Shown: positions 1 to 64,000 of the stretch, in pieces | How positions within the stretch are numbered: the first letter of the stretch is position 1 | Layout: every line of letters begins with the position of its first letter | Program-made: the position numbers and the translations under genes | The notes under the pieces: model-generated | Databases searched by the model: none | What the model saw: only the letters and a program-made list of their open reading frames with translations | What the model was told of the DNA's origin: nothing | DNA from: Phyllobacterium sp. YR531 | GTDB lineage: Bacteria > Pseudomonadota > Alphaproteobacteria > Rhizobiales > Rhizobiaceae | Direction of reading: 5' to 3' | Length of the DNA: 64,000 nt | Assembly: GCF_000282595.1 (NCBI RefSeq) | Contig: NZ_AKIZ01000015.1 | Span: forward strand, 1-64,000

Positions 1-503
1 CAGTGATGCTGACTGACTGGCGCCAGCGTAATCAGACATTTTTTTCGGCGCTTCAGGTCGAACGCAATGTGATGTTCATGATCCTGACATTGATTGTTCT
101 GGTGGCAGCGCTGAACATCATCTCCGGGCTGATCATGCTGGTGAAGGACAAGGGGCGGGATATCGCCATCCTTCGTACAATGGGTGCCACACGAAATTCA
201 ATCCTGCGCATATTCCTGATGACCGGAGCGGCTATCGGTGTGACCGGCACCATTGCGGGTGTGGTGCTTGGTGTGGTCGTCTGCCTGAATGTGGAGCGCA
301 TCCGGGAGTTTTTCTCCTGGTTGTCGGGAACAACACTTTTCAATCCCGAGCTTTATTTCCTGAGCACCCTTCCGGCCAAAATGGACTTCAATGAGACCTT
401 TACCGTCATTCTCATGGCGCTTGTCCTGTCGTTTTTGGCAACGCTTTTCCCCGCTTGGCGCGCAGCCAAACTCGACCCTGTTGAAGCTCTGAGGTATGAA
501 TAA
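1..503 (+). CDS. lolC: Lipoprotein-releasing ABC transporter permease LolC/LolE, C-terminal part (5' end outside window)
   Basis: Inner-membrane permease of the Lol system, which extracts outer-membrane lipoproteins from the inner membrane and passes them to LolA. Only about the last 167 residues are present; the frame is open at the left edge. The visible part is the FtsX-type permease domain: a membrane segment ending ISGLIMLV, a cytoplasmic coupling stretch ([20 protein letters not shown]) that is typical of LolC/E, two more membrane segments, and the family ending [13 protein letters not shown]. Its stop overlaps the lolD start by 8 bases, so the two are translationally coupled. Alphaproteobacteria usually have one LolC/E-like permease, so the C versus E label is conventional. 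Confidence 0.93.
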
Positions 504-1185
504 TATGGCTGGGCCTATTCTGCAGCTAACCAATGTCGGCCGCCGCTATGACGAGATCGGCCGCGAGCTTATCATCCTCGACAATGCCAGCTTTTCATTG
601 GGCAGGGGCGAGATGGTCGCGCTTGTCGCGCCTTCCGGCGCGGGAAAATCGACTTTGCTGCACACGGCAGGTTTGCTGGAGCGCCCAGACAGTGGTGACG
701 TGATTCTTGACGGACGCTCTTGTGGGGCGTTGTCGGAAGAGGAACGCACTGCGATACGCCGCAACGATGTTGGCTTTGTCTACCAGTTTCATCACCTGCT
801 TCCGGAATTCTCTGCGCTGGAAAATGTCATGATGCCGCAAATGATCCGGGGCATGAAACCGGCAGTCGCATCGGAACGCGCACAGCAATTACTCGATTAC
901 ATGAAGGTGGGGGCGAGGGCATCTCACCGCCCAAGCGAACTATCGGGCGGCGAACAGCAACGGGTGGCCATAGCTCGCGCTGTGGCAAATGCACCGCTTG
1001 TACTACTCGCTGACGAGCCTACAGGCAATCTTGATCCGGTTACCTCATCTTATGTGTTTGAAGCGCTTGAAGCGCTTGTGCGTCAATCCGGCCTTTCGGC
1101 AATGATCGCCACGCATAATCACGAGCTGGCCCGCCGTATGGATCGACGCGTCACTTTGAAGGACGGCAAGATCACCGATCTCTGA
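496..1185 (+). CDS. lolD: Lipoprotein-releasing system ATP-binding protein LolD
   Basis: ATPase of the Lol lipoprotein-release complex, a partner of the permease encoded just upstream. The 229-residue length is normal. Walker A is APSGAGKST (45-53), where the first glycine of the usual motif is alanine; as I recall this is common in alphaproteobacterial LolD and not a defect. The signature LSGGEQQR lies at 149-156 and Walker B with catalytic Glu (LLADEPT) at about 170-176. The start ATG lies inside the lolC stop region (ATGAATAA), which fits coupled translation. A second ATG three codons on is possible. Confidence 0.95.
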
Positions 1186-1210
1186 TTGGTCTTCCCGTCC
1201 TTATTTACTT
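1159..1210 (+). terminator. Probable Rho-independent terminator of lolCD
   Basis: An 8-bp perfect stem AAGGACGG (1159-1166) / CCGTCCTT (1195-1202), with further AAG/CTT pairing inside, spans the lolD stop codon and is followed by ATTTACTT. The loop is long and the U tract is interrupted, so efficiency is uncertain. Confidence 0.45.
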
Positions 1211-1264
1211 CCCGTTAGGAATTTGAAAACCATAGCGTCAGCCACGCATGGAGTACGCTTGACA

Positions 1265-1294
1265 TTGGAACAAAAATGGAACAAAACATATACA
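1265..1294 (+). promoter_or_regulatory. Candidate sigma-70 promoter of the 28-aa peptide gene
   Basis: A -35-like TTGGAA (1265-1270), an 18-base spacer and a -10-like TATACA (1289-1294) sit right upstream of the small peptide gene. A TTGACA at 1259-1264 is a better -35 hexamer but gives a 24-base spacer. The LexA box lies across the spacer, as expected for repression by blocking polymerase. A start near 1301 would leave a leader of about 20 nt with the Shine-Dalgarno sequence. Confidence 0.5.
1268..1282 (+). promoter_or_regulatory. LexA (SOS) box, GAAC-N7-GAAC
   Basis: GAAC at 1268-1271, seven bases, GAAC at 1279-1282: an exact match to the direct-repeat LexA operator of alphaproteobacteria (GAAC/GTTC-N7-GAAC/GTTC). 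It overlaps the candidate promoter and lies 40 bases before the ATG of the 28-codon gene. A second exact match precedes dinB in this window, which makes a chance match less likely. Confidence 0.8.
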
Positions 1295-1321
1295 TAGAGC
1301 AAACGAAGAAGGGTTTTACCG

Positions 1322-1408
1322 ATGAGCGAACTTTTCCAGGATGTCATGTCATTTGTTACAATCAGCCTTTTCATTGCGACTTTTGCAATGTGGGTAAGCG
1401 TAATCTGA
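1322..1408 (+). CDS. 28-aa single-pass membrane peptide, SOS-controlled (SidA-like candidate)
   Basis: A 28-codon frame starting MSELFQDVMS and ending FAMWVSVI. Residues 10 to 28 are almost wholly hydrophobic, enough for one membrane span, with an acidic N-terminus (Glu3, Asp7). A Shine-Dalgarno sequence AAGAAGGG (1306-1313) lies 8 bases before the ATG, and a promoter overlapped by a LexA box lies just upstream. Known comparison: Caulobacter SidA is a 29-residue SOS-induced inner-membrane inhibitor of cell division acting on FtsW/FtsN. Size, topology and regulation match, but I cannot align the sequences, so a role in SOS division arrest is inference. Its position between lolD and dnaE may be conserved. 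It could also be a noncoding stretch with a fortuitous frame. Confidence 0.62.
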   Translation: MSELFQDVMSFVTISLFIATFAMWVSVI

Positions 1409-1495
1409 AAGAACAATAACCCGGAAGACGAGTGAACGGACGCAACTATCCACTGTTCGCGCAGCCTCAATGTTCAATTCGGGTAGACACCTCAT

Positions 1496-1521
1496 CGCGC
1501 ATATCCGACTATGTATGCGCG
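1496..1521 (+). other. Hairpin in the dnaE leader
   Basis: A perfect 8-bp stem CGCGCATA (1496-1503) / TATGCGCG (1514-1521) with a 10-base loop lies about 40 bases upstream of the dnaE start. There is no U tract, so it is not a standard terminator. It may be a 5' mRNA structure or an operator. The rest of 1409-1561 shows nothing else recognisable apart from the dnaE Shine-Dalgarno sequence. Confidence 0.35.
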
Positions 1522-1561
1522 GTGGAATCGGTTCTCCGTTTCATAAATCGGAGATATTAAA

Positions 1562-4500
1562 TTGGCAGATGGGCACGGCAACGCAGGCAATGCAGACAAG
1601 CTTCCATTGCGCTTTGTCCATCTGAGAGTCCACTCCGCATACTCATTGCTTGAAGGCGCATTGCAGGTACCAAAGGTAATTGACCTTGCCGTATCAAACA
1701 AAGCGCCGGCTATCGCGATCACCGATACAAACAATCTTTTTGGTGCACTTGAATTTGCACAAAAAGGATCAAAAGCTGGTTTGCAGCCTATTATCGGTTG
1801 CCAGTTGGATATCGCATTCCATGACCAGAGTGAAGAAAGCCGGAACGTAAACCGGCGCGAGGCGCTTGGTCTTGCACCAATGGTTTTTCTTGCCGCGACC
1901 GAGCTGGGCTATGCCAACCTCGTTCGGCTTGTGAGTCGCGCCTATCTCGAAACACCGGCGGGCGATCCTGTGCATGTCACTTCTGCGTGGTTGGCCGGAA
2001 AGACCGAGGGTATAATTGTTCTCTCTGGTGGTCCGGAGGGCGCTATTGCCAAGGCGATAAAGGATGACCGGATAGACCGTGCCCGCCAGCGGCTTCTTGC
2101 ATTGAAATCGCTTTTTGGTGACAGGCTTTATGTCGAACTCCAGCGTCATCGCGGATATGACAAATCATTGGAGGCTGCACAGGTCGATCTGGCCTACGAA
2201 CTCGAGCTGCCGCTTGTCGCCACCAATGATGTGTTTTTTTCCAAGAGCACTGATTATGAGGCGCATGACGCCTTGCTGGCGATTGCATCGGGGTCATTGC
2301 TTTCCATCGATGATCGGCGGCGTTTGAGCCCGGATCATTATCTCAAGAGCGAAGACGAGATGGTTCAGCTTTTTGCTGACCTGCCGGAGGCAGTGGAGAA
2401 CACCGTCGAAATCGCCATGCGCTGTTCTTATTATCCGAAGAACCGTGCACCGATCCTGCCTCGTTTCACCGGCGAAAGTGCCGATCCTGAAGCAGCACTG
2501 GCTGCCGAAGCGCAAGAACTGGCACGTCAGGCACGCGAAGGTCTGGAAGAGCGTATCGCGACTGTGGGGCTTGCTGGCGCTCATACACGCGAAGAATATG
2601 CCGAGCGCCTGGAATATGAGATCGCCGTTATCACCCGTATGAAATATCCGGGTTATTTTCTTATCGTTGCGGATTTTATCAAATGGGCGAAGGCTCATGA
2701 TATTCCGGTAGGGCCGGGGCGTGGTTCAGGTGCAGGCTCACTTGTCGCCTATGCGCTTACGATCACGGACGTCGACCCCCTGCGGTTTTCGCTGCTGTTC
2801 GAGCGCTTTCTTAATCCCGACCGCGTGTCCATGCCGGATTTTGATATCGATTTCTGTCAGGAACGCCGCGATGAGGTTATTCGCTATGTTCAGGCCAAAT
2901 ACGGCCGCGATCAGGTAGCGCAGATTATCACTTTCGGAACATTGCAGGCGCGCGCTGTGTTGCGTGACGTTGGGCGCGTTCTTGAAATGCCTTATGGGCA
3001 GGTTGATCGTCTGACCAAGATGGTTCCCGCCAATCCGGCCAATCCCGTAACACTTTCGAAGGCTATCGAAGACGAGCCGCGTCTGCGCGAAGAGCGCGAC
3101 AAGGAGCCGGTTGTCGAACGCCTGCTTGATATAGCCCTGAAACTTGAAGGGTTGTACCGGCACGCTTCAACACATGCTGCTGGTATCGTTATCGGCGACA
3201 GGCCGCTGTCTGAACTGGTTCCGATGTATCGCGATCCGCGTTCCGACATGCCTGTCACGCAGTTCAACATGAAAATGGTGGAAGAGGCGGGGCTGGTCAA
3301 ATTCGACTTTCTCGGCCTCAAAACGCTGACCGTGCTGCAAACCGCGGTCAATCTGGTCCGCCGTCGAGATATTAATGTTGATCTGTCGAATTTGCCTTTC
3401 GACGATCAGACCACCTATGAAATGTTATCGCGAGGCGAGACAGTCGGCGTGTTTCAGGTGGAAAGTACCGGCATGCGCAAAGCGCTGATCGGTATGAAAC
3501 CTGATCGGATTGAGGATATTATTGCGCTCGTTGCGCTTTATCGCCCGGGTCCGATGGAGAACATCCCGACCTATAATGCGCGCAAGAACGGTGATGAGGA
3601 GATGGCCTCAATCCATCCCAAGATTGATCATCTCGTCAAGGAAACGCAGGGCGTCATCATCTATCAGGAACAGGTGATGCAGATCGCGCAGGAAATGTCG
3701 GGCTATACGCTCGGTGAAGCCGATCTTCTGCGGCGTGCCATGGGTAAGAAAATCCGCTCTGAAATGGATTTACAGCGGGTCAGGTTTGTCGATGGGGCAG
3801 TCGAGCGTGGTGTAACCAAGCCGCAGGCAAATTTCATTTTCGACCTTCTGGCGAAGTTTGCCGATTATGGTTTCAACAAGTCTCACGCTGCTGCTTACGC
3901 GATCGTGTCGTTCCAGACCGCTTATATGAAGGCGCATTTCCCGGTCGAATTTCTAGCTGCATCAATGACTTACGATATGTCGAATACCGATAAGCTCAAT
4001 GATTTCCGCCGTGAGGCGGTGCGGCTTGGCATCGAAGTCGTCACTCCTTCAGTCAATACGTCCTACCGGCTATTCGAGGTTGGCGAGAACCGAATCTATT
4101 ATTCGCTCGCTGCTATCAAAGGCGTGGGTGAGGCGGCGGTTGATCATATTGTCGAAAAACGCGGGGCAACACCTTATGCCAGCCTTGAGGATTTCTGTGA
4201 GCGGATCGACCCTCGCGTCGTTAACCGGCGTGTGTTCGAAAGCCTTATAAATGTTGGCGCTTTCGACTGTTTTGGACGTGAACGGCCCGCACTCATTGCA
4301 GGTCTCGATCGCATCATAGGCCATGCACAACGCACGCAGGAAGACAGTGTCAGCGGTCAAGCTGACATTTTCGGCGGTATGGCAGCAACTGCACAAACAA
4401 TTCAACTTCCATCCGCAAGCCCTTGGCTTTCCTCGGAAAAGCTGAGGCGAGAATTTGAAGCAGCGGGCTTCTATTTATCTGCACATCCCCTTGATGAGTA

Positions 4501-5053
4501 TCAGCCGATCCTTGATAAGATGCGCGTTCAAACTTGGTCGGAGTTTTCTGCAGCGGTAAAACGTGGTGCCAATGCCGGCCGTCTTGCAGGAACAATAACC
4601 GCCAAACAGGAACGCCGGACCAAGACCGGGAACAAGATGGGGATCATCCAGTTCTCTGATTCTTCAGGACAATTCGAAGCGATACTGTTTTCGGAAGCTT
4701 TGGCGCAGTTCCGGGATTTGCTGGAGCCGGGAAGGTCTGTGGTTATCACGGTAGGGGCGGAAGACAGGCCCGAAGGGATCAGCCTGCGCATACAGACTGC
4801 ACAGTCTCTTGAGGATGAGGCGACCCGCATGCAGAAGGCATTGCGGCTCTATATGCGCTCCAGCGAGCCCCTGGCGGCCATTACGCCCTATCTGACGCCG
4901 CAAAATGATGGACAGGTTGTCAGCCTGATCCTGATCAAGCAAAACGGGGCCAATGAAGTGGAAATAGAGCTGCCAAATCGCTATCGGGTCGGCCCCCAGA
5001 TTGCCAGTGCGATGAAGGCTATTCCCGGCATTGTCGAAGTCGAAATGGGCTGA
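1562..5053 (+). CDS. dnaE: DNA polymerase III subunit alpha (replicative)
   Basis: Catalytic subunit of the replicative polymerase. An N-terminal PHP domain begins at about residue 17 (FVHLRVHSAYSLLEG). The polymerase core carries GPGRGSGAGS and the catalytic-aspartate motif PDFDIDF at 425-431, and the C-terminal region has the OB-fold (near 1000) and tau-binding parts. At 1163 aa it has the length of DnaE1. The error-prone DnaE2 is shorter (about 1050-1100 aa) and normally follows imuA-imuB, which are absent here. The start is TTG, chosen because GGAG (1550-1553) lies 8 bases upstream and the frame has no better start before the PHP domain. The LexA box at 1268 lies about 280 bases upstream and probably serves the small peptide gene, though read-through into dnaE cannot be excluded. 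Confidence 0.96.
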   Translation: MADGHGNAGNADKLPLRFVHLRVHSAYSLLEGALQVPKVIDLAVSNKAPAIAITDTNNLFGALEFAQKGSKAGLQPIIGCQLDIAFHDQSEESRNVNRREALGLAPMVFLAATELGYANLVRLVSRAYLETPAGDPVHVTSAWLAGKTEGIIVLSGGPEGAIAKAIKDDRIDRARQRLLALKSLFGDRLYVELQRHRGYDKSLEAAQVDLAYELELPLVATNDVFFSKSTDYEAHDALLAIASGSLLSIDDRRRLSPDHYLKSEDEMVQLFADLPEAVENTVEIAMRCSYYPKNRAPILPRFTGESADPEAALAAEAQELARQAREGLEERIATVGLAGAHTREEYAERLEYEIAVITRMKYPGYFLIVADFIKWAKAHDIPVGPGRGSGAGSLVAYALTITDVDPLRFSLLFERFLNPDRVSMPDFDIDFCQERRDEVIRYVQAKYGRDQVAQIITFGTLQARAVLRDVGRVLEMPYGQVDRLTKMVPANPANPVTLSKAIEDEPRLREERDKEPVVERLLDIALKLEGLYRHASTHAAGIVIGDRPLSELVPMYRDPRSDMPVTQFNMKMVEEAGLVKFDFLGLKTLTVLQTAVNLVRRRDINVDLSNLPFDDQTTYEMLSRGETVGVFQVESTGMRKALIGMKPDRIEDIIALVALYRPGPMENIPTYNARKNGDEEMASIHPKIDHLVKETQGVIIYQEQVMQIAQEMSGYTLGEADLLRRAMGKKIRSEMDLQRVRFVDGAVERGVTKPQANFIFDLLAKFADYGFNKSHAAAYAIVSFQTAYMKAHFPVEFLAASMTYDMSNTDKLNDFRREAVRLGIEVVTPSVNTSYRLFEVGENRIYYSLAAIKGVGEAAVDHIVEKRGATPYASLEDFCERIDPRVVNRRVFESLINVGAFDCFGRERPALIAGLDRIIGHAQRTQEDSVSGQADIFGGMAATAQTIQLPSASPWLSSEKLRREFEAAGFYLSAHPLDEYQPILDKMRVQTWSEFSAAVKRGANAGRLAGTITAKQERRTKTGNKMGIIQFSDSSGQFEAILFSEALAQFRDLLEPGRSVVITVGAEDRPEGISLRIQTAQSLEDEATRMQKALRLYMRSSEPLAAITPYLTPQNDGQVVSLILIKQNGANEVEIELPNRYRVGPQIASAMKAIPGIVEVEMG

Positions 5054-5056
5054 AAT

Positions 5057-5090
5057 CAACCAAGCGCAACCAAATTGCGCTCGGTGGTTG
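5057..5090 (+). terminator. Stem-loop after dnaE, possible terminator
   Basis: A perfect 7-bp stem AGCGCAA (5063-5069) / TTGCGCT (5075-5081) with a 5-base loop, extended by CAACC/GGTTG pairing across an internal loop, begins right after the dnaE stop. It is followed by CAATTTTGCT, a weak U tract. It lies between the convergent dnaE and dinB genes. Confidence 0.4.
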
Positions 5091-5165
5091 CAATTTTGCT
5101 CCCAAAATCGACAGTTTTGCTCACATTCTTCGTCAAAATCCTCGTAACAACGTGTTTTTTGTCAG

Positions 5166-6482
5166 CTAATCGATCTCGTCCGGCGCTTCTTTTGCTCGCG
5201 ATTTGATCTTGCCGAATGTGTAACCGGTTTCGACGGCATGATTGCCAAACTTCCCGCGCAACTTGTCGATTGCTGTTTCCGCAACTGCACGTTTAGTAGC
5301 CTGCACATCGACGAGATCGAGAGGGTCAGCTCTGCCATCATCGCCAAGATCGCTCACACCGATTCCGATCAAACGAAACCGTGTTCCGTCGATTTCTTTT
5401 TCGAGCAGTGAAACACCTGTCCGGAAAATTCTGTCAGCGAGTTGTGTCGGATCGGCAAGCTGGCGATTTCGGGTCTTCAATTTGAAATCACGTGACTTCA
5501 ATTTCAAAACAACAGTACGTCCGGCAATGTCTGCCGCTTTGAGTCGTCTGGATACTTTTTCGGAGAGTGCTCGCAGGATGGGCACCAGTTCTTCCAACGA
5601 GGCGATATCCTCGTTGAACGTTGTTTCTGCCGAAACACTTTTGCTTTCACCTTCAGGATCAACCCGTCTGGTATCCATGCCGCGCGACAAGCGGTACAGT
5701 CGCTGACCCATGGTGCCATAAGAGCGCATCAGCGGACCCAGCTCCATCGTTTGCAACTGCCCAATGGTGTGGATGCCATCCCGATCCAGTGTTGCTGCAA
5801 ACGCCTTGCCGACACCCCAGATCATTGTGACCGGCTTATCGTGTAAAAAGGTGAGGGCTTCCTCTTCTCCGATAATGGAGAAGCCGCGCGGTTTTTCAAA
5901 ATCGGAAGCAATCTTGGCGAGGAACTTGCAATAGGAAAGACCAACGGAAACGGACAGTCCCAGTTCGCGTTCAACACGATTGGAGAACTGCGCCATAACC
6001 CGCGCTGGCGGGTCATGGTGCAGGCGTTCCGTACCGGACAGATCCAGAAAAGCCTCATCAATTGAAAGCGGCTCAACCAAAGGCGTCAGATCGCGCATCA
6101 TCTGGCGGATTTCCCGCCCGACCCGAACATATTTTTCCATATCCGGTTTAATGACAACAGCATGAGGACAGGCCTCCAACGCTTTGAACATTGGCATGGC
6201 AGACTTCACACCATGGATGCGGGCGATGTAGCAAGCTGTTGAAACGACACCACGTTTACCGCCACCAATGATTACAGGCTTGTTACGTAGTTCAGGATTG
6301 TCGCGCTTTTCCACCGATGCGTAAAACGCATCACAATCCACGTGGGCGATGCCAAGACGATAAAGTTCTTCATGCCGGAGCAATCGCGGGCTGCCGCATA
6401 CCTGGCAGCGCTTTCCCTCATTCGCCTGCGCTGCAAGGCAGTCACGGCAGAAACCAAATTGCGGATTGTTAAGACTGGCCAT
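5166..6482 (-). CDS. dinB: DNA polymerase IV (Y-family translesion polymerase)
   Basis: Y-family polymerase for damage bypass. The catalytic core has [18 protein letters not shown] (near residue 50) and [11 protein letters not shown], with the little-finger domain in the C-terminal third. At 438 aa it is longer than E. coli DinB (351 aa) because of an N-terminal extension with a CxxC pair set (FCRDC and CQVCGSPR, near 12-33) that looks like a small zinc ribbon; I recall this in alphaproteobacterial homologues. The extension supports the ATG start at 6482. A LexA box lies 8 bases upstream of that ATG, so dinB is very likely SOS-induced, perhaps from a leaderless or very short-leader transcript. 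No good Shine-Dalgarno sequence is visible. Confidence 0.95.
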
Positions 6483-6490
6483 GATGCCCG

Positions 6491-6505
6491 GAACATAAAA
6501 TGAAC
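6491..6505 (-). promoter_or_regulatory. LexA (SOS) box of dinB
   Basis: GAAC (6491-6494), seven bases, GAAC (6502-6505) as read on the plus strand, which is GTTC-N7-GTTC in the direction of dinB. It ends 8 bases before the dinB ATG, so a LexA-blocked promoter must overlap it and the transcript leader must be very short. Confidence 0.82.
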
Positions 6506-6567
6506 GTTCGGACCTTAGCGAACAGCACTCATCGTTGCAATAAGCTGCAGCGACTTACAAACTGGAT

Positions 6568-6870
6568 TCAATAGGCTTCCTGACGTCCGCCCGGCAGGAG
6601 ATTCAGTGCTTGCTGGAAAAGTGCCGGATCGGTCCCGGTTTCCGTACAATAGCGCAGCAGGGTGGGTTCGTGGGCAAGGTAGAACTGCAGCACACCGGCA
6701 AGAAAGCCCGGTTCCTGAGCAGCGATACGAATCTGATCTGATGTGATCCCCGTCAACGCAAGAAAACGGGATAGCAATTCACCGTCTTGGGACAGAAACA
6801 CAAGGGAACTGATTGCAAGGTCGTGTGCTCCATCAAGGTCGATCTTCTGCATTTTAACTAATTCATCCAT
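6568..6870 (-). CDS. DUF3572 family protein
   Basis: A 100-residue, mostly helical, soluble protein of the alphaproteobacterial DUF3572 family, recognised from its composition, length and position beside divK (SSLVFLSQDGELLSRFLALT near 22-41 and a C-terminal NLLPGGRQEAY). No catalytic motif, signal peptide or membrane span is visible and the function is unknown. It lies between dinB (same strand, 85 bases downstream) and the divergent divK-pleD pair. The start ATG is the first in frame; a Met at codon 7 is an alternative. Confidence 0.8.
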   Translation of the reverse strand: MDELVKMQKIDLDGAHDLAISSLVFLSQDGELLSRFLALTGITSDQIRIAAQEPGFLAGVLQFYLAHEPTLLRYCTETGTDPALFQQALNLLPGGRQEAY

Positions 6871-6943
6871 AAGTTGTGCTGTCTACAAACCACAGTAGAG
6901 CAAATTGGGAGCCTCTGCAGTGCTTGCTGATGAGATAATGTGG

Positions 6944-6959
6944 TTAATACCAGTTGAAC
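6944..6959 (+). promoter_or_regulatory. Candidate CtrA-binding site upstream of divK
   Basis: TTAA (6944-6947), seven bases, TGAAC (6955-6959): 8 of 9 positions of the CtrA consensus TTAA-N7-TTAAC, about 200 bases before the divK ATG. A weaker half site GGTTAA lies at 6991-6996. CtrA control of divK has been reported in Brucella, which makes the site plausible, but the match is imperfect. The rest of 6871-7156 shows no gene. Confidence 0.42.
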
Positions 6960-7156
6960 ATATCCAAAAGAAGATGTTGAATAAATGCTTGGTTAAACAT
7001 GATCAGCAGCATTTCTGAATTGAGTCGAAGAGTTTTCTTTTCATCAATCATCAGACGTTATTTCAGATATCAATAAAGACGGGATTGTGTGCTCCGCTTC
7101 ATGAATTTGTATAGCGTGGACCTTATCCTTCAGGATTGATCAACAGGAAACTGGCA

Positions 7157-7528
7157 ATGGTGAAGAAAGTCATGATCGTCGAGGACAATGAGCTCAATAT
7201 GAAGCTCTTCCGCGATCTTATCGAAGCCAGTGGATATGAGACGATACGAACACGCAATGGCCTTGAGGCTTTGGACCTTGCTCGGGAGCACCGGCCCGAT
7301 CTCATCCTCATGGATATACAACTCCCTGAAGTGTCGGGTCTGGAAGTTACAAAATGGCTCAAGGCAGATGACGATCTCCATGTCATTCCCATTATCGCCG
7401 TGACGGCATTTGCGATGAAGGGTGATGAAGAGCGTATCCGGCAGGGCGGGTGTGAAGCCTATATTTCCAAACCGATCTCGGTTCCCAAATTCATCGAAAC
7501 TATCAAGTCCTACCTTGGCGACGCTTGA
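7157..7528 (+). CDS. divK: Single-domain response regulator DivK
   Basis: Cytoplasmic receiver-only regulator of the cell-cycle phosphorelay that controls CtrA through DivJ, PleC and DivL/CckA. The 123 residues form one receiver domain: acidic pocket EDN (9-11), phosphoacceptor Asp53 in LMDIQLPE, Thr/Ala switch in [12 protein letters not shown] and Lys in the SKPIS motif. There is no output domain. The ATG at 7157 is chosen because AGGAAA lies 7 bases upstream and the protein then begins [10 protein letters not shown] as in other DivK; an upstream in-frame TTG would add seven unconserved residues. It is followed after 18 bases by pleD, the usual divK-pleD operon. Confidence 0.96.
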
Positions 7529-7546
7529 CCGTCGGGAGAATTGAAT

Positions 7547-8926
7547 ATGACGGCCCGTATACTTGTCGTGGATGACGTTCCTGCCAATGTGAAGCTTCTG
7601 GAAGCCAGACTTCGTGCTGAATATTATGAGGTTGTCACAGCGACCGATGGTTACGAAGCGCTCGAAATCTCTGAAAGCAGCAATATCGATGTCATCCTGC
7701 TTGACGTGATGATGCCGGGGCTGGATGGATTTGAAGTGTGCCGCCGGTTGAAGTCACGCGCTGCGACAGCTCATATCCCGGTCATCCTCGTGACAGCACT
7801 CGATCAGGATTCGGACCGGATAACCGGGCTGAATTTCGGTGCAGATGATTTCCTGACAAAGCCGGTCAATGACCTCCAGCTTCTTGCTCGGGTAAAAAGT
7901 CTCGTCCGGCTGAAGAACCTGACAGACGAGTTGCGCTTACGTGTGGCGACAACGCGCGATGTCGGTCTGGAATCGATCCTGCGTCTACCCAGCGGCGGTC
8001 CCGATGTCACCAAGTTTGCCCGCGTTCTGCTGATAGATGAGCGGCCGGAAAGCGTTGATAAGATAACGCGCATATTGGGCGATGAGTGCTCGGTTGATGT
8101 TGAGAATGATCCGCAAGCAGGCTTCTTCAAGGCTGTACAGGGCAATCACGACTGCCTTATTGTTTCATCGAGTTTCGCCGGCTTCGATCCGCTGCGGATT
8201 TGCGCACAGCTGCGCTCGCTGGATAACACCCGTTCGCTGCCGATTATCCTTGTCGCGGATATGGGTGAGGAGGCTTTGATACGCCGCGCACTGGAGCTGG
8301 GGATCAATGATTATCTGGTTCGGCCGGTTAACCCAAACGAACTTCTGGCACGTTTACGCACCCAGCTGCGCCGCAAAGCCTATCATGATGGTCTAAGGGC
8401 CAGCGTTGTCAAAACCTATGAAATGGCGGTAACCGATAGTCTGACAGGTCTTCATAACCGGCTTTATCTTGAAACTCATCTGGCGACGCTGTTCAAACGG
8501 GCAGTGGAGCGCCGGCGTCCACTGTCGATTCTCATGACCGATATAGATCGCTTCAAGTTGATCAACGATACATACGGCCACGATGGCGGCGACGAGGTTC
8601 TGCGTGAGTTCGCCAGAAGGTTGCGCCGCAATGTCCGTGGCAGCGATCTTGCCAGCCGCTATGGTGGTGAGGAATTCTTCATCGTCATGCCTGACACGGA
8701 CCAGACGCTGGCTTCAATTGTTGCTGAACGCATACGCCGCGAAGTGGCATCAACACCGTTTGAGATCAACAATACGGGGACAACTGTTCCCATGACCATC
8801 AGTATCGGTATCGCGAGCGTACTGCCCGATGGCGATACCGTGCATAATCTGATGAAACGCGCAGATGATGCGCTTTATGGTGCCAAATCGTCCGGGCGGA
8901 ACAAGGTCGTATCTGCCGCAGCTTAG
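7547..8926 (+). CDS. pleD: Diguanylate cyclase response regulator PleD
   Basis: Makes cyclic di-GMP at the pole during the swarmer-to-stalked (or analogous polar) transition. It has 459 residues: receiver 1 (phosphoacceptor Asp53 in VILLDVMMPG), a degenerate receiver 2 used for dimerisation (about 158-275), and a GGDEF domain (about 300-459) with active-site GGEEF at 373-377. The product-inhibition I-site RGSD at 364-367 is intact, so feedback control by c-di-GMP is expected. The layout matches Caulobacter PleD almost residue for residue. The ATG at 7547 has GGGAG 8 bases upstream; the in-frame TTG two codons earlier is less likely. It is cotranscribed with divK and ends at a strong terminator. 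Confidence 0.96.
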   Translation: MTARILVVDDVPANVKLLEARLRAEYYEVVTATDGYEALEISESSNIDVILLDVMMPGLDGFEVCRRLKSRAATAHIPVILVTALDQDSDRITGLNFGADDFLTKPVNDLQLLARVKSLVRLKNLTDELRLRVATTRDVGLESILRLPSGGPDVTKFARVLLIDERPESVDKITRILGDECSVDVENDPQAGFFKAVQGNHDCLIVSSSFAGFDPLRICAQLRSLDNTRSLPIILVADMGEEALIRRALELGINDYLVRPVNPNELLARLRTQLRRKAYHDGLRASVVKTYEMAVTDSLTGLHNRLYLETHLATLFKRAVERRRPLSILMTDIDRFKLINDTYGHDGGDEVLREFARRLRRNVRGSDLASRYGGEEFFIVMPDTDQTLASIVAERIRREVASTPFEINNTGTTVPMTISIGIASVLPDGDTVHNLMKRADDALYGAKSSGRNKVVSAAA

Positions 8927-8979
8927 GCTGATGAGACAGGTGATGTGTCGGCGGGCAATCCGTAATCAGAAAACAAAAA

Positions 8980-9008
8980 AGCCGCCCGAGGGCGGCTGAT
9001 TTGTTTAT
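8980..9008. terminator. Bidirectional terminator between pleD and rpmG
   Basis: A near-perfect stem AGCCGCCC/GGGCGGCT (8980-8997) has a U-rich tail on the plus strand (GATTTGTTT) and an A-run just before it (AAAACAAAAAA), which gives U residues on the minus strand. It serves the convergent pleD and rpmG genes. Confidence 0.85.
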
Positions 9009-9020
9009 GGGAACACAAGA

Positions 9021-9188
9021 TTACTTGATCTTGGTTTCCTTGAATTCAACGTGCTTGCGTGCGACCGGGTCGTACTTACGGAAGGACATCTTTTCTGTCT
9101 TCGTACGGCTGTTCTTGCTCGTAACGTAAAAGAAACCGGTATCAGCGGTCGACAGAAGCTTGATCTTGATATTCGCAGCCTTAGCCAT
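9021..9188 (-). CDS. rpmG: 50S ribosomal protein L33
   Basis: A 55-residue basic protein of the large ribosomal subunit. It begins [20 protein letters not shown] and continues with [20 protein letters not shown], a clear L33 sequence. It has no cysteines, so it is the zinc-free form. It is convergent with pleD across a shared terminator. Confidence 0.96.
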
Positions 9189-9430
9189 TTTAAACTACCT
9201 GTTCTGAGTATGAAGGACCGCTATTCAAGTCCAGCAGTGTGGCATCAAGCGGAAAGTTGGTCGGACACATAAACCAACGGCGTTAAAAGTCAACCCTCGC
9301 GCAATGCTCTGCCTCACTTTAAAGCACCAATTGCATGCACGACAACTGGGGCGGGGAGGCATCAGATAATATTCAACCCTGCGTTTGTTGTTCGTCGAAA
9401 ACAACTAGGTCATCAATACCTGCGCCGACG

Positions 9431-9514
9431 TTATCTCCCCCTTTGTGGGGGAGAAAGGATTTTCCTGGATTTAGCCCCTTTGCTAAATCCTTAGAAAATC
9501 CAAGAGAGGGGGAA
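9431..9514 (+). repeat. Left inverted structured repeat flanking the DUF559 gene
   Basis: An 84-bp unit whose inverted copy lies at 9886-9963. The first 26 bases (beginning TTATCTCCCCC) match the copy with one difference. Inside is a nested hairpin: outer stem GGATTTTC (9457-9464) / GAAAATCC (9494-9501), inner stem GGATTTAGC (9467-9475) / GCTAAATCC (9482-9490). The end of the unit (CAAGAGAGGGG) also matches the copy. The form is like REP or BIME elements. The rest of 9189-9564 holds the rpmG promoter region and no other gene. Confidence 0.8.
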
Positions 9515-9564
9515 CAATTATCAGGCAGGAAATACCGTTCAGAATTCGATCTTATGCACGCAAC

Positions 9565-9876
9565 ATGCGGCATGACGCTACTTTGGCTGAAAACTTATTG
9601 TGGCAGGCTATCAGAAATCATCGCTTGAGTGGTCTCAAGTTCAGGCGGCAAGTGCCAATTTTAACCTATATTGTTGACTTCGCCTGTCTGAAGCAGAGGC
9701 TCATTATTGAACTGGACGGTAGTCAGCATTGTGAGTCAGCAGCAGATGTTGTGCGCGATGAAAAATTGCACAGTGCAGGATTTAAGCTGCTTCGCTTCTG
9801 GAACAATGAAGTTCTCGTCAATCTCGATGGCGTCTGTTCGCAGATTCTATATGAGGCAAGGTTGCAAAACCGCTAG
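9565..9876 (+). CDS. DUF559 (Vsr-like endonuclease fold) protein
   Basis: A 103-residue protein of the DUF559 family, related to very-short-patch repair endonucleases. It shows the usual order ATLAENLLWQAIRNHRLSG, LKFRRQVPI, then YIVDFACLKQRLIIELDGSQH, where the Asp, Glu and ELDG-x-QH residues are the likely metal-binding site, and RFWNNEVLVNLDGV near the end. The start is uncertain: no Shine-Dalgarno sequence precedes this ATG, and the homologous frame reads a few codons further upstream without a good start. The gene is bracketed by inverted structured repeats, so it probably belongs to a small mobile or self-spreading unit. Target and activity are unknown. Confidence 0.78.
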   Translation: MRHDATLAENLLWQAIRNHRLSGLKFRRQVPILTYIVDFACLKQRLIIELDGSQHCESAADVVRDEKLHSAGFKLLRFWNNEVLVNLDGVCSQILYEARLQNR

Positions 9877-9885
9877 TGTCCTTTC

Positions 9886-9963
9886 CCCTCTCTTGTGATT
9901 TCTGGCACTTAGCAAGGGCTAAGATGCCGAAATCACTTTCTCCCCCACAAGGGGGGAGATAAG
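9886..9963 (-). repeat. Right inverted structured repeat flanking the DUF559 gene
   Basis: The inverted copy of the unit at 9431-9514. The outer ends are nearly identical, but the internal hairpin has a different sequence that still pairs: GTGATTTC (9895-9902) / GAAATCAC (9929-9936), and GGCA-CTTAGC (9904-9913) / GCTAAG-TGCC (9918-9928, one bulged base). Changes on both sides of the stem that keep pairing suggest selection for the structure. Confidence 0.8.
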
Positions 9964-10001
9964 GAAAAACCCGGACGAGCTGGTCAATAACCGTCCGGGT
10001 T
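9963..10001 (-). terminator. Rho-independent terminator of the topA-rnr-MFS gene group
   Basis: A perfect 10-bp stem AACCCGGACG (9968-9977) / CGTCCGGGTT (9992-10001) with a 14-base loop. Read on the minus strand it is followed by TTTTCC. It lies about 110 bases past the MFS stop codon and abuts the right DUF559 repeat. Confidence 0.65.
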
Positions 10002-10108
10002 CAATTCAAACACTAAGGAAACGGGAGGCGGGCAAAAGCTCGCCTCTCACTCCAAGGATCAATATATAATAGTTTTCAGAAAATTCCAGCGACTTGCAGT
10101 TCCAAAGA

Positions 10109-11281
10109 TCAACCTTTCCGGCTCACCAACCTTGATCCTACCAGCAGCGCATAAGCTGCGAAGAATATTGCCAGCGCGACGGCGAAGCCGCTGGGCCCCA
10201 TCATATCCATGCCAATGCCGATTGCCTGTGGGCCAACCAGCATGCCGATCGCATAACAAAATACAAAGGCGGCATTGGCAGATGCAAGTTCGCGGCCGGT
10301 CAATTGTGATCCGAGATGAGCCAGGCCTACCGTGTAGAGCCCGGCAACCGCACCGCCCCAGACAAACAGCAATGCAGCAACGAGATACCAGCTGTAATAA
10401 ATGAATGGCAGCAGCCCCATGCCGACAAGGCCGATCAATGTACAAGCGAGAAGGATCTTGCGGCGGTCTTTGACATGATCGCTCAGAAGGCCAATCGGAA
10501 TCTGCATCAGAACATTGCCAAGGCCGATGGTGGTAAGGAGCAGGGCGGCATTGGCTTCGCTGTAGCCGATGCGAGCGCCGAAGACCGGGAACAAGGCAAA
10601 CCCCCCCGTTTCCACAGCACCGAAAACAAAGACTGCAGCAGTTGCAGTAGGAACAGCCCAGATGAAAGGAGCAAACGGAACGTGCTCTTCCTCATGAAAA
10701 TCAGGGCTTTCCTTCCATGCAAACATCACGGGAAGCATCGCCACGATGATGATGCCGAACCCGACGGCGAATGGCATAATGCCAACGCTGCCAATCTGTG
10801 CAAACAACCATGGCCCGAGCGCGAAGCCCATGGATAAAACCGTGCCGTAAATGCCCAGAACCAACCCGCGCCTCTCCGGCGGAGCGGCAGCATTGATCCA
10901 ATATTCCGAGAGGATGAAAAGCATCGTCAGAGCGAAATGCAAAAATACGCGCAGGACGACCCACATCCAGAAATCAGTGAAGAAGTGGAAGCCGAAAAAG
11001 GCAAGGCCGCCCATCAAAAGCATGGCAAGCAGGGTGGGGACGACGCCGAATCGCGCAGCGATAGGCGCTGCAAACGGCGCGGCGACAATGGAAGCAATAC
11101 CCGCTACTGCCGCGTTCAGACCGATCATCGTGGCGGAATGGCCGCGATTTTCCAGAATCACACTGAGCAGAGGAATACCAAGACCAATGGCCACGCCGAC
11201 AGCACTGATTGTTGCGATGGCAGCGACTAGCGCACGCCACGACGAACCGGTTTTTGTCCGATCAGACGTAAGGGCATCCAT
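10109..11281 (-). CDS. Major facilitator superfamily transporter
   Basis: A 390-residue inner-membrane transporter with about twelve predicted membrane segments. The N-terminal half shows the MFS loop 2-3 pattern (PIAARFGVVP) and ERRGLVLGIYG; the second half has the repeat LLSDHVKDRRK. The overall look is that of the YfkF/YcaD-like MFS group, but the substrate cannot be read from the sequence. It starts 3 bases after the NUDIX gene stop and is the last gene of the minus-strand group beginning at topA. Confidence 0.88.
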   Translation of the reverse strand: MDALTSDRTKTGSSWRALVAAIATISAVGVAIGLGIPLLSVILENRGHSATMIGLNAAVAGIASIVAAPFAAPIAARFGVVPTLLAMLLMGGLAFFGFHFFTDFWMWVVLRVFLHFALTMLFILSEYWINAAAPPERRGLVLGIYGTVLSMGFALGPWLFAQIGSVGIMPFAVGFGIIIVAMLPVMFAWKESPDFHEEEHVPFAPFIWAVPTATAAVFVFGAVETGGFALFPVFGARIGYSEANAALLLTTIGLGNVLMQIPIGLLSDHVKDRRKILLACTLIGLVGMGLLPFIYYSWYLVAALLFVWGGAVAGLYTVGLAHLGSQLTGRELASANAAFVFCYAIGMLVGPQAIGIGMDMMGPSGFAVALAIFFAAYALLVGSRLVSRKG

Positions 11282-11284
11282 TGA

Positions 11285-12025
11285 TCAAAAAACCTCCCGG
11301 ACGAATCGTCCGTACTTTACACGGTACCGGATAACAGCATTGCCGGGATCAAGGGAGGGGTTTGCATCAAGAACGCCCTGAGCTTCGCGAATGATGATGC
11401 GGGTAATATCGGGAATGTCGAGTTCAAGCGCCTCGGCAAAGGACAGCCAGGCCAATTCTTCCAATTCCTGTGATGGGCCGGTCTGCTCAGGAAGCGAATC
11501 GGCAACGGCCTCACGAAATGCCAGAAAGAACCGCGTATCAAAGCGGCGTGGCATGCCGGGCGGCGTAATTGCCCTGGCAAAATAGCGGAGCACGGAAAGG
11601 TCGGGCATCACGTTACGCTCAGCAAATGCGGCCCAATCAGGATGGGAAACCTCGGAAAACTGGCTTTTCCGGCCAAGAAACAACCCGGCTTCTTCATAGG
11701 TTTCACGGATTGCCGAAAGCGCCAACGCGCGGCAGCGCATAATGCTCGGGCGCCCCGCCATGTCGCTGAGTAGTCTTGAACTGTCATGTTCGGACAATTC
11801 GGCAATGGCCATCATTCGCCCGTCTGCCGCTTCCGTGCGCCCGCCGGGGAACACAAATTTTCCCGGCATGAAAACATGCTTCATGTGGCGTTTGCCCATA
11901 AGAATGCGTAGTTCACCACCGGATCGATCCACAATAAGCAGCGATGCCGCATCACGGGGGCGGATGCGTTTCTTCAAGATGCCCTGTTGAGCGGACGCCT
12001 GCTTGCTCTGGTCATTCACGGCCAT
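11285..12025 (-). CDS. NUDIX hydrolase
   Basis: A 246-residue pyrophosphohydrolase of the NUDIX superfamily. The fold starts at about residue 25 (RPRDAASLLIVDRSGG). FVFPGG and the later AIRETYEEAGLFLG form the NUDIX box, with a long insertion (about 45 residues) between the two halves, as in CoA-pyrophosphatase-like or NUDT19-like members. The substrate is not determined. The ATG at 12025 is used because the in-frame start at 12073 would overlap the DUF983 gene by 41 bases and adds residues that do not look conserved. It lies between the DUF983 and MFS genes in one minus-strand group. Confidence 0.88.
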   Translation of the reverse strand: MAVNDQSKQASAQQGILKKRIRPRDAASLLIVDRSGGELRILMGKRHMKHVFMPGKFVFPGGRTEAADGRMMAIAELSEHDSSRLLSDMAGRPSIMRCRALALSAIRETYEEAGLFLGRKSQFSEVSHPDWAAFAERNVMPDLSVLRYFARAITPPGMPRRFDTRFFLAFREAVADSLPEQTGPSQELEELAWLSFAEALELDIPDITRIIIREAQGVLDANPSLDPGNAVIRYRVKYGRFVREVF

Positions 12026-12032
12026 AAAATCA

Positions 12033-12458
12033 TTATTCCGATGGTTTCGGATCGCTGTGCTCGCCAAATCCATGCATGTAATTTGCCCATTGCAAGCCTA
12101 TGATCGCGCCTTTGACCGGTTGCAGCAACGCGATCGACATAATAATCGTAAGCGGCACCCATATCGCCAGATGCGCCCAATTTGACAAGATGAGAAGTGT
12201 TTCTGTTGCCAGAAAACCGCCAAGCACAATATGACCGACAATTGTGATGGTTATATAGGCCGGAAAATCGTCGGCTTGATGATGTGTGTAATCTTCACCG
12301 CAGACGGAGCAATTGTCGACTGATTTGACGAAAGCGCGAAAGAGTTTGCCTTTTCCGCAATGGGGGCAACGCCCCAGAAAGCCGCGCCACATTGCCTGAC
12401 CGATAGGCCGGCGCGGCCTTGTCTGCGCAATGTTGTTGCCGATAAACTGCTCTGTCAT
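12033..12458 (-). CDS. DUF983 family membrane protein
   Basis: A 141-residue protein with an N-terminal zinc-ribbon-like part (GRCPHCGKGKLF near 29-40, then CSVCGEDY near 50) and two hydrophobic spans (about 70-110). This is the DUF983 layout, found in alphaproteobacteria. The function is unknown. Its ATG overlaps the rnr stop by 4 bases, showing translational coupling with ribonuclease R. Confidence 0.86.
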   Translation of the reverse strand: MTEQFIGNNIAQTRPRRPIGQAMWRGFLGRCPHCGKGKLFRAFVKSVDNCSVCGEDYTHHQADDFPAYITITIVGHIVLGGFLATETLLILSNWAHLAIWVPLTIIMSIALLQPVKGAIIGLQWANYMHGFGEHSDPKPSE

Positions 12459-14803
12459 CCTCGACCTCTCCGGCCTCCCGGCTTGCCACGTGAACTGCCC
12501 GGAAAACGTTTCTGGCTGGTGCGTGCAGAGCGTGTCGCCTTGTGATGCGAACGTACGCCGCTGGGAACCGGGTGTGGCTCTGTCAGCATTTCAAACCGCA
12601 ACGCGCCGGCGACGGGCAAGGCCTCGACGAGGCGTACCTCGACATTATCGCCAAGGCGATAACCCTTGCCGCTGCGTTCGCCGGACAGCGCATGGTTGGT
12701 TTCGTCGTAAAGATAGTAGTCATTGCCCAGAGTTGAAATGGGGATGAAGCCATCGGCGCCATATGTCGCAAGTGAGACAAAAAGACCAGCCTTGGTCACA
12801 CCCTGCACGCGACCCTCGAAACTCGCGCCGATTTTATCGGCAAGATGATGCGCGATCAGCCGGTCAACCGTTGCGCGTTCCGCCGCCATTGCACGGCGTT
12901 CCGAGGTCGAAATCAGTGCCGCAATCTCCGGCAACGCAGCTTCTTCCTTGGGCGTAATACCGTCCGGACCAAGACCAAGCGCGGAGATCAGCGCGCGATG
13001 CACGATCAAGTCCGCATAACGGCGGATCGGCGAGGTGAAATGCGCATAACGCATCAGGTTGAGGCCAAAATGCCCAATATTGGCGGGGTTATACTCGGCC
13101 TGCGACTGGGAGCGCAGCACGACCTGATTGACCATATCCTGCTGCTCGGTGCCATCCACCCGCTTCAGAATATTGTTGAAGTGGTTCGGGCGCATGTCAG
13201 CACCGCGGGCAAGCGATATATCGAGCGTGCGCAAAAACTCGCGCAGGCTTTCCTGTTTCTGCAATGACGGAGCGTCGTGGATGCGGAAGATCAGCGGCTG
13301 TTTCTTGCGCTCCAGCGTTTCGGCAGCCGCAACATTCGCCTGAATCATGAACTCTTCGATTAGTTTGTGCGCATCCAGACGCGGTGGAATAATAACCTTG
13401 TCAACACCACCCTCGGGCGTCAGCAGTATTTTCTTTTCCGGCAGATCAAGCTCAAGAGGCTCGCGGGCATCGCGGCCACGCTTCAGTATGGCATAAGCGG
13501 CCCATAGCGGCTTGAGAATTGAATCAAGGATCGGCGCTGTTTTCTCATCCGTCGCGCCATCGATGGCGGCCTGTGCCTGGGGATAGGACAGGCGTGCGTG
13601 AGAGCACATCATGATGCGGTGGAATGTGTGGGAGATTTTTCGACCTTCGCTGTCGAATATCATGCGAACAGCAAGGGCAGGGCGATCAACCAGTTCTTTC
13701 AGTGAACAAAGATCGTTGGAAATGCGCTCAGGCAGCATCGGTACAACACGATCCGGGAAATAGACGGAGTTACCGCGCTTCAATGCCTCGCGATCAAGCT
13801 GCGAATCCGGCGTGACATAGGCCGCCACATCGGCAATCGCGACGGTTGCTATATACCCACCAACGTTTTTCTCGTCCGTGTCGGGTTCCGCATACACCGC
13901 ATCGTCGTGATCCTTCGCGTCAGCCGGATCAATCGTCACCAGCGGAACCTTCCGCCAGTCTTCACGATGCGCCATGGTTGCTGGCTTGGCTTTTTCGGCC
14001 TCGGCCATCACGCTGTCAGGAAACACATGCGGTATTTCATGCTCATGAATGGCGATCATTGACAGGGCTTTTTCGCTGGCAACTGAACCGACGATCTGCG
14101 TGATACGGCCAAGTGCGAGGCCATAACGGCTGATCTTCGAAACCTCGACTTCGACAAGATCATTGGCCTTGGCGTTATCCAGTTGAGCTGGGTCGATGGC
14201 GAGTTCCGCCTGCCGCCGCTCCACAGGCTCTAGCCGCCACTCGCCATTGTCGAGCTTGCGCAAAACACCAAGCACGGCATCCTTGCGATGCTCGATCTTC
14301 TTGACGACACGCCCGGTATAGGAAGGACCACTGGGGTCAGAGCTTTGGAAAATACGTGCCAGAACCCGGTCGCCGACGCCGACAGTCGGGCTTTTCTGGT
14401 TACGGGAGGTGCGAATGAAGACCAGCGGCGGCCGTTCAGTATGATTGGCTTCCCATTCGGCCGGTTTGGCGATCAATCCGCCATCGCCGTCCCGTCCCGT
14501 GATATCGAGAACGGCAATACTCGGCAAACTGCCTGGTACAGCAAGGCGCTTGGCACGTTTTTCAACGAGACCATCACCCGCCAGATCACGCAGAATATCC
14601 TTCAGCGCGATACGTGCATCGCCTTTGAGATTGAACGCCTTGGCAATATCGCGCTTTCCAGCTTGATCGGGATTCTCCTTGATAAACTGGAGAATCTCCT
14701 CGCGGCTTGGCATGCGAGCCTCGCGGACAGGTTTGATAAGGCCGGAGGAAGCAGAGTGGGCAGGCCGCTTTTTTCCGCTGGGTGGAGAGATACGGCGTGC
14801 CAA
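12455..14803 (-). CDS. rnr: Ribonuclease R (3'-5' exoribonuclease)
   Basis: RNase II-family exonuclease that degrades structured RNA. It has an N-terminal helix-turn-helix (SREEILQFIKENPDQAGKRD), two cold-shock domains, the RNB catalytic domain with TIDPADAKDHDDAVY (the Mg-binding aspartates), an S1 domain (FEGRVQGVTKAGLFVSL), and a basic Ser/Arg/Gly tail. The start chosen is a TTG at 14803 giving MARRISPPSGKK (782 aa), because AGGA (14812-14815) lies 8 bases upstream and overlaps the topA stop. The frame stays open further into topA, but that part would encode only a Lys/Arg/Gln-rich shadow of the topA tail. It is coupled to DUF983 by an ATGA overlap. Confidence 0.94.
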   Translation of the reverse strand: MARRISPPSGKKRPAHSASSGLIKPVREARMPSREEILQFIKENPDQAGKRDIAKAFNLKGDARIALKDILRDLAGDGLVEKRAKRLAVPGSLPSIAVLDITGRDGDGGLIAKPAEWEANHTERPPLVFIRTSRNQKSPTVGVGDRVLARIFQSSDPSGPSYTGRVVKKIEHRKDAVLGVLRKLDNGEWRLEPVERRQAELAIDPAQLDNAKANDLVEVEVSKISRYGLALGRITQIVGSVASEKALSMIAIHEHEIPHVFPDSVMAEAEKAKPATMAHREDWRKVPLVTIDPADAKDHDDAVYAEPDTDEKNVGGYIATVAIADVAAYVTPDSQLDREALKRGNSVYFPDRVVPMLPERISNDLCSLKELVDRPALAVRMIFDSEGRKISHTFHRIMMCSHARLSYPQAQAAIDGATDEKTAPILDSILKPLWAAYAILKRGRDAREPLELDLPEKKILLTPEGGVDKVIIPPRLDAHKLIEEFMIQANVAAAETLERKKQPLIFRIHDAPSLQKQESLREFLRTLDISLARGADMRPNHFNNILKRVDGTEQQDMVNQVVLRSQSQAEYNPANIGHFGLNLMRYAHFTSPIRRYADLIVHRALISALGLGPDGITPKEEAALPEIAALISTSERRAMAAERATVDRLIAHHLADKIGASFEGRVQGVTKAGLFVSLATYGADGFIPISTLGNDYYLYDETNHALSGERSGKGYRLGDNVEVRLVEALPVAGALRFEMLTEPHPVPSGVRSHHKATRSARTSQKRFPGSSRGKPGGRRGRG

Positions 14804-14813
14804 TGATCTGATC

Positions 14814-17426
14814 CTAACTTGCTTTTTTCGCTGCAGCTTTTTTGGGAGCTGCCTTTTTGGCCGCTGGTTTCTTTGCTGCGGCAGCTTTCTTTGCAGGCGC
14901 TTTTTTCTTTGGTGCTGCCCCGGCCTTTGCAGCAATCAATGCCAGCGCGTCTTCAATGCTGACACCAGCAGGGTCCTTGCCTTTGGGCAATGTCGCATTG
15001 ACTTTGCCCCAATTGACGTAAGGACCATACTTGCCGTCACGTACGGTAATCGGGCCGCCATCCGGGTGCTCACCGAGTTCCTTGAGGGCAGCAGGTGTGC
15101 CGCGTCCACGCCCGGGACCCTTCGCCTGCTTTTCGGCAATGACCGTAACAGCGCGGTTAAGACCGATTGTGAAAACTTCCTCTGCATTTTCCAGATTGGC
15201 ATAGGTGCCATCATGGGTGAGGTAAGGTCCGTAACGGCCAATACCAGCGGAGATCATCTTCTGCGTTTCAGGATGCTGCCCGACATCGCGTGGCAAGGCG
15301 AGAAGCGCCAGAGCTTTTTCGTGATCGAGCGTATCGAGGGTCCAGCCCTTTGGCAGGCTGGCGCGTTTGGCTTCCTTGCCTTCACCACGCTGGACATAAG
15401 GACCAAAACGCCCGCTGCGGGCGGTAATATCCTCGTCCGTATAGGGATCCTTGCCGAGCACTTTCGGTTCATCGCCGCCATTGCCGTTTTCGTTTGCAGC
15501 TTCACTACCGCCAAGCTGACGGGTAAATTTGCATTCCGGATAGTTCGAGCAGCCGACGAAAGCCCCGTATTTTCCGAGTTTCAATGAAAGATTGCCTGTA
15601 CCGCAGACCTGACAGATACGCGGATCACCGCCATCTTCGCGGGGCGGGAAGACCAGAGGCCCAAGACGGTCATTCAAAGCATCAAGCACGTTGGTAACGC
15701 GCAACTCCTTGATGCCATCGACAGAACCGAAGAAATCCGTCCAGAAAGCACGCAGCACGTCTTTCCACTTGAGCTTTCCATCGGAAATCTCATCGAGCTT
15801 CTCTTCGAGATCAGCAGTGAAATCATACTCGACATAGCGCTGGAAAAAGCTTTCCAGGAACGCGATGACAAGGCGACCTTTGGCTTCAGGGAGAAGCTTG
15901 CGCTTCTCGATTGTTATATATTCGCGATCCCGCAATGTTGCGAGCGTCGAGGCATAGGTGGAGGGCCGGCCAATGCCTAGCTCTTCCATCTTCTTGATCA
16001 GAGTGGCTTCCGAATAGCGCGGTGGCGGTTCGGTTGAATGCTGTGTGGCATTGATTTTTTCGCGGGCAAGCGCTTCGCCAGCCCGAATTTCCGGAAGGCG
16101 TGCGCCGTCCTCGTCAATGTCTTCTTCTTCACGGTGATCCGTATAGGCACCAAGAAAACCGTCAAACCGCACAACAGAGCCCGTCGCGCGAAGCTGTGCT
16201 GCGCGCGAGCCATTACTGGCTTCGATTTCGACAGTGGTCCGTTCAATATCGGCAGACTGCATCTGGCTGGCGATCGCACGCTTCCAGATCAATTCATAGA
16301 GTTTTGCCTGATCCGCATCGAGGAACTTGCGCATGTCCTTTGGATGCCGATTAAAGTCAGTTGGCCGGATAGCTTCGTGGGCTTCCTGAGCGTTCTTGGC
16401 TTTTGTCGAATAAAAACGCGGCTTTTCAGGTACATACTTGTCGCCGAAGACTTTGCCGATGGTCTGGCGGGCAGCCTGTACGGCCTCGGGTGCCATCTGC
16501 ACGCCGTCAGTACGCATATAGGTGATCAGACCGGCAGTCTCGCTACCCAGATCCATACCTTCATAGAGTTTTTGCGCAATCTGCATCGTACGCGAAGCAG
16601 AGAAGCCGAGCTGGCCGGATGCCGCTTGCTGCAAACTGGATGTGGTGAAGGGCGGTCCGGGGCTGCGCTTGATCGGCTTGGCCTCAACGGAAGCTGCCTT
16701 GAACGATGCGCCTTCGAGCATGCTGCGGATTTCGCCAGCCTGCTCACCATTCTTGATATCGAGCTTGCCGAGCTTTTTTCCATCGACGGAAATCAGCCGC
16801 GCTTCAAAGCCATCATTGCGCGGCGTTTTAAGCAGGGCCGCAATATTCCAGTACTCTTCACGGACGAATCGTTCAATCTCAGCTTCGCGGTCTGCGACGA
16901 GGCGCAATGCAACCGACTGCACCCGGCCTGCAGAGCGCGCACCAGGCAATTTGCGCCAAAGGACGGGAGAAAGCGTAAATCCGAAGAGATAATCCAGTGC
17001 GCGACGTGCAAGATAGGCATCGACGAGCGGCATGTCGATGTCGCGTGGGTTGGCCATTGCTTCCAGTACAGCGCCCTTGGTGATGGCGTTGAACACGACA
17101 CGCTTGACCGACTTCTTTCCGATGGCCTTTTTCTGCTGCAAAACTTCCAAAACGTGCCAAGAAATGGCTTCTCCCTCGCGATCCGGATCGGTTGCGAGAA
17201 TGAGGCCATCGCTGTCTTTCAGAGCCTTGACAATATCGCCAAGACGCTTGGATGAGGCGGAATCCACCTCCCAGGACATGGAAAAATCATCGTCAGGTCG
17301 AACAGACCCGTCCTTGGCTGGCAAATCGCGGACATGGCCAAAGGAGGCCAGGACGGTGTAACCCGATCCGAGATACTTATTGATAGTTTTGGCCTTGGCA
17401 GGCGATTCGACGACAACAACGTTCAT
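14814..17426 (-). CDS. topA: DNA topoisomerase I
   Basis: Type IA topoisomerase that relaxes negative supercoils. It has 870 residues: a TOPRIM domain at the N-terminus (VVESPAKAKTINKYLG, then ATDPDREGEAISWH), the catalytic region with active-site Tyr in GLITYMRTDG, one CxxC zinc finger (CQVCGTGN and CSNYPECKF, near 600-625), several degenerate zinc-ribbon repeats (GRFGPYVQ, GRYGPYLT and GKYGPYVN), and a Lys/Ala-rich tail typical of this order. First gene of the minus-strand group that includes rnr. Confidence 0.96.
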   Translation of the reverse strand: MNVVVVESPAKAKTINKYLGSGYTVLASFGHVRDLPAKDGSVRPDDDFSMSWEVDSASSKRLGDIVKALKDSDGLILATDPDREGEAISWHVLEVLQQKKAIGKKSVKRVVFNAITKGAVLEAMANPRDIDMPLVDAYLARRALDYLFGFTLSPVLWRKLPGARSAGRVQSVALRLVADREAEIERFVREEYWNIAALLKTPRNDGFEARLISVDGKKLGKLDIKNGEQAGEIRSMLEGASFKAASVEAKPIKRSPGPPFTTSSLQQAASGQLGFSASRTMQIAQKLYEGMDLGSETAGLITYMRTDGVQMAPEAVQAARQTIGKVFGDKYVPEKPRFYSTKAKNAQEAHEAIRPTDFNRHPKDMRKFLDADQAKLYELIWKRAIASQMQSADIERTTVEIEASNGSRAAQLRATGSVVRFDGFLGAYTDHREEEDIDEDGARLPEIRAGEALAREKINATQHSTEPPPRYSEATLIKKMEELGIGRPSTYASTLATLRDREYITIEKRKLLPEAKGRLVIAFLESFFQRYVEYDFTADLEEKLDEISDGKLKWKDVLRAFWTDFFGSVDGIKELRVTNVLDALNDRLGPLVFPPREDGGDPRICQVCGTGNLSLKLGKYGAFVGCSNYPECKFTRQLGGSEAANENGNGGDEPKVLGKDPYTDEDITARSGRFGPYVQRGEGKEAKRASLPKGWTLDTLDHEKALALLALPRDVGQHPETQKMISAGIGRYGPYLTHDGTYANLENAEEVFTIGLNRAVTVIAEKQAKGPGRGRGTPAALKELGEHPDGGPITVRDGKYGPYVNWGKVNATLPKGKDPAGVSIEDALALIAAKAGAAPKKKAPAKKAAAAKKPAAKKAAPKKAAAKKAS

Positions 17427-17752
17427 TACAGAATTGAGCTTTCCTGCTCTTGTCAGATTACAAAAGCACTAATTTTAGTTCGGAATTGGCCTGTGAAATG
17501 AACAGGCTGAGACACAACGTCAAGGTCTGTACGCGAAAAATCGACAAATACAACCGTGGGTTGCTCGTCGAGCTTATACAATTAATGGTATTTTGTATTC
17601 AGGTTTGGCGGGAGGACTGATTCAGGACGTCTGTTTTTTTGTTGCACGGAAAAAGACTAAAAAACAGTAGCTTATATAGATTTAAATTAGAATGCTGTTA
17701 GCTAAGTATAACACATATTTTCGATATCAAATTGTATTTGAGGATGATATTT
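17427..17752. other. AT-rich intergenic region between topA and a small gene
   Basis: 326 bases between divergent genes, with rising AT content toward the right end. It must hold the topA promoter (minus) and the promoter of the small gene at 17753. A T-rich run (TCTGTTTTTTTG, 17631-17642) is preceded by only a weak dyad. No LexA box and no convincing additional gene is visible. Confidence 0.4.
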
Positions 17753-17953
17753 ATGAGCGGTAATCAAATTAATGAAATCGAGAACGCCAGGTTTATTCAA
17801 CAAATGCTCGGCGAATTACGGGCGATGGCAAAAACAAACAATATGGATATGCTGAGCTACCTTATCGAAATCGCATATATTGAGAGCAGTGACCAGTTAC
17901 GCAAGCAACTGGGTGTGGCATCAGTTTCACGCAAGAGAAACGTAACCTCCTGA
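17753..17953 (+). CDS. Small conserved protein of unknown function
   Basis: A 66-residue soluble helical protein beginning MSGNQINEIENARFIQQMLG, with a centre (MDMLSYLIEIAYIESSDQLR) that I recognise from small hypothetical proteins of other Hyphomicrobiales. The start is the ATG at 17753, which has GAGG (17738-17741) 11 bases upstream; an ATG three codons earlier is too close to that site. Its last 27 bases overlap the 3' end of the convergent dprA. No domain or function is known to me. Confidence 0.68.
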   Translation: MSGNQINEIENARFIQQMLGELRAMAKTNNMDMLSYLIEIAYIESSDQLRKQLGVASVSRKRNVTS

Positions 17954-19054
17954 GTGACGGTGCAGTCGACCGGCCAGATCCAGCTCCAGCAATATGAGCA
18001 TTACCACCGAGGGATGCAATTGGCTGGTTCGGATAAGGTCGTCCATGTCTACAGGCACGGGACCAAGCAAATTATAAACGCGGTCCCGGTCAGTTTCATC
18101 CAGTGCGACGATTGATGGCAGATCATGTCCGGGAGACAGAAAAGCGGTATCGCAAACTGCCGGCATTTCAACGAGCGGGGCAAGAGCGCTGATTATATCG
18201 TCGGTGCGTGTCGTTACAATTGCGCCGTTCTTCAAAAGTTCGTTGGTGCCTTTTGCTCTCGGATCAAGTGGAGAACCGGGAACCGCAAAAACCAGCCTGC
18301 CAAGTTCGCCGGCAAGGCGCGCACTGATGAGAGAGCCTGATCTTTCTGCAGCTTCTACGACAACCAGTCCCAAGGATAATGCTGCAATTATTCTGTTGCG
18401 GCGTGGAAAATCCCGCGCGCGTGGTTCCCAGCCATGGGGCATTTCGCTGATGACAGCGCCGCCATGTTCGGGAATGGCTTTATAGAGTGCAAGATTTTCC
18501 GGCGGGTAAGGGTGGTCAAGCCCTCCTGCCATGACAGCAACTGTGCCATGATCCAGGCTTGCTTCATGGGCCGCAGTATCAATGCCCCGGGCCAGTCCGG
18601 AAATAATGGCAAAGCCAGCCTCGCCGAGTTCTCGCGCTATCATCCGCGCAAACTTGATGCCAACGAGTGAGGCATTCCGTGCCCCGACTATTGCTACTGG
18701 CGATAACCGGAACACGTCCAGATTGCCTTTTATCGCTACCAGTGGCGGCGGATTGTCACTCTGCCGGAGATAGCGCGGATAATCCGGCTCGCCGATCCCG
18801 GTAAAGAAGACGCCCATTTTGGCTGCGGCATACATTTCGCGTTCGGCATCCTCTCTGCTGGCTATGCGGATAGGTCTACCTCTGCCGCCGCGACGAACGA
18901 GATCCGGTATCAACTCGATAGCGTTGGACGCGGAGCCGCAATGGGCAATCAGCTCACGAAACGTAGCCGGGCCCACATTCTCGCTACGGATGAGCCTTAA
19001 CCAGCTCAACCTTTGCTCATCAGAAAGGCGAATGCCTTTCTTCTCTTCATTCAT
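17927..19054 (-). CDS. dprA: DNA-processing protein DprA
   Basis: Binds incoming single-stranded DNA and loads RecA during natural transformation; also found in bacteria not known to be competent. It has 375 residues: an N-terminal helical part ([20 protein letters not shown]), the Rossmann-like core with [22 protein letters not shown] and [11 protein letters not shown] (about 130-290), and a C-terminal winged-helix domain (about 315-375). It overlaps the plsY stop by 4 bases and is the last gene of pyrB-pyrC-plsY-dprA. Confidence 0.95.
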
Positions 19055-19659
19055 TTTTTAGAGCCGATTCTACCTTCGGTACCTGAAACGAGCCGCTCAA
19101 TATTGGTGCGGTGTTTTAAGAAAACGATGATTGTCAAAATGAGAAACAGGAATGCGATGTGATGATTACCAATAAAATACAATGCGACCGGCGTAATTGC
19201 TGCAGCAATGAGTGCAGCAAGTGATGAGTAGCGCGTTGCAAAAGCGATAATGAGCCAGATGGCTGCAAATATAAGCGCACCCTGCCAGAACAAGCCGAGC
19301 AAGACACCGATATAGGTGGCTACGCCTTTACCGCCTTTAAATTTCAGCCACACGGGAAAGACATGGCCGAGAAATGCACCAAGACCAGCAGCGATTGCTG
19401 CTTCCGGTCCTGCGATGCCAGCGATCAGAACCGCCGCCGTCCCTTTGAGCATATCAAGGATCAAGGTAGCTGCGGCGAGCTTCTTGTTGCCGGTGCGCAG
19501 CACGTTTGTCGCGCCAATATTACCGGAGCCGATGCTGCGCACATCGCCAAGGCCAGCCATGCGCGTCAGAATCAAGCCGAAAGGTATCGACCCCAGCAAA
19601 TAGCCGAAAACCAATGAGAGGAGCAGAAGTGGAATTCCGGCGTTAAAGAAATCCGACAT
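19051..19659 (-). CDS. plsY: Acyl-phosphate glycerol-3-phosphate acyltransferase PlsY
   Basis: Inner-membrane enzyme that moves the acyl group from acyl-phosphate to glycerol-3-phosphate, the first step of phospholipid synthesis. About 202 residues with five membrane spans and the family motifs [18 protein letters not shown] and KFKGGKG. The ATG at 19659 (MSDFFNAG) is chosen because a GGGGAA sequence lies just upstream and 202 residues is the normal length; an upstream in-frame start would run into pyrC. Confidence 0.95.
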
Positions 19660-19678
19660 GTACCCATTCCCCTGGGGT

Positions 19679-20965
19679 TTAGATTGAAAAGACCGATTTT
19701 CCTGCAACAAATGTCTGAACAACGCGGCCCTGAAAACGCGCGCCTTCAAAACAGGTGTTCTTGGAACGCGACGTCAAATCTTCTTCCCTGACAATCCATG
19801 GTTCGTCAAGATCGACTATGGTCATATCCGCCACCGAACCGGGCCGCAGTGAACCTGCTTCAAGACCGAAAATCCGCGCAGGTGAAGTCGACAGGGCTTC
19901 AATAATGCGCAGAAGCGGCACATCGCCATTATGATAGAGACGCAGTGCTGCACCAAGCAGAGTTTCAAGACCGATTGCGCCCGCCGCCGCATCCGCAAAG
20001 GGCAGGCGTTTGGTGTCAACATCCTGCGGGTCATGGGCCGATACGATAATGTCGATAGTTCCATCGCGCAGGCTTTCCACCATGGCGAGGCGATCTTCCT
20101 CCAGCCGTAATGGCGGCTGCAAGCGGAAGAATGTACGAAATTCGCCAATATCATTCTCGTTCAGCGAGAGATGATTGATGGATACCGCAGCGGTAACGTT
20201 CAAGCCGTTTTGCTTTGCCCGGCCGATGACTTCGGCGGACATGGCGGTAGAAATCTGAGCGGCGTGATAGGCGCCTTTGGTCAATGCGGCCAGACGCATG
20301 TCGCGCTCCAGCGGAATGACTTCGGCTTCACGCGGAGTGCCGGAAAGGCCAAGCCAGCTGGCATAAAGGCCTTCATTCATCACGCCATTGACGCCCAAAT
20401 GTGCGTCTTGCGTTTCATGGGCGAGAACAACACCGAAATCCCGCGCATAGGTGAGGGCGCGGCGCAAGAGCTGTGTATTGGCAATCGAATGACGGCCTTC
20501 GGTAATTGCAACTGCGCCTGCTTCCCGGAGGAGGCCAATCTCCGTCATTTCCTCGCCAGATAGGCCTTTGGTGACTGCGGCGGCTGGGTAAACATTGACA
20601 ACAGCCGTATCGCGCGCCGTACGTTTGACGAATTCGACCAGCGCGACATTATCAATAACGGGATCAGTATCCGGCATCATGATGATGGATGTTACGCCGC
20701 CGGCTGCTGCCGCATGGCTGGCCGATGCGATGGTCTCACGGTGCTCGCCGCCGGGTTCGCCGATAAAGACGCGGGCATCTACAAGCCCGGGCAGAACGGC
20801 TTTGCCACGGCAATCGATGATAGTGGAGCCAGTGGGAGCGCCCTGATTGCGGGCACCAGCGCCGCTGGCAACGACCCTGTCATCCTTTATGATGATTGTG
20901 CCGATCTCATCGAGACCGCGGGAGGGATCGACAATGCGGGCATTGTTGAGAACAGTGGCGCTCAT
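19679..20965 (-). CDS. pyrC: Dihydroorotase-like protein lacking metal ligands (PyrC-like / PyrX type)
   Basis: Amidohydrolase-fold protein of the class I dihydroorotase family (428 aa), coupled to pyrB by a 4-base overlap. The metal-binding D-x-H-x-H after strand 1 reads Asp63-Ala-Arg65-Val-Phe67, so both histidines are missing. The late D-H-A-P-H motif reads SAHDPQD, which removes the catalytic Asp from its usual place. In Pseudomonas such inactive pyrC' partners are needed for assembly of aspartate transcarbamoylase. I therefore infer a structural, non-catalytic subunit, with the active dihydroorotase encoded elsewhere. Automatic naming as dihydroorotase would be misleading. Confidence 0.88.
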
Positions 20966-21927
20966 CCGGCAACTCCTTCCGGATTACGGCGCGGGTCCAG
21001 CAGGGCTTCCATAACTGCCATGCGAACAGCGACGCCCATTTCCACCTGTTCCTGAATGACGCTTTGCGAACCATCTGCAACATCGGATGCAATCTCGACA
21101 CCGCGATTCATGGGGCCGGGATGCATGACCAGCGCATCTGGCTTGGCATATTTGAGCTTTTCACGATCAAGCCCGTGATAGCGGAAATATTCGCGGACGG
21201 AAGGAACGAAAGAACCGGCCATGCGCTCGCGCTGCAGCCGCAGCATCATGACGACATCGGCATCCTTCAACCCTTCTTCCATGCTGTGGAAGACTTCCGC
21301 GCCCATATGGGCAATGCCCGCCGGCAAAAGCGTCGAAGGTGCAATAACGCGGACGCGTGCACCGAGCGCGTTGAGCAGGATGATATTCGATCTCGCCACA
21401 CGCGAATGCAGCACATCACCGCAGATCGCAACCGTCAGCCGCGCAACCTTGCCCTTGGCACGGCGGATGGTCAGTGCATCGAGCAATGCCTGCGTCGGAT
21501 GTTCATGCGCGCCATCCCCGGCATTGACCACCGAGCAGCCAACCTTTTGCGCCAGAAGCGCTGAGGCACCGGCAGAAGCGTGACGGATGATCAGGATATC
21601 GGGACGCATCGCATTAAGCGTCATCGCCGTGTCGATGAGCGTTTCGCCCTTCTTCACCGATGAATTGCCGACGGACATGTTCATGACGTCCGCACCAAGT
21701 CGCTTGCCTGCAAGCTCAAAGGAGGATTGCGTTCGCGTGGATGCTTCGAAGAACAGATTGATCTGTGTGCGGCCCCGCAGGGTCGTCTTTTTCTTCTCCG
21801 ATTGCCGCGAAACGGCGACTTCGCTGTCAGCGAGATCGAGAAGCTGGATGATATCTTGCGGGGAAAGGCCTTTGATGCCAAGCAAGTGGCGGTGGGGAAA
21901 GAGCAAAGGAGAGGTTTTTGATGTCAT
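20962..21927 (-). CDS. pyrB: Aspartate carbamoyltransferase catalytic subunit
   Basis: Joins carbamoyl phosphate and aspartate in the first committed step of pyrimidine synthesis. It has 321 residues, with the carbamoyl-phosphate site [13 protein letters not shown] (about 58-70), HPTQALLD, and the aspartate-site stretch [11 protein letters not shown]. First gene of pyrB-pyrC-plsY-dprA, overlapping pyrC by 4 bases. No pyrI is nearby, which agrees with a PyrB dodecamer that uses a dihydroorotase-like partner. Confidence 0.96.
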
Positions 21928-22149
21928 ATCAAGTGCTCCCTATAAGCCCGATGTTTCGCGGCTGCAAGCGTTGCCGTCCGCCATTGCCATTCACTCCCCA
22001 ACTAATTGTCTGAAAAGCCCGAAACAGCAGGCGCAGGGCGATGATGAATATCGACTATCGGCAAAGAGTCCATATATTGAGCGCATTAACCGCTTGTCAG
22101 AATGTTCGCTCCATATAGAAGAAAAGCGAATTTGAATCAGGACAGTTTC

Positions 22150-23781
22150 TTGAAAACCCACGACGTTCTCAACCAGACCCCAACAATGACCGGGCAAAAC
22201 GCTTATCTCGGCGATCCGCTATTCATGCAGATCACCAAGCGATTCCCGAAATCTGTGCGTGATGAGCTGGAACAGAGCGGACGTTTTGTACTGTCCGGCG
22301 ACGCGTTGGATCTCGCGCGGCTTGCCAATACGGAAACACCGAAGCTGCGTACCCATGACCGTCAGGGGTTCAGGGCAGACATTGTTGAATACCATCCGGC
22401 TTACCATGCGTTGATGCGCCGCTCGGTCGGACAGGGCCTGCATTCGTCCATATGGGAAGATGGAAAGGCCGAGTCCGGTTTGCGCCATCAGGCACGTGCC
22501 AGTCGGTTTTTCCTGACATCGCAGCTTGAATGCGGGCATTTGTGCCCCTTGACCATGACGAGCGCATCGCTGGCCGCACTTATGGCTACGCCAAACCTGT
22601 ACCGTGAATGGTCGCCGTTGATCATCCCGCGCAAATATGATTCCAGCAATAAATCGCCAGCGAAAAAGACGGGTCTGACCCTCGGCATGGGCATGACCGA
22701 AAAACAGGGCGGTACTGACGTCAATACCAACACGACCAAGGCGGAACCGGCGGGCAGCGGCTTCTATCGGCTGACCGGGCATAAATGGTTCATGTCTGCG
22801 CCAATGTCCGATGCGTTTCTGGTGCTGGCGCAAGCGCGTGAGGGCCTGTCATGCTTTCTGGTACCGCGCATTCTGCCGGACGGCTCATCCAATGGGTTTC
22901 GTTTCCAGCGGCTGAAAGACAAGCTTGGCAATCGCTCGAATGCTTCATCGGAAGTTGAATTCGAGAACGCTCTCGGCCAGATGGTCGGCAACCCCGGTGA
23001 TGGCGTCAAAACCATTATCGATATGGTGACACTGACACGGCTCGACTGCTCCATTGCTTCGGCGGGACTTATGCGTGCAGGGCTGGCGGAAGCCGTGCAC
23101 CATGCCCGCAACCGCATTGTTTTCGGCGGTCCGTTGATCGACAAACCTCTGATGCTGCGCGTTCTTGCCGACATGGCGCTCGATTCTGCGGCTGCGACAG
23201 CTCTCACCCTTCGGCTTGCCCGTGCATTCGACAATGCGGCGCGGGATCGTGGCGAGGCGGCATTTGCCCGTGTCATGACCCCGGTCGTAAAATACTGGGT
23301 GGCAAAGATTGCCCCGGCGATGCTTTACGAGGCCATGGAGTGCCTTGGCGGCAATGGCTACATCGAAGAGGGGAATCTTGCACGCTATTACCGCGAAGCC
23401 CCGGTCAATGCGATCTGGGAAGGCTCCGGCAATGTCATGGCGCTTGATGTGCTGCGTGTATTGAAGCGTGGACCCCAACTTTTCGACGAAGTTCTGAACT
23501 GGATCGGTGCGCAACTCGGGCGTGGCGGGCAGGGTACGGTAGAAGTGCTTCGCGCTGCCATGCGCGTGGCAGAAAATGATGAAGGTGCAGCGCGTATCCT
23601 GACCGAGCAATTGGCGCTCGCCGCTGCGGGTGCGGAATTGCGCTATCTCCACTCCGAAGATATTGCCGATGCATTTATCGAAACGCGGCTTGGCGGGCAG
23701 TGGCGTACAACCTACGGCATGCTTGATGCACGTCACAACGCAGCCAATATTGTGAATTCTCTCTATCCAGCCGCTGGTTGA
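22150..23781 (+). CDS. aidB: Acyl-CoA dehydrogenase family protein, AidB homologue
   Basis: Flavoprotein of the acyl-CoA dehydrogenase superfamily that aligns along its whole length with E. coli AidB (541 aa; 543 here). In E. coli AidB belongs to the Ada adaptive response to alkylation damage. Shared stretches include LGMGMTEKQGGTDV, RLTGHKWFMSAP, RLKDKLGNRSNAS and NAIWEGSGNVMALDVLR. The TTG at 22150 is chosen because AGGA lies 7 bases upstream and the N-terminus then fits AidB; an ATG 16 codons upstream has no ribosome site. In Brucella AidB has also been reported at the growth pole and division site. It stands alone, divergent from pyrB. Confidence 0.92.
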   Translation: MKTHDVLNQTPTMTGQNAYLGDPLFMQITKRFPKSVRDELEQSGRFVLSGDALDLARLANTETPKLRTHDRQGFRADIVEYHPAYHALMRRSVGQGLHSSIWEDGKAESGLRHQARASRFFLTSQLECGHLCPLTMTSASLAALMATPNLYREWSPLIIPRKYDSSNKSPAKKTGLTLGMGMTEKQGGTDVNTNTTKAEPAGSGFYRLTGHKWFMSAPMSDAFLVLAQAREGLSCFLVPRILPDGSSNGFRFQRLKDKLGNRSNASSEVEFENALGQMVGNPGDGVKTIIDMVTLTRLDCSIASAGLMRAGLAEAVHHARNRIVFGGPLIDKPLMLRVLADMALDSAAATALTLRLARAFDNAARDRGEAAFARVMTPVVKYWVAKIAPAMLYEAMECLGGNGYIEEGNLARYYREAPVNAIWEGSGNVMALDVLRVLKRGPQLFDEVLNWIGAQLGRGGQGTVEVLRAAMRVAENDEGAARILTEQLALAAAGAELRYLHSEDIADAFIETRLGGQWRTTYGMLDARHNAANIVNSLYPAAG

Positions 23782-23925
23782 TTCGAGACGCGAGAGCCGT
23801 TGTTTGACAGCTCCGGATGCCGCCACAGGGGCATTTGAGTCAAATTTTCGTAAAATGACCCATAAAAATTTGCAGTGAGGCCGGACAGCCCCCTCGCTAA
23901 TTCCTTCAATTTGAATTAAATTTTC

Positions 23926-23941
23926 TTAAATTAACCTTAAC
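23926..23941 (+). promoter_or_regulatory. Perfect CtrA-type site TTAA-N7-TTAAC
   Basis: TTAA (23926-23929), seven bases, TTAAC (23937-23941), an exact match to the CtrA consensus, 114 bases before the ATG of the small membrane protein gene. A second, overlapping TTAA-N7-TTTAC follows at 23937-23952. The region 23782-24054 holds no gene. Confidence 0.55.
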
Positions 23942-24054
23942 AAACGGTTTACGTTGCGGCTAACGTCTTAACAGATATCAGTCTGAGTCGAAAAGACTTC
24001 GTAAAAACCGTGGGTTAGGCCAATGACGCCTGCAATCCCTTTGAGGAGCATTTG

Positions 24055-24387
24055 ATGCGCAACTTCCTGATTTTCTGGGGCGGACCGCTGGTTTTCTTAT
24101 GGGGATGGTACTTCCTGTCGTATTACGACCTGAGTATGGGCATGCATTTTTTTAGCCGTGAGTTGCACGATCAGGTTTTCACAATCTACGGAAATATCCT
24201 CGGAATAGCCCCCGAGAGCATTCCTCCGCTGGTTGCAAGGGCTTGCGTATTCGATACGGGACTGGTTCTGCTGCTGATCGCGTTCCGCCGCCGCCGCAAG
24301 ATCATCGCCTGGGTCAAAGCCTGGCGTGCCGAGCGTGCAGAACGTGCGCGTTATTCCGAAGAGTTGCCAACTGCGTCCGTTTCCTGA
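24055..24387 (+). CDS. Small membrane protein, DUF6105-like
   Basis: A 110-residue protein with an N-terminal membrane span ([20 protein letters not shown]), a soluble loop ([19 protein letters not shown]), a second span (about 65-80) and a charged Arg/Ala-rich tail. It matches what I remember of the DUF6105 family of Hyphomicrobiales; no function is known. GAGGAG lies just before the start. Its 3' end overlaps the convergent ruvX by 37 bases. The perfect CtrA-type box upstream suggests cell-cycle control, which is inference. Confidence 0.72.
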
Positions 24388-24851
24388 CGCAGGCTTTGCA
24401 GGCGATCCAGTGCGCCTTGCAAAATAAAAGCTGCTGCGGCGGAATCAATTCGTTCCGCCCGCTTCTGTCTTGAGACATCCATACCGATCAAGGCGCGTTC
24501 TGCCGCTACTGTCGACAGGCGTTCGTCCCAATAGACAAACGGCAGATCGGTCAGCTTTTCCATATTGCGGACGAAGGCGCGAGTCGCCTGAACGCGTGGC
24601 CCTTCGCTACCATCCATATTGACCGGCAGACCAATGACAATTGCACCGACATTGTCAGCGGCGAGCATTTTCAGAAGGTCCTGTGCGTCATGCGTAAATT
24701 TAGCTCGTCTCAACACAGGGCGCGGATTGGCAAAGGAAAAACCCCGGTCTGAAATAGCAATCCCGATTGTCTTCGTGCCGAGATCAAGACCTGCGATGGT
24801 CTTTCCATCAGCGACATGCTCTTCCAGTTGCTCAATTGCCAAAATCGTCAA
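24351..24851 (-). CDS. ruvX: RuvX/YqgF family putative Holliday junction resolvase
   Basis: RNase H-fold protein linked to 16S pre-rRNA 5'-end maturation and, less surely, Holliday junction resolution. Family motifs are [15 protein letters not shown] near the N-terminus, [14 protein letters not shown] in the middle, [10 protein letters not shown] and the C-terminal [13 protein letters not shown], with the acidic active-site residues kept. The TTG at 24851 gives 166 aa, the usual length, with AGGA 11 bases upstream. A GTG at 24905 would add 18 residues and has no clear ribosome site. Confidence 0.88.
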
Positions 24852-24963
24852 AGTCTTTTGCTTCCTGCGGTTGTCTGATCGTTGATAGATCGGTTTAATC
24901 GTCACATAACGCTATTATATGCCTCTGGCGAGGCATGACTTAACTGATGAAGGATTGAACAAG

Positions 24964-25668
24964 ATGAAAATCACATGGCTGGGCCAATCGGGTTTCCGAA
25001 TTGAAACTGCAAAGAACATCATTCTGATCGATCCGTTTCTCAATGGAAATCCCGGTGCCAAGGGCGTTGATTTCAAGGAAGCGACCAAAGGCGTCAATCA
25101 CATTATCCTTACGCATGGCCACGGCGACCATGTGGGCGACACGGTGGAGATATCAAAAGAAACCGGCGCGCTGGTGACCGGCAATGCCGATCTGGTGACT
25201 TGGCTTGGCTCAAAGGGTGTTGCACGCGTAGACCCTACGAATACAGGCGGTACAGTTTCTTATGACGGCTTTACAGTGACTTACGTCAATGCGTTACATT
25301 CATCTGCCCACATGACCGAGGATGGTGTTTCGCACTCTCTTGGCAATGCGAATGGCGTGGTGCTGCATTTTGAAGACGAACCGACGCTCTATCACATGGG
25401 GGATACGGACATCTTTTCCGATATGGCCTTGATCAATGAACTGCATCAACCCGAGATCGGCATGGTGCCCATTGGCGACCGCTTTACCATGGGCGGAGCT
25501 GTTGCAGCGCTTGCAACACGACGCTACTTCAAGTTTGGAAAAGTCATACCCTGCCACTATGGGTCATTTCCCATAATCGACCAGACTGCCGACAAGTTTG
25601 TCGCCGGAATGGAAGGCGGCGAAAGTGAAGTTGTCGTTGCTGAGGTAAATAAGCATTTTACTGTTTGA
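24964..25668 (+). CDS. UPF0173 metal-dependent hydrolase (beta-lactamase fold)
   Basis: A 234-residue cytoplasmic metallo-beta-lactamase-fold protein. It has the metal motif THGHGDH (about 49-55), later His residues in [17 protein letters not shown] and PCHYGSFP, and the start [13 protein letters not shown] shared by UPF0173 proteins. The substrate is unknown. AAGGA lies upstream of this ATG; the frame extends 15 codons further but without support. It is divergent from ruvX. Confidence 0.92.
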
Positions 25669-25737
25669 TTTTGGTTTGTTAGAGCCATTGGCAGCGGTGA
25701 TGTTTATCGCCGAATAAACCGACCCTTGGAGAATATC

Positions 25738-27432
25738 TTGCGCAAACTGCTGTTGATTTCCTGTTCGCTTCTGGCACTCACACCTGCTGCGGCGCAGACA
25801 GTTGATGCCAATGGTGCGAAAGAACTCGCGACAACCTTGTCGAAATATTTTGGCAAGACAGCCATCGAAAAGAATATTCTGAGCGTCAAGCCGGAAGGTG
25901 ACAGCTATAAGATCACCTTTAGCACGTCCAAGCTGCTCGAAGTTCTGCCAAAGCAGGAGCTATTCAAGGGTGATTTCGGCGAATACAGCTTCTTGACCAA
26001 ACCGCTGGCCGATGGGTCGTGGGATGTTACCTCAAAAACCTTGCTGCAAGGCTCCATCGAGATAGATGCGGCGACTGGCAAGGAAAGTACCAAATGGTCA
26101 GCTGAAAACATGGATTTGCGAGGCAATTTCGATCCGAAGATCGGAACTTTCTCCAAGGCAACAGCCACATATGATGGCTTCAAGATGAGTTCGACTGCCC
26201 CAACGCAGCAAATGGAAGCTACGGCGGGCAAGGCAAAAGCCGAGATGGTCGCAACGGCCAACGCAGCGGGCGGCGTTGATTTCACACAAGTTCAGACAAT
26301 TGATGATTTCAAGGAAACGATTTCATTCAAGTCCGACCCTGCCGCTGATGAGAACGCGACCGATGGTGAAGTCAAGCCATCCACCCCAGCAGCGCCTGAG
26401 GAATTGATGAAGATCGGCATCAGTGCCGCGAGCCTCGGTGTCGATGGAAAAGGTAGTGGTTTCAGATATGTGGAACTTCTAGATCTTTGGGCATTTTTCG
26501 TCGCGCACTCAGATGAATTTGCCAAGACGCCAGAAGAAAAGACCAAACTTACCGAAGCCAACCAGTCTGAATTGAAGACAAAATTGCTTGCTGCCTTGCC
26601 ACTTTGGGAGAACCTCACAGGGGCGTATCGGTTTTCGAATTTGAATGTTGAATCGCCGGTAGGGCCATTTCTTGCAAAAAACATTTCGCAGGAAGTGAAC
26701 TTTGACGGTATCAGCAAAAACGGCACCTATAATTATGCCTTGCGGACAAACGGTCTGCAGTATCCCGTTTTGCCCATTCCGGATTGGACCACTCCATTTC
26801 TTCCGACCGATGTTGAGCTTTCTTTTGGCACAGCCGGACTTGATCTTGATACAGTGGTGCGCGGCGCCATCAAGGAAATGGATTTGAACAAGGAAAAGCC
26901 GCTTCCGGATGCATTTACGGAAAATACAGCGGCTGCTTTCATGCTCAACCCGCCTAAGGTTGTCATATCCAAAAGTCTTGTCAGAACTGTCGATGCGGAG
27001 CTTTCGGTAGAGGGCGAGGTGACGTTTGCGATGATGAAGCCGCAAAGCCGTACCACGTGGGAGATGGCAGGCTTCGACAAGCTGGTGGACCGGCTGAACA
27101 AGGCATCGGAACAAGAACCAGAGATCAAAAACTATATCGTCTTCGCCAAGTTGGCCAAAGACTTCGGTAATGAATTGCCTGATGGGCGCATCCAATGGGT
27201 TGTCGATCAGAAAGTGGATGGCTCAATCCAGATCAACGGCAATGCTGTGAAAGGTCCGGACGAGGCTGGAAAATCATTGTTCGATCCTTCCATTTTCGGA
27301 ATTGCGCCTGATGATGATGCAGCGGTCACCGATGATGATGACGCAGCAACACTGGACGATGATTCACTGGATACGGAAGACGCCCCAATTGACGGCGATC
27401 AGGAAGAAGTTGCCCCTGAAGCGCCACAGTAA
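25738..27432 (+). CDS. Exported protein of unknown function with acidic C-terminal tail
   Basis: A 564-residue protein with a clear signal peptide (start MRKLLLISCSLLALTPAAAQ, cleavage probably after AAAQ), so it is periplasmic. The mature part is a long beta-rich region with no motif I can name. The last ~50 residues are Asp/Glu/Ala-rich and probably disordered. The TTG at 25738 is chosen because GGAG lies 6 bases upstream and the signal peptide then begins with Met-Arg-Lys; another in-frame TTG lies four codons earlier. It is followed by a strong hairpin and then gatC. Conserved relatives in this order are likely but I cannot name a family with confidence. Confidence 0.75.
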   Translation: MRKLLLISCSLLALTPAAAQTVDANGAKELATTLSKYFGKTAIEKNILSVKPEGDSYKITFSTSKLLEVLPKQELFKGDFGEYSFLTKPLADGSWDVTSKTLLQGSIEIDAATGKESTKWSAENMDLRGNFDPKIGTFSKATATYDGFKMSSTAPTQQMEATAGKAKAEMVATANAAGGVDFTQVQTIDDFKETISFKSDPAADENATDGEVKPSTPAAPEELMKIGISAASLGVDGKGSGFRYVELLDLWAFFVAHSDEFAKTPEEKTKLTEANQSELKTKLLAALPLWENLTGAYRFSNLNVESPVGPFLAKNISQEVNFDGISKNGTYNYALRTNGLQYPVLPIPDWTTPFLPTDVELSFGTAGLDLDTVVRGAIKEMDLNKEKPLPDAFTENTAAAFMLNPPKVVISKSLVRTVDAELSVEGEVTFAMMKPQSRTTWEMAGFDKLVDRLNKASEQEPEIKNYIVFAKLAKDFGNELPDGRIQWVVDQKVDGSIQINGNAVKGPDEAGKSLFDPSIFGIAPDDDAAVTDDDDAATLDDDSLDTEDAPIDGDQEEVAPEAPQ

Positions 27433-27447
27433 AAGCCTATCTGCCCT

Positions 27448-27475
27448 TGTCCGTTGCGCTCAAGCGTAACGGACA
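27448..27475 (+). terminator. Strong stem-loop between the exported protein gene and gatC
   Basis: TGTCCGTTGCGCT pairs with AGCGTAACGGACA around a two-base centre: 12 to 13 pairs with one G-U. No U tract follows, so it may be a Rho-type or processing hairpin, or part of the gatC leader. Confidence 0.5.
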
Positions 27476-27515
27476 CTATAGCTGCAACATCAAAATCTGA
27501 AATTCAGGAATTTCC

Positions 27516-27803
27516 ATGTCCGTCGATACTGCCACCGTAAAACGCGTTGCGAACCTTGCCCGCATCGCGGTCACCGAGGATGACGTTTCCCGGATGACCG
27601 GCCAATTGAATACGATCCTTGGCTTTGTTGAGCAACTGAATGAAGTGAATGTCGAGGGTGTTGAGCCCATGACTTCGGTAACACCTATGGCAATGAAAAA
27701 GCGCCAAGATGTTGTCAATGATGGCGACAAGGTTGCCGATATCGTTGCCAACGCGCCAACGTCTGAAGAAAACTTCTTTGTTGTACCAAAGGTCGTGGAG
27801 TAA
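27516..27803 (+). CDS. gatC: Asp-tRNA(Asn)/Glu-tRNA(Gln) amidotransferase subunit C
   Basis: Small subunit (95 aa) of GatCAB, which converts Glu-tRNA(Gln) and/or Asp-tRNA(Asn) to the amidated form. Typical sequence: [20 protein letters not shown] at the start, then GVEPMTSV and the conserved end [10 protein letters not shown]. First gene of a tight plus-strand run through gatA; gatB is not in this window. Confidence 0.95.
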
Positions 27804-27812
27804 GTTTTCGCC

Positions 27813-28295
27813 ATGGCTGTTTCCGTCGCGATAGAAACACCTTTGCAGGATGATGTGAGGTCGCTGGTCAGCGATCTCAACGATCATCTTTTGCCGCTTT
27901 CCCCGTTGGAATTCCAGTTCAAGATGACTGTTGAGCAAATGGCGGGGGAAGACACGACAGTGTTTGTCGCGCGCGATGAAACAGGACAGGCAATCGGTTG
28001 CGGCGCCTTGAAAGAACATGCCGATGGTGTCGGTGAGGTCAAGCGTATGTTTACCCGCCCAACTGTTCGCGGACAACGCATCGGCTCGGCTTTGCTTGAG
28101 GCAATTACGGCGCTTGCCGGTGACAAAGGGATGAACCGGCTGGTTCTGGAAACCGGCACAACGCCGGGTTTTGAGCCTGCGTGGCGACTTTACGAGCGCT
28201 CAGGATTCGTGCGCTGCGGCGCACTGCTCGACTATCCGGATTCTGAATATAGTGCATTTTACGAAAAGCGGCTCGCATTAACGCCAGCCCAATAA
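27813..28295 (+). CDS. GNAT family N-acetyltransferase (between gatC and gatA)
   Basis: A 160-residue acetyltransferase of the GNAT fold. The acetyl-CoA site is the motif VRGQRIGSALLEAI (about 87-100), followed by NRLVLETGTTPGF and WRLYERSGFVRC. It resembles YhbS/PhnO-like members. The substrate is unknown. It lies 9 bases after gatC and 9 bases before gatA, so it is cotranscribed with the amidotransferase genes. Confidence 0.9.
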   Translation: MAVSVAIETPLQDDVRSLVSDLNDHLLPLSPLEFQFKMTVEQMAGEDTTVFVARDETGQAIGCGALKEHADGVGEVKRMFTRPTVRGQRIGSALLEAITALAGDKGMNRLVLETGTTPGFEPAWRLYERSGFVRCGALLDYPDSEYSAFYEKRLALTPAQ

Positions 28296-28304
28296 GGACT
28301 TAAG

Positions 28305-29786
28305 ATGACCGATCTAACCGCTCTCACCATTGCCGAGGCGCGCGACCAGCTGAAGGCCAAGGCGATTTCCGCTACGGAACTGACTGGTGCATATATTCAG
28401 GCAATCGAGAACGCTAATGAAGCGCTGAACGCTTATATCGTTACAACGCCTGAAAAGGCGCTGGAAATGGCCAAGGCTTCCGATGCTCGTCTTGCTGCAG
28501 GTAATGCAGGGCCGCTGGAAGGTATTCCGCTCGGGATCAAGGATCTGTTTGGCACTGAAGGTGTCCACACGCAGGCCGCATCGCATATTCTGGATGGTTT
28601 CAAGCCGCATTACGAGTCAACAGTAACAGCCAATCTTTGGGCTGATGGCGCCGTGATGCTGGGCAAGTTGAATATGGACGAGTTCGCGATGGGCTCATCC
28701 AATGAGAGTTCATATTATGGGCCGGTTAAGAACCCTTGGCGCGCCAAGGGCTCCAATGTTGATCTGGTTCCCGGTGGTTCATCAGGCGGCTCTGCTGCGG
28801 CAGTTGCCGCGCGGCTTTGCGCCGGTGCCACTGCGACCGATACGGGTGGTTCAATCCGCCAGCCTGCAGCGTTTACCGGCACGGTCGGTATCAAGCCGAC
28901 CTATGGCCGTTGCTCGCGCTGGGGTGTTGTTGCCTTCGCATCGTCGCTGGATCAGGCCGGACCGATTGCCCGCGATGTACGTGATGCTGCAATCATGCTG
29001 AAGTCGATGGCCTCCGTTGATGCCAAAGATACAACATCTGTCGATATCGCTGTGCCTGATTATGAAGCTGTTATCGGCAAACCGCTTGCCGGCATCAAGA
29101 TCGGCATTCCGAAGGAATATCGCGTTGACGGTATGCCGGAGGAAATCGAAAAGCTCTGGCAGCAAGGGATTAGCTGGCTGAAAGATGCCGGTGCGACCAT
29201 CGTGGATATTTCCCTGCCGCACACGAAATATGCGCTTCCTGCCTATTACATTGTAGCGCCTGCAGAAGCTTCATCGAATCTTGCACGCTATGATGGCGTT
29301 CGCTACGGTCTGCGTGTTCCGGGACGGGACATCGTCGATATGTATGAAAACACCCGCGCCAAAGGATTTGGTGAAGAGGTGAAGCGCCGCATTATGATCG
29401 GCACCTATGTGCTTTCTGCTGGTTACTACGACGCGTACTATCTGCAGGCCCAGAAGGTGCGCACGCTGATCAAGAAGGATTTCGAAGACGTCTTCCACGC
29501 GGGTATTGATGCAATCCTGACACCGGCTACGCCTTCGGCGGCTTTCGGTATTGCAGATCAGGAAATGAATTCCGATCCGGTGAAAATGTATCTGAATGAT
29601 ATCTTCACAGTGACTGTGAACATGGCCGGATTGCCGGGAATTGCCGTTCCTGCCGGTCTCGACAGTCGTGGTCTGCCACTCGGGCTTCAGCTCATTGGGC
29701 GCCCATTTGACGAAGAAACCCTGTTCCAGACCGCCTATGTGATCGAGCAGGCGGCAGGCAAGTTCAACGCTCCGAAATGGTGGTAA
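28305..29786 (+). CDS. gatA: Asp-tRNA(Asn)/Glu-tRNA(Gln) amidotransferase subunit A
   Basis: Amidase subunit of GatCAB that frees ammonia from glutamine. It has 493 residues with the amidase-signature catalytic triad Lys79 (GIPLGIKD), Ser159 ([10 protein letters not shown]) and Ser183 ([11 protein letters not shown]). It lies in one operon with gatC and overlaps the next acetyltransferase gene by 10 bases. Confidence 0.97.
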
Positions 29787-30256
29787 TCAGGCGCGCAACA
29801 GGAGCCGACATACCAGCAATCGCTGCTGTCGGCTCAAGCGCCTGGGCGTCCAATATTTTTTCTTTTGAACCCGAGCTGCCCGGTATGCGCGCGCATGTCG
29901 AAAAGGCTTTTCGCGAATTTGCCGAAACATCTTTTCCAACGGTGACCATCGCCGAAGTTGAGCAGATTGTGGTTGGCTGGGGCGCGCGGGAAGAAGACAA
30001 TGACTACATCTCCGATCTATGGGTAGAACCAGCCGTGCAGGGGCAGGGCATCGGATCGTCCTTGCTGCGTGAAATGAAGAATGCGATCCTGCAAGCAGGT
30101 TATCTCAAAGCCCGCATCAGCACGCACGCCCGCAATACCGGCGCAATCAGGCTATATCAGCGCGAAGGTTTCAACATTGTCGAGCAGGGGCCGGAGTGGT
30201 CGACAAGCCTAGAGCGCGAGATAGACAAGGTCCAGATGCTGGCTGATTTGGAGTAA
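29777..30256 (+). CDS. GNAT family N-acetyltransferase (after gatA)
   Basis: A 159-residue GNAT enzyme with the acetyl-CoA loop [14 protein letters not shown] (about 88-101) and [18 protein letters not shown] near the C-terminus. The start ATG lies inside the last codons of gatA (10-base overlap). The substrate is unknown. It is unlike the GNAT gene before gatA, so not a recent duplicate. Confidence 0.9.
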
Positions 30257-30258
30257 TC

Positions 30259-31053
30259 ATGTTTTTTGTATTTTCAAAGGTTTTCTGGTTTTTCGCACAG
30301 CCGCTGAACTTCGCCATCATCCTTATGGCCCTGACATTTCTGTTGCTGGTATGGCGCTGGCGGCGACTTGCCATGACGACAGCAGCCATAGCATTTCTGG
30401 TGCTGGGCCTTGGTGCCTGGACCACGCTGGGCGCACTCATGATCAATCCGCTGGAAGACCGTTTTCCACGTCCTGCTACGCTACCTGCGAAAGTGGATGG
30501 CATCATTGTGCTTGGCGGCGGGTTTGAAGGCGGCGTCAATCTGGTGCGCGGCGGCTATGAGCTCAATGCAAGCGGTGACCGGTTTGTGGAAGCTGCAATT
30601 CTGGCGCGCAGACACCCCGAAGCAAAGGTAGTCGTTACCGGAGGAACAGGGACTCTGCTGCTGGATGGCGAGGCAGATGGTGTAACAGCGCCGCGACTGT
30701 TGACCGCTCTTGGCGTAGAACCGGGAAGGCTTATTCTCGAGAGCAAATCACGCAATACCTATGAGAATGCAGTTTTCACCAAGGAAATGGTGGAAGCGAA
30801 ACCGGGGGAAACCTGGTTGCTGATTACATCGGCGTTCCATATGCCGCGTTCCATGGGACTTTTCCGGAAAGCCGGATTTGAAGTGACGGCATGGCCAGCC
30901 GACTACCGTGCTTCCGGTGCGGAAACTATTGGGCTTGCGGAGGATAATCCGCAGGATTCCTTGCAAAATATGGCAATCGCAGCGCGGGAGTGGGCCGGTT
31001 TGCTGGCCTATTGGCTGGCGGGCCGCACAGACCAGTTGTTGCCCGCACCATGA
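30259..31053 (+). CDS. YdcF/ElyC-type DUF218 membrane protein
   Basis: A 264-residue protein with two N-terminal membrane spans (about 9-30 and 37-58) and a DUF218 domain: DGIIVLGGG, ARRHPEAKVVVTGGTGT, SRNTYENAVFT and LLITSAFHMPRSMGLF. E. coli ElyC and SanA of this family act in envelope integrity. The exact role here is unknown. It lies 2 bases after the acetyltransferase gene and overlaps the next gene through ATGA. Confidence 0.9.
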   Translation: MFFVFSKVFWFFAQPLNFAIILMALTFLLLVWRWRRLAMTTAAIAFLVLGLGAWTTLGALMINPLEDRFPRPATLPAKVDGIIVLGGGFEGGVNLVRGGYELNASGDRFVEAAILARRHPEAKVVVTGGTGTLLLDGEADGVTAPRLLTALGVEPGRLILESKSRNTYENAVFTKEMVEAKPGETWLLITSAFHMPRSMGLFRKAGFEVTAWPADYRASGAETIGLAEDNPQDSLQNMAIAAREWAGLLAYWLAGRTDQLLPAP

Positions 31054-32231
31054 CCGCGCACGTGGATGTTCTCATCATCGGGGCGGGCGCCGCTGGCATG
31101 ATGTGTGCCATTGAGGCGGGCAAGCGCGGCAAGTCCGTGCTGATCGTCGATCATGCTGCTTCGCCCGGCGACAAGATACGTATTTCCGGTGGCGGCCGCT
31201 GCAACTTTACCAATATGAATGCGGCGCCACAGAACTACATCAGCAAAAATCCGCATTTCTGTATTTCAGCATTGCGCCGCTACACACAGCGCGATTTTCT
31301 GGCTTTGGTAAACCGCTACGGCATTGCCTGGCATGAAAAGACACTTGGGCAGCTTTTCTGCGACGGTTCCGCCAAGCAAATCATCGACATGCTGGTCACG
31401 GAAATGAAGCAGGCGGGGGTTGCACTGCGTCTGCGGACAAATGTCGATTTAATCGTGCAAAGCGAGGGCGGCTATCTGGTCGATCTGGCTGGCGACAAGA
31501 TAAAATGCACATCGCTGGTTGTCGCTTGTGGTGGGAAATCCATACCGAAGATGGGTGCTACAGGTTTCGGCTATGATATTGCGCGTCAGTTCGGATTGAA
31601 CATTACTGAAACACGCCCGGCATTGGTGCCGCTGACTTTCGACGAAAACACCTTGGCGCCGCTCAAGCCGCTTTCGGGCATCGCGGTCGATGCGGTGGTC
31701 AGTCACGGCAAGACCAAATTCGCCGAAGCCATGCTTTTCACCCATCGTGGTCTCAGTGGACCATCGATATTGCAGATTTCATCATTTTGGCGGGAAGGCG
31801 ACACGATCAGCGTTGCCATGCTGCCCGGCGTAAAGGTGCTCGATGCCTTGCGAGCCGCACGAGCGCGCAATGGTCGTCAGGCACTACAGACAGCATTGAG
31901 TGAATTACTGCCGAAGCGACTGGCGCAACTGATCGCGGAAAACAGCGGTATTGAAAAGCATCTCGCCGATCTCACAGACAAGCAATTACTGGCAGTGGAG
32001 AAGGCCATCAATGAATGGCAGGTCAAACCGGCAGGGTCAGAAGGTTACAGAACTGCTGAGGTGACACTTGGCGGCGTCGATACGGATGGACTGGATCAGA
32101 AAACCATGGAGGCAAAGGCCGCAAAAGGTCTTTATTTCATAGGTGAAGTTGTAGACGTAACTGGCTGGCTTGGGGGATATAATTTCCAATGGGCCTGGTC
32201 GTCTGGATGGGTTGCAGGACAGGCCGTATAG
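31050..32231 (+). CDS. NAD(P)/FAD-dependent oxidoreductase, HI0933/BaiN family
   Basis: A 393-residue flavoprotein. It has the FAD-binding glycine motif IIGAGAAGMMCAIEAGK near the N-terminus, GDKIRISGGGRCNFTN as family signature, and a C-terminal FAD contact GGYNFQWAWSSGW. Members are called YhiN or BaiN; the substrate is uncertain. The ATG at 31050 overlaps the previous stop (ATGA). An earlier in-frame start at 30990 would sit inside the DUF218 gene and adds residues outside the fold. Confidence 0.92.
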   Translation: MTAHVDVLIIGAGAAGMMCAIEAGKRGKSVLIVDHAASPGDKIRISGGGRCNFTNMNAAPQNYISKNPHFCISALRRYTQRDFLALVNRYGIAWHEKTLGQLFCDGSAKQIIDMLVTEMKQAGVALRLRTNVDLIVQSEGGYLVDLAGDKIKCTSLVVACGGKSIPKMGATGFGYDIARQFGLNITETRPALVPLTFDENTLAPLKPLSGIAVDAVVSHGKTKFAEAMLFTHRGLSGPSILQISSFWREGDTISVAMLPGVKVLDALRAARARNGRQALQTALSELLPKRLAQLIAENSGIEKHLADLTDKQLLAVEKAINEWQVKPAGSEGYRTAEVTLGGVDTDGLDQKTMEAKAAKGLYFIGEVVDVTGWLGGYNFQWAWSSGWVAGQAV

Positions 32232-32240
32232 GGTGAAAAC

Positions 32241-32984
32241 GTGGATGATGATCTGAACTGGCGGGTCGAGGAAGCTTGCAACAATGCCTGGCCATCGCCG
32301 CGCGAACTCATTCATCAAGGATGGCTGATGCGATTTTCCGGTGGTGGAATTCGCCGGACAAACTCGGTCAATCCCCTACGCGGTATTCGCGGCAAACCAG
32401 ACGGATTGATAAGAACAGCTGAGACCCTTTACACCTCGCTGGGTCGCAAACCGATTTTCCGGGTGCCTCACATCGCCGATGATCTGGACGATCAATTGAG
32501 AGAACGTGGCTATGGGATGGCCGCTGGCTCTGCAGTTCTTTTCTGCGATCTTGCAGCGCGATCATTTGCGCAGGTTGATGGCGTGCTCATAGAAAGAGAG
32601 ATGAGCGCTGATTGGCATAATGAAAGCCACAGGATCGGTGCTTCATCAGAACTTGATCATACAATTTTTGCGCAGATGATCGCTACCATCGTGATACCAA
32701 AAGCGTTCGTGAGTATCCGAGCCGATGGCAAAACCGTCGCTAAAGCATATGGCGCGATCGATAATGGTTTGCTGGTCGTAGAATCTGTGGCGACCGATCC
32801 TGATTATCGCCAACGGGGATACTCCCGTAAAATTCTCACGGCCCTTATGGGCTGGGCAAAAAGGGAAGGCGCGGAAGCCGCGTGCCTGCAAGTTCTGGCA
32901 GATAACACAGCCGCCAGAGCGCTCTATGCTTCATTGGGTTTTGACCACGAGCTTTACCGCTACCATTATCGCATGAATCCGTGA
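32241..32984 (+). CDS. GNAT family N-acetyltransferase (C-terminal GNAT domain)
   Basis: A 247-residue protein with a C-terminal GNAT domain: DPDYRQRGYSRKILTALMGW (acetyl-CoA loop, about 184-203) and LQVLADNTAARALYASLGFD. The N-terminal ~110 residues form a GNAT-like half seen in two-part acetyltransferases. The start is GTG at 32241; no better start is present. Substrate unknown. Last gene of the gatC-led run, followed by a strong hairpin. Confidence 0.88.
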   Translation: MDDDLNWRVEEACNNAWPSPRELIHQGWLMRFSGGGIRRTNSVNPLRGIRGKPDGLIRTAETLYTSLGRKPIFRVPHIADDLDDQLRERGYGMAAGSAVLFCDLAARSFAQVDGVLIEREMSADWHNESHRIGASSELDHTIFAQMIATIVIPKAFVSIRADGKTVAKAYGAIDNGLLVVESVATDPDYRQRGYSRKILTALMGWAKREGAEAACLQVLADNTAARALYASLGFDHELYRYHYRMNP

Positions 32985-32994
32985 AGTATTCGCG

Positions 32995-33020
32995 CCTCCT
33001 GACATCAGGTTGTCAGGAGG
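32995..33020 (+). terminator. Stem-loop after the gatC-led gene run
   Basis: A perfect 10-bp stem CCTCCTGACA (32995-33004) / TGTCAGGAGG (33011-33020) with a 6-base loop. The bases that follow (TGTCATATATT) are only weakly U-rich, so terminator function is likely but not certain. Confidence 0.55.
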
Positions 33021-33065
33021 TGTCATATATTCGTTCCGGAAACGTGTCATCGAGGGGAGAGAACC

Positions 33066-33431
33066 ATGACTATTCTGGCCAGTTGCCATTGCGGCGCAAT
33101 CAAGTTTGAAATCAGCGACATTCCAGAGTCTGTTACTGTGTGCACTTGCACCTTCTGCACCAAGCGCGGGGCTCTTTGGGCCTATTACACTCCCGATCAA
33201 GTAAAGCTTTCGGTCACGCCTGGGGCGGATGCCACATATTCGAAAAACGGCATGGCAAAGCATCATCACTGCAATGTATGTGGCTGTGGCACTTTCTCCG
33301 AAGTGCCTACCTGGGTGGACTATAAACCGGATTGGGAAAATCCGCGGGTCAGCGTAAATGTGCGGCTCTTCGATGATTTCGACATCGCATCGCTACGGGT
33401 AGATACGATTGACGGAAGGAATCTCTGGTAA
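33066..33431 (+). CDS. GFA / CENP-V fold zinc protein
   Basis: A 121-residue protein of the glutathione-dependent formaldehyde-activating (GFA) fold family. It carries the zinc cysteines CHCG (7-10), CTCTFCTKRG (26-35) and CNVCGCGTF (about 71-79). Most family members are not formaldehyde enzymes and the substrate is unknown. It has its own start with GAGGGGAGAG upstream, and stands alone after the hairpin that ends the preceding operon. Confidence 0.88.
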   Translation: MTILASCHCGAIKFEISDIPESVTVCTCTFCTKRGALWAYYTPDQVKLSVTPGADATYSKNGMAKHHHCNVCGCGTFSEVPTWVDYKPDWENPRVSVNVRLFDDFDIASLRVDTIDGRNLW

Positions 33432-33464
33432 GTGATTGCTTGATTGAGAGAATCCTGCTTCCTT

Positions 33465-33830
33465 GAGTAAGAGCAAGTTTTGCTTATATAGACCCATTCT
33501 GCCGGAGGGAATTCGCGGACAAGGTCGAGGGATTTAGCGAGGCCGATGTTTACCCATCGGACGATGCTAAAACCCGGAGGATTTGGCCCGAATTCACCCG
33601 GCCCACTGGTCGAACCGCATTTCTATAAAATGCGGACAACTCGACCAGCGGGTTTGAAAGCTTGTTGGTTTGCCTTGGCAAACCAACGGCTGGGTTTCCG
33701 GCTGACGGCCAACCACTTTGTCAGGCAGCTTCGTTCGATGGAACCACATCGACCTAGCTACCTTCGGCGTGGATTGTCTCGTCATCCGAGAAACAGAATT
33801 GGCTCTATATAGGCAAAATTTGCTCTTGAG
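33465..33830. repeat. Large imperfect palindrome with terminal inverted repeats and nested hairpins
   Basis: About 366 bases without a gene. The ends are inverted copies: 33469-33501 (beginning AAGAGCAAGTTTTGC) matches the reverse complement of 33793-33826 with 3 mismatches and one gap. The match continues inward more weakly (GCGAGGCCGATGT against GCTAGGTCGATGT). The centre holds HP1, 33602-33652 (CTGGTCGA/TCGACCAG plus CCGCATTT/AAATGCGG, about 19 pairs), HP2, 33664-33687 (perfect 11-bp stem GTTGGTTTGCC/GGCAAACCAAC), and a weaker HP3 near 33693-33714. TTGAG occurs at both edges (33463 and 33826), possibly a target duplication. It may be a non-autonomous mobile element or a structured RNA. A promoter-like TTGAGT/TATATA pair (33463-33490) lies in the left end. 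Confidence 0.72.
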
Positions 33831-33854
33831 ACGCTCATACAGGGAGGTAAGGCC

Positions 33855-34034
33855 ATGTGGATCAAGCTCACAGACGTTAATGGCGATCACATCACGTTGA
33901 ATTTCGACCATGTTGTCTCTTTCAATCCCTACGGCACGGGGACGCATATAGTCACCATCACGGCGGGACTTACCTTTTTTGTCAAAGAAACCGCCGAAGA
34001 TATTCAAAGCAAAGTGGGCGTGAAAAGCAGCTAG
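33855..34034 (+). CDS. 59-aa FlbD-like small protein
   Basis: A 59-residue protein beginning MWIKLTDVNGDHITLNFDHV and ending VKETAEDIQSKVGVKSS. AGGGAGG (33841-33847) lies 7 bases before the ATG, a strong ribosome site. The pattern I-x-L-T-x-x-N-G, hydrophobic centre, then V-K-E and I-x-x-K resembles the FlbD family of short flagellar-operon proteins, but there are no flagellar genes nearby and Hyphomicrobiales lack FlbD of that kind, so the likeness may only reflect fold. The function is unknown. Its stop overlaps the stop of the convergent DUF2267 gene by 3 bases. Confidence 0.7.
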   Translation: MWIKLTDVNGDHITLNFDHVVSFNPYGTGTHIVTITAGLTFFVKETAEDIQSKVGVKSS

Positions 34035-34462
34035 GCGGTTTGCCCACTATTCGGCCAAAGCGGCTGTAAAACAGGCGGTAACTGTTCACCTGCAATCTTT
34101 GCGTTATGCGCATCGAGTTGCTTTGCCATGATTGTAAGAACATCTCTGACAATCGTGTCGGGCGGACTATGATGCGCCGTGAGATCGTCGTAAACCTCTC
34201 TTGCCAATTGCTGTTCTGATACCAGATCAAGGGCAGGGCAAGGCCGCCACCCTTCTATGAACAACCCACGGGGCAATGGCGGTAAAGCGTCCGCGAATGC
34301 CAGCACCTGATCTGTATTCATATAGCGGCGTAGCCGATGCATGACACTGCGCATGCTGGCAAAGCTCTGATTATGCGTTGCAAACATTGCTCGCGTTTTG
34401 AGTGCGGAAAGCCAGTCCTGAAACTGCCTCGAAGCGTGAACAATTTCTTGGGGTTGTGTCAT
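34031..34462 (-). CDS. DUF2267 family protein
   Basis: A 143-residue soluble helical protein. The central ADALPPLPRGLFIEGWRP (about 57-74) is the hallmark of DUF2267 proteins, which are often near stress genes and have no known function. It ends tail-to-tail with the FlbD-like gene. A short upstream stretch (GAGAGCACATG, minus strand) gives a weak ribosome site. Confidence 0.8.
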   Translation of the reverse strand: MTQPQEIVHASRQFQDWLSALKTRAMFATHNQSFASMRSVMHRLRRYMNTDQVLAFADALPPLPRGLFIEGWRPCPALDLVSEQQLAREVYDDLTAHHSPPDTIVRDVLTIMAKQLDAHNAKIAGEQLPPVLQPLWPNSGQTA

Positions 34463-34778
34463 GTGCTCTCCCGTTATTGACGAGAAACGTCTGCGTCTTC
34501 ATTTGGTTCTGAGAAATTTTTAGTACGCATATTGGGGCTTGGCTGGCAGGAAATTGCTGGCAGGACGCGTCGCCGATATAAACATTGCGCTTTTCTTGCC
34601 TTTCTCGGAACCTTCTCGTGTTTCACTTGTTATATCAAATACAAGTCAAAATCGGATACAAATAGTGATTTGTTAAATCGGTTTAGTTTTTGTAGAACGC
34701 CACAATGCAACGGAATTTAAACTGTATGCGGGTAGAGGTTTACTCTCTCTGAGGGTATTTTTATGGAGGTATCAAAGA
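34463..34778. other. AT-rich intergenic region
   Basis: 316 bases upstream of a small gene, AT-rich in its right half, with a short direct repeat CTGGCAGGA (near 34544 and 34557). It marks the left edge of a low-GC stretch that runs to the autotransporter. No gene or clear promoter is seen. Confidence 0.35.
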
Positions 34779-34961
34779 ATGATAACAATAAATAACGATA
34801 CGTCATCAACAGTTGATACAAATGTACTGAAGATGGCACAGGTGGCCAAAGCCAATTCCAAGCTTGTGAAAGCTACGACAAAGATCAGTGAACCCTGCGA
34901 CAGCCGCACAATTTCCCAGATATTGCGCGAATCCAGCGGCGGCTTCAGCTTCCGCCGATAA
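34779..34961 (+). CDS. 60-aa hypothetical protein
   Basis: A short frame (starts MITINNDTSSTVDTNVLK, ends ESSGGFSFRR) with GGAGG about 11 bases upstream and a clear terminator behind it, which together suggest an independent small gene. It is hydrophilic with no domain I recognise. It lies in an AT-rich stretch before the autotransporter. Coding status is moderately supported. Confidence 0.5.
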   Translation: MITINNDTSSTVDTNVLKMAQVAKANSKLVKATTKISEPCDSRTISQILRESSGGFSFRR

Positions 34962-34987
34962 TTCTACACTCTTTATACTGTTTTGAA

Positions 34988-35016
34988 GGCTCTCCTTTTG
35001 GGGAGCCTATTTTATT
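34988..35016 (+). terminator. Rho-independent terminator of the 60-aa gene
   Basis: Stem GGCTCTCC (34988-34995) / GGGGAGCC (35000-35007), 8 pairs with one G-U and a TTTT loop, followed by TATTTTATT. The remaining 35017-35244 is very AT-rich and holds the autotransporter promoter region. Confidence 0.8.
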
Positions 35017-35244
35017 ATGCGACGTTTTACATCTAAGAGTTGTAAATGTAACAATTCAATTGAAAGCTGTATATCTCAAAATGTAGAGTTTTATTCAGTG
35101 CAGGATATTGTTTATATTGTATTGAAAGTATTATAGTGTTGCTGGGTTTGGCATTTTTGTTTTATATATGATGTCATTGAGTGAAATTATTTTTACGCAT
35201 GTAAAGTTTATTTTATAAAGTTAATTTATTTATTGGAGTTTATA

Positions 35245-37918
35245 ATGATAGGTTGTATTGCCGGTCGCAGAGGGGTTGCGCGCTCTATAAAGTTCTTCAA
35301 CAAAAGCATCGTCGCAGTTCTTTTCTGTACGACTGCCTTGATGTCAACTATGTCCGACAGCTTTGCAACTGATGACTATGGTATATATTCATATAAAGAT
35401 GGTAATGGTCCTACTTCGGTTAAAGTTAAAGGACGTGTCAACGGCAACTTAGATGGTATTCATGTTCACATAGAAGGTGCTCAATCCAGCACAACCGGGT
35501 CAGGCGATTCTGATATTACTATCGAAGCAGGGGCCGGTGACATTATCGGTGGCAGAGACGGTATTTTTGTTAACAATTATGGTGCTGGCGCTACAAATAT
35601 CGCCACTGAGGCGACTATCAGCGGGGGCCGAACGGGTATCCAGGTTGTAAACGGTAAAACCTCCACCGACGTGACAATTAATGCAAAAGGAACGGTTACA
35701 GGCGTGGAGTTTGGTATTGGTATCGACAATTATGGCACTGGCTCGACTCTTATCAACAGCGATGGAGAGGTTCAGGCCACTGAATATGGTATTTTCGCTA
35801 CCAACAAAGAACCGACAACAACCGATTTGACAATTATTTCTAACGGAACGATCCATGGTAAAACCGGCATAGCTGCGGAAAATTACGGTTCGGGTATCAC
35901 CACAGTCAATGTCAATGCTGATGTTAGTGGCGTCGAAAATTCTGGCCTTTATGTTGATACAAGGGCAAGTGATGCAATTGTGGATATCGGAAGCGGGCGT
36001 ATTTCTGGAAAAAAAATTGGGATTGATCTGTCCAACACCGGCAACGGTAGTGCCGAAATCACCAATCATGGAATTGTAGAAGGAGGACAGGTCGCTATAT
36101 CGGCAAAATCGGTCAACGGGAATAAAATCAACCTTCTAAATAAGGGCGAGATTTTCAACACGTCAGCAAAATGGGACGATCTCGCAATCGAGTCATCCGG
36201 TGGGTCACTCTCTCTCGTCAATGATGAATTGGTCACGGGCCGGATAATATCGGGGTCCTTTAACGATAGTTTCAGCAATCACAATCTATGGCAAACGATC
36301 GGCGTTACTGATTTTGGTGACGGTGACGATACTGTCGCCAACGAAAACCTGGTGATCACCGCGAATTCAGCAAATGCTGAGACGACAACATTCAGCGGGC
36401 TCGAAAAGTTCATAAATCGGGGTGTGTTGAATCTGTCGGATAATGCCGCGGGTGATCGGACCATAACTTCCGGCGACTATGTGGGAGAATCTAACAGCGT
36501 CGTGGAAATCGATACGGAACTGGGTGACGATAACTCGCTGACAGATCAGTTGGTAATCGAAGGCAACAGTTCCGGAAGCTCTCATCTTTTGGTCAATTCA
36601 TTATTGGGCAATGGCCGGCCCACGAATGAGGGCATCAAAGTCATCGATGTGAAAGGAAATTCAGCTGCTGTATTCTCCCTTTCTGAAAACAGCCCAAACA
36701 GCTACCTGCATGATGGTCAACAAACTATGGTTGCTGGAGCCTTTGCTTATAAATTGTATAAGCATGCCGCAAGCGCCAGCGACGGCGATTGGTATTTACG
36801 GTCGCAGTTGAAAAACCCTCTGCCGGAACACGATCCCTTGCCGGTGATTGATCCGCAGCCACCAATTATTGATCCACAGCCACCAGTAGTTGATCGACAG
36901 TCCCTAGTAGTAAACCAGCAACAGGCGCCATTATACCAAGCGGGCGCTCCGGTTTACGAGACATATGCTCAAACGTTGCAGGCATTGAACACTATATCAA
37001 CGCTCAAACAACGCGTGGGTAATCGCCATTGGTCAGATGGAAAAGGTACAAGTAAGGACAAGGCTCACTCAACGATCAATGCTCAAGCAATTTGGGCACG
37101 GATTGAAGGCAGTCATGCGCATGTCAAGTCTGAGACATCAACCACAGGCGCTAACCATGAAAGCAATGTGTGGCGCATCCAATCTGGATTGGATGGTGGT
37201 TTGTATGAAGGAAATGCCGGCGTCCTGTTCGGTGGTATTACAGCATTACGGGACCGTATCCACAGACATATCATCTGCGCATGGTGAGGGCGATATCGAC
37301 ACGACGGGTTATGGCGTCGGGGCCAATCTGACATGGTATGGAGATAATGGCCTCTATATCGATGGGCAGGCGCAGGCTACGTGGTATGACACTGACCTAA
37401 ACTCAGATACAGCCAATCTCAATCTTGTCGCCGGCAACCGTGGTTTTGGCTATGGGTTGAGTATTGAAGCTGGCAAACGTATTGAGATCGACCAGCAATG
37501 GCAGATTACACCACAGGCCCAACTGGTTTACTCAGACGTTGAGTTTGATAGTTTCACCGATGCTTTCGATGCAAGGGTTGAACTCAAGAACGGAGGCAGC
37601 CTGAAAGGCCGTATAGGTGCCGCAGTTGAGTATGAAAATTCATGGCTCGGTGAATCAGGGAAGGCGGTACATACCAATCTTTACGGTATTGCCAATCTCT
37701 ACTATGAATTTCTTGACGGCACCAAAACAGACATTTCCGCAACCAGCTTTATCTCTCGAAGTGAACGCTTGACTGGCGGCCTTGGACTTGGTGGCGACTA
37801 TACCTGGCAAGACGGTAAGTATGCCGTTTATGGTGAAGTCTCTGTTATTACCACCCTTGCACAACTCGGCGACAACTACAGCCTTAATGGGACAACAGGG
37901 TTCAAAGTGAAATGGTAG
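35245..37918 (+). pseudogene. Autotransporter (type Va) with internal frameshift
   Basis: Together the two frames encode a type V autotransporter of about 890 residues. From ATG 35245 (GGAG just upstream): an extended signal peptide (RGVARSIKFFNKSIVAVLFC, ending near SFA), a passenger with repeated GI-x-NYG-x-G units and a beta-helix look (to about residue 520), a Pro-rich linker with PQPP repeats (about 530-560), and the start of the beta domain. The frame ends at 37287 after an off-frame tail. From about 37244 the second frame encodes the rest of the beta-barrel (HYGTVSTDISSAHGEGDIDT) and the aromatic C-terminus FKVKW. The shift lies at ACA-G-CAT (37240-37246), as expected if one GC of a GCGC was lost (Thr-Ala-His in the intact protein). 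It is a broken gene unless slippage restores it. Codon use is more AT-rich than in its neighbours. Confidence 0.88.
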
Positions 37919-37948
37919 CTTCTCTCAATATACCGCGATAACTGTAAA

Positions 37949-37976
37949 TAATGGCAGCGTTTTAATGCTGCCATTA
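37949..37976. terminator. Terminator between autotransporter and pccB
   Basis: A perfect stem TAATGGCAGC (37949-37958) / GCTGCCATTA (37967-37976) with an 8-base loop lies between the convergent genes. Short U tracts on both strands are weak. Confidence 0.65.
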
Positions 37977-37980
37977 TAGT

Positions 37981-39513
37981 TTAAAGCGGGATGTTGTCGT
38001 GTTTCTTCCATGGGTTTTCCAGATCCTTGTTTCGCAACATGCGCAATGCACGGGAAATGCGCTTGCGAGTTGAATGAGGCATTATCACCTCATCAACATA
38101 ACCGCGCTCGGCGGCAACGAAGGGTGACAGGAAGCGATCTTCGTAGCGCTTGGTATGCTCGGCAATCTTGTCAGCGTCACCTATATCCTTGCGATAGATG
38201 ATTTCTACGGCACCCTTTGCACCCATGACTGCAATCTGGGCGGAAGGCCACGCGTAATTTATATCGCCGCGAAGATGTTTGGAGGCCATGACATCGTAAG
38301 CGCCGCCATAGGCTTTGCGCGTAATGAGCGTGATTTTCGGTACAGTTGCTTCTGCGTAAGCAAAGAGCAATTTGGCACCATGTTTGATAAGGCCGCCATA
38401 TTCCTGCGCCGTGCCAGGAAGGAAGCCGGGCACATCGACAAAGGTGACGATGGGAATATTGAAGCAATCGCAGAAGCGCACAAAACGGGCTGCCTTGCGG
38501 GACGCATCACTGTCAAGAACGCCTGCAAGAACCATGGGTTGATTGCCGACGATGCCGACAGTCCTGCCTTCAACACGTCCAAAACCGACAACAATGTTTT
38601 TGGCAAAACTTTCCTGAATTTCAAAGAAATCCGCTTCGTCGACTGTTTTGCGGATAAGCTCTTTGATGTCGTAGGGCTTGTTCGCATTGTCTGGCACGAG
38701 ACGATCCAGCGAGTAATCCATTTCGTCTGTTGGCTGGTAGCATTCGATTTGAGGCAGTTCAGCGGTATTGGATGCCGGCAGAAAATCAATCAGACGCCGC
38801 ATCTGTAGAAGTGCGGCAACATCATTGTCATAAGCGCCGTCTGCGATGGATGATTTTGTCGTATGGATCGATGCGCCGCCGAGCTGTTCGGCAGTCACAG
38901 TCTCGTTGGTGACGGTTTTTACAACATCCGGGCCGGTGACGAACATATAAGAGGTGTCGCGCACCATGAAGATGAAATCGGTCATGGCGGGTGAGTAGAC
39001 ATCGCCGCCGGCACATGGGCCCATAATCACCGAGATTTGCGGGATGACGCCGGAAGCGAGCACATTGCGCTGGAAAATCTCGGCATAGCCCCCAAGCGCT
39101 GCCACACCTTCCTGAATACGCGCACCACCTGCATCATATAGCCCGATAACCGGCGCACGGTTGCGCAAAGCCATGTCCTGAATCTTCTGGACCTTTTCCG
39201 CATGTGCTTCGGACAGAGAGCCGCCGAACACAGTAAAATCCTTGGCAAAGACAAAAACAGTGCGGCCGTTGATCGTACCCCATCCGGTAACAACACCGTC
39301 GCCAGCGAACTTGGTGTCTTCCATGCCAAAATCAGTGGAGCGGTGTTCGACAAACATATCGAACTCTTCAAATGAACCTTCATCGAGGAAAATATCGATG
39401 CGTTCGCGCGCTGTGAGTTTGCCGCGCTTATGCTGCGCTTCAATGCGGGCTTTGCCGCCACCTTCGCGCGCAATGGTTCTGCGGCGCTCAAGCTCGATAA
39501 GCACATCCTTCAT
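37981..39513 (-). CDS. pccB: Propionyl-CoA carboxylase beta (carboxyltransferase) chain
   Basis: Carboxyltransferase subunit that moves CO2 from biotin to propionyl-CoA. It has 510 residues with the crotonase-like acyl-CoA sites [20 protein letters not shown] and [16 protein letters not shown] in the N-terminal half, and [16 protein letters not shown] and [19 protein letters not shown] in the C-terminal half. The ATG at 39513 ([12 protein letters not shown]) has GGAGG 7 bases upstream. The biotin-carrying alpha chain gene (pccA) usually lies just downstream of pccB in this group, but here the autotransporter follows instead. Confidence 0.94.
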
Positions 39514-39676
39514 AGCATTCCTCCACATTCGTCATTTCTGATAACAGGAGAGTGTGAGGCTTGGAAGAGACTTTATTTCCGCTCAGATGCACGCTCTGCA
39601 AGATGTGGGATTGCAAGTTGCGTGCATTCCGCAATAGATACAATTATTTAGATTTTACTTTTGTTTCGGGGGAAAC

Positions 39677-40762
39677 ATGACTGACTCAATACCGGCCCAG
39701 TTTGGCCGTTCCGACTATACCAGCACGCACCGCTTTATATTTTCCGGGACAGCAAAAGAATATTTCGGCATATGGATCGTCAATGTAATTCTGACGATCA
39801 TAACTTTGGGTATCTATTCTGCCTGGGCAAAAGTTCGGCGCAACAGATATCTCTACGGCAATACTGCTTTGGCAGATGGTCGTTTTGACTATCACGCGCG
39901 GCCAATCCAAATTCTTATCGGCCAAATAATCGTTATTGGCTTTCTGATTACATACAACGTGTTTCTGGCGTTTCTTCCGCTGGTTGGTATTGCATTGGCG
40001 ATTGTATTCGTCGTTGCCATTCCATGGCTTATTGCCCGCGGACTGCGGTTCAGCGCGCGCGTCACGAGCTATCGGAACGTACGGTTTGACTTTACGGGCG
40101 GATATTGGGGAGCGGCAAAGGCCTTCTATCTTGGCCCCTTGGTGGCGATGATTACAGCCGGGATTTGCGCACCGATCGCAAGCCGGTGGATGCTGCGCTA
40201 CACCTTGGGTAACACTCTTTATGGCGGTCGCGAATTCAAAACGCAGGTTGGACTTCGCCCTCTTTATGGTGTCTGGTGGTTGCCAGCACTCATTTCGCTC
40301 GCAGGCCTCGTGCTGTTTACCGCTGCCTTTATACCCGTCATCGCTTCTATCAAAGCTGCGGCAGAGGGGGGTACTCCTCCTGATTCAGTCAGCACTTTAA
40401 TGATAATCCTGCCGCTATACGTTTTGTTTTTCGCTTTGGGCAGTGTTGTACAAGGCTTGTATTCTGCGGGAGTCCGCAATGTGGGCTATAGCGCGACAAC
40501 GTTTGACGAGCGGCACGCTTTGGCGTCAGACATGCCGCGTTGGCAGTTCGTGTGGGTCATTTTCTCGAATCTGGTTGTGACGATTTTGTCATTGGGCCTT
40601 ATGCGCCCTTGGGCAACAATCCGCCTGGCAAAATTTCAGGCGGACCACACTGCGATGCATTTTGACGGCGAGATCGGTGAAATCCTGTCCACAATCAAGG
40701 ATACCGGCTCAGCTGTTGGTGCCGAATTCATCTCCATGGAAGGGATAACAGTTGGCTTCTGA
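39677..40762 (+). CDS. DUF898 (YjgN-type) membrane protein
   Basis: A 361-residue inner-membrane protein with several spans and two related halves. The DUF898 signature is FSGTAKEYFGIWIVNVILT, LGIYSAWAKVRRNRYLYGN and later FVWVIFSNLVVTILSLGLMRPWATIRLAKF. The function is unknown. It overlaps the following M48 peptidase gene by 11 bases, so the two are cotranscribed and may act together. Confidence 0.9.
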   Translation: MTDSIPAQFGRSDYTSTHRFIFSGTAKEYFGIWIVNVILTIITLGIYSAWAKVRRNRYLYGNTALADGRFDYHARPIQILIGQIIVIGFLITYNVFLAFLPLVGIALAIVFVVAIPWLIARGLRFSARVTSYRNVRFDFTGGYWGAAKAFYLGPLVAMITAGICAPIASRWMLRYTLGNTLYGGREFKTQVGLRPLYGVWWLPALISLAGLVLFTAAFIPVIASIKAAAEGGTPPDSVSTLMIILPLYVLFFALGSVVQGLYSAGVRNVGYSATTFDERHALASDMPRWQFVWVIFSNLVVTILSLGLMRPWATIRLAKFQADHTAMHFDGEIGEILSTIKDTGSAVGAEFISMEGITVGF

Positions 40763-41807
40763 TCAGTCGCAGATCGCGGGAGTCTGGTATCCCTATCTGT
40801 CGAGCCGCCAAAATCAGGCGTTCTTGACGGCAGAGGCGGGTAGTCTCTCGGTCGTTTCAACTGAGGAAACCCTGCTTGTCTCGGACGATATATCGGCTGT
40901 GACCATCACCGGACGGGTCGGCAATATACCAAGACGGCTGACGTTCAGCGATGGCACAGTGTTCGAGACGCCGGATAATGATGCAATCGACCGGCTGGTA
41001 TTTGCCCATAGGGGCAGGCGCTCCGGCTGGATACACAGCCTTGAGCGCTTCCATCCGAGGTTGCTGGTGGTTGCCGTCCTGGCGATTGCCTTTACATTTG
41101 GCATTTACCGCTATGGACTTCCCGTGCTTGTGAACGTTGCTGTTGCTGTCACGCCGCCAATTGTCCCTGAGCTTATGGCGAAGGGCACAATGCAAACGCT
41201 GGATGCCACCACCTTCAATCCCACCGAGCTGACTGAAGAAGATCAAACTGAGCTGCTTGAAGGGTTTGAGCGTTTGGCGGTCGAGTCCGAATACCGCCCG
41301 GAACAATTGAAACTGCAGTTCAGGCAGGGTGGTTTGATCGGACCCAATGCCTTCGCTTTGCCGGATGGAACCATCATTATCACTGATGAACTGGTGGAGA
41401 TGGCCGATGGCGACAGTGAAATGCTGCTCGGCGTTCTGGCCCACGAAATCGGGCATGTGGAATTAGAGCACAGTCTGAAGCAGGTCTACCGTTCCGCCGG
41501 GGCTGTCGCGTTGATCATGTTGATTGGCGGCGACATTGGCAGCGGAACGGAGGATATTCTAACTCAGGGCGCGGGCCTTTTGGCCCTTTCGCATTCGCGA
41601 GCCCAGGAAGCGGAAGCAGATCGCCGTAGCGTCGAGATGATGCTCAAGGCCGGTTACAATCCGGAAGCGATTGGCCGGTTCTTTAAGCTTATTCAAGAGA
41701 AACTGCACGACACCAGTAATACAAGCATGCTTTCCACTCATCCGGGCACGCCCGATCGTTTGAAAAGTGTGCAGGAATACATGCAGGAACTGCAATCCAG
41801 AAAATGA
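40752..41807 (+). CDS. M48 family metallopeptidase
   Basis: A 351-residue membrane-anchored zinc peptidase. One membrane span (about 100-120) is followed by the catalytic domain: zinc motif HEIGH at 231-235 and the downstream ligand region AQEAEADRRSVEMM. The start is TTG inside the end of the DUF898 gene. The pairing of a DUF898 protein with an M48 peptidase recurs in proteobacteria and suggests a quality-control role in the envelope, which is inference. Confidence 0.92.
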   Translation: MASDQSQIAGVWYPYLSSRQNQAFLTAEAGSLSVVSTEETLLVSDDISAVTITGRVGNIPRRLTFSDGTVFETPDNDAIDRLVFAHRGRRSGWIHSLERFHPRLLVVAVLAIAFTFGIYRYGLPVLVNVAVAVTPPIVPELMAKGTMQTLDATTFNPTELTEEDQTELLEGFERLAVESEYRPEQLKLQFRQGGLIGPNAFALPDGTIIITDELVEMADGDSEMLLGVLAHEIGHVELEHSLKQVYRSAGAVALIMLIGGDIGSGTEDILTQGAGLLALSHSRAQEAEADRRSVEMMLKAGYNPEAIGRFFKLIQEKLHDTSNTSMLSTHPGTPDRLKSVQEYMQELQSRK

Positions 41808-41808
41808 T

Positions 41809-42249
41809 TTACCAAGTGCCGGTGTTTGGCATGGATAGCCATGGCTCCTGCGGTGCAAGGGCCGGGCCTTTCTGGATCAGCTCGATCGAAATACCATCAG
41901 GCGAGCGAATGAAAGCCATGTTGCCATCCCGGGGAGGACGGTTGATCACGACACCCTTGTCCGACAAATCCTGACAGGTCTTGTAGATATCATCCACGAC
42001 ATAGGCGAGGTGGCCGAAATTGCGCCCGCCAGTATATTCTTCCGGGTCCCAGTTAAAGGTCAGTTCGAGTTCGGGCGCGCGTTCGGCAGCAGAGCGGCCT
42101 TCATCTTCAGAGGCAGCGAGAAAGATAAGCGTGAACCGGCCTTTTTCATTTTCCGTACGGCGAACTTCTTTCAGGCCGAACTTGTTGCAGTAAAAATCCA
42201 GCGATTCATCGATATCGCGGACGCGAACCATTGTATGAAGATAGCGCAT
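41809..42249 (-). CDS. gloA: Lactoylglutathione lyase (glyoxalase I)
   Basis: Converts the methylglyoxal-glutathione hemithioacetal to S-lactoylglutathione. The 146-residue protein ([12 protein letters not shown]) has the metal ligands His5, a Glu in ELELTFNW, His in [11 protein letters not shown] and Glu in GISIELIQK, matching E. coli GloA. An upstream in-frame ATG adds eight residues not seen in the family. It is convergent with the M48 gene with one base between them. Confidence 0.93.
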
Positions 42250-42515
42250 CTTTTGCCTTTGGGTTCTTTTCACGGGATTGGAATAGTAGTGCCTTCCCGC
42301 CGGAAAGGGCGAGTGACTACCAATATCGATAACACTAATTGCTTACGCGAACAAACCAGCGAGCTAATTTCAAGAGACTGATTGAGGATAAACGATGGTT
42401 TTGGTTATAGTTTGCAAGAAAACAACAAGATGATACTTGCTCTCCGCTATCGGACCGGTGTTATTCTTCAATAAGAGAATCAGTGTTTCGTTTTCGGGAG
42501 AGGAGGGCTCGCTTC

Positions 42516-43097
42516 ATGTCAGACAGAACAGTATCGACCCAGATCTCCCATAATGATGAAGGCACAAGCGACAGTCTCGACCTCATCGAGGTTTCAGGGG
42601 CGATCAAATGGTTCGATGTTGCCAAGGGCTACGGTTTTATTGTCCCGGACAATTCAGAGCTTCCCGACATTCTTCTGCATGTGACCTGCCTGCGCCGTGA
42701 TGGTTTCCAGACTGCACTCGAGGGCGCACGTGTTGTCTGCGAAGTGAAGCAGGGTGAGCGCGGCATGCAGTGCTTCCATGTAAAGTCCATGGATAATTCG
42801 ACGGCAGTGCACCCGACAGAAATGCCGCCTGTACGCACCCACGTCACTGTGACACCCTCCAGCGGGCTGGAGCGGGTTCTGGTCAAGTGGTTCAACCGCA
42901 CCAAGGGCTTCGGCTTCCTGACGCGCGGCGAAGGCACGGAAGACATTTTCATTCATATGGAAACATTGCGCCACTTCGGCCTTACCGAGTTACGGCCCGG
43001 TCAAGTCGTGTTGATCCGTTTCGGCAATGGCGAAAAAGGTTTGATGGCTTCGGAAGTTCATCCTGATATCGGCACGCAGCTGCCGGTTTCCCACTGA
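42516..43097 (+). CDS. Protein with two cold-shock domains
   Basis: A 193-residue single-stranded nucleic acid-binding protein with two cold-shock domains: one near residues 23-90 (GAIKWFDVAKGYGFIV, RNP1 in KGYGFI) and one near 118-185 (VLVKWFNRTKGFGFLT, RNP1 in KGFGFL). Double-domain cold-shock proteins of this size are common in Hyphomicrobiales. The ATG at 42516 has AGGAGGG 8 bases upstream. The DUF192 gene follows after 10 bases. Confidence 0.92.
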   Translation: MSDRTVSTQISHNDEGTSDSLDLIEVSGAIKWFDVAKGYGFIVPDNSELPDILLHVTCLRRDGFQTALEGARVVCEVKQGERGMQCFHVKSMDNSTAVHPTEMPPVRTHVTVTPSSGLERVLVKWFNRTKGFGFLTRGEGTEDIFIHMETLRHFGLTELRPGQVVLIRFGNGEKGLMASEVHPDIGTQLPVSH

Positions 43098-43107
43098 AGA
43101 CCTGTTG

Positions 43108-43587
43108 ATGAATCGCCTGAAATTATTGCTGGCCGTTATGGCTTTTGCGCTGATCCCTGCTTTCACAGCACTGGCGCAGCAAAATGCGCCTATGCATCTG
43201 CCGATTGATGCCGTAGCGCTGACAATCAATACAGCCAAGGGTGACGTACCTTTCAGCGTTGAAATCGCTGACGAGGAGGAAGAGCGTCAGCGCGGTTTGA
43301 TGTTCCGTACCGATTTGAAAGATAACAGCGCGATGCTGTTCGTCTTTGACCAGACCAGACTGGTTACGATGTGGATGGAGAATACCCCGTCTGCTTTGGA
43401 TATGCTGTTTCTCAATGAGAGCGGACGCATCGCTGCAATACGCCAAAATGCCGTGCCATTTTCGCGAGACACCATATCGTCGGGTGGGCCGGTGAAATTT
43501 GTTGTCGAAGTAAAGGCTGGAACGGCGCAACGTCTCGGTTTAAGAGTTGGCGACAAGGTGCGGCATCCCGCAATTGAAGCCAAATAA
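43108..43587 (+). CDS. Exported DUF192 family protein
   Basis: A 159-residue protein with a signal peptide (MNRLKLLLAVMAFALIPAF, cleavage near ALAQ) and a DUF192 domain marked by RQRGLMFRTDLKDNSAMLFV, TMWMENTPSALDMLF and VKFVVEVKAGTAQRLGL. The fold is known; the function is not. It lies 10 bases after the cold-shock gene and 11 before the hydrolase gene, so the three may form one operon. Confidence 0.9.
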   Translation: MNRLKLLLAVMAFALIPAFTALAQQNAPMHLPIDAVALTINTAKGDVPFSVEIADEEEERQRGLMFRTDLKDNSAMLFVFDQTRLVTMWMENTPSALDMLFLNESGRIAAIRQNAVPFSRDTISSGGPVKFVVEVKAGTAQRLGLRVGDKVRHPAIEAK

Positions 43588-43598
43588 CGGACAGCAAA

Positions 43599-44360
43599 AT
43601 GCAATTCTTTGAAAATGACGGGTTAAAGCTTGCCTATGTTGATGAGGGCGAGGGCGAACCGGTGCTTCTCATTCATGGCTTTGCTTCATCGTCATTGTAC
43701 AATTGGATACAGCCCGGGTGGATTCCTGTATTGAAGTCGGCAGGATATCGCACAATCGCGATAGATAATCGTGGCCACGGCGCTTCTGACAAGCCGCATG
43801 ATAAGGCGGTTTATACTCCCACCCGCATGGCGGGAGATGCTGCCGTACTTCTGGATCATCTTGGAATAAAATCAGCTCACGTAATGGGTTATTCCATGGG
43901 CGCACGCATCAGCGCCTTCCTCGCATTGGAACACCCGCAGCGCGTGCATGATCTGGTGTTTGGCGGTCTTGGCATCGGCATGGTGGAAGGTGCCGGCGAT
44001 TGGTCGCCCATTGCAGAAGCGCTCATGGCGGATGATCCTGATGCGATTACACACCCTCGCGGCAAAATGTTCAGAATGTTCGCGGACAAGACCAAAAGCG
44101 ACAAGATCGCATTGGCGGCTTGCGTTATCACTTCGAAAGAAGAAATCAGCGCGGAGAACATGGCGCGCATCAAGCAGCCAACTCTCGTTGCTGTTGGTAC
44201 AAAAGACGATATTGGCGGTAGTGCACAAAGACTTGCGGCGCTGATGCCTCACGGTGAAGCTATCGATATTCCCAATCGTGATCACATGCTGGCGGTTGGT
44301 GATAAGGTCTTCAAGGAAGCCGTTCTGGAGTTTTTGAAGCGTAACCCAATCACCGCTTAA
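43599..44360 (+). CDS. Alpha/beta-hydrolase
   Basis: A 253-residue hydrolase of the alpha/beta fold. Oxyanion-hole HGFASSS (near 26-32), RGHGASDKP, nucleophile Ser in GYSMGARISA (about 95-104) and the final His in NRDHMLAVGDKV. The substrate is unknown; it resembles the esterase/3-oxoadipate enol-lactonase-like group. It follows the DUF192 gene on the same strand. Confidence 0.91.
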   Translation: MQFFENDGLKLAYVDEGEGEPVLLIHGFASSSLYNWIQPGWIPVLKSAGYRTIAIDNRGHGASDKPHDKAVYTPTRMAGDAAVLLDHLGIKSAHVMGYSMGARISAFLALEHPQRVHDLVFGGLGIGMVEGAGDWSPIAEALMADDPDAITHPRGKMFRMFADKTKSDKIALAACVITSKEEISAENMARIKQPTLVAVGTKDDIGGSAQRLAALMPHGEAIDIPNRDHMLAVGDKVFKEAVLEFLKRNPITA

Positions 44361-44563
44361 ATTCCGAGAACGCCGTTTCTTGCACGCAAGCACGATTTCG
44401 CCTAGTCAAGGCGGGCGGCCAATATGGCAATGATCAAGTATATGAATGCCATCTTCAAAATTTCTTGCGGTTTGTGTGCAGGAATATGAGGTGTCATGAA
44501 ACGACTTTTGCCGTATAATCCGAGCTAGAGTATAAAATTCGGCTGAATGCCTGGAGCTAAAAC

Positions 44564-45388
44564 ATGTCAGCAAGCGTACCGATAAAGATGACTGGATCGA
44601 TCAAGCAGATCGACCCGATCTGGCATGCGATCCGGGCTGAGGCGGAAGAGGTGGTGCGCAACGAGCCTCTGCTTGCGACGTTTCTTTACACCACTGTTTT
44701 GAACCATCAGTCGTTAGAACAGGCGGTCATTCATCGCATCTCGCAACGTCTTGACCATCCGGATGTTGAATCTGAGCTGCTTCGGCAAACTTTTACGGCC
44801 ATGCTGGAGGCTAATCCCTCCTGGTCGCAGATTCTGCGCGTCGATATTCAGGCAGTCTACGACCGCGATCCTGCTTGCACGCGTTTTCTGGAGCCAATCC
44901 TTTATTTCAAGGGATTTCAGGCCATCCAAACCCATCGTCTTGCGCATTGGCTGTGGAATGAAGGGCGTAATGACTTCGCGCTTTATCTGCAGAGCCGTTC
45001 TTCATCAGTGTTCCAGACTGACATCCACCCGGCCGTTCCCATGGGGCAGGGTGTGTTCTTCGACCATGCAACGGGCATCGTTGTCGGCATGACAGCTGTT
45101 ATCGAAGACAATGTTTCAATTCTTCAAGGCGTAACCCTTGGCGGCACCGGCAAAGAGACTGGTGACCGCCATCCAAAAATCCGCAACGGTGTTCTGATTG
45201 GTGCTGGCGCAAACATTCTGGGCAATATCGAAATCGGCCATTGCTCGAAAGTGGCGTCCGGTTCCGTGGTCCTGAAACCTGTCCCGCATAACGTGACCGT
45301 AGCAGGCGTTCCTGCCCGTATAGTCGGCGAGGCAGGCTGCTCGGAGCCATCGCGCGCTATGGATCAGCTTGTTACGAACTTCGAATAA
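44564..45388 (+). CDS. cysE: Serine O-acetyltransferase
   Basis: Makes O-acetylserine from serine and acetyl-CoA for cysteine synthesis. The 274 residues contain an N-terminal helical domain (DPIWHAIRAEAEEVVRNEP) and a C-terminal left-handed beta-helix with hexapeptide repeats (IHPAVPMGQGVFFDHATGIV, GVTLGGTGKETGDRHPKI and GAGANILGNIEIGHC). GGAG precedes the start. The 203-base gap before it shows no other gene. Confidence 0.95.
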   Translation: MSASVPIKMTGSIKQIDPIWHAIRAEAEEVVRNEPLLATFLYTTVLNHQSLEQAVIHRISQRLDHPDVESELLRQTFTAMLEANPSWSQILRVDIQAVYDRDPACTRFLEPILYFKGFQAIQTHRLAHWLWNEGRNDFALYLQSRSSSVFQTDIHPAVPMGQGVFFDHATGIVVGMTAVIEDNVSILQGVTLGGTGKETGDRHPKIRNGVLIGAGANILGNIEIGHCSKVASGSVVLKPVPHNVTVAGVPARIVGEAGCSEPSRAMDQLVTNFE

Positions 45389-45489
45389 AGCTTGTTTCTT
45401 TACCACTAACGATTGCAGTCAGCCCTTTACAGGGCGCAGTGCCGCATGGCAAACCGCTCTGACTCGATGAATATGACAGGAGATTTTAG

Positions 45490-45696
45490 GTGAAGCCCGA
45501 AGAATTGAAAAAACTCGACAGCTACTTCAAGCGGACATTCCGCAATACGGAGTTGGTAGTGAAAGCTCGCCCGCGGAAGGATGATTCCGCAGAACTTTAT
45601 CTGGGCGACGAGTTCCTCGGTCTCATCTACAAAGACGAGGATGAGGGCGAACTGTCCTATAATTTCTCGATGGCTATTCTGGAAATGGACCTCTGA
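45490..45696 (+). CDS. DUF3126 family protein
   Basis: A 68-residue soluble protein of the alphaproteobacterial DUF3126 family: KKLDSYFKRTFRNTELVVKA, RKDDSAELYLGDEFLGLIY and LSYNFSMAILEMDL. The start is GTG with AGGAG upstream. The function is unknown; it commonly lies near cysE in this group, as here. Confidence 0.88.
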   Translation: MKPEELKKLDSYFKRTFRNTELVVKARPRKDDSAELYLGDEFLGLIYKDEDEGELSYNFSMAILEMDL

Positions 45697-45705
45697 GAGG
45701 TTACT

Positions 45706-45828
45706 TGATATTCGCGCTATGCCGGCCTGCAAATGGAGCTTCTCTCCGATCCGGTGCACACGTACCAAATGTACGCTCTGTGCCGGTTCTCAAAAATAAC
45801 CATTTTCAGCCCGGCATATCGGGAATCT
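45706..45828. repeat. Imperfect ~120-bp palindrome
   Basis: Two arms of about 57 bases meet at CGTAC-caaat-GTACG (45761-45775). The arms match at roughly three positions in four, with the best stretch TATGCCGG-CTG-AAATGG (near 45719-45736) against its inverted copy (near 45800-45818) and CCGG near 45751/45784. It lies between the convergent DUF3126 and membrane-protein genes. It may be a dispersed palindromic element of the rhizobial/Brucella type, or a shared terminator. Confidence 0.68.
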
Positions 45829-45849
45829 CTTCGCAACTTTATCTGGACT

Positions 45850-46575
45850 TCACTCGGCACTTTTAATGTGTCCACGCGCAAACTCTTTGATTTGCTTATC
45901 CAGAAGCCGCCAATCCCCAAGCATTTCTCTGGGAAACCGATAGGTCAGCTGTAAATTACTGCCGATGAAAATATCGCTCTGACAGGAGGCCAGATTGTCT
46001 CTTGATGATTGTTCATCAAGGCAGCGCGCGACAAAGGGACGTTTCGCGCCGTGATCCGGCGCAACGAGCAGTTCCTCATTTACAAAACCGCTATCGCTTC
46101 TGAAGCGCTGGATCGTCAAATCAGCCGGCCCCGCAATGCCGGGCCCCTCGGTCAGGGGAAGATAGACAGGGCCATAACGGCCGGACATATCCTGACTTCC
46201 CTGCCGCTCTTCGAAGGTCAGGAACAACAGTCTCTTTCCAGATCCCGCGCCATTGAAATCATCTTTAAGTTCAGGCGTATAGCCCTGCATATCAGGCCAA
46301 TGCAGATACAGGTCAACGCGGTCTGCGATTCCATCGCGGCGTTGCCTGTCAAAGCGGATCATGTTTGCCGGGATTTGCAGAACGTCATTGCCAATGACAA
46401 TTTCCTGAACCGAAATATCTTCCGTGTGTCCGCCGAGCGAGATTGTGTGTCCCAGAAAATAGCCAGCCATCGCCAGACTTAGCGACAAGGCGCAAAGCGC
46501 GATCACGCAATAAAATATCTTGCGCAATATCAGGCTTGCCGAAATTGCCTTTATGTTCTGCGCGGTCGCTTGCAT
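45850..46575 (-). CDS. Membrane-anchored protein of unknown function
   Basis: A 241-residue protein with one N-terminal membrane span (LRKIFYCVIALCALSLSLAM near 17-36, ending in GYFLGHTISL) and a periplasmic part of about 195 residues. It contains VQEIVIGNDVLQIPANMIRF, RVDLYLHWPDMQGYTP and GPVYLPLTEGPG. It resembles conserved hypothetical proteins of this order but I cannot name a family or function. Confidence 0.72.
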   Translation of the reverse strand: MQATAQNIKAISASLILRKIFYCVIALCALSLSLAMAGYFLGHTISLGGHTEDISVQEIVIGNDVLQIPANMIRFDRQRRDGIADRVDLYLHWPDMQGYTPELKDDFNGAGSGKRLLFLTFEERQGSQDMSGRYGPVYLPLTEGPGIAGPADLTIQRFRSDSGFVNEELLVAPDHGAKRPFVARCLDEQSSRDNLASCQSDIFIGSNLQLTYRFPREMLGDWRLLDKQIKEFARGHIKSAE

Positions 46576-46681
46576 GAGCTTGCCTGTAGAAGTTATTCCG
46601 CAGACAGTTTAATCGCCTATGTGCTGATTTATGGTTAATTGAGTATCAACAGGCCATTCAGTTTGATTCTGGAGGAAGCTA

Positions 46682-47209
46682 ATGCCGATATTTTCGCTTA
46701 ATGGACATGCACCGCAATTTGAGCATTTCCAGTCAAACTGGATAGCGCCTGATGCAACAATTGTCGGTAAAGTGTTTCTGGGCGAGCATGCCGGTATCTG
46801 GTTCGGATCAGTGCTGCGCGGCGATAACGAACTCATTCATGTCGGTCGCAATACCAATGTGCAGGAACATACAATCATGCACACGGATATGGGATATCCG
46901 CTGACGATTGGTGATGGTTGCACGATTGGGCACCGTGCAATGCTCCATGGCTGCACTATCGGAGAAAACACACTCATAGGAATAGGAGCAATCATCCTGA
47001 ATGGTGCAAAGATCGGCAGGAATTCGCTTGTGGGGGCTGGGTCATTGGTCACTGAGCGCAAGGAATTTCCGGATAATTCGCTGATCGTCGGTTCACCCGC
47101 CAAGGTAGTGCGAACCCTTGATACTGCTGCAATAGAACAGTTGAAGCTTTCTGCCGCGCACTATGTGGAGAACGGCAAACGTTTCATGAGCGGTCTTGAG
47201 ATAGCCTGA
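46682..47209 (+). CDS. Gamma-carbonic anhydrase-like (LbH) protein
   Basis: A 175-residue left-handed beta-helix protein of the gamma-carbonic anhydrase/YrdA/PaaY family. It has the metal histidines in NVQEHTIMHTD, GHRAMLHGCTIG and the typical ends APDATIVGKVFLGEHAGIWF and SLVGAGSLVTERKEFPDNSL. Whether it hydrates CO2 is unknown. GGAGGA lies just before the start. Confidence 0.9.
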   Translation: MPIFSLNGHAPQFEHFQSNWIAPDATIVGKVFLGEHAGIWFGSVLRGDNELIHVGRNTNVQEHTIMHTDMGYPLTIGDGCTIGHRAMLHGCTIGENTLIGIGAIILNGAKIGRNSLVGAGSLVTERKEFPDNSLIVGSPAKVVRTLDTAAIEQLKLSAAHYVENGKRFMSGLEIA

Positions 47210-47214
47210 CTATC

Positions 47215-47234
47215 GCCGGTGCAGATGCACCGGC
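47215..47234. terminator. Hairpin between convergent genes
   Basis: A perfect 9-bp stem GCCGGTGCA (47215-47223) / TGCACCGGC (47226-47234) around GA lies between the stops of the gamma-carbonic anhydrase-like gene and the BTLCP gene. No strong U tract is present. Confidence 0.5.
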
Positions 47235-47250
47235 TTGCCCCGATTAAACC

Positions 47251-47856
47251 CTACTGTTCGATGCTGCCGACCAGTACCTGGCGATCATCGTTGATCGAAA
47301 CCCATGCGCCACTGTTCTTTGTTGACTGGCGCTTGAGGTAATCATAGTTGGTTTCATTCCACGGCTTGATACGTGCTTCGAGATTGTCGAGAATATAGTC
47401 GCCTTGGCCGGTGCGAACAGTCAATACAGCGTGACCTTCGCCATTCATCTGGCGTACGACGGTGATAAGAAGATTGCTCAAGGGAATACCGTTTTCATTG
47501 AGCAGTTTACGCTTTAGCAGGACGTAATCTTCGCAGTCGCCAACAGTTGTCGGGTAGGACCAGACTTCGGCTTTGCCCCAAATATCCATATCAGTCTCAG
47601 GCCGGACCTGTGCATTCACCTGACTATTGACCTGAACAAGCAGATTCCATGTCTTTGATGTAAGGCTCAACGGCGTATCGTTGCTGCTCTTTACACTGCA
47701 TTCGCTTCTATAGGTCTGGCAAAACTCATAATGACCTATCGGCTGCGAGGTGCGGCCACCAGTTTTCATGATTGTCGCTGAAACACCAGCTTCAGCATAG
47801 GCGGCAATACACATGAAAAGAAATGCAGTGCCAAGCAGGATTGTCTTTTTTATCAT
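47251..47856 (-). CDS. Transglutaminase-like cysteine peptidase (BTLCP)
   Basis: A 201-residue exported protein with a signal peptide (MIKKTILLGTAFLFMCIAAY, cleavage near AEA). The BTLCP (LapG-like) catalytic triad is visible as Cys in VGDCEDYVLLKRK, His in GEGHAVLTVRTG and Asp in YILDNLEARI. In Pseudomonas, LapG cleaves the adhesin LapA; here no LapD or LapA gene is nearby, so the substrate is unknown. Confidence 0.9.
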   Translation of the reverse strand: MIKKTILLGTAFLFMCIAAYAEAGVSATIMKTGGRTSQPIGHYEFCQTYRSECSVKSSNDTPLSLTSKTWNLLVQVNSQVNAQVRPETDMDIWGKAEVWSYPTTVGDCEDYVLLKRKLLNENGIPLSNLLITVVRQMNGEGHAVLTVRTGQGDYILDNLEARIKPWNETNYDYLKRQSTKNSGAWVSINDDRQVLVGSIEQ

Positions 47857-48201
47857 TACCGTCGTCTCCCCGGTTGAGGCGACAATGGCAGAGAGAGTTT
47901 GATTGAGCGGAAATCTTGATGAGTAAATATGAATGAATAAAGTAGTAAAAAATAAAGGAATTAGGCAATTACTATGTATTAATAAGTGTTATTATTTAGT
48001 TTAAATAAGTAATATATTGAATAAAACTGAGAATATTAGAATTAAGTAATGGTTTAAATTAATATGTCATTATTTCTATTGGCTTAACGCGCAGCCAGTC
48101 AATGCCAGATGATCGCCGTCTTCTGGCGGCAATCGGAACAAAAATATTTCACGGACATGAAGAAAAAACTGTAAATGCGGGCGAGAGGCGAGAGGAAGCT
48201 T
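47857..48201. other. Very AT-rich intergenic region
   Basis: 345 bases with a core (about 47930-48080) of exceptional AT content made of short A/T runs. No gene, terminator with U tract or CtrA site was identified. A stem-like GATCGCCG...CGGCAATC occurs near 48111-48132. It holds the BTLCP promoter (minus). Confidence 0.4.
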
Positions 48202-48810
48202 CTAACCTTCAAAGGCAGAGTCAATTGCCTCGCGGCTCTGTACCGTGGCAAATTCAATAGCGACACCTTCTTCGAAATGCCGCACGACACGTCCTCGCAT
48301 GGTCCCGAGGATAACCTGGCTATTCAGGGCAGGGCGCATACGAAGCTCTACAGCTGCGCCAGAGATGGATAAATCGACAATACGGCAAGGATATTGCCTG
48401 CCATCAGCCATGGAAAGCGTCGTGATTGGGTTGCGCGGCGCAATACGCTGATGTCGGCGATCTTCCGGCATATCCAGCTCATGCTTGTTTGCAAGCCATG
48501 TCAGCTGCGCAGCAATTTTGTTTTTCTTGCGATCAGAAGCGATAAGCGACAGAAGAAAACCGCCGCTTACCAGTCTTTCGACAGTGCCTTCAACCCGGCC
48601 AATGTGATCAATATAAGCAATAACGCGTTCGCCATTATTGGCCATCACATCCGTGCCGATGATGACATCACCGGGGGACATTTCGTTTATCTGACAGACA
48701 TGCTCGGTACGGTCTTCGAGCATGAAGCGTCCATAAAGCTGGACCTTGACACTGTAAAACTTTGCCGTGGCGACCGGACTTGGACTTGAGCCATCGCGGG
48801 TGAGTTGCAT
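48202..48810 (-). CDS. PilZ domain protein
   Basis: A 202-residue protein with a YcgR-N-like first half and a C-terminal PilZ domain: RRHQRIAPRN (the c-di-GMP-binding Arg motif RxxxR) and DLSISGAAVEL (D-x-S-x-x-G), so it is a likely cyclic di-GMP receptor. PleD in this window makes c-di-GMP, but there is no direct link. The ATG at 48810 (MQLTRDG) is used; a TTG four codons upstream is possible. Confidence 0.85.
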   Translation of the reverse strand: MQLTRDGSSPSPVATAKFYSVKVQLYGRFMLEDRTEHVCQINEMSPGDVIIGTDVMANNGERVIAYIDHIGRVEGTVERLVSGGFLLSLIASDRKKNKIAAQLTWLANKHELDMPEDRRHQRIAPRNPITTLSMADGRQYPCRIVDLSISGAAVELRMRPALNSQVILGTMRGRVVRHFEEGVAIEFATVQSREAIDSAFEG

Positions 48811-48871
48811 CGTTTTGTCCAATAGCAGTGTTTAATAAGCTTGTTAGCAAACTATGCCACAATTCTCAGCG

Positions 48872-49513
48872 TCACGATAATGGTTTCACGTCTGTTTTGG
48901 CCTGCTTTGATGATTTTCCGCCTTCGAGCAATCGAAGATGATCCGCCTTTTTACCTATAATGGTATGAATGGCGCTTTTCGGGCTTTGTAACGTTCGCGA
49001 TACGACTTGGTCACGGCTGATCCGGCGGGAATCCAATGTTGCGATTGAGCGTATGCTGTTTTCGATAATGGAATCCGATTCCAACCAAAATGGCTGGCCA
49101 AGTGAAACAATCATACCCAACATGAATTGCTCAGATGCTTCGCTGGCCAAGGGCAACAATGTGAACTCAAACAACGACAGGCGTTCGCGCACACTCATGC
49201 CCTCGGCATTTATGCTGACGGGTTTTTTCCCAGCCAGGGAATTTGCAATAAGCCCGGAGATATGGCGGCGGTCTTCTGTTTGCCAAAGCGTACCGAAAGG
49301 CGAGTCCTTCAGTTCGCGGCCGTGAATCGAGCAAATGCGGGTTCCTGCAAGTCGGAACTTGGCTTCACCGCCAGCGCTGGCTTGAAGGATGAATATATCA
49401 GCCAATTGGCGAGAAATGGCAGCTGGCGCAATCTCGGCGCGCTCAGGCGCAGCGCGCGTTCCACGCAGCTGCTCCCAATAGGCAATAAGCTCGTGCGATT
49501 TTCCAGGCTGCAT
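48872..49513 (-). CDS. PAS domain protein (PAS_5 family)
   Basis: A 213-residue protein dominated by one PAS domain of the alphaproteobacterial PAS_5 type: HELIAYWEQLRGTRAAPERA, ISRQLADIFILQ, FRLAGTRICSIHGRELKD and LLPLASEASEQFMLGMI. There is no enzymatic output domain. The ligand is unknown. It follows the PilZ gene in order on the same strand, but the 61-base gap does not prove an operon. Confidence 0.85.
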   Translation of the reverse strand: MQPGKSHELIAYWEQLRGTRAAPERAEIAPAAISRQLADIFILQASAGGEAKFRLAGTRICSIHGRELKDSPFGTLWQTEDRRHISGLIANSLAGKKPVSINAEGMSVRERLSLFEFTLLPLASEASEQFMLGMIVSLGQPFWLESDSIIENSIRSIATLDSRRISRDQVVSRTLQSPKSAIHTIIGKKADHLRLLEGGKSSKQAKTDVKPLS

Positions 49514-49609
49514 ATATCCGTTTGTCCGATCAGGATGTGGGCGGACTGTGTCACCGACCGGATATCAACGCCATGTTTGATGTGCTCGTGTCCACCGCGG
49601 CGGGCTGTT

Positions 49610-49728
49610 AGGGTTAACAAGTGGTTTACGTTGTGGTGCTGCAAGGAATGTGAGACAACAATCTACGAGATTTCATACCTGACCTTAAATTTGGGGCCGT
49701 CCGTCACCGGGCGGCCTTCTTTCTTTTT
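49610..49728 (+). ncRNA. Candidate small RNA or attenuated leader ending at an orphan terminator
   Basis: A strong terminator lies here with no plus-strand gene upstream: the nearest gene to the left is divergent. The stretch begins near a TTAA-N7-TTTAC motif (49614-49629). Either a small RNA of up to about 110 nt or a terminator-bearing leader of the rhomboid gene would explain it. I do not recognise a known RNA family. The rest of 49514-49809 shows no gene. Confidence 0.35.
49695..49728 (+). terminator. Orphan Rho-independent terminator
   Basis: Stem GGCCGTCC (49695-49702) / GGGCGGCC (49709-49716), 8 pairs with one U-G, a 6-base loop, then TTCTTTCTTTTT. It is one of the best-formed terminators in the window, yet 82 bases upstream of the rhomboid start and not behind a known gene. 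Confidence 0.82.
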
Positions 49729-49809
49729 AACTACCCAGTTCAGTTCCGGCCTTGGCGCGAGAAGCGTAAGTCGCTAGCTTGCCCAAATGCAATTGAGGCC
49801 GATACAGCA

Positions 49810-50517
49810 ATGACCGAACCAGAATATACCCGGAGCAGATCGTCGGGCGGTGAACCCATATTCAACATTCCAGGCATTATTCTTGTAGCTATCGGCATAT
49901 GCATCGCCGTTTTCGTGTACGAAACCTATGTTCTGACTGGTGTGCAGGCGGTAGAGTTTCTTTGGAATTATGCGTTTATTCCCGCGCGCTTTTCCCAATC
50001 CGGAGCTGAAATGCCAGCGCTGGCTTGGTTTACCAGCATTTCCTACTCATTCATGCACGGAAGCGTGGCCCATATTGCGCTGAACATGATTTGGCTCGCA
50101 GCATTCGGTTCACCACTGGCTGCCCGCATTGGACCGTTGCGCACGACATTGTTCTGGTTTGTTACGTCCATAGCCGCCGCTCTGACCCATTACGCAATCT
50201 ATCCTGACAGTATGTCGCCATTGGTCGGTGCATCTGGTGCCGTTTCCGGCATGATGGGTGCGGCAGCCCGATTCGGATTTCGCCGCTCGACATCACGCAA
50301 TTCGGCGGCCTTTATGGGAGACATACTTCCTATCGGCGTTGCGCTGCGCATGCGTACGGTATTGACCTTCCTCGGTGTCTGGTTTGTTACCAATATCGTC
50401 ACAGGGCTTTTATCGCTTGGAGCAGAAAGTTCGGCTTCCATTGCGTGGGAAGCGCACATAGGCGGCTTTGTGATAGGTTTCTTTGGGATATCGCTGTTCG
50501 ACCGGCGCAGTGCCTGA
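49810..50517 (+). CDS. Rhomboid family intramembrane serine protease
   Basis: A 235-residue membrane protease with about six spans. The catalytic Ser lies in VGASGAVSGMMG and the catalytic His in EAHIGGFVIGFFG, and HIALNMIWLAAFG gives the family H-x-x-x-N region. The substrate is unknown. The ribosome site is weak (GAGG 11 bases upstream). Confidence 0.92.
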   Translation: MTEPEYTRSRSSGGEPIFNIPGIILVAIGICIAVFVYETYVLTGVQAVEFLWNYAFIPARFSQSGAEMPALAWFTSISYSFMHGSVAHIALNMIWLAAFGSPLAARIGPLRTTLFWFVTSIAAALTHYAIYPDSMSPLVGASGAVSGMMGAAARFGFRRSTSRNSAAFMGDILPIGVALRMRTVLTFLGVWFVTNIVTGLLSLGAESSASIAWEAHIGGFVIGFFGISLFDRRSA

Positions 50518-50738
50518 CATTTGACAGGCATTGCCAACCTGGAAAAATATGCAGAAAATCAATCAGGTGGGACGAGTTGTTGAAATCACATTCAGCGAAA
50601 ATCTCCTTCGCAACGGTCATTATTCAAGGCCAGCATGTAATTGCAATGCAGGTGCAATAGGTGCAACATAAGCACGATGAGTTAGACTGCTTAGGCATCG
50701 GGGGAGATGCAGCGGTCGAACATGCAAGGAGGATGCAC

Positions 50739-51170
50739 ATGACAGTCAGATTGATTCTTGAACGCAAGGGCTATGACGTTTTCAGCACAAATCCTGATAT
50801 GACGCTGGCTGATGCGATCACGGTTTTGGCAAAGTATAAAATCGGTGCGATTGTTGTTTGCGATGATAACAAAGCCATCAAGGGAATCTTGTCGGAACGC
50901 GATGTCGTTCGAGCCATTGCTGCTGACGGCGCTGATGCTTTGTGGAAGCCGATTTCGGAGATCATGACAATCAAGGTCAAGGTCTGCACCGAAAACCACA
51001 CAATCAACCAAGTCATGGAAACGATGACCCAGGGCCGCTTCCGCCATCTCCCGGTTGAAAAAGACGGACGCCTGCACGGTATTGTATCAATTGGTGACGT
51101 TGTGAAGTTGCGTATCGAAGAGGTAGAGCGCGAGTCACAGGAAATCCGCAGCTACATCGCTACGGCTTGA
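50739..51170 (+). CDS. CBS domain pair protein
   Basis: A 143-residue protein made of two CBS domains: DAITVLAKYKIGAIVVCDDN with GILSERDVVRAIA, and QVMETMTQGRFRHLPVEKDG with GIVSIGDVVKLRI. CBS pairs bind adenine nucleotides; the role of these stand-alone proteins is usually unknown. AGGAGG lies 8 bases before the ATG at 50739. The stop is one base from the stop of the convergent patatin gene. Confidence 0.92.
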   Translation: MTVRLILERKGYDVFSTNPDMTLADAITVLAKYKIGAIVVCDDNKAIKGILSERDVVRAIAADGADALWKPISEIMTIKVKVCTENHTINQVMETMTQGRFRHLPVEKDGRLHGIVSIGDVVKLRIEEVERESQEIRSYIATA

Positions 51171-51171
51171 G

Positions 51172-52143
51172 CTAAAACACCAGCTTTTGCATGCGCTCAA
51201 GCTCGCCGAGGCGGGCCATCGTCTCTTCATACCCGCTTCGGATCGCTTCATCGGCGCGATGAAACTCGGCAAGTCCGATGGTGCCAACCTTTGGCAGCAA
51301 TGCGATATCCGGCGGATCGCCCGCCATGCGTGCGCGTGAAATACGGTCCTGAATAATATTGAACGATTCCATCATCACTCCGGTGATGCCGAGGCGCTTC
51401 GAATAGGCCGCGCGGCGCGAACCGGAGCCCTCAACGTCACCTGCCTGTGGATGCGGGGCTTCTGCCGCATGTTTGATGACTGCGGCGCGGCCAAACTGGT
51501 CATAATGCAGGTTCACGGCAACGACCAATGGCTGCTCATATGACCGGCAAACGGCGACCGGAACCGGGTTCACCAATGCACCATCGACAAGGATGCGGCC
51601 ATTGCATTCAACTGGTTCGAACACACCGGGTAGGGCATAGGATGCCCGCATGGAGGTGATAAGGCTGCCACGGGTCAACCAGATTTCGTGGCCAGTATTG
51701 ATTTCAGTGCAAACAGCAATGAAGCGCTTTGGTAGATCTTCGATTGATAGCTCTTCGAGATGTTCGCGAAGCCGGCGATCCAGCTTCATACCGCCAAACA
51801 GTCCGTTGCCACCAAAACGCAGATCAAGCAGGCTGAAAATACCGCGCTTGGTGAGACTGCGCGCAAACTCTTCAAGCTGATCGAGTTTTCCGCCAAGGTA
51901 ACAGCCGCCGACAAGCGCGCCAATTGACGTTCCGGCAATCATCGAAATTTCGATACCTGCTTCGTCGAGTGCGCGCAGCACGCCAATATGAGCCCAACCG
52001 CGCGCGGCACCGCCACCAAGAGCGAGCGCTATCGGTGTCTTGCTTTGAACGGGCCGTTCAGTTGCTGCGATTTTCTCATCGGAACCATTGCTGATACCTA
52101 TCGATTCCGCCGCACGTGTCCGGCGCGATGCCCATTCGAGCAT
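51172..52143 (-). CDS. Patatin-like phospholipase (RssA type)
   Basis: A 323-residue serine lipase of the patatin fold. Oxyanion motif GGGAARGWAHIG, nucleophile elbow GTSIGALVGG (Ser in G-T-S-I-G) and catalytic Asp in VDGALVNPVP. It has the RssA/YchK form. Substrate unknown. It stands alone, convergent with the CBS gene. Confidence 0.92.
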   Translation of the reverse strand: MLEWASRRTRAAESIGISNGSDEKIAATERPVQSKTPIALALGGGAARGWAHIGVLRALDEAGIEISMIAGTSIGALVGGCYLGGKLDQLEEFARSLTKRGIFSLLDLRFGGNGLFGGMKLDRRLREHLEELSIEDLPKRFIAVCTEINTGHEIWLTRGSLITSMRASYALPGVFEPVECNGRILVDGALVNPVPVAVCRSYEQPLVVAVNLHYDQFGRAAVIKHAAEAPHPQAGDVEGSGSRRAAYSKRLGITGVMMESFNIIQDRISRARMAGDPPDIALLPKVGTIGLAEFHRADEAIRSGYEETMARLGELERMQKLVF

Positions 52144-52288
52144 GGCATAAACTCCTAGAGTCGTGGACTTTCACTCAATTCCGATTGTGGTAACCAAAAG
52201 CTGAATATTGCGTGAATAACAGTTCTTAGCTGACCAATGAAACGCGACTACAAACGTCGAAAACGGCGGATGCGAGGCATCGCTTCAC

Positions 52289-52702
52289 CTAAAACTTCAT
52301 TACCAGTGATGGCTTTCCATCTTTTGCAACGACGTTGCGATAAAAACACGACCTGCGTCCGGTATGACAAGTCGGTCCATCACCGGCAACTCTAACCTTG
52401 AGCCACAGTGCATCCTGATCACAATCCGTACCCAACTCGACAACGGTCTGCAGATTTCCGGAGGTTTCGCCCTTCTTCCACAGCGACTTGCGGGATCGCG
52501 ACCAGTAATGTGCAATCCCGGTTTCAATGGTCAACTGCAAAGCCTGAGCGTTCATATGCGCAACCATAAGCAGTTCACCATCCCGCGCATCGGTCACGAC
52601 AGCCGTTATCAGTCCGGCAGCGTCAAACCGCGGGCTGAAAACCGTGCCTTCTTCGATATCATGATCATGATTTGAGGCAGCAGAAAGGGACGTATCCGTC
52701 AT
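52289..52702 (-). CDS. hisI: Phosphoribosyl-AMP cyclohydrolase
   Basis: Third step of histidine synthesis (opens the adenine ring of phosphoribosyl-AMP). The 137 residues contain [34 protein letters not shown], the metal aspartates in [11 protein letters not shown] and [10 protein letters not shown]-like [11 protein letters not shown]. It is the single-domain form (no HisE fusion). It follows folE after 6 bases on the same strand. Confidence 0.95.
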
Positions 52703-52708
52703 TTTCTA

Positions 52709-53335
52709 TCAGCGGCCTCGCACCATGGTCATAAAGCGAACCTGATCATTCACTTCATTCCTAAACGAGCCGGTAAATGTCGTGGTGGTTGTCAAGGAAC
52801 CCGACTTGCGGATACCGCGCATCGCCATGCACATGTGCTCGGCTTCGATCATGACGGCGACACCACGTGGGCGAAGTGAATCCTGTATCGAACTGGCGAT
52901 CTGGGCCGTCATGCTTTCCTGCGTTTGCAGGCGGTGCGCAAAAATATCAACAACACGGGCGATCTTGGAAAGGCCGACAACCTTTTCACCATCCGGAAGA
53001 TAGGCAACATGTGCCTTTCCAATGATTGGAACCATGTGATGTTCGCAATGGGAAAAGAATGGAATGTCCTGAATGAGAACCATATCCTCATAGCCAGCAA
53101 CTTCCTCGAATGTCCGGCCAAGAACGTCGGCGGGATCGAGAGCATAGCCGGAAAACAATTCCTTGTAGGATTTTACCACACGCTCAGGCGTATCGAGCAG
53201 GCCCTCGCGGTCGGGATTATCTCCCGCCCAAAGCAACAGCGTGCGTACCGCTGCTTCTGCTTCTTCCTGAGTTGGACGGCGAACATTATTTTGCTTTGCA
53301 GTTGCTGACTGCAAGTTCTTCACTACCGCATCCAT
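52709..53335 (-). CDS. folE: GTP cyclohydrolase I
   Basis: Makes dihydroneopterin triphosphate from GTP, the first step of folate synthesis. The 208 residues include the zinc Cys/His in SHCEHHMVP, the second Cys in EHMCMAMRG, and the substrate stretch [10 protein letters not shown]. It lies upstream of hisI in a two-gene unit. A dyad CGTTCC/GGAACA-like sequence in the 256-base gap upstream (near 53395-53412) might be regulatory, but is unproven. Confidence 0.95.
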
Positions 53336-53591
53336 CGCGATCTCCCGTAGTCGCCCTCAAAGGAGCGACGAGTTAAACGGCAATACACGATAATCGTTCC
53401 AGTGCCGGAACAGACGGTGTATTGAAGCATAAGCAGACTAATCATCCGCCCGGTAGACATACATCCCATCGCGAAATTAATCTATGCGACTTTATGTGTG
53501 CCTGCTCAGATACTATATAGGTAGTCTATAGGGAATTCATAGAGCATCAAACGGCGAGTTGTGACGCGTTTAAGATGAAGACTGGCAAATC

Positions 53592-54038
53592 ATGATCAAT
53601 GATGTTTACAATACGCGAATTCTGGAATTTGCCGGCAATATTCAGCGTCTAGGGCGTCTTGAAGCGCCCGATGCGTCTGCGAAAGCTCATTCAAAACTAT
53701 GTGGTTCGACTGTCATCGTTGATCTCAAGGTGGAAAATGGCGTCGTTTCCGATTTTGCTCACGATGTTAAAGCATGTGCCCTGGGGCAGGCCTCGTCTTC
53801 AATCATGGCGCGCCATGTTGTTGGTGCAACGCCTGAAGAACTTCGAGCACTGCAGCTGACCATGTTGCGTATGCTGAAAGAAAATGGCGCGCCGCCTGAA
53901 GGGCGCTTCGAGGAATTGAAATTTCTCGAACCTGTGCGGGATTATAAGGCGCGGCACAATTCTACCATGCTCACCTTCGATGCCGTGGTTGATTGCCTTG
54001 ATCAGATCGACAGGAAAAACGCAGAAGCCGCAGCCTGA
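53592..54038 (+). CDS. Iron-sulfur cluster scaffold, IscU/SufU-like
   Basis: A 148-residue NifU N-terminal-type scaffold protein. Cysteines lie in HSKLCGSTVIVDL and VKACALGQASSSIM, with a third in VVDCLD near the C-terminus rather than in the classic position, so cluster ligation may differ from IscU. Its alphaproteobacterial relatives are generally near yidD, which follows 4 bases later here. Function inferred. Confidence 0.88.
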   Translation: MINDVYNTRILEFAGNIQRLGRLEAPDASAKAHSKLCGSTVIVDLKVENGVVSDFAHDVKACALGQASSSIMARHVVGATPEELRALQLTMLRMLKENGAPPEGRFEELKFLEPVRDYKARHNSTMLTFDAVVDCLDQIDRKNAEAAA

Positions 54039-54042
54039 TTTT

Positions 54043-54405
54043 ATGTGTAATGACCCAGCGCATAAGCATAAGGTAAAATATTCCCGTAATTGGGGTGGCC
54101 CATGGCGCAAGACTCCGGGGCGCGTGCTTGGGACAGGGCTGGTCCGCCTCTATCAATTGACACTATCGGGATTTATCGGGAACTCGTGCAGGCATCTGCC
54201 GACATGCTCGGAATACACCTATGAAGCGATTGCGCGCCATGGCTTATGGGCTGGTGGCTGGATGGGGTTATTTCGCTTTGCCCGGTGTGGTCCGGGTGGC
54301 ACCAGTGGGTTGGACCCGGTGCCCGTCACACTTTCAGGGCGTTTTGTCTGGTATTTGCCTTGGCGCTACTGGAGCATAGCGTCAAAAGAAAAAGGCCGCT
54401 CATGA
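54043..54405 (+). CDS. yidD: Membrane protein insertion efficiency factor YidD
   Basis: Small protein that assists YidC-dependent membrane insertion. The 120 residues carry the family motif RLYQLTLSGFIGNSCRHLPT, then CSEYTYEAI and RCGPGGTSGLDPVP. Members in this group have an N-terminal extension before the domain, as here. The start chosen is the ATG 4 bases after the scaffold gene. The stop codon lies inside the following terminator stem. Confidence 0.93.
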   Translation: MCNDPAHKHKVKYSRNWGGPWRKTPGRVLGTGLVRLYQLTLSGFIGNSCRHLPTCSEYTYEAIARHGLWAGGWMGLFRFARCGPGGTSGLDPVPVTLSGRFVWYLPWRYWSIASKEKGRS

Positions 54406-54418
54406 GCGGCCTTTTGTT
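54394..54418. terminator. Bidirectional terminator between yidD and ndvA
   Basis: A perfect stem GGCCGCT (54394-54400) / AGCGGCC (54405-54411) with a CATG loop, TTTTGTTT on the right and an A-run (AAAAGAAAAA) on the left. It overlaps the yidD stop and serves both convergent genes. Confidence 0.85.
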
Positions 54419-54432
54419 TAATCGCTAACCTT

Positions 54433-56208
54433 TCAAGCCGCTGCCGGCTTGCGTGGGAATGGCGTTACATTCGCTGTATCGTCATCAAGCTTCAGGCCAC
54501 CGGCTTTAAGCAGCGAAGTGAAGCGGCCGTTCTGGCGCGCCAGATCATCAAAGCTACCTGATTCAACAACTTCACCCTGATCCATGAACAATACTAGATC
54601 GGCGTCACGTACGGTCGACAAACGGTGAGCAATGATGAACGTCGTACGGTTCTGGCAAAGCTTATCAACCGCTACTTTCACGCGGGCTTCAGTTTCAACG
54701 TCCAAGGCGCTTGTAGCCTCATCCAGAACAAGGATAGGGGCATCCTTGAGGATGGCGCGGGCAATAGCGACGCGCTGACGCTCACCACCGGACAGCTGCG
54801 AACCGCGCTCACCGACAACAGTGTCGTAACCAGCAGACTTTGACAGGATGAAGTCGCTTGCATCGGCAGCTTCAGCCGCAGCAAACACATCCTCATCTGT
54901 AGCCTTCGGACGGCCAACGCGAATATTGTCTTCAATCGTGCGGTTGAACATACCCGCATCCTGAAACACGGTCGCAATGGCATTGCGCAGTGAACGGCGG
55001 CTGATTGTCTTCGTGTCGATGTCATCAACAAGAATGCGGCCTTCCTTCGGGTCATAAACGCGCTGCAACAGATTGATCAGCGTCGTCTTACCGGCACCGG
55101 TAGGTCCGACAATGGCGACAGTTTCACCGGCCTTTGCCTTGAAGGTAACGTTCTTTAGGCCCTGCGTAGAGTTCGGGAACTCGAACGAAACATTCTGGAA
55201 TTCCACGTCGCCAGTGACATTATCGATGTCATGCGCGGACTTCGGCTCAACAGCATAAGCTGCAGATTCTTCCATGGCATAGAAATCTTCAAGCTTGGCG
55301 CGGGCCGCGAAAATCTGATTCACGAAGGCGCTGAGCTGATCAAGACGACCAATTAGCAAGCCAGCAAAGCCTGTGAAGGCAACAACCTGACCAACGTTCA
55401 TCTCGTCACGCATAACAAAGTAAGAACCAAGCAGCAGAACAACGATCATGGAAATGGTGGAAGCCATGCGATTGATACCGCTGGCCAACGCCCACCAGTT
55501 GAGAACCGGATACTGGGAGTCGAGCAGGTTTTTCGCATAGGTCTGCAATGCGCGAGTTTCTTCTTCAACACGGTTGTAGCTCTGCAATACCGAGATATTG
55601 CTCATTGAGTCACTTACGTGTGTGAAAGCTGTAATGTGGTGACGTTCTACCTGGGCCTGACCATCCTTTGTCTTGCTGGTAACAACACGCACAACCATCA
55701 TATAGACTACGCCAAGCACGACGAGCACTGATGTCAAACGCCAGTCCTGGCTGAGTGCAAGCGGGAACAGCAGCACGAGGCCAACGGCAGTTGCCAGATG
55801 GGTGCGCATGAATTCCAGCCACAGGCCGAACAGCGTTTCGACGGCGCGCAGCAACGTGTGCAAAGCATTTGATGTGCCGCGCTGATGATGCCAAGCAAGG
55901 GGCATACTGATAACACGGTTGTAGGATTCCGTAAGGACAGCCAGCTTGCGGCGATGGGCGAGGCGGTCTGCTTCGCGGGAAACAAGCACATTCGCGCCGA
56001 TATGGAAAAGGCCGACAGCAGCCAGCTGGCTGAGCGGAGGAATGATAGCTGTTTTTGTTGCGATGGCCTGAATCACCCGGCCGGCAAGCCATGGCTCAAT
56101 GATCATGCTTGCAGCGAGCGCAATATTGGCGATGCATATAAACAAGGTCGCACGCTTTTCAGCGCCGAGATATTGGAGTGATCTCCAATAGATGTTTAAC
56201 AATGACAC
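54433..56208 (-). CDS. ndvA: Cyclic beta-1,2-glucan exporter, ABC transporter (NdvA/ChvA/Cgt)
   Basis: Exports cyclic beta-1,2-glucan to the periplasm; needed for host interaction and hypo-osmotic adaptation in Rhizobium, Agrobacterium and Brucella. It is a 591-residue half transporter: six membrane spans, then an ATPase with GPTGAGKTT, signature LSGGERQR and LVLDEATSALD. It aligns throughout with known NdvA (ITMPLAWH-like ISMPLAWHHQRGTSNALHTL, NWWALASGINRMAST). The start is GTG at 56208, chosen because GGAG lies 8 bases upstream and the N-terminus VSLLNIYWRS then matches; an upstream ATG adds 16 residues. Confidence 0.94.
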   Translation of the reverse strand: MSLLNIYWRSLQYLGAEKRATLFICIANIALAASMIIEPWLAGRVIQAIATKTAIIPPLSQLAAVGLFHIGANVLVSREADRLAHRRKLAVLTESYNRVISMPLAWHHQRGTSNALHTLLRAVETLFGLWLEFMRTHLATAVGLVLLFPLALSQDWRLTSVLVVLGVVYMMVVRVVTSKTKDGQAQVERHHITAFTHVSDSMSNISVLQSYNRVEEETRALQTYAKNLLDSQYPVLNWWALASGINRMASTISMIVVLLLGSYFVMRDEMNVGQVVAFTGFAGLLIGRLDQLSAFVNQIFAARAKLEDFYAMEESAAYAVEPKSAHDIDNVTGDVEFQNVSFEFPNSTQGLKNVTFKAKAGETVAIVGPTGAGKTTLINLLQRVYDPKEGRILVDDIDTKTISRRSLRNAIATVFQDAGMFNRTIEDNIRVGRPKATDEDVFAAAEAADASDFILSKSAGYDTVVGERGSQLSGGERQRVAIARAILKDAPILVLDEATSALDVETEARVKVAVDKLCQNRTTFIIAHRLSTVRDADLVLFMDQGEVVESGSFDDLARQNGRFTSLLKAGGLKLDDDTANVTPFPRKPAAA

Positions 56209-56305
56209 TTTGCCACTCCGATTGCTTGGTCCGCTACTCACACGTAGAAATGACACTGCATCAGACTCTTGTGCACCGCAATATTCAATGCTCTAAAGTC
56301 TTGAT

Positions 56306-56334
56306 TGTTCCCTATCACAGTTGGGAACATTTTT
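56306..56334 (+). promoter_or_regulatory. Dyad followed by U tract upstream of crcB
   Basis: TGTTCCC (56306-56312) / GGGAACA (56323-56329) with a 10-base loop, then TTTTT. It may be an operator or a weak terminator/attenuator in the space between divergent ndvA and crcB. I do not see the crcB-motif fluoride riboswitch. Confidence 0.4.
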
Positions 56335-56407
56335 CTACGGCTCGTAACGTCCCGTGATGAGTCAACTTACTGAGATTGCAAATTAAACCAGCCGAACTGA
56401 ATGTAAC

Positions 56408-56785
56408 ATGAACGCAATATTACTCGTCGCTTCCGGAGGTGCCATCGGTTCAGTCTTGAGATACCTGACCGGTATCCTCATGACACGTTTCTTTGGTGCA
56501 GCCTTTCCCTATGGTACCCTTGCGGTTAATGTGATCGGCGGATTGCTGATGGGGTTGTTTATTGAACTGCTGACGCGCCGCTTCGAGGGTTCGGAGGAAC
56601 TGCGCTTGTTCGTGGCAATCGGTATTCTGGGCGGTTTCACGACTTTCTCTTCTTTCTCGCTGGATGTTGTGCTGCTTTGGCAGCGAGGCGAGGCGGCAAG
56701 TGCAGCATTTTACGTGCTGTTGAGCGTCGTATTGAGCATTGCTGCACTGTTTTTAGGATTATGGCTCGCAAGAACGGTCGCTTAA
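56408..56785 (+). CDS. crcB: Fluoride efflux channel (Fluc/CrcB)
   Basis: A 125-residue membrane protein with four spans that exports fluoride as a dimer. It has GGAIGSVLRYLTG, YGTLAVNVIGGLLMGL and FTTFSSFSLDVV, which hold the polar-track Asn, Phe and Thr residues. It lies divergent from ndvA; rluC follows on the same strand after 121 bases. Confidence 0.94.
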   Translation: MNAILLVASGGAIGSVLRYLTGILMTRFFGAAFPYGTLAVNVIGGLLMGLFIELLTRRFEGSEELRLFVAIGILGGFTTFSSFSLDVVLLWQRGEAASAAFYVLLSVVLSIAALFLGLWLARTVA

Positions 56786-56906
56786 TGCTAAGCGCTGCCG
56801 ACAAGACCTTTATAACACCATAAATAATCATTCGATGCGATTTCCGCGTTTCAAACGCTTGAGGACACGCCGAATCTGAAGGTCTAAGATTAAAAGGCTT
56901 GAGCTG

Positions 56907-57893
56907 ATGGCAGCGGTAGAACAAAAAACAGTTGATACGGGTGAGGCTGAAATGCGTCTCGACCGGTGGTTCAAAGTGCATTATCCGGGTCTCGGATTCG
57001 GACATTTGCAAAAATTGCTGCGTTCCGGCCAGATCCGTATCGACGGATCGCGTGCGAAATCCGATACGCGGCTTCAGGCCGGACAGACCGTTCGTATCCC
57101 GCCATTGCCGGTGGACTCCAAAGCTGAAGGGCATTTGACGGGCAAAAGCATACGTGGCCGTGACGATGGCGATGTTCTCAAGCAGATGCTGCTTTATGAA
57201 GATCCGAAAGTTTATGTCTTCAATAAGCCTGCCGGATTGGCAGTGCAGGGTGGTTCGGGTGTCAACAGACACGTTGATGACATGCTGGAAGCATGGCGTA
57301 ACAAAAAGGGTGAAAAGCCCCGGCTTGTGCACAGACTGGACCGCGATACTTCCGGTGTTCTGGTGGTTGCGCGTACTCGTGGTGCGGCGCAGGCACTGAC
57401 GGCTGCCTTCCGTGAACGCGAAACCAAGAAAACCTATTGGGCTCTGGTCAAGGGCATACCGCGCAAGCGCGAAGACAAGATCGCGACCTGGCTTGCCAAG
57501 GAAGCAACCGAAGATGGCGATCGTATGCGGGTGGTGCCTCACGGAGAGCCGGATTCGGACCACGCAATCTCCTATTACCGCGTTATAGAATCCGCCGGGC
57601 AGGTGCTGACCTGGCTGGAAATGGAGCCCTATACAGGGCGTACGCACCAGTTGCGTGTTCATGCCGCGCATATCGGGTGCCCGATTATCGGCGATCCCAA
57701 ATATTTCGAAGCCGATACCAACTGGTCTTTCCCCGGCGGTATCCAGAATCGTTTGCATCTTCATGCAAGACGCATCCGCATACCAAACCCATCCGGCGGC
57801 ATTATTGATGTTACAGCTCCACTGCCACCACATATGGTGCAGACATGGAACCTGTTGGGTCTGGACGAGAATGACGGAAACGAAGACAACTAA
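56907..57893 (+). CDS. rluC: 23S rRNA pseudouridine synthase, RluA/RluC family
   Basis: A 328-residue RNA-modifying enzyme: N-terminal S4 domain (MRLDRWFKVHYPG, HLQKLLRSGQIRIDG) and a catalytic domain with HRLDRDTSGVLVVAR (catalytic Asp), YWALVKGIP, and YTGRTHQLRVHAAHIGCPI. RluC versus RluD assignment is by likeness only. It is followed after 14 bases by the ATP12 gene. Confidence 0.92.
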   Translation: MAAVEQKTVDTGEAEMRLDRWFKVHYPGLGFGHLQKLLRSGQIRIDGSRAKSDTRLQAGQTVRIPPLPVDSKAEGHLTGKSIRGRDDGDVLKQMLLYEDPKVYVFNKPAGLAVQGGSGVNRHVDDMLEAWRNKKGEKPRLVHRLDRDTSGVLVVARTRGAAQALTAAFRERETKKTYWALVKGIPRKREDKIATWLAKEATEDGDRMRVVPHGEPDSDHAISYYRVIESAGQVLTWLEMEPYTGRTHQLRVHAAHIGCPIIGDPKYFEADTNWSFPGGIQNRLHLHARRIRIPNPSGGIIDVTAPLPPHMVQTWNLLGLDENDGNEDN

Positions 57894-57907
57894 GTATGGG
57901 CTTTGAT

Positions 57908-58699
57908 ATGCGCGACGAACTTTTCAGCATGGACACAAAACAGGAGCTTACCGATCCGGACCCTGTTCGCCGTGCGCAAATCACCTCGAAGCTCCCGCTG
58001 CCAAAGCGCTTTTACAAGATAGCGGCGGTTGCGGAGCGTGAAGGACAGTTTGCCGTGGAACTGGATGGGCGCGGTGTAAAGACGCCTGCGCGTCAAAACC
58101 TGCTGCTTCCAACCCATGCGGCGGCGCAGATCATTGCAGATGAGTTTACTGCGCAGGAAAAGGAAATCGATCCATCGAGCATGCCTGCGACCCGTCTTGC
58201 CAATACGGCAATTGACGGCATCGTCAACGATCCGCAGGCGGTGCTTGAAGATGTGTTGCGGTTTGCTTCGTCGGATATGCTCTGCTATCGCGCTGGCTCA
58301 CCGGAACGTCTGGTACAGCGGCAGACCGATGCGTGGGACCCGATTATCGACTGGGCAGCCACGGCGCTTAATGCACGCTTTGTTCTTGCAGAAGGTGTGA
58401 TGCATGTGGAGCAACCGCGCGAAGCACTCGGCGCATTTGGTGTCCACCTTGGCGCTTTCACTGACCCTTTTGCAATTGCAGCGCTGCACACAATCACCAC
58501 TTTGACGGGTTCGGCCATTCTCGCACTTGCGGTTGCGAAAGGCGAAGTTACTGGCGATGAAGCTTGGCAACTTGCCCATCTGGAAGAGGATTGGACGGCA
58601 GAACAATGGGGCGTAGACGCAGAGGCCGCGGCACGTCGTGCAGTTCGCGAGCGTGAAATGGCGGCTGCAGTGAAAATACTGGAAGCTGTTTCAGCTTAG
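57908..58699 (+). CDS. ATP12 family chaperone
   Basis: A 263-residue protein homologous to the mitochondrial F1-ATPase assembly factor Atp12, a family largely found in alphaproteobacteria and mitochondria. Typical parts are LPKRFYKIAAV, ELDGRGVKTPARQNLLLPT, NTAIDGIVND, RFASSDMLCYRAGSPERLVQ and HLEEDWTAEQWG. The ATG at 57908 (MRDELFSMD) fits relatives that start MRD; the ATG four codons upstream is possible. It is probably cotranscribed with rluC. Confidence 0.92.
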   Translation: MRDELFSMDTKQELTDPDPVRRAQITSKLPLPKRFYKIAAVAEREGQFAVELDGRGVKTPARQNLLLPTHAAAQIIADEFTAQEKEIDPSSMPATRLANTAIDGIVNDPQAVLEDVLRFASSDMLCYRAGSPERLVQRQTDAWDPIIDWAATALNARFVLAEGVMHVEQPREALGAFGVHLGAFTDPFAIAALHTITTLTGSAILALAVAKGEVTGDEAWQLAHLEEDWTAEQWGVDAEAAARRAVREREMAAAVKILEAVSA

Positions 58700-58736
58700 A
58701 AGCCCAATATTTCCCATATCTATATAATACACAAAC

Positions 58737-58763
58737 AAAAACCCCGGCTCGAGCCGGGGTTTT
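58737..58763. terminator. Bidirectional terminator between ATP12 gene and glnA
   Basis: A perfect palindrome CCCCGGCTCGAGCCGGGG (58742-58759) has TTTT to the right and AAAAA to the left. It serves both convergent genes. Confidence 0.9.
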
Positions 58764-58783
58764 GCATTCCAGTTCAGATCAAA

Positions 58784-60193
58784 TCAGACTGAGTAATACA
58801 TGTCGTATTCGACTGGATGCGGGGTCATTTCGAAGCGCATCACTTCAGCCATCTTCAATTCGATGAATGAATCGATCTGGTCATCGTCAAACACACCACC
58901 AGCCTTGAGGAACGCACGATCCTTGTCGAGGCTCTGGAGAGCTTCACGCAGCGAAGCGCAAACGGTCGGGATCTTCTTGAGTTCCTTTGCAGGCAGATCA
59001 TAAAGATCCTTATCCATTGGCTGACCAGGGTGAATCTTGTTCTTGATACCATCAAGACCGGCCATCAGCATGGCGGCAAAGCCGAGATATGGATTTGCTG
59101 TTGGATCGGGGAAGCGGATTTCAACGCGCTTGGACTTAGGCGACGAGCCGAATGGAATACGGCACGAAGCTGAGCGGTTGCGGGCAGAGTAAGCCAGCAA
59201 AACAGGAGCTTCATAGCCCGGGACCAGACGCTTGTACGAGTTGGTCGAGGGATTGGTGAAGGCGTTGATTGCCTTGGCATGTTTGATGATACCGCCAATG
59301 AAGAACAGGCAGCTTTCCGACAGACCGGCATATTCATTGCCTGCGAACGTTGGCTTGCCATCTTTCCAGATTGACATGTGAACGTGCATGCCCGAGCCGT
59401 TGTCGCCAAAAATCGGCTTCGGCATGAATGTAGCTGTCTTGCCATAGGCATTGGCAACCTGATGCACAACGTACTTGTAAATGAGCATCTTGTCGGCGTT
59501 ACGTGTCAAATGATCGAACTTGATGCCGAGTTCGTGCTGAGCAGCAGCCACTTCGTGGTGGTGCTTTTCAACGCGCACGCCCATTTCGGTTAGAACAGTC
59601 AGCATTTCAGAACGCATGTCCTGCGCGCTATCGATTGGAGGAACAGGGAAGTACCCGCCCTTTACGCGTGGACGGTGACCAAGATTGCCTGTCTCATAAT
59701 CGGTGTCATCGTTTGATGGCAGTTCGGTGGAGTCGAGTTTGAAGCCCGTATTGTACGGGTCAGCCTTGTACTTCACATCGTCGAACACGAAGAACTCAGC
59801 TTCCGGACCAACGAAAATCGTGTCGCCAACGCCTTCAGCCTTCATATAGGCTTCGGCTTTCTTGGCTGTGCCGCGCGGATCGCGATTATAGGATTCGCCG
59901 GAGACCGGATCGAGAATGTCGCACAGGATAACCATGGTCGACTGCGCAAAAAACGGGTCCATATGAACCGTATCTGTATCTGGCATCAGAACCATGTCGG
60001 ATTCATTGATTGCCTTCCAGCCGGCAATAGATGAACCGTCGAACATGACGCCATCAGCGAACATATCTTCGTCGACTTCAGCGACATCCATCGTCACGTG
60101 CTGCAATTTGCCCTTGGGATCTGTAAAGCGCAGGTCGAGGAACTTTACGTCATTGTCCTTGATCTGCTTGAGAATATCATTTGCAGTCGTCAT
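58784..60193 (-). CDS. glnA: Glutamine synthetase type I
   Basis: Makes glutamine from glutamate, ammonia and ATP. The 469 residues contain [27 protein letters not shown], the adenylylation Tyr398 in DKDLYDLP and the family end VEYDMYYSV. Tyr398 matches the E. coli Tyr397 site, so control by GlnE adenylylation is expected. It follows glnB after 62 bases in the usual glnB-glnA operon. Confidence 0.97.
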
Positions 60194-60255
60194 ACTAATT
60201 TTCCTTATTAAGCACGATGATTGGGTGCCGGGTTCAGGGCCGGCGACGGGTCGGA

Positions 60256-60609
<354 letters not shown>

Positions 60610-60836
60610 CTATATAACCGGCGGGCCTATGCCCGCTTGCCCATGATAAAAGCAGGAAGCGTGCCAATTCCATCGCTCTTGAAGAATATTTTTGAAACAG
60701 CAGTTTAAGCCTGCATTGGCGCAGAGAATATTATTCTAGAATGCCCCAAGCTGCCAGCAGGAGCGGGCGGAGAAGAATTGCAATGGCTAAAAATTATGCA
60801 TTCTGCCGTATATTTAGGCAGATTGCGCGATGACCA

Positions 60837-61637
60837 TCATTTAATTCGTTTGGCAAGTGCTTGGGCTGCCTGCGGAGCGCGCACTTTGCCTTCATGAATG
60901 AAGTAAACAAAAACATCGCGGGCACGCTTTTCCGGTTTCAGATTGGGGGCTGCCAATGGCAGATCATCGGGAACGCCGCCTTGAGACCAAAGCTGTGCCC
61001 GCTCGGCCCATTTGTCCAAGGCTTTGGCAGGATAGGCTGTTTCAATGTTGTCATCGCCTTTTTGCAGTCGGGCATAGACAAAATCAGATGTTACATCGGC
61101 AATTTCCGGGTAGTCGAAATGCTCAGCATAGACGACAGCGACATCCTTCTTTCGGGCCAGGGCAATAAAATCAGGGTCGATAAAAGAAGGATTGCGCACC
61201 TCGACAGCGTGACGAAGCGGCAGGCCCGCTTCTTTTCGGGGCAGAAGATCCAGGAAAGCACCAAAATCGTCAGCATCGAACTTTTTCGTCGGTGCAAACT
61301 GCCAGATAAGTGGCCCTAAACGATCACCAAGTTCGGCAAGTCCGGATTTGATAAACCTTTCCATGGATTCTCCAGCCTCCGCCAGCACTTTGCGATTGGT
61401 GACAAAGCGGTTGCCTTTGACGGAGAAAATGAAACCATCCGGCACCTGACCCGCCCATTTGGCAAAGGTTTCCGGCTTCTGAGTGCCATAATAGGTGCTG
61501 TTGATCTCTATGGTCTGGAGGTGCTGGCCCGCATAATTGAGCTCTTTAGCCTGTGCGAGACCTTTTGGATAAAAGGTTCCGCGCCAGGGTTCAAAAATCC
61601 AACCACCGATACCCGCCCGAATGGTTCCTTCACTCAT
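60837..61637 (-). CDS. DUF72 family protein
   Basis: A 266-residue TIM-barrel-like protein of the DUF72 (YecE) family: IRAGIGGWIFEPWRGTFYPK, INSTYYGTQKPETFAKWAGQ, FSVKGNRFVTNRK, LIWQFAPTKKF and HAVEVRNPSF. The function is unknown. It lies between glnB and uvrA on the same strand. Confidence 0.9.
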   Translation of the reverse strand: MSEGTIRAGIGGWIFEPWRGTFYPKGLAQAKELNYAGQHLQTIEINSTYYGTQKPETFAKWAGQVPDGFIFSVKGNRFVTNRKVLAEAGESMERFIKSGLAELGDRLGPLIWQFAPTKKFDADDFGAFLDLLPRKEAGLPLRHAVEVRNPSFIDPDFIALARKKDVAVVYAEHFDYPEIADVTSDFVYARLQKGDDNIETAYPAKALDKWAERAQLWSQGGVPDDLPLAAPNLKPEKRARDVFVYFIHEGKVRAPQAAQALAKRIK

Positions 61638-61680
61638 CGTTCCCTCCCTGACTGTATCAAAGCTCAGTGACGATGCTCAG

Positions 61681-64000
<2,320 letters not shown>

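Follow-up and report, generated by a model that had tools for sequence, protein, structure and literature searches.

The closest described system is SidA of Caulobacter crescentus (CCNA_02004; PMC11034885), a protein of 29 residues that acts on FtsW (PMC4211646). Two-hybrid tests show contacts of SidA with both FtsW and FtsN, and the favored model is that SidA keeps the FtsW/FtsI/FtsN complex inactive; suppressor substitutions reported for SidA/DidA include FtsW A31K, F145L, and A246T (PMC4211646). DidA, also from Caulobacter, is a small transmembrane, damage-induced division inhibitor as well, but it is SOS independent and binds FtsN (PMC4211646). YneA, SosA, and SulA are likewise SOS-induced division inhibitors, but in the parts of the literature available to us they were described in other lineages, and we found no SOS division inhibitor for rhizobia and their relatives in the open-licence literature.

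A further point of comparison comes from Sinorhizobium meliloti, for which a Ribo-seq survey reported sORF25 as a novel translated small open reading frame (sORF) in the 5′-UTR of dnaE1 (PMC10117765). Its authors considered a uORF role for sORFs in 5′-UTRs, sORF25 among them, and the part of the report available to us draws no link between sORF25 and the SOS response or SidA (PMC10117765). Here, we describe a short gene located between lolD and dnaE in Phyllobacterium sp. YR531, within a stretch of 64,000 nucleotides at the start of contig NZ_AKIZ01000015.1 (referred to below as the window).

A 28-codon frame lies behind a LexA-type box between lolD and dnaE

A first-pass annotation of the window had proposed that an SOS-controlled membrane peptide of 28 residues is encoded between lolD and dnaE and might be a SidA-like division inhibitor. 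Direct reading bore out the 28-codon frame with its one hydrophobic span, the exact GAAC-N7-GAAC box, and the Shine-Dalgarno sequence ahead of the ATG, and both neighbors were identified with NCBIfam models (Table 1). The match of lolD to its best model had an E value of 6.9e-77, yet stayed under the cut-off of that model. The annotation had also described promoter-like hexamers. The −35-like element is indeed conserved, but a sigma-70 consensus scan found no promoter at the box and no clear −10 element, its single hit falling within the peptide frame.

Table 1. Features of the peptide locus and its neighbors in the window
Feature	Position	Strand	Remarks
−35-like hexamer TTGACA	1259-1264	+	Direct read; CTTGAC unchanged in 19 genus loci
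LexA-type box GAAC-N7-GAAC, GAACAAAAATGGAAC	1268-1282	+	Exact, direct read
Shine-Dalgarno-like GAAGAAGGG	1305-1313	+	8 bases 5′ of ATG; GAAGGG unchanged in 19 genus loci
Predicted SidA-type peptide gene, 28 aa	1322-1408	+	ATG at 1322, stop codon at 1406-1408
lolD, upstream neighbor	496-1185	+	Best NCBIfam match LolD TIGR02211
dnaE, downstream neighbor	1562-5053	+	TTG start (mechanical listing); PRK05673 over its cut-off
dinB, beyond dnaE	5166-6482	−	

The predicted peptide, MSELFQDVMSFVTISLFIATFAMWVSVI, consists of a short acidic head and a single hydrophobic span (KD mean of 2.15 over residues 8 to 28) and carries a net charge of −2. The window peptide had no Pfam match, and a joint Pfam search with the 45 rows of alignment A3 returned two hits at an E value of ≤1 (0.05 and 0.3); none of the 45 rows had an NCBIfam match. 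A search of solved structures gave one match, at an E value of 0.42, and hence no informative structure. We also considered a 47-residue frame at 1276-1419 that starts inside the box and rejected it; its reading frame differs from that of the conserved peptide.

Exact LexA-type boxes are frequent in the genome

Taken alone, the exact box is weak evidence. The window contains four exact boxes, compared with 2.0 expected, and four or more occurred in 16 of 100 shuffles; genome-wide, the plain pattern (66 + 75, or 141) is rarer than a reversed control (102 + 91, or 193). The combination of box and frame, on the other hand, stands above chance because it is conserved in the genomes of the genus, as described below.

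We read 12 other box-bearing stretches of the same genome. The same type of box precedes ssb by 278 bases and also precedes a gyrB/parE-type gene (L386); parE is listed as SOS regulated in S. meliloti (PMC3323433). An exact box at 6491-6505 in the window lies 8 bases before dinB, which is on the minus strand, in the orientation opposite to that of dinB. Near dnaE2 on contig 15, a box precedes a frame that resembles imuA by eye, for which the NCBIfam models gave no support. None of the remaining stretches among the 12 was identified as an SOS gene, as expected for so frequent a pattern. Two similar frames of 77 residues stand behind exact LexA-type boxes on contigs 16 and 19 of this genome (L383, 204-434, and L385, 157-387); both carry a GFARGWKP stretch near the end and have no Pfam match, and they are possible paralogous SOS genes.

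The frame is conserved as a coding sequence within the genus

A DNA search found this locus in all 20 genomes of the genus that were searched and, weakly, in 1 of 39 others; genomes of this genus measure 4.5 to 6.4 Mb. In records labeled as plasmids, the closest DNA was that of Shinella and Sinorhizobium, at 72 to 74%. The 28-residue peptide follows an exact box in every one of the 20 genus genomes searched (19 plus L028, which was read separately). Among the 19 loci, 4, 1, and 19 sites vary at codon positions 1, 2, and 3, respectively, and pN/pS is 0.036 over 171 pairs. This codon-position pattern and the low pN/pS mark the frame as a gene that encodes protein and is kept by strong purifying selection. 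The DNA match stops no more than 2 bases from the stop codon in 6 of the 20 genomes. Missing conservation and changes scattered at random had been named as findings that would speak against the gene, and the genus genomes held the reverse of both.

Several elements flanking the gene are also conserved. A hairpin (TCTCCG-loop-CGGAGA) at 1533-1554 covers the likely Shine-Dalgarno sequence of dnaE, and its stem is kept perfectly, with varying loops, in 15 of 20 genus loci; such conservation 5′ of dnaE suggests that dnaE may be subject to translational control. In the gap between the peptide stop and dnaE (1409-1561 in the window), 15 of 20 genus loci have a GANTC site, a CcrM-type motif, 116 to 132 bases past the peptide stop. 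Upstream of the promoter, the block AAAACCATAGC at 1226-1236 is conserved in the genus and has the counterpart TTAACCATAGC in S. meliloti. This block is possibly a half site of the CtrA type (motif TTAACCAT); with up to one mismatch the motif occurred upstream of 21 of 78 loci, against 4.9 in letter shuffles, a signal too weak for use. In at least two genus genomes, a histidine phosphatase gene on the opposite strand follows the peptide (L023, 1711-2289, and L026, 1776-2354), and in L026 the dnaE leader hairpin is found about 1 kb further downstream.

Box and peptide are widespread in the family and usually, but not always, lie by lolD or dnaE

A six-row profile detected the peptide in 122 of 394 family genomes, representing 44 of 109 genera. 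With a broader profile that included the Sinorhizobium and Shinella types, matches at an E value of 0.01 came from 173 of 209 genomes in the family, which cover 93 of the 109 genera; 7 of the 20 listed family genomes lacking a match are small (1.1 to 2.0 Mb). The best 22 loci from other genera of the family all encode 28 residues behind an exact box. We fetched 40 more distant family loci and counted 37, after dropping three (L093, L097, and L099) in which the matched frame had no start codon; two boxless loci were kept as failures, namely, L063 (32 residues, a second copy) and L094 (28 residues). The length is exactly 28 residues in 36 of the 37. Within 100 nt, an exact box is present in 30 and a box with no more than one mismatch in 34; in one further locus (L085) the box region is cut by a contig end. 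The arrangement noted in the window, a short hydrophobic frame behind a LexA box, is widely kept in relatives across the family.

Within about 2 kb of these 37 loci we found lolD only in 17, dnaE only in 3, both genes in 4, and neither in 13. Since 13 loci have neither neighbor, a position by lolD or dnaE is usual but not fixed. Second copies of the peptide gene, both boxless, were seen at L063 (2001-2096, plus strand, 32 residues) and L363 (1977-2087, minus strand, 37 residues), each in a genome that also has a boxed copy, and several genomes gave two to four peptide matches. On plasmids, neither the window peptide nor the Caulobacter-type peptide was matched by tblastn, a search that is insensitive for so short a query.

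These neighborhoods bear on the idea that the frame is a leader ORF controlling dnaE through its own translation, and that it is dnaE which the LexA box serves. Such a role would agree with the short distance to dnaE (153 bases from the peptide stop in the window, 7 to 71 in the Caulobacter family), with the SOS regulation of dnaE in C. crescentus (PMC3323433), and with the place of sORF25 in the dnaE1 5′-UTR (PMC10117765). It is harder to reconcile with the 30 of 37 family loci in which we saw no dnaE over about 2 kb downstream, with the four loci examined that are followed by unrelated genes in the opposite orientation (a lipoyl ligase family gene in L090, the histidine phosphatase gene in L023 and L026, and a gamma-glutamyltranspeptidase gene in L064), and with amino acid selection across the whole frame. 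Because box and peptide persist where dnaE is not nearby, the frame is not merely a dnaE leader, and we regard this explanation as improbable relative to a SidA-type peptide gene. In the window, dnaE may well be cotranscribed with the peptide.

The S. meliloti peptide probably corresponds to sORF25

In the S. meliloti record CP090106, the lolD-dnaE gap encodes MADFVRDLAAFASMSLFIVSISVIALGL behind two overlapping LexA-type boxes. No gene is listed there in this record, the listing of which is known to be incomplete. The translated sORF25 is likewise assigned to the dnaE1 5′-UTR (PMC10117765), and the S. meliloti peptide is probably sORF25. The sequence CP090106.1 (L389) is labeled S. meliloti plasmid pSymB and is 3.7 Mb long; it carries dnaE, a proline-tRNA ligase gene, and genes of the lolC-lolD type and so is apparently the mislabeled chromosome.

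The arrangement extends into the order and is a minority in the class

When the family-level profile was run over the order, 27 of 297 genomes matched, 15 of them from other families. Of these 15 loci, 14 combine an exact box with a plausible start (29 to 38 residues) and dnaE downstream. We also read the regions upstream of dnaE without any profile, which yielded 30 order loci, including our own, from 40 genomes with a match; a forward box was present in 17 of the 30 and a short hydrophobic frame behind the box in 14.

For the class, we read 89 dnaE loci out of 133 other genomes with a DnaE match, leaving out 44, and applied permissive criteria (four start codons allowed, hydropathy of >1.2). 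By these criteria, a forward box with a hydrophobic frame behind it occurs in 17 of the 89. Outside the order, the arrangement of box, peptide, and dnaE is a minority in the class, given that 72 of the 89 dnaE loci are without a forward box. A class-wide search with profile A3 matched 3 of 385 genomes, including our own, and the other two matches were spurious. Profile A4 matched 30 of 289 genomes at an E value of 0.1, again including our own. Among its 29 other loci, we examined the 10 with a short frame and skipped the rest, which sit in longer frames; L162, L180, and L181 are members with box, lolD, and dnaE, L183 is a probable member, and the remaining six were judged spurious.

The Caulobacter-family peptide corresponds with high probability to SidA

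Using DnaE of G433 (Rhizomicrobium-like) as a query on the genome contigs, we obtained 46 loci and read 35, the other 11 being non-alphaproteobacterial or distant matches. Box and hydrophobic frame were present in 24 of the 35. In L312 (labeled Phenylobacterium sp.) and in L306, L310, and L317 (labeled Caulobacteraceae), a 30-residue peptide, MVIHLARESLAFV(S/T)VAGFVWVVCQFAYLVG, follows boxes and directly precedes dnaE. A profile of these 30-residue peptides together with the G492 peptide gave matches in 135 of the 149 genomes that make up the family of G492 here (E value of 0.05). The holdfast HfaA family, which among 14 controls was specific to Caulobacter vibrioides, matched 5 of 16 box-bearing genomes, and the HfaA match in G492 was weak and below the cut-off.

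In a genus with genomes of 3.3 to 5.6 Mb that appears to be Caulobacter-like, all 13 first copies fetched encode 29 residues, one with a GTG start, and dnaE begins 19 to 71 bases past the stop. Across the 20 Caulobacter-family loci fetched, a long frame read as dnaE starts 7 to 71 bases past the stop in 19, and the twentieth is a second copy. An exact box lies within 150 nt in 12 of the 20; 8 have none, one of them a second copy. The first-pass annotation had likened the window peptide to SidA in size, topology, and control, and this likeness holds up against Caulobacter-family loci in which a peptide of 29 or 30 residues stands behind LexA-type boxes before dnaE.

At L358, lolD and the peptide are separated by an opposite-strand gene that encodes an inosine-uridine nucleoside hydrolase (PF01156, IU_nuc_hydro; E value of 4.7e-79). 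An inosine-uridine preferring nucleoside hydrolase is also what CCNA_02005 encodes (PMC3667746), the locus numbered directly after sidA (CCNA_02004), and dnaE is CC1926 (PMC1839093). From this neighbor, the published loci, and the length of SidA, the 29-residue frame is with high probability sidA, an identification that rests on place, length, and neighbors, with one neighbor checked at one locus.

The frequent company of lolD raises another reading, in which an SOS membrane peptide of SidA ancestry has a different target, for instance, the Lol transporter or another inner-membrane enzyme. Although 21 of the 37 distant family loci have lolD no more than about 2 kb upstream, none was seen in the other 16, some Caulobacter-family loci have lolD separated from the peptide by other genes, and the published target of SidA is the divisome (PMC4211646). 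We regard this reading as very improbable, and a target in the divisome is preferred.

The window peptide aligns without gaps to the Caulobacter-family peptide

The comparison with SidA that the annotation had called for was made with profiles. A7, the profile of the Caulobacter family, was seeded by position from L264, L306, and L312, widened by profile, and built independently of window-side profiles, its frames being chosen as the hydrophobic one behind the box; part of the A4 rows had been found with profile A3. With hhalign, A3, A4, and A8 each aligned to A7 gap-free from Met1, with probabilities of 86.3, 94.9, and 90.3%. As a control for A3 and A4, the columns of A7 were shuffled, either as one set without Met1 or with head and span kept apart. 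None of 300 shuffles reached the observed score in any of the four control runs (observed scores of 23.7 and 27.6; largest shuffled scores of 21.0 and 16.9).

Phe is present at position 17 in every row of A3, A4, A7, and A8. Residues common to both peptides are otherwise few, namely, an acidic residue at position 7 and small or polar positions, and hydrophobic peptides easily resemble each other, which counts against the relationship. The two are alike in size (29 and 28 residues), in having one hydrophobic span and LexA-type boxes, and in their place before dnaE, but differ in that some members of the Caulobacter family have lolD set apart from the peptide by another gene. Given the gap-free profile alignment, the shared place, and the box, the best reading is that the window peptide would be an ortholog of SidA; with residue identity this low, a specialist may prefer the term positional homolog. 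The relationship to SidA and the LexA-type control are well supported.

The same features must be weighed against a depolarizing toxin. TisB, an SOS-induced hydrophobic peptide, belongs to the size class of the window peptide, which shares with such toxins an SOS-type box and one hydrophobic span. DinQ, too, is an SOS-regulated single-span peptide in the available part of its description (PMC3567139). A peptide of this kind would act on the membrane itself and promote dormancy. The genomic setting of TisB and DinQ is, however, unlike that of the window locus; no Rfam match at an E value of ≤1 was found on either strand between 1100 and 1700, where an undescribed RNA is possible; the frame is strongly conserved over the family; and its profile is related to that of the Caulobacter-family peptide. 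A toxin of the TisB/DinQ kind is therefore very improbable, and a SidA-type inhibitor remains the preferred reading.

The peptide would hold the septal synthase complex inactive after DNA damage

We consider it likely that the frame encodes an ortholog of SidA, that is, an SOS-induced division inhibitor of the inner membrane acting on FtsW/FtsI/FtsN. What we infer for this organism is that the gene responds to damage and that its product enters the membrane, binds FtsW, and arrests division. In the proposed sequence of events, DNA damage would activate RecA, and LexA would be cleaved and leave its box. A short mRNA would then be made, here probably running on into dnaE, and the 28-residue peptide would insert as a single helix into the inner membrane, its N terminus short and polar. 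There it would bind the septal synthase complex FtsW/FtsI/FtsN and keep it inactive, so that constriction would be delayed until the chromosome is repaired.

FtsW of two Caulobacter-like genomes has A31, F145, and A246, three positions substituted among the suppressors, and the aligned residues of FtsW from the window genome are A, F, and A, an agreement that serves as a consistency check, as conservation at these positions may have reasons unrelated to SidA.

Implications for the SOS response of rhizobia and their relatives

The kind of protein, SidA, is known already. As far as the open-licence literature shows, what is new is its spread over the family and much of the order, the constancy of its length across family members, its lack of dependence on dnaE, and its connection with sORF25. 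The evidence inclines us, with some reserve, to a broader view in which SidA would be a single branch of an ancient lineage of SOS checkpoint peptides in much of the Alphaproteobacteria, usually encoded near lolD and/or dnaE and largely without a family model. In that case sORF25 would be its translated member, and rhizobia and their relatives would rely on this peptide and FtsW to stop division.

If the window peptide is a relative of SidA, the damage checkpoint would be older and more widespread than a single model bacterium suggests. The family can be recognized by box, place, and pattern, which supplies a testable SOS division inhibitor for dozens of genera and a possible function for the Ribo-seq orphan sORF25. 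With well over 100 natural variants of a 28-residue helix, it also offers material for locating the residues that would contact FtsW.
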